This document shows, in pieces, positions 1-12,202 of a stretch of 12,202 nucleotides of DNA. Location of the stretch: positions 1-12,202 of the forward strand of contig JAFCGF010000055.1 in assembly GCA_017608295.1 (NCBI GenBank), written 5' to 3'. The notes beneath the pieces are model-generated. The model had not been told where the DNA came from. It saw nothing but the letters and a program-made list of their open reading frames with translations, and made no database searches. The stretch comes from Candidatus Woesearchaeota archaeon (lineage in GTDB: Archaea; Nanoarchaeota; Nanoarchaeia; Woesearchaeales; JAGVZT01). The position numbers and the translations under genes were made by a program. Each line of letters starts with the position of its first letter. Within the stretch, counting starts at the first letter, position 1.

Positions 1-651
1 TGTCTTGGAGGTATACAAACATTTGAATCCTGCTTTATTAGCTCTCACACACCAGTCTGTTTCCTCATAATATGCAAAATATTTTTCATCAAACATTCCC
101 ACCTTTTCAATGAGTGAGCGGCTAATAAGCATAGCAACGCCTGATATGAAATCCACATATTTGTCATGGTCATATTGCCCTTTATCCTCTTCATTGAAGC
201 CAATGAGTTCTGTGTTACCTGTTCTGAAATCAACTCGGCATCCCGCTACCTGTATCATCGTTGGTGTATCGTAGTAGCATATTTTTGGGCCAATGAAACC
301 TATTGAAGCATCGGATTCTGATGCATTTACCAACATACTCAGAACGTTTGGCTCAACTATTGCATCATTATTTAGTAAGAATACGTAATCTGCATCATTC
401 TTTAGTGCATATTCTATGCCGATATTATTTCCTTTTGCAAAACCGTAATTCTGGTTATTTTCTATCAAAATGACATTAGGAAAATTATCTTTTAGCAATG
501 CCTGGCTCCCATCTATTGAATCATTATCGACTACAATGATCTCAAAATTCTGGTAATTAATTTTATCAGTTGAAAGCAAACAGTCTTTCAAATCTTTTTT
601 CCGGTTCCAGCTAATAATAATTATGAATACTTTTGGTGAAGTTTCGGACAT
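1..651 (-). CDS. Family 2 glycosyltransferase (COG1216 type), 5' part only
   Basis: Reading the minus strand from the ATG at 651 gives 217 uninterrupted codons to the left edge, so the C-terminus and stop are missing. The product starts MSETSPKVFIIIISWNRKKD. It has the GT-A hallmarks of rhamnosyltransferase-like GT2 enzymes: VDNDSIDGS at residues 41-49, YGFAKGNNIGI at 69-79, the metal/nucleotide-binding LNNDA at 93-97 (DxD equivalent) and the acceptor-activating EETDW at 196-200. It should transfer a sugar from a nucleotide-sugar donor to a growing glycan on the cytoplasmic side of the membrane. Donor and acceptor cannot be read from sequence. No membrane segment is visible in this part. The gene diverges from the rest of the locus and no SD precedes the ATG; a TATA-like box lies at -24 to -29, suggesting a leaderless mRNA. 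Confidence 0.9.
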   Translation of the reverse strand, partial: MSETSPKVFIIIISWNRKKDLKDCLLSTDKINYQNFEIIVVDNDSIDGSQALLKDNFPNVILIENNQNYGFAKGNNIGIEYALKNDADYVFLLNNDAIVEPNVLSMLVNASESDASIGFIGPKICYYDTPTMIQVAGCRVDFRTGNTELIGFNEEDKGQYDHDKYVDFISGVAMLISRSLIEKVGMFDEKYFAYYEETDWCVRANKAGFKCLYTSKT

Positions 652-674
652 CTATACTTGATACACTTCTAAAG

Positions 675-680
675 TATAAA
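675..680 (-). promoter_or_regulatory. TATA-like box for the divergent GT2 gene
   Basis: On the minus strand TTTATA occupies -29 to -24 relative to the A of the start codon at 651. No SD motif lies between box and ATG. This spacing is that of an archaeal promoter whose transcript begins at or next to the start codon. The flanking sequence has no strong purine-rich BRE, which weakens the call. Confidence 0.45.
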
Positions 681-835
681 TCACTTATCTATAGCAAAGA
701 GGGGAAATTATAAGAAGCTAGGGTGATTTTGCTCATTGGGTGTTTTAATATACTTCAAAATTCGGTTTAGATGCCCATTCTGGCAGAAAGTAATCCTAAG
801 TAATAACGTAGGTAGTATATATGGCACTTATGAAG

Positions 836-879
836 AATAAAAGATATAATAATAAAAGATATAATAATAAAAATTATAC
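836..879 (+). repeat. 15-bp AT-rich tandem repeat in the divergent intergenic region
   Basis: The unit AATAAAAGATATAAT is present twice without mismatch (836-850 and 851-865), followed by a diverged partial third copy from 866. Each unit contains AAAAGATATA, which resembles an archaeal BRE plus TATA box. The period is a multiple of three, and a tiny frame (ATG at 821, TAA at 905-907, 28 codons) reads through it as NKRYN-NKRYN-NKNYT. That frame has no convincing SD or TATA box and is probably not a gene. The rest of 652-934 holds the promoters listed separately and nothing else I can identify. Confidence 0.85.
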
Positions 880-894
880 AATTAAAATCATAGA

Positions 895-909
895 GGGAAA
901 AGATTAATA
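895..909 (+). promoter_or_regulatory. Putative BRE/TATA promoter of the radical SAM gene
   Basis: A purine-rich GGGAAAAG (895-902) leads into ATTAATA (903-909), placed at -32 to -26 from the ATG at 935. The only SD-like purines (about 893-897) are roughly 38 nt from the start, too far for ribosome binding, so a leaderless transcript fits better. The region is very AT-rich, so chance matches are likely. Confidence 0.4.
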
Positions 910-934
910 GTAATCATAGATTATTCTATACATA

Positions 935-2275
935 ATGAAAAAGATTCTTTTTGTAAATGCTAGAAGAAAAACATCTGGCCAAAATACCCCGCATTTAGGC
1001 TTTGCAATATTGTCCGCTGTATTAAAAAATGCCAGTCATGATGTTAAAGTTATAGATTATACATTCATGGCCAATTGGCCACCTATTGAAGATATTATAG
1101 AGGAATACGAACCAGATGTTATTGGTCTTTCAGTATACACACCTTCTGTGAACGAAGCAATAGAGATGATTGAGAGAATAGAAAAATACAATCTCCCAAT
1201 AATAGTTGGTGGGCCACATGCGACACTATATACTGATGAATTGCAATCAGATAAGAGAATTGATTATATATTCAAGGGTGAAGCAGAAAGTTCAATAGTT
1301 CAAATTGTAGAAAATGCAATTAAAGAGAAAGAACCCGTCATCATAGAATCTGAATTATCCGACCTAAAACTTCTTCCAACTCCTGATTTTACAGTCTTTA
1401 GCGGTATAGAAAATATCAAAGTATATCCCATTCAAACCAGTAGGGGATGTCCACACAAATGTAGTTTTTGTGCTGTAAAGAAACTAAGTTCAAGGAAATG
1501 GAGGGCAAAGGATCCAGAACTGTGTGTAGATGAATTAATGAAAGCTAAGAATGAATTCCTAAAATTGGAGAAAGTAATCATATATGATGATGATCCATTT
1601 GTTAGAAAAGGGCATATTGAATTATTTTTAAATAAATATGTTGAAAGCGGTGTAGGTCTGGAACTGGATATATTAAATACTCGTGCAGATAGAGTTAGTG
1701 AAGATTTGCTCATTCTGTTAAAGAAAGCCGGTTGTACTACAATAGGCATTGGCTTTGAACATGGACATCCAGAGGTTTTCGAAAATATTGGGAAGCAAGA
1801 AACCATTGAGGAAATCATCAATGCAGCAAACCTAATAAAAAAACATGGATTAAAACTGATTTTATCTTTCATAATTGGATTGCCTGGTGATTCTCCCAAA
1901 AAAGCCAAACATTCTCTGAAAATTGCAAAGAAATTAAAACCAGATTTAGTATTTTGGCACTTACTCGTCCCATACAAAGGAACACAGGTTAGGGAGTGGT
2001 ATGATGAACATGGGCGGGTTTTTGGAGATATTAATGTATCCCCCAATAGAGATAATGATTTTATGTGTGATGACCCCTGTGTGGAAACAGATGATTTTCT
2101 ATTGGAAGAGAGGAAGAAATTTTACCTGAGGGCGATTCTAGAAACAGCTGATAGAAGAATTTCAATAAAAAGACATAATAAAAGATTACTCAGTTATGTC
2201 ATAAAATATAGTCTATATATATCCTACCTTAGGTTTTTATGGACCAGAGTTCAAAACAAAATTAGAAGAGCATAA
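935..2275 (+). CDS. Radical SAM protein with N-terminal B12-binding-type domain
   Basis: A 446-aa protein of the COG1032 type. Residues 1-130 form a Rossmann-like cobalamin-binding-type domain with EPDVIGLSVYTPS, the family signature GGPHATLYTDE (92-102) and FKGEAESS (113-120). The radical SAM core follows, with the [4Fe-4S]-binding CxxxCxxC at C172, C176 and C179 (SRGCPHKCSFCA) and later GFEHGHPEVF and SFIIGLPGDS strands. The classical DxHxxG cobalamin motif is absent, as in many members of this class. The tail after about residue 400 is basic and partly hydrophobic, perhaps for membrane contact. Relatives include C- and P-methyltransferases and lipid- or sugar-modifying enzymes, so the reaction cannot be assigned. 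Its place between glycosyltransferase genes suggests tailoring of the glycan or lipid carrier (inference). It is 43 bp upstream of the GT4 gene, which seems to have its own promoter. Confidence 0.9.
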   Translation: MKKILFVNARRKTSGQNTPHLGFAILSAVLKNASHDVKVIDYTFMANWPPIEDIIEEYEPDVIGLSVYTPSVNEAIEMIERIEKYNLPIIVGGPHATLYTDELQSDKRIDYIFKGEAESSIVQIVENAIKEKEPVIIESELSDLKLLPTPDFTVFSGIENIKVYPIQTSRGCPHKCSFCAVKKLSSRKWRAKDPELCVDELMKAKNEFLKLEKVIIYDDDPFVRKGHIELFLNKYVESGVGLELDILNTRADRVSEDLLILLKKAGCTTIGIGFEHGHPEVFENIGKQETIEEIINAANLIKKHGLKLILSFIIGLPGDSPKKAKHSLKIAKKLKPDLVFWHLLVPYKGTQVREWYDEHGRVFGDINVSPNRDNDFMCDDPCVETDDFLLEERKKFYLRAILETADRRISIKRHNKRLLSYVIKYSLYISYLRFLWTRVQNKIRRA

Positions 2276-2280
2276 CTTAC

Positions 2281-2295
2281 AAAAGCATTTTATAA
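2281..2295 (+). promoter_or_regulatory. BRE/TATA-like promoter of the GT4 gene
   Basis: AAAAGC (2281-2286) followed by TTTTATAA (2288-2295) lies at -38 to -24 from the ATG at 2319. The stretch down to the ATG has no SD. This is the clearest archaeal promoter match in the window and predicts a leaderless transcript starting the 2319-onward operon separately from the radical SAM gene. Confidence 0.55.
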
Positions 2296-2318
2296 CCTTG
2301 TTCTTATAGTAATTCGAG

Positions 2319-3695
2319 ATGAAAATTGTCCAAATAGTCCATGATTTCCCACCAAAAAACATTGCGGGTACGGAGATACACACTCTGAACTTATCCAAAG
2401 AATTAAGCGATAAGCATGAGGTATGGGTTTTATGCAGGGAGTTTGGACACTTTAATCAGGAATTCAAAATTACTGACGAAGTTTATGAAGGATTGAACGT
2501 TAGAAGGGTGTTTTATAATGGCGATGAAAATATTCTATCCTCTTTGAAAAACAAGCATATAGAGGATACTTTTGATAATTTACTAAGTGTGGTAAAGCCA
2601 GACATTGTTCATATACAACACCTCTTATGGTTATCTGCTTCAATAATCTCTCTTGCAAAAAAGAGAAATATACCGGTTTTAGTCACACTTCATGACTATT
2701 GGTACATTTGTCCATTGGTAACTCTTATCAATTCCTCTGGAGATATATGTAGTGGCCCAGATTCAGGTGCAAAATGTTTTGGTTGTAGAGATTGTTTTGT
2801 GAATATAATTCCAAAAAGAGGAATAGCTACCAGAGAAAAGGGAACTGGTCTAGATAATATTATGACTAAAGTAAAATGTTTCGTCCCAGTTTTTCTATGG
2901 AGAACATTTCAAACAGGATTGGACAAGGTGACAAAACCATCTAGAAGCGAGCAGCTTGATGAAAAATCTCTTATTCATAGAAAATCATCTGCCATTGAAA
3001 TATTGAATCATGCAGATATGATATTGTCACCATCTGATTTTGTTAAGGATAAGTATATTGAATACGGTCTAATAGATGAAAAAATTATTCTCATGGAGGA
3101 GGGGGTAATTCTCGACTGGCTCAAGGATGTGAACAAGCCAAAATCAAAACCTATCCGATTTGGGTATGTGGGCACGATATACAAGGTCAAAGGTATTCAT
3201 ACGCTGATAGAGGCCTTCAACGGCCTGAAAGATGAAAATGCTGAACTCCTAGTCTATGGTAAGGGCAGCAAAGCTTACCTCGATGAAATAAGAAATATGT
3301 GCTATAATAACAAGGTTAAATTTCTTGGATATTTTGAAGAACTTAGTGAGCCGTTTTCTAATATTGATGTGCTAATCGTTCCATCGGTCTGGTATGAAAC
3401 CTTTTCTGTGGTCATCCGAGAGGCATTCGCAGCAGAAATTCCTGTAATTGCCTCTAATGTAGGGGCTATCCCTGAGATTGTCAATGATGAGGTTAATGGC
3501 CTGTTGTTCAACAAAGGAGATGTGGGCCATCTGACTAAACAGATCAAAAAAATAATTGAAAACCCACAATTGATTGAGGAGTACAGAAGACACATGCCCG
3601 AGATAAAGGATATGCCAAGTTACGTAGGGGATATAGAAGCTATTTACGAGAATTTGATTTCAGTTGAGTTGCTAAACGAGGAGAAAATATGGTAA
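2319..3695 (+). CDS. GT-B glycosyltransferase, family 4, with Cys-rich insert
   Basis: A 458-aa GT4 enzyme. The N-terminal acceptor domain opens MKIVQIVHDFPPKNIAGTEI, with the usual glycine loop (GTEIHT). It contains VTLHDYWYICP (122-132) followed by a cysteine-rich insert with C131, C144, C153, C156 and C159, a pattern seen in a GT4 subset and a possible metal site. The C-terminal donor domain has FGYVGTIYKVKG (281-292) and the diagnostic E-x7-E (E360, E368) in SVWYETFSVVIREAF, then PVIASNVGAIPEIV and NGLLF. The reaction is expected to be a retaining sugar transfer from a nucleotide sugar at the cytoplasmic membrane face. The sugar is unknown. The ATG lacks an SD but has a well-placed TATA box. 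The 3' end overlaps the next gene by 7 bp, indicating one operon. Confidence 0.92.
   Translation: MKIVQIVHDFPPKNIAGTEIHTLNLSKELSDKHEVWVLCREFGHFNQEFKITDEVYEGLNVRRVFYNGDENILSSLKNKHIEDTFDNLLSVVKPDIVHIQHLLWLSASIISLAKKRNIPVLVTLHDYWYICPLVTLINSSGDICSGPDSGAKCFGCRDCFVNIIPKRGIATREKGTGLDNIMTKVKCFVPVFLWRTFQTGLDKVTKPSRSEQLDEKSLIHRKSSAIEILNHADMILSPSDFVKDKYIEYGLIDEKIILMEEGVILDWLKDVNKPKSKPIRFGYVGTIYKVKGIHTLIEAFNGLKDENAELLVYGKGSKAYLDEIRNMCYNNKVKFLGYFEELSEPFSNIDVLIVPSVWYETFSVVIREAFAAEIPVIASNVGAIPEIVNDEVNGLLFNKGDVGHLTKQIKKIIENPQLIEEYRRHMPEIKDMPSYVGDIEAIYENLISVELLNEEKIW
3678..3683 (+). promoter_or_regulatory. Ribosome binding site inside the GT4 3' end
   Basis: GAGGAG ends 5 nt before the ATG at 3689 and lies within the coding end of the GT4 gene. 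It supports translational coupling and fixes the start of the first large paralogue. Confidence 0.65.
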
Positions 3696-5545
3696 AATCC
3701 AAGAAGATACTGGCAATCGCTGAAACAAAAGAACAAGTAAAGGCTATTCTTGTACAAGAAAGCAAGTTAGGAAAATCAACCCAAATTCTTCTATTAATGT
3801 TCGATGACAGCATTAAACTTACTAAAACTCATAGAGGAATTCATTATATCTCATCGACAAAATATCTATCTCCTGAAATATTCCATGATATTGTCCAGAA
3901 TGCCCGTTCTATTGCAATGGAATGGCATAAATCTATATCTGAGGATTGGTCACATAATGGCATAAATCTCGGTTGGATTATCGAAACTCCTTTTTTTAAA
4001 GATGTCGCAGATATCATTCAACGAATCGTAGTTATTCAACAAGTATTGAATGAGTATAAACCAGACAAGATAATTGTTGCTGATGACGGCAGTATGACAC
4101 CTAGAACCGCCATTCTCGTAGCTAATTCAAAAGATATAAAGAGTATTAGAATTAAACTTCCTTTATTTGGTGCTAAAAGAGGAACGCATACTTGCTTTCA
4201 TTTTCTACGAAAAACTGTACGTAACATAGTATTATCTGTCAAATATAAAGCCGATAGCAAGCGATATAAAAAAGACAGGCCAAAAGTTATGCCCATAATA
4301 TTCGAACAGCATCATGAAAACATACTCGGTTCAGTTCTGAAAGAGATAGAAATAAGAGGAAATCTTGAACCTTTTAGTGTTTGCTTTTATCCAGGTGCTA
4401 CTGAGCAGAGTCTACAGAATGACGAGATAGAATACGTTTTATTGAATAGTTTAATGAGTATAGATGTTGCTCTCAAAACCTCACTTGAAATTGTAAAACT
4501 CAAAATGAAGTGGGATGCATTAACTAGAGATACTCACTTTAGAACCTATTTTACATATGATGGGATTGTATTTTGGTCATTAATAGTTGACTTATTCAAT
4601 AATCGCTATGATACTTATTACTCAGATATAATTGGGATTATTGAAATTATTAAAGATGCATTAGCTAAAAAGTCAATTGAATTAGTTATATTGATGGGCG
4701 ATAGCTGTGTTCCAGAGAGGGCAATAATTGGTGCGGCAGATTCAAACAGCATACCTTCTTTGATTGTGCAGCATGGCGTAATGGCAGACACATGGGGATA
4801 TGTCCCATTGCATGGTACAAAAATGGCAGTTTTTGGGGAGTTCAGCAAGAAATTTATGATTGAACATGGTACAGATAGTGATAGAGTAATTGTAACTGGT
4901 AGCCCCATTTATGATGCGTTGATTATGAAAAAGGATTTCTCCCATGAAGATGAGATTTATAAACAATTGGGATTAGACAAATCAAATGAAATAATAGTGC
5001 TTGCAACCCAAGGGCTTGTAGAACATAAATTAGGATCCTTAGGTGATTGGAAAATACTTGTTTCAAATGTGATGGAAGCTATGAAAATGTTCCCAGACAA
5101 ACAACTTGTTATTAAACTCCATCCACATGAAAAAGAAGATAAATATTATAAATTCTTCCCACTTATGAAAAATGTCACTATTATCAAAGATATTGATATC
5201 CATAGTTTATTTAGAGTATCTAAAATTTTATTGACAGAGAGTTCTACAGTTGGTCTTGACTCTATGATCCAAGGCATACCAGTTATTACAATAAATTTTA
5301 CTGGAAGGCCAGATATAATACCCTATGCATCAAGTGGTGCAGCAATTGGTGTTAAAAATCAAGATGAATTGATTGAGGCGATAAAGAAGATTCTCTATGA
5401 TGAAGATACAACAAGAAAATTGCATAGTAATATGAAACAATTTGTGTTTGATTATGCTTATAAAATGGATGGGCACGCATATAAAAGAATTGTGGATTTG
5501 ATAGAAAAAATGGTTGCCAAGTCAAAGAAAGAGAAAGAACCCTGA
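3689..5545 (+). CDS. GT-B-fold putative transferase, paralogue A
   Basis: A 618-aa protein. The C-terminal part resembles the surface-glycan GT-B superfamily (CDP-glycerol transferases, capsule synthesis proteins, polysialyltransferases, UDP-GlcNAc 2-epimerase fold). It has VQHG (360-363), VTGSPIYD (402-409), VIKLHPHEKED (474-484), LLTESSTVGLDSM (514-526) and GIPVITINFTGRPD (529-542). The N-terminal 160 residues look like an extra Rossmann-like unit ending KIIVADDGSMTP (127-138), with weak similarity to residues 331-362, so the chain may be N', N and C domains. DDG and HP motifs together recall GT38/GT52/GT80 sialyltransferases; with the Pse-type genes downstream, a nonulosonic acid transferase is my preferred but unproven guess. 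There is no signal peptide or transmembrane helix, so the protein is probably cytoplasmic. It is followed after 25 bp by a colinear paralogue. Confidence 0.85.
   Translation: MVKSKKILAIAETKEQVKAILVQESKLGKSTQILLLMFDDSIKLTKTHRGIHYISSTKYLSPEIFHDIVQNARSIAMEWHKSISEDWSHNGINLGWIIETPFFKDVADIIQRIVVIQQVLNEYKPDKIIVADDGSMTPRTAILVANSKDIKSIRIKLPLFGAKRGTHTCFHFLRKTVRNIVLSVKYKADSKRYKKDRPKVMPIIFEQHHENILGSVLKEIEIRGNLEPFSVCFYPGATEQSLQNDEIEYVLLNSLMSIDVALKTSLEIVKLKMKWDALTRDTHFRTYFTYDGIVFWSLIVDLFNNRYDTYYSDIIGIIEIIKDALAKKSIELVILMGDSCVPERAIIGAADSNSIPSLIVQHGVMADTWGYVPLHGTKMAVFGEFSKKFMIEHGTDSDRVIVTGSPIYDALIMKKDFSHEDEIYKQLGLDKSNEIIVLATQGLVEHKLGSLGDWKILVSNVMEAMKMFPDKQLVIKLHPHEKEDKYYKFFPLMKNVTIIKDIDIHSLFRVSKILLTESSTVGLDSMIQGIPVITINFTGRPDIIPYASSGAAIGVKNQDELIEAIKKILYDEDTTRKLHSNMKQFVFDYAYKMDGHAYKRIVDLIEKMVAKSKKEKEP
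4750..4796 (+). repeat. 47-bp identical patch shared by the two paralogues (copy 1)
   Basis: Positions 4750-4796 are identical base for base to 6632-6678 and encode IPSLIVQHGVMADTW in both genes. After one mismatch identity continues for 13 more bases. Third codon positions are conserved here although elsewhere the two genes differ strongly, so protein constraint alone does not explain it. Confidence 0.85.
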
Positions 5546-5559
5546 TAATCTCATGAAAA

Positions 5560-5565
5560 GGTGAT
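5560..5565 (+). promoter_or_regulatory. Archaeal-type Shine-Dalgarno for paralogue B
   Basis: GGTGAT, 5 nt before the ATG at 5571, is complementary to AUCACC near the 3' end of archaeal 16S rRNA. It lies in the 25-bp gap after paralogue A, fixes the start codon and argues for one transcript. Confidence 0.7.
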
Positions 5566-5570
5566 AACGA

Positions 5571-7424
5571 ATGAAAACTGTATTAATCATTGCTGACGCA
5601 GAAAGCCAGTTAAAATCCATTCTTGCACAAAAGAATATTTTAGATAGTTCAGATAGGCTCCATCTCCTAACATTTGATGATAGTTTTAGTAAGGCAACTA
5701 AGAATCTTGAGCAAATGCATTCCGTCTCATCAGTTCAAGATTTAACATTGAGACGTTTTCATGAAATCGTACTTAAGGCTCGGTTATTGGCAACAAACTG
5801 GTACAAGTCATTATCAAATAAATGGGAATACAAAGGAATTGATATTGATTGGATTCTGGAGGATGCCTTTTCACAAGATCTTACTGAGATTATGCAACGC
5901 GTAGAAGCTATGACCCTGATAATAGATAGAGAGAAAATCAACAAAATTTATGTTGTTGATGATAACAGCGCGGCTTCTGATGTTGCTATTCTCATAGCCA
6001 CACAAAAGAAAATCCCCATTATCAAAGTAAAAACACCCGTATTCCATATATTTCATATCAAGAAGAAGGTGGCCACACACTTTCGTCTAGTTCGGAAATT
6101 TTTAAAACAAATAAGTTATGCTATAGGCCGCGAAGAAAACAAAAATCAATACAAAGTAAATGAAAGAAACGCAATGATTGTGATATTTGAACCTAACCAA
6201 GTAAAATATCTGAGTCCTCTCATAAAAGAGATGGATCGGATGGATCTCAAACCTTTTGTTGTTTGTTACAATCATGGCCCTATCGAAAAAACTTTGCAGA
6301 ATGAGAATATTGATTACACTCTTTTTTGGGATTTATTAGATGTCCGTACAATAGTCAAAATAACCCAAGAGTCCTCAAGGTTAAGAAAGAGGTGGAAAGT
6401 GATAAGGAGAGAAAGAAGCTTTACAGATGCATTCATTATAAATGAGATAAATTTATGGAATCTCGTTGAAGATTTATTTTTTAAGAAATATTTGAAAACA
6501 TGTGAATATACATTTGAAATTCTGGAAGTAATGACATCCACATTTGCCGAGAAATCGATAGATATTATCATCATGCTAAGAGATATTATCTGGCCAGAGA
6601 GAGTAATAATTGGTGCAGCTGATTTAAACAACATACCTTCTTTGATTGTGCAGCATGGCGTAATGGCAGACACATGGGCATATGTCCCATTGTATGGCAC
6701 AAAAATGGCGGTTTTCGGGGAGGTCAGCAAGGAATTTATGATTCAACATGAGACTGAAAGCAATAGATTGTTTGTCACTGGCAGTATATTCTATGATCAA
6801 TTACTAAATAGAAAGGATTTTCGTTCTAAATCAGATATTTGCAAGTTGCTTAATCTGGATAATGATAAATGTATAATTACGCTAGCTACTCAAGCAGTTG
6901 TGGAACTTAGATTGATGCCCTTGAAAGAATGGATGGCCCACATCTCTATAATTACAGAAGCATTGAACAGATTTTCAGATGTACAACTTGTTATCAAATT
7001 ACATCCAGCGGAAAAAGAGGATAAATACAAGTACATGTTATCTGATATGAAAATTGATGTAAAAATTGTAAAAGATACCGATTTTCACAGTTTACTTAAA
7101 GCATCTGATACCTTGTTGACAGAGAGTTCTACTGTTGGCCTTGATGCGATGATTCTTGGTATACCTGTTATAACAATGAATTTCACGGGACGGCCAGATG
7201 TAATACCCTACGCGTCAAGTGGTGCTGCAATAGGTGTTAAAAATCAAAAAGAATTAACCATTGCAATAAAGAATGCTCTCTATGATGAAGATACAAGAAA
7301 AAGCTTGGAGGTGAAAAGAGATGAATTCCTAGAAGATTACCTCTATAAGCTTGACGGTCTTTCTTCGGAAAGAGTTGTTAACCTGATTATAGAAATGATA
7401 AATGAAAATAAAAACCAAGATTGA
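5571..7424 (+). CDS. GT-B-fold putative transferase, paralogue B
   Basis: A 617-aa protein, nearly gap-free against paralogue A: VQHG falls at 360-363 and VIKLHP at 474-479 in both. Strongest agreement is in IPSLIVQHGVMADTW (355-369) and in TESSTVGLD, GIPVIT-NFTGRPD and IPYASSGAAIGVKNQ near the C-terminus. The N-terminal 200 residues are much more diverged. Differences at likely functional sites are DDN (130-132) instead of DDG, GSIFYD instead of GSPIYD, and KLHPAEKE instead of KLHPHEKE. The first repeat-like unit ends AILIATQKKIPIIKVKTP, which parallels VIIGAADLNNIPSLIVQHG of the second, supporting a duplicated Rossmann unit. It may use a different acceptor or linkage from A, or have lost activity. 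The sequence does not decide this. No signal peptide or membrane helix is seen. It ends 35 bp before the dehydratase. Confidence 0.85.
   Translation: MKTVLIIADAESQLKSILAQKNILDSSDRLHLLTFDDSFSKATKNLEQMHSVSSVQDLTLRRFHEIVLKARLLATNWYKSLSNKWEYKGIDIDWILEDAFSQDLTEIMQRVEAMTLIIDREKINKIYVVDDNSAASDVAILIATQKKIPIIKVKTPVFHIFHIKKKVATHFRLVRKFLKQISYAIGREENKNQYKVNERNAMIVIFEPNQVKYLSPLIKEMDRMDLKPFVVCYNHGPIEKTLQNENIDYTLFWDLLDVRTIVKITQESSRLRKRWKVIRRERSFTDAFIINEINLWNLVEDLFFKKYLKTCEYTFEILEVMTSTFAEKSIDIIIMLRDIIWPERVIIGAADLNNIPSLIVQHGVMADTWAYVPLYGTKMAVFGEVSKEFMIQHETESNRLFVTGSIFYDQLLNRKDFRSKSDICKLLNLDNDKCIITLATQAVVELRLMPLKEWMAHISIITEALNRFSDVQLVIKLHPAEKEDKYKYMLSDMKIDVKIVKDTDFHSLLKASDTLLTESSTVGLDAMILGIPVITMNFTGRPDVIPYASSGAAIGVKNQKELTIAIKNALYDEDTRKSLEVKRDEFLEDYLYKLDGLSSERVVNLIIEMINENKNQD
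6632..6678 (+). repeat. 47-bp identical patch shared by the two paralogues (copy 2)
   Basis: Second copy of the stretch at 4750-4796, in the same reading frame and at the same codon positions of the paralogous gene, 1882 bp downstream. A second, less perfect similar stretch covers the TESSTVGLD to AIGVKNQ coding region (about 5232-5363 versus 7114-7245). Confidence 0.85.
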
Positions 7425-7459
7425 AAACCTTAAGTATTAATAATTTTATACAACCCATC

Positions 7460-8464
7460 ATGAATAAAATATTCACCGATAAGGTTATACTAATAACAGG
7501 TGGCACTGGCACAATCGGTATGGAACTTGCTGAGCAAATTCTAAAATCTGAGCCCAAGGCCGTAAGGATCCTCACAAATGATGAGAACAGTCTTTTTCAT
7601 GCAATGAATAAGTTCAGCGAATCCAATAAATTTAGATATTTTCTGGGCAGTGTTGTTGAAAGGGAGAGACTCAATAGAGCAATGACTGGTGCAGATATAG
7701 TATTCCATGCTGCCGCTCTCAAACATGTCCACATATGCGAATACAACCCCTTTGAGGCTGTGAAAACTAATGTTTATGGCATTCAGAACGTAATTGATAC
7801 AGCCATTGACAATAATGTTGAAAAAGTGATATTCACAAGCAGTGACAAGGCGGTTAACCCTAGCAATGTGATGGGTGTCAGTAAATTAATGGGTGAGAAG
7901 TTGATAACTACCGCTAATTTCTTTAAAGGAAAAAATAAAACAGTATTTTCTACCATACGGCTGGGAAATGTTATAGGATCTAGGGGCTCGGTTGTTCCAC
8001 TTTTTAAAAGTCAGATAAACTCTGGTGGTCCAATCACAATAACGGACAATAACATGTCAAGATACATATTGACTATGGATGAAGCGATTGATAATATCCT
8101 CCGTGTTGCCAATATATCCAAAGGGGGTGAAGTGTTTATATCAAAGATGAGGGCATTGAACATTACCACCCTTGCTCAATCCATGATTGAGGAATTGAGC
8201 AGTGAAGATATCTCGCTCAATGTTATCGGTTTGAAGCCTGGAGAAAAACTATTTGAAGAGTTGATTACAGAAGAAGAGATTAGCAGAACTGTTGAGTTGG
8301 ATGACTTCTATGTTGTCCTGCCACAGTTCACAGAGTTCCAAGATGTTAATTATTCAGCATATGAAAACAACCCCATAGTCAAAGATGTTTTAAGATCAGA
8401 TAAAGCAGATAAGATGTCTAAAGAAGAGATAACCACTCTGCTAGAAGCAGAAAGAATGTTGTGA
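7460..8464 (+). CDS. pseB: PseB/FlaA1-family nucleotide-sugar 4,6-dehydratase, SMK variant
   Basis: A 334-aa soluble short-form member of the FlaA1/PseB/CapD SDR family. It should bind NADP(H) and oxidise then dehydrate UDP-GlcNAc to a 4-keto-6-deoxy sugar, the first step of pseudaminic-type sugar synthesis. Visible features are the cofactor loop GGTGTIG (14-20), HAAALKHVHICEYNP (83-97), SSDKAVNP (127-134) with D129 and K130, and RLGNVIGSRGSVVP (167-180). The position of the PseB catalytic Tyr holds M138 (NVMGVSK, Lys 142). This SMK triad is typical of the long WbpM/PglF type, which retain C5 configuration, whereas PseB has SYK and inverts C5. I chose the ATG at 7460 because MNKIFTDKVILITGGTG matches the usual family N-terminus; a TTG at 7421 would add 13 residues and overlap the preceding stop. 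No SD is visible. Confidence 0.85.
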   Translation: MNKIFTDKVILITGGTGTIGMELAEQILKSEPKAVRILTNDENSLFHAMNKFSESNKFRYFLGSVVERERLNRAMTGADIVFHAAALKHVHICEYNPFEAVKTNVYGIQNVIDTAIDNNVEKVIFTSSDKAVNPSNVMGVSKLMGEKLITTANFFKGKNKTVFSTIRLGNVIGSRGSVVPLFKSQINSGGPITITDNNMSRYILTMDEAIDNILRVANISKGGEVFISKMRALNITTLAQSMIEELSSEDISLNVIGLKPGEKLFEELITEEEISRTVELDDFYVVLPQFTEFQDVNYSAYENNPIVKDVLRSDKADKMSKEEITTLLEAERML

Positions 8465-8468
8465 TGTT

Positions 8469-9410
8469 ATGAATGTGTTAGTAACTGGTGGAGCTGGATT
8501 TATTGGCAGATGGGTAGTAAAAAAATTATTGGAAAAAGGCGAATCTGTAGTTGTTTTAGATGACCTATCTAATGGCGAGTTATCAAATCTGGACGAATTC
8601 ACTGGCTTGGATAATTTTCATGGATTTACAGTGGGGGACATTTTAGACAAGAACCTTCTTTTAAGCATGTTTCAAAATTATGAATTCGATTTATGCATAC
8701 ACTGTGCTGCGCAGATAAACGTTCAGGAAAGCCTTGATAATCCAGAAAAATCTTTCCAGGTCAATGTAATAGGCACATACAATCTATTGGAATGTGCAAG
8801 GAAATTCAGTACTAAAGTTGTTATTATCGGAACATGCATGGTCTATGATCTCGCAGAGGCAACAATTTCTATAAATGAAGAACATTCTTTAAAGCCCGCA
8901 TCACCTTATGCTGGTAGTAAACTTGCAGCAGAGGATCTAGCCTATTCTTATTACAGGGGCTATGGGCTTCCTGTAACCATCTTAAGACCGTTCAATACAT
9001 TTGGACCATATCAGAAATCCGGCATGGAAGGCGGTGTTGTATCCATATTTGTCCAGAAAAAGATTAGTGGAGATATTCTGAATATTTTTGGTGATGGTAA
9101 ACAAACCAGGGATCTTTTGTATGTGGGAGATTGTGCCGAGTTCATAGTCAGAGCCGCATTTTCTGAGAAAGCAAATGGTGAAGTGATTAATGCAGGTACT
9201 GGACACGACATAACAATAAATGACCTGGCAAAGCTTATTGTAAAAGATGAAAGTAGAATAGAACATGTCGAACATCACCATCCACAGAGCGAGATACAGA
9301 AGCTTGTATGCAATTCTTCCAAAGCAAAAAATCTACTATCGTGGGAACCGAAGATATCTCTTGAAGAGGGCATAGGAAAACTCGAGGTATGGTTAAGGAG
9401 TTGTGAGTGA
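8469..9410 (+). CDS. NAD-dependent epimerase/dehydratase (extended SDR)
   Basis: A 313-aa extended SDR. The Rossmann loop is GGAGFIG (7-13) with acidic D31 and D32 ending strand 2, favouring NAD. The catalytic Thr region is IIGTCMVYD (119-127, T122) and the YxxxK pair is Y147/K151 in SPYAGSKLAAED. It continues with LRPFNTFGPYQ, GDGKQTRDLLYVGD and a C-terminal SEIQKLVCNSSKAKNLLSWEP, the usual substrate-binding tail. RmlB-type dehydratases carry Asp-Glu after the catalytic Thr; here the residues are Cys-Met, so an epimerase is likelier than a 4,6-dehydratase. It starts 4 bp after the dehydratase stop, with GTGAT just upstream. The likely role is to set sugar stereochemistry (C4 or C5) between dehydratase and aminotransferase, comparable in layout to the Pen/Pal pair of Bacillus; a UDP-GlcNAc/Glc 4-epimerase is the alternative. 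Confidence 0.85.
   Translation: MNVLVTGGAGFIGRWVVKKLLEKGESVVVLDDLSNGELSNLDEFTGLDNFHGFTVGDILDKNLLLSMFQNYEFDLCIHCAAQINVQESLDNPEKSFQVNVIGTYNLLECARKFSTKVVIIGTCMVYDLAEATISINEEHSLKPASPYAGSKLAAEDLAYSYYRGYGLPVTILRPFNTFGPYQKSGMEGGVVSIFVQKKISGDILNIFGDGKQTRDLLYVGDCAEFIVRAAFSEKANGEVINAGTGHDITINDLAKLIVKDESRIEHVEHHHPQSEIQKLVCNSSKAKNLLSWEPKISLEEGIGKLEVWLRSCE
9395..9400 (+). promoter_or_regulatory. Ribosome binding site choosing ATG 9410 over GTG 9407
   Basis: AAGGAG ends 9 nt before the ATG at 9410, within the end of the epimerase gene. The ATG shares one base with the preceding stop (TGATG), the same junction used at 11643. The upstream in-frame GTG at 9407 would give one extra residue and is less likely. 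Confidence 0.55.
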
Positions 9411-10615
9411 TGGATAAGCTGGCAATAAATGGTGGAAATCCTGTGCGTGATACTTTTCTTCCTTATGGCAAACAGTGGATTGACAAAGATGATATTTCAA
9501 AAGTTGTAAAAGTTTTAGAATCCGACTGGATAACCACTGGTCCAATTCTAAACGAATTTGAAACTAAGTTTGCTGAACTTACTGATTCAAAATATGCAAT
9601 TGCATTAAGCTCCGGAACAGCGGCACTTCATGTCGCTGTTTGTGCATGCAATCTTAAGCCAGGCGATGAAGCAATAACTTCACCATTTACTTTTGCGGCC
9701 ACATCCAATTCTCTTCTATTCCAGGGTTCTCATCCCGTTTTTGCTGATGTGAAGAGGGATACATACAATATTGACCCTGCTGAGATAAAAAAAAGAATAA
9801 CTGCCAACACAAGAGCAATAATGCCAGTTGACTTTGCAGGTCAACCATGTGATATTTTTGAAATAAAGGAAATCGCCAGAGAGAATGATTTGTATGTAAT
9901 AGAGGATGCGGCTCATGCAGTGGGTGCTGATTATAATGGAAAGAAAATAGGCAGCATATCCGATGCCACAATATTTAGTTTTCATCCAGTAAAACAAATG
10001 ACCACTGGTGAGGGCGGAATCATAACAACGAATAATGAGGAGATTGCTGAATCTGCAAGATTGTACAGGAATCATGGCCTTTCTAAAGATGCTGTTGAAA
10101 GATTTGGAAAACATGGTTCATGGTATTATGAAATGACACACCTAGGCTTTAATTATAGGCTCACAGACATACATGCAGCACTGGGCCTTGGTCAACTTGA
10201 AAAATTAATTAAGTTCATAGAACGAAGAACAGAAATCGCCAGCGTATATAATGCTGCATTTGAAGATGTCGAAGAGATAAGAACTCCGACAGTTAAGACA
10301 AACATCAAACATGCCTGGCACCTATATGTGATTGAAATAATACCAGATAAATTAAAAGTGGATAGAGACCAGATATTCAAAGCATTTAGGGCTGAAAACA
10401 TAGGCGTTAATGTGCATTACATCCCTGTCCATCTTCATCCATATTATCATGATAATTTAGGATGCAAAACAGGAGATTACCCTGTTGCAGAGAAGATATT
10501 TGAAAGGGTAATATCACTTCCAATGTTTCCTGGCATGAGCGATGATGACGTGAATGATGTTGTAAATGCCGTTAAGAAGGTTGTTGAACATTACAAAAAT
10601 GGAGAGTCTGAATGA
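9410..10615 (+). CDS. pseC: PseC-like PLP-dependent sugar aminotransferase (DegT/DnrJ/EryC1)
   Basis: A 401-aa fold-type I aminotransferase that should move an amino group from glutamate to C4 of the 4-keto-6-deoxy-HexNAc nucleotide sugar. The N-terminus KLAINGGNPVRDTFLPYGKQ is standard for the family. Then come DWITTGPILNEFE (39-51), SSGTAALHVA (67-76, phosphate binding), SPFTFAATSN (91-100), IEDAAHAVGA (164-173, D166 to the pyridine nitrogen) and SFHPVKQMTTGEGG (190-203) with K195 as the Schiff-base lysine. The SFHPVK-x-TTGEGG form and PYGKQWID-x-DDI start resemble PseC more than LegC. Length is normal for PseC. The stop overlaps the next start as ATGA. Neighbouring PseI- and PseH-like genes support a pseudaminic-type pathway; related 4-aminotransferases (PglE-like, bacillosamine) remain possible. 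Confidence 0.88.
   Translation: MDKLAINGGNPVRDTFLPYGKQWIDKDDISKVVKVLESDWITTGPILNEFETKFAELTDSKYAIALSSGTAALHVAVCACNLKPGDEAITSPFTFAATSNSLLFQGSHPVFADVKRDTYNIDPAEIKKRITANTRAIMPVDFAGQPCDIFEIKEIARENDLYVIEDAAHAVGADYNGKKIGSISDATIFSFHPVKQMTTGEGGIITTNNEEIAESARLYRNHGLSKDAVERFGKHGSWYYEMTHLGFNYRLTDIHAALGLGQLEKLIKFIERRTEIASVYNAAFEDVEEIRTPTVKTNIKHAWHLYVIEIIPDKLKVDRDQIFKAFRAENIGVNVHYIPVHLHPYYHDNLGCKTGDYPVAEKIFERVISLPMFPGMSDDDVNDVVNAVKKVVEHYKNGESE
10601..10606 (+). promoter_or_regulatory. Ribosome binding site of the pseI-like gene
   Basis: GGAGAG ends 5 nt before the ATG at 10612 and sits in the last codons of the aminotransferase gene, consistent with coupled translation across the ATGA overlap. Confidence 0.6.
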
Positions 10616-11643
10616 ATAGGATTAAGATCGGTGACAAATGGATAGGCGAAGATGAGCCCTGCTACTTCATTGTGGAAGCTGGCTCCAATCATAATGGTGA
10701 TTTTGAAATCGCCAAAAAGATGATTGATGTTTCTGTTGAGGCAGGCGCAGACGCTGTAAAACTGCAAATTTTTAAAGCTGAAAAGTTATATTCAAAATAC
10801 ACGCCAGCATTTGATTATCTTAAAGAAAAGAATACCTATGATCTAATCAAAAGTATTGAAACCCCAAGGGAGTGGATTGGCAAACTGGCTGAGTATTGTA
10901 AAGGCAAAAATATTGACTTTCTGGCATCTCCATTTGATTTCCAGGCAGTGGATGATATTGACCCCTATGTGCCAGCCTTTAAAATCGCCTCCTTTGAAAT
11001 AGTTGATTTAGAATTAATAAAATATGCAGCCAGCAGGAAAAAGCCAATGATAATATCCACTGGCATGGCCAATCTGGGAGAAATCGAGGACGCTGTTAAT
11101 GCAGTCCGCTCTCAGGGAAATGATGACATTATTTTGCTGCATTGCAATTCAATGTATCCGACACCACCAGACATTGTAAATCTCAAGGCAATGGACACTA
11201 TGAAGAAGGCAATTCAGGTGCCGGTGGGATTTTCAGACCACACAGAGGGCATTCACATACCTATTTCAGCCGTATCATTAGGCGCATGCATGGTGGAGAA
11301 GCATTTTACTTTAGATCGTAATATGGACGGTCCAGACCATTCTTTTGCAATTGAGCCTGATGAACTAAAGTCATTAATTCAGCAGATACGGCATATTGAA
11401 TCTGCCAGAGGCACTGGCATTAAGGACAAAAGTGAAGCAGAAAGCGGCGAAATGTATGAAAAGGCAAGGCGCAGCATCCACGCCCTTGTGGACATTCCCA
11501 AGGGCACTGAAATAAAAAGGGAGATGTTGACCACAAAAAGGCCTGGCTACGGTATCAAACCAAAATTCATGGATCGCATTGTCGGCAGAACTGCAACCAA
11601 GGACATCAGGGAGGATGAGTGGATTACCTGGGAGATGGTGTGA
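10612..11643 (+). CDS. pseI: Pseudaminic-type nonulosonic acid synthase (NeuB/PseI family)
   Basis: A 343-aa enzyme that condenses phosphoenolpyruvate with a 6-carbon 2,4-diamino sugar (or ManNAc-like) to form a 9-carbon nonulosonic acid. The TIM barrel carries VEAGSNHNG (21-29, E22), DAVKLQIFK (47-55), SPFD (106-109), PAFKIASFEIVDLELIKYAA (121-140), STGMANLGEIE (149-159), GFSDHT (206-211) and MVEKHFTLDR (227-236). H210 and H231 have the spacing of the metal-binding His pair of NeuB. A SAF (antifreeze-like) domain from about 286 ends the chain, with R310 in KRPGYGI. The KIASFEIVDL form matches PseI better than NeuB/LegI, which usually have KI-S-GE. It overlaps the aminotransferase by 4 bp and the acetyltransferase by 1 bp. 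GC content is visibly above that of the upstream transferase genes. Confidence 0.93.
   Translation: MNRIKIGDKWIGEDEPCYFIVEAGSNHNGDFEIAKKMIDVSVEAGADAVKLQIFKAEKLYSKYTPAFDYLKEKNTYDLIKSIETPREWIGKLAEYCKGKNIDFLASPFDFQAVDDIDPYVPAFKIASFEIVDLELIKYAASRKKPMIISTGMANLGEIEDAVNAVRSQGNDDIILLHCNSMYPTPPDIVNLKAMDTMKKAIQVPVGFSDHTEGIHIPISAVSLGACMVEKHFTLDRNMDGPDHSFAIEPDELKSLIQQIRHIESARGTGIKDKSEAESGEMYEKARRSIHALVDIPKGTEIKREMLTTKRPGYGIKPKFMDRIVGRTATKDIREDEWITWEMV
11630..11634 (+). promoter_or_regulatory. Ribosome binding site selecting ATG 11643
   Basis: GGGAG at 11630-11634, followed by GGTG at 11637-11640, sits just before the ATG at 11643 that overlaps the preceding TGA. A longer frame from GTG at 11619 has no such site and would only add residues read from the pseI coding end. 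Confidence 0.55.
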
Positions 11644-12188
11644 TGCTTACTTTTATTCCAATCACAGAAGTTGATGAAATAATTTCCGAGGAGGTTCGAC
11701 AGTGGAGAAACGCCCAGGAAATTCGGAGTCAGATGGTTAATAGTCATGTGATTTCATTGGAGGAGCATACTGGCTGGGTGGCATCCCTTAAAGAAAATAA
11801 AACCACTAGGGTCTGGGTGGCATATCATGACGGCATTCCCTTCGGTGTTGTGAATCTGGCCAAGATTGATTATCAGCAAAAGACAACGGACTGGGGAATC
11901 TACATTGGTGACTTGGACCATCGTGGAAGAGGACTGGCCCGCCCGCTTTTATACAGTTTGATGAACCATGTTTTTGAAGTCCTTGGCCTGAATAAAATGC
12001 AGACCAAGGTGCTTGAGGATAATGAGGCCGCCCAAACACTATACAAAAAAATGGGGTTTGCGGAAGTGCCTGGTTCAGAGGTTATTATCAAAAGAGCAGA
12101 CGACGAAGCATGCTTCATTGAAATGGCCATTGAAAAGAAAGACTGGCTGTCCCTTGAACTGAATCTGAAACCGGAGGCACTGCTATGA
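11643..12188 (+). CDS. pseH: PseH-like GNAT N-acetyltransferase
   Basis: A 181-aa GNAT-fold protein predicted to acetylate the C4 amine of UDP-4-amino-4,6-dideoxy-HexNAc using acetyl-CoA. It shows VRQWRNAQEIRSQM (18-31), the PseH-type substrate region SLEEHTGWVASL (38-49), the beta-bulge strand DWGIYIG (83-89), the pyrophosphate-binding loop HRGRGLA (93-99), LGLNKMQTKVLEDNEAA (114-130) and YKKMGF (134-139). The length and WRN...IR...EEH-x-W order are those of PseH. Start ATG at 11643 overlaps the pseI stop by one base (TGATG). A C-terminal extension after about residue 165 (KKDWLSLELNLKPEALL) has no recognised role. The stop overlaps the next gene as ATGA. LegH- or PglD-type acetyltransferases belong to other families and are less likely. 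Confidence 0.88.
   Translation: MLTFIPITEVDEIISEEVRQWRNAQEIRSQMVNSHVISLEEHTGWVASLKENKTTRVWVAYHDGIPFGVVNLAKIDYQQKTTDWGIYIGDLDHRGRGLARPLLYSLMNHVFEVLGLNKMQTKVLEDNEAAQTLYKKMGFAEVPGSEVIIKRADDEACFIEMAIEKKDWLSLELNLKPEALL
12173..12177 (+). promoter_or_regulatory. Ribosome binding site of the gene leaving the right edge
   Basis: GGAGG ends 7 nt before the ATG at 12185. It is the strongest SD in the window and lies within the pseH-like coding end, supporting a real downstream gene in the same operon. Confidence 0.65.
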
Positions 12189-12202
12189 GATATGGTCTAA
12201 AG
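12185..12202 (+). CDS. Start of an unidentified downstream operon gene (partial)
   Basis: Six codons (MRYGLK) begin at an ATG that overlaps the pseH-like stop in an ATGA junction and follows a good SD. Nothing can be said about the fold from six residues. By pathway logic the operon still needs a UDP-sugar hydrolase (PseG) and a CMP-sugar synthetase (PseF), either of which could start here, but this is only context. Confidence 0.6.

Follow-up and report, generated by a model that had tools for sequence, protein, structure and literature searches.

The window, by which we mean the whole 12,202-nucleotide stretch of Candidatus Woesearchaeota DNA that was analysed, carries a dehydratase gene and the gene of a second SDR, followed by genes of PseC, NeuB and PseH type and preceded by a glycosyltransferase gene and genes for two similar proteins (Table 1). 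The initial annotation had noted a 4-bp gap between the first two of these genes and a 1-bp overlap of the second SDR gene with the pseC-like gene, and the start and stop coordinates agree with both. The overlap is counted with the ATG at 9410, which has a GGAG about 8 bases upstream; the mechanical ORF starts were TTG 7421 for the dehydratase, GTG 9407 for the pseC-like gene, and GTG 11619 for the PseH-type gene. As both SDRs have Pfam matches—Polysacc_synt_2 for the dehydratase (1.6e-96) and GDP_Man_Dehyd for the second SDR (1.1e-60)—the observation is not due to chance. An Rfam search of the window gave no match, promoter and terminator scans found 13 and 4 sites against 15.1 and 3.4 expected by chance, and no relative was found in the viral contigs searched.

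Table 1. Genes in the window and codons of the residues discussed in the text
Feature	Position	Strand	Basis
Glycosyltransferase	2319-3695	+	
Two similar proteins, 617-618 aa	3689-5545 and 5571-7424	+	
Pen-type UDP-GlcNAc dehydratase, Met variant, 334 aa	7460-8464	+	ATG 7460, stop 8462-8464
Thr126 codon, small residue marking Pal-linked dehydratases	7835-7837	+	alignments
Catalytic [ST]DK, Ser128-Asp129-Lys130 codons	7841-7849	+	alignments
Met138 codon (Tyr in B. thuringiensis Pen and PseB)	7871-7873	+	alignments
Lys142 codon, MxxxK motif	7883-7885	+	alignments
Pal-type SDR, 313 aa	8469-9410	+	ATG 8469, stop 9408-9410
Pal signature Thr122-Cys123-Met124	8832-8840	+	alignments
Pal Tyr147 codon; Lys151 codon	8907-8909; 8919-8921	+	alignments
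PseC-type 4-aminotransferase	9410-10615	+	NCBIfam TIGR03588 PseC 474 bits, cut-off 423.5
NeuB-family nonulosonic acid synthase, outside PseI clade	10612-11643	+	Pfam NeuB + SAF
PseH-type N-acetyltransferase	11643-12188	+	NCBIfam TIGR03585 PseH 114.7 bits, cut-off 93.1

By its sequence, the second SDR is a Pal of the same family as Pal from Bacillus thuringiensis, and a predicted 5-epimerase. Among PDB entries, 6BWL, which was deposited as 'Pal' from this species, matches it best (393 bits, E 7.6e-117, 56% identity). The second SDR is nearer to Pal than to GalE or RmlB, it has the Thr-Cys-Met signature together with YxxxK, and a Pen partner is encoded directly upstream. Thr122, Cys123, Met124, Tyr147, and Lys151 are invariant across 22 aligned rows. 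Cys123 and Met124 occur in 23/23 and 22/23 of the Pals that are linked to a Met-type dehydratase (the window counted), in 21/22 and 22/22 of those linked to a Tyr-type dehydratase, and in 20/20 and 17/20 of those without a typed Pen, while Tyr147 and Lys151 are present in every Pal of all three groups; neither Cys123 nor Met124 was found in any of 14 outgroup SDRs. The initial annotation had suggested a check of whether the order dehydratase–epimerase–pseC recurs, and it is indeed repeated in other genomes. Among 21 archaeal Pal loci (the window excluded), a dehydratase gene lies on the same strand at most about 120 bases upstream in 13, pseC follows within about 160 bases in 14, and both neighbours are this close in nine; the corresponding numbers for 52 bacterial Pal loci are 16, 33, and 12. 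A Pen is encoded somewhere in the examined stretch at 18 of the archaeal and 34 of the bacterial loci, which leaves 21 of the 73 loci without a Pen in that stretch.

The dehydratase can be assigned to the Pen family, as a variant. Its best PDB match by sequence is 6BWC (283.6 bits), titled 'X-ray structure of Pen from Bacillus thuringiensis', and a fold search with its AlphaFold2 model (mean pLDDT 89.1) returned 6BWC chains at ranks 1-6, followed by FlaA1/PseB, WbjB, CapE, and PglF. The motif of the window dehydratase is TSSDKAVNPSNVMGVSK, with Met138 at the position of the PseB tyrosine, so that the alignments bear out the earlier remark that the Tyr of PseB is missing. To our knowledge, the B. 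thuringiensis enzyme, which has the Tyr, is the only characterised Pen, and since Met138 replaces this residue, the chemistry may differ. The 6BWC sequence has Asn-Ala where the window dehydratase has Asp-Lys, but 6BWC is a variant at exactly these two residues, wild-type Pen having Asp128 and Lys129 (excerpt of PMC8987622), and we therefore dropped the view that B. thuringiensis Pen is without Asp-Lys. As wild-type Pen has Asp-Lys, the exchange of Tyr for Met is the sole difference in those motifs. Pen is tabulated as [ST]DK...Yx3K in the same excerpt; the window dehydratase has the SDK and the final Lys with Met in place of Tyr, and we therefore class it within the Pen family as a variant with Met rather than as a strict Pen. 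The initial annotation had linked the Tyr to the inverting enzyme. As a premise for a lack of C5 inversion, its absence is weak: CapE has an MxxxK active site and is nevertheless described as a dehydratase with C5-epimerase activity (excerpt of PMC3699295), and a missing Tyr can therefore not be equated with missing inversion.

Profiles and trees set the dehydratase apart from the better-known families. It scores 313.1 bits with the PseB profile (TIGR03589, cut-off 407.75) and 260.4 bits with the FnlA/CapE profile (TIGR04130), whose cut-off of 730 is narrow, as 0 of 81 genomes passed it. A tree of 91 rows contains a clade of 59 (support 92/93) that holds the window dehydratase, B. thuringiensis Pen, and 43 of the 44 rows that have a Pal at the same locus (the window counted), with PseB, FnlA/WbjB, and PglF outside; the exception is the Pal-linked dehydratase of locus L043, which sits on a long branch outside the clade. 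A quick tree of 100 rows, built after the removal of 12 near-duplicates and of L043 and L042 with their long branches, again gave a clade with B. thuringiensis Pen (64 rows, SH-aLRT 90) apart from PseB, FnlA, and PglF. In this tree, the Met-type trio L148-L150 is the sister of a 61-row clade holding all Pal-linked rows, and the Pal-linked Tyr-type rows group into a single clade (SH-aLRT 95) that is embedded in Met-type rows; this Tyr clade consists of Bacillota and includes B. thuringiensis Pen. The FnlA-like L215 and L236, a repeat of L149, were left out of this tree and of the residue counts. In a careful tree, 56 Pal-linked or near rows form one clade with a support of only 71/87, and the Met/Tyr state needs three changes; outgroups were used to infer the root, and not all supports are high. 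A dehydratase that we take to be SpsM-like (L223), from neighbour genes that are known from Bacillus subtilis, had been considered a member of the Pen clade and fell outside it in the 100-row tree, and two Met-type rows first regarded as being without Pal (L154 and L160) turned out to have one about 7 kb away in their genomes. Within the order of Bacillus, a true Pal is present in 11 of 81 genomes, and each of these 11 encodes a dehydratase that falls within the Pal-linked clade of the 100-row tree.

From the sub-cut-off PseB and FnlA/CapE scores and the separate clades, we reject membership of the window dehydratase in PseB, FnlA/CapE, or PglF, and on phylogenetic grounds we assign it to the Pal-linked Pens. 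With PseB it shares the Polysacc_synt_2 fold, [ST]DK, xxxK, and a pseC gene that is often next. The idea of the initial annotation that the first step is divided between two SDR proteins, like the Bacillus pair, holds up, but its suggestion of an archaeal version built from different SDR subfamilies fails, as the second SDR is a Pal and the dehydratase groups with Pen by sequence, predicted fold, and trees. Pen/Pal is a known two-protein first step, and the pair in the window is therefore no new mix of SDR subfamilies. The B. thuringiensis genes are likewise stated to be adjacent (excerpt of PMC5109656), and the two systems agree in the two SDR families and in a Thr before [ST]DK; they differ in Met138 versus Tyr and in the synthase, which in the window lies outside the Bacillus PseI clade.

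This Thr was found to mark the Pal-linked dehydratases. At position 126, directly before the catalytic Ser-[Ser/Thr]-Asp-Lys, 51 of 54 Pal-linked rows have Thr, two have Ala, and one has Ser. The 51 rows of other families all have Ile, Leu, or Val and never a small residue; PseB (with Tyr at 138) and CapE/WbjB/FnlA have Leu in 12/12 rows each, PglF-like and SpsM-like rows have Ile or Val, and the dehydratases L148-L150, which are encoded in legionaminic-type (Leg) operons, have Ile in 3/3. Eight database proteins of genomes unchecked for Pal, all of them Thr-Met, are excluded from these 54 and 51 rows. A second sample covered 92 genomes with 103 dehydratases. At least one dehydratase with a small residue 126 was present in 17 of its 18 Pal genomes—in the exception, G481, the contig ends about 300 bases away from the Pal gene—and in 5 of the 74 genomes without a found Pal, four of these five belonging to an odd group with Gly for the catalytic Asp. 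Most Pal genomes of this sample had already been part of the first set, and its new ones are G527, G498, G632, and G481, three of which have the small residue; G633 is the genome of locus L050 and is not counted as new. Given that the rows share ancestry and that the mark came out of the first set itself, it characterises the clade and does not prove a mechanism. As genomic marks, Pal and the small residue ahead of the catalytic motif could separate pseudaminic-type from legionaminic-type pathways, two types that are said, for a Methanoperedens enrichment, not to be separable by mass alone (excerpt of PMC11337218).

Sequence homology, the order of the genes, the conserved residues, and the trees together indicate that the first step is probably of the Pen/Pal kind, with a Met-type first enzyme. 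The feature is real and is explained in kind by Pen/Pal, of which it represents an apparently uncharacterised variant. B. thuringiensis Pen and Pal were reportedly described by Li et al. in 2015 and Delvaux et al. in 2018, and the product of this Pen is a 5,6-ene. In the corresponding scheme for the window, the Pen-type enzyme would oxidise C4 and remove water across C5-C6, Pal would finish the redox step and invert C5, PseC would aminate C4, and PseH would acetylate the amine, whereupon a hydrolase encoded outside the window, the NeuB-family synthase, and a cytidylyltransferase would complete the sugar. The role of the missing Tyr as a base might be taken over by Thr/Ser and Asp, as it has been proposed for the Met-type PglF that Thr and Asp take the C4-OH proton (excerpts of PMC7439481, PMC8987622, and PMC5109656).

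A variant of this Pen/Pal reading, whose probability overlaps with that of the reading itself, is possible, although we would not count on it: the Met-type dehydratase could be an ordinary 4,6-dehydratase that releases UDP-4-keto-6-deoxy-D-GlcNAc, Pal would then be mainly a stand-alone C5 epimerase, and the exo-glycal route of B. thuringiensis would be a derived trait of Bacillota. The Met-type sister trio L148-L150 points in this direction. All three operons encode a NeuC over the cut-off of 235.9 (428.6, 467.5, and 419.5), the LegC family is the best model for their aminotransferases, just below the cut-off of 420 (378.4, 411.3, and 385.2), a NeuD-type acetyltransferase exceeds the cut-off of 160.8 in both operons scanned (218.8 and 196.4), and the one NeuB-family synthase scanned reaches 444.4 (cut-off 399.65). 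For the cytidylyltransferases, a NeuA label was dropped, as PseF scores best in 3/3 with 158-172, below the cut-off of 205.7. At 1e-100, a true Pal was found in none of the three genomes, with one 189-bit match in G595. Since these operons are legionaminic-type, the D-gluco ketone should come from the dehydratase unaided. Tyr is confined to one derived clade in the 100-row tree, and PglF and SpsM are Met-type 4,6-dehydratases (excerpts of PMC8987622 and PMC7439481), with which the window dehydratase shares MxxxK and the predicted UDP-GlcNAc 4,6-dehydratase chemistry; these retaining enzymes, to which WbpM also belongs, need no Pal partner, and the trees place PglF-like and SpsM-like rows on branches of their own. 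Legionaminic acid in a B. subtilis spsM mutant was restored by pglF or pen-pal, and not or only partly by B. thuringiensis pen alone (excerpt of PMC7439481), which suggests that a Tyr-type Pen needs Pal for the ketone. Against a plain ketone product stand the redox residues, which are the same in Met-linked and Tyr-linked Pals, and Thr126, which is common to Met-type Pens and B. thuringiensis Pen and not found in the Leg-operon dehydratases, suggesting a chemistry shared with B. thuringiensis Pen. The shared Thr126 and the unchanged Pal residues would thus favour B. thuringiensis-like chemistry, and a plain 4-ketone would be favoured by the sister trio from the Leg operons and by the Met-type enzymes known to be 4,6-dehydratases. 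The split into Met and Tyr within one family offers a clean test of the role of the Tyr in 5,6-ene release.

As for the end product, the upstream enzymes suggest that pseudaminic acid is likely, but it is not certain, because the synthase does not belong to the PseI clade. With 370.9 bits for NeuB_NnaB and 326.7 bits for PseI (TIGR03586, cut-off 340.25), it stays below each cut-off, and its best PDB match is 1VLI, SpsE, an enzyme assigned to the legionaminic pathway (excerpt of PMC7439481). In a 53-row tree, for which 50 of 54 synthases were used and four were too short or too long, 30 rows including 8H2C form the PseI clade (100/100). The window synthase, a NeuB-family synthase like PseI and SpsE, lies outside this clade and apart from SpsE, which sits with haloarchaeal synthases. 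It pairs instead with the synthase of an ANME-1 Pen/Pal locus (68% identical, 100/99), and a less firm grouping (87/80) joins these two with synthases of Promethearchaeota and Epulonipiscium. The ANME-1 synthase also misses the PseI and NeuB cut-offs (332.3 and 391.4), and at a Bacillus Pen/Pal locus the synthase is clearly a PseI (495.9). The archaeal picture is not uniform: the PseI clade includes the synthases encoded at L001 (Altiarchaeales), L203, and L210, and the PseH-like protein of the ANME-1 locus scores 65, below the cut-off of 93.1. A nonulosonic acid other than pseudaminic acid, made by the non-PseI synthase, would fit the position of the window and ANME-1 synthases, but we consider it rather unlikely: Pal, PseC, and PseH indicate an L-altro diamino sugar, the usual substrate of PseI, and a synthase from another clade may share the specificity of PseI. 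A more far-reaching combination, which is speculative and which we think improbable, would be that the Met-type Pen is older and makes the D-gluco 4-ketone, that Pal is a detachable C5-epimerase module, and that, with the non-PseI synthase of the window and of its archaeal relatives, the pathway leads to a nonulosonic acid isomer by a route seemingly undescribed. If this were true, Pal added to a legionaminic-type start would switch the pathway to L-altro sugars.

The remaining alternatives leave the first step undivided. The dehydratase alone might invert C5 in the manner of CapE, WbjB, or PseB, with the Pal-like gene serving another sugar, and the MxxxK of CapE provides a precedent. We regard this as very unlikely, as the window dehydratase groups with the Pal-linked Pens and not with PseB or FnlA/WbjB, which combine both steps in one protein, and the placement of Pal between dehydratase and pseC is recurrent. 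That the second SDR is a UDP-Glc/UDP-GlcNAc 4-epimerase is hardly credible: it shares the extended SDR superfamily and reaches 164.8 bits with the GalE model (cut-off 262.3), but a UDP-glucose 4-epimerase is only its next PDB match with 177.5 bits, far behind Pal, and it carries the signature whose Cys and Met the outgroup SDRs lack, so that we ruled out a GalE-type epimerase.

What looks new to us is the Met variant itself, its prevalence at the archaeal loci seen, the residue mark, and the pairing with a non-PseI synthase. Where a Pen is in reach, it is Met-type at 18 of 18 archaeal loci; at bacterial loci, 26 are Tyr-type and eight Met-type. ANME-1, haloarchaeal, Methanosarcinaceae, and Lokiarchaeota genomes also encode the pair, its first enzyme being Met-type. 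Published Pen/Pal occurrences, in the excerpts of the papers, are from Bacillus and Geobacillus, and a literature search by title and abstract opening, covering few subscription journals, returned no archaeal Pen/Pal and no Met-type Pen among the matches listed. In a scan of a genome collection for Pal, the best 80 of 585 loci comprised 51 Pals proper (43-67% identical) and 29 other SDRs (33-38%); the archaea among these 51 are Altiarchaeales, Lokiarchaeota, ANME-1, archaeon BMS3Abin16, Halorubrum halophilum, Methanosarcinaceae, and Methanolobus. The nearest database Pen and Pal proteins include archaeal ones and one pair (P0123, P0005) labelled 'Candidatus Peribacteraceae bacterium'; the contigs of this pair agree in length (21,867 bases), as do those of P0122 and P0004 (5,555 bases). 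A true Pal is present in 10 of 344 genomes in the phylum of the ANME-1 genome and in 5 of 195 in that of the Lokiarchaeota genome; with up to 6 and 11 candidates scored per genome, the true Pals in these phyla reach at least 461 bits and the next candidates at most 257.

In two loci that carry genes for the UDP-GlcNAc dehydratase Pen and its partner SDR Pal, the place of the 4-aminotransferase PseC after Pen-Pal is taken by an RmlD-like reductase together with a divergent NeuB-family synthase, and the product of these loci may be a nonulosonic acid in which a hydroxyl replaces the second amine. The reductases scored 132.3 bits (L204) and 126.5 bits (L205) against the rmlD model, both below its cut-off of 224.05. 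The Oceanirhabdus sp. locus L047 has two neighbouring nonulosonic acid gene sets, the first with Pen-, Pal-, PseC- and PseI-like genes and the second with NeuC-, NeuB- and LegC-like genes; the labels follow from resemblance to proteins of L192 and L195. At the Heliobacterium mobile locus (L040, 9001-10086), Pal appears as two ORFs in the assembly used.

Judged from sequence, the operons L192-L194 represent a legionaminic-type pathway; a true Pal was sought in their three genomes, and none was found. No Pal was found in G011, G050, G041 and G021, whose archaeal Tyr-type dehydratases (L326, L327, L329 and L330, respectively; Tyr at the place of Met138 in the window's dehydratase) have the motif STGKA, in which the catalytic Asp is replaced by Gly. 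The Met-type dehydratase L296 carries the small residue that marks Pal-linked dehydratases (TSTDK), and no Pal was found in its genome, G434, which may be incomplete.

Loci and window genes
Feature	Location	Genome	Remark
Pen-Pal, RmlD-like reductase, divergent NeuB-family synthase	L204:7906-11870	G206	
Pen-Pal, RmlD-like reductase, divergent NeuB-family synthase	L205:8299-12304	G324	
Operon: Met-type dehydratase, cytidylyltransferase, NeuB, NeuC, NeuD-type acetyltransferase, LegC-family aminotransferase	L192-L194	G625, G595, G585	
B12-binding radical SAM protein	window 935-2275		5' of glycan genes
Tandem paralogues	window 3689-5545 and 5571-7424		617-618 aa

The tandem paralogues of the window are 46% identical to each other, and the C-terminal half of both is WecB/glycerophosphotransferase-like. 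A search with this protein type gave 10 matches, both paralogues among them, in the 7998 candidates scored from 5.8 billion proteins.
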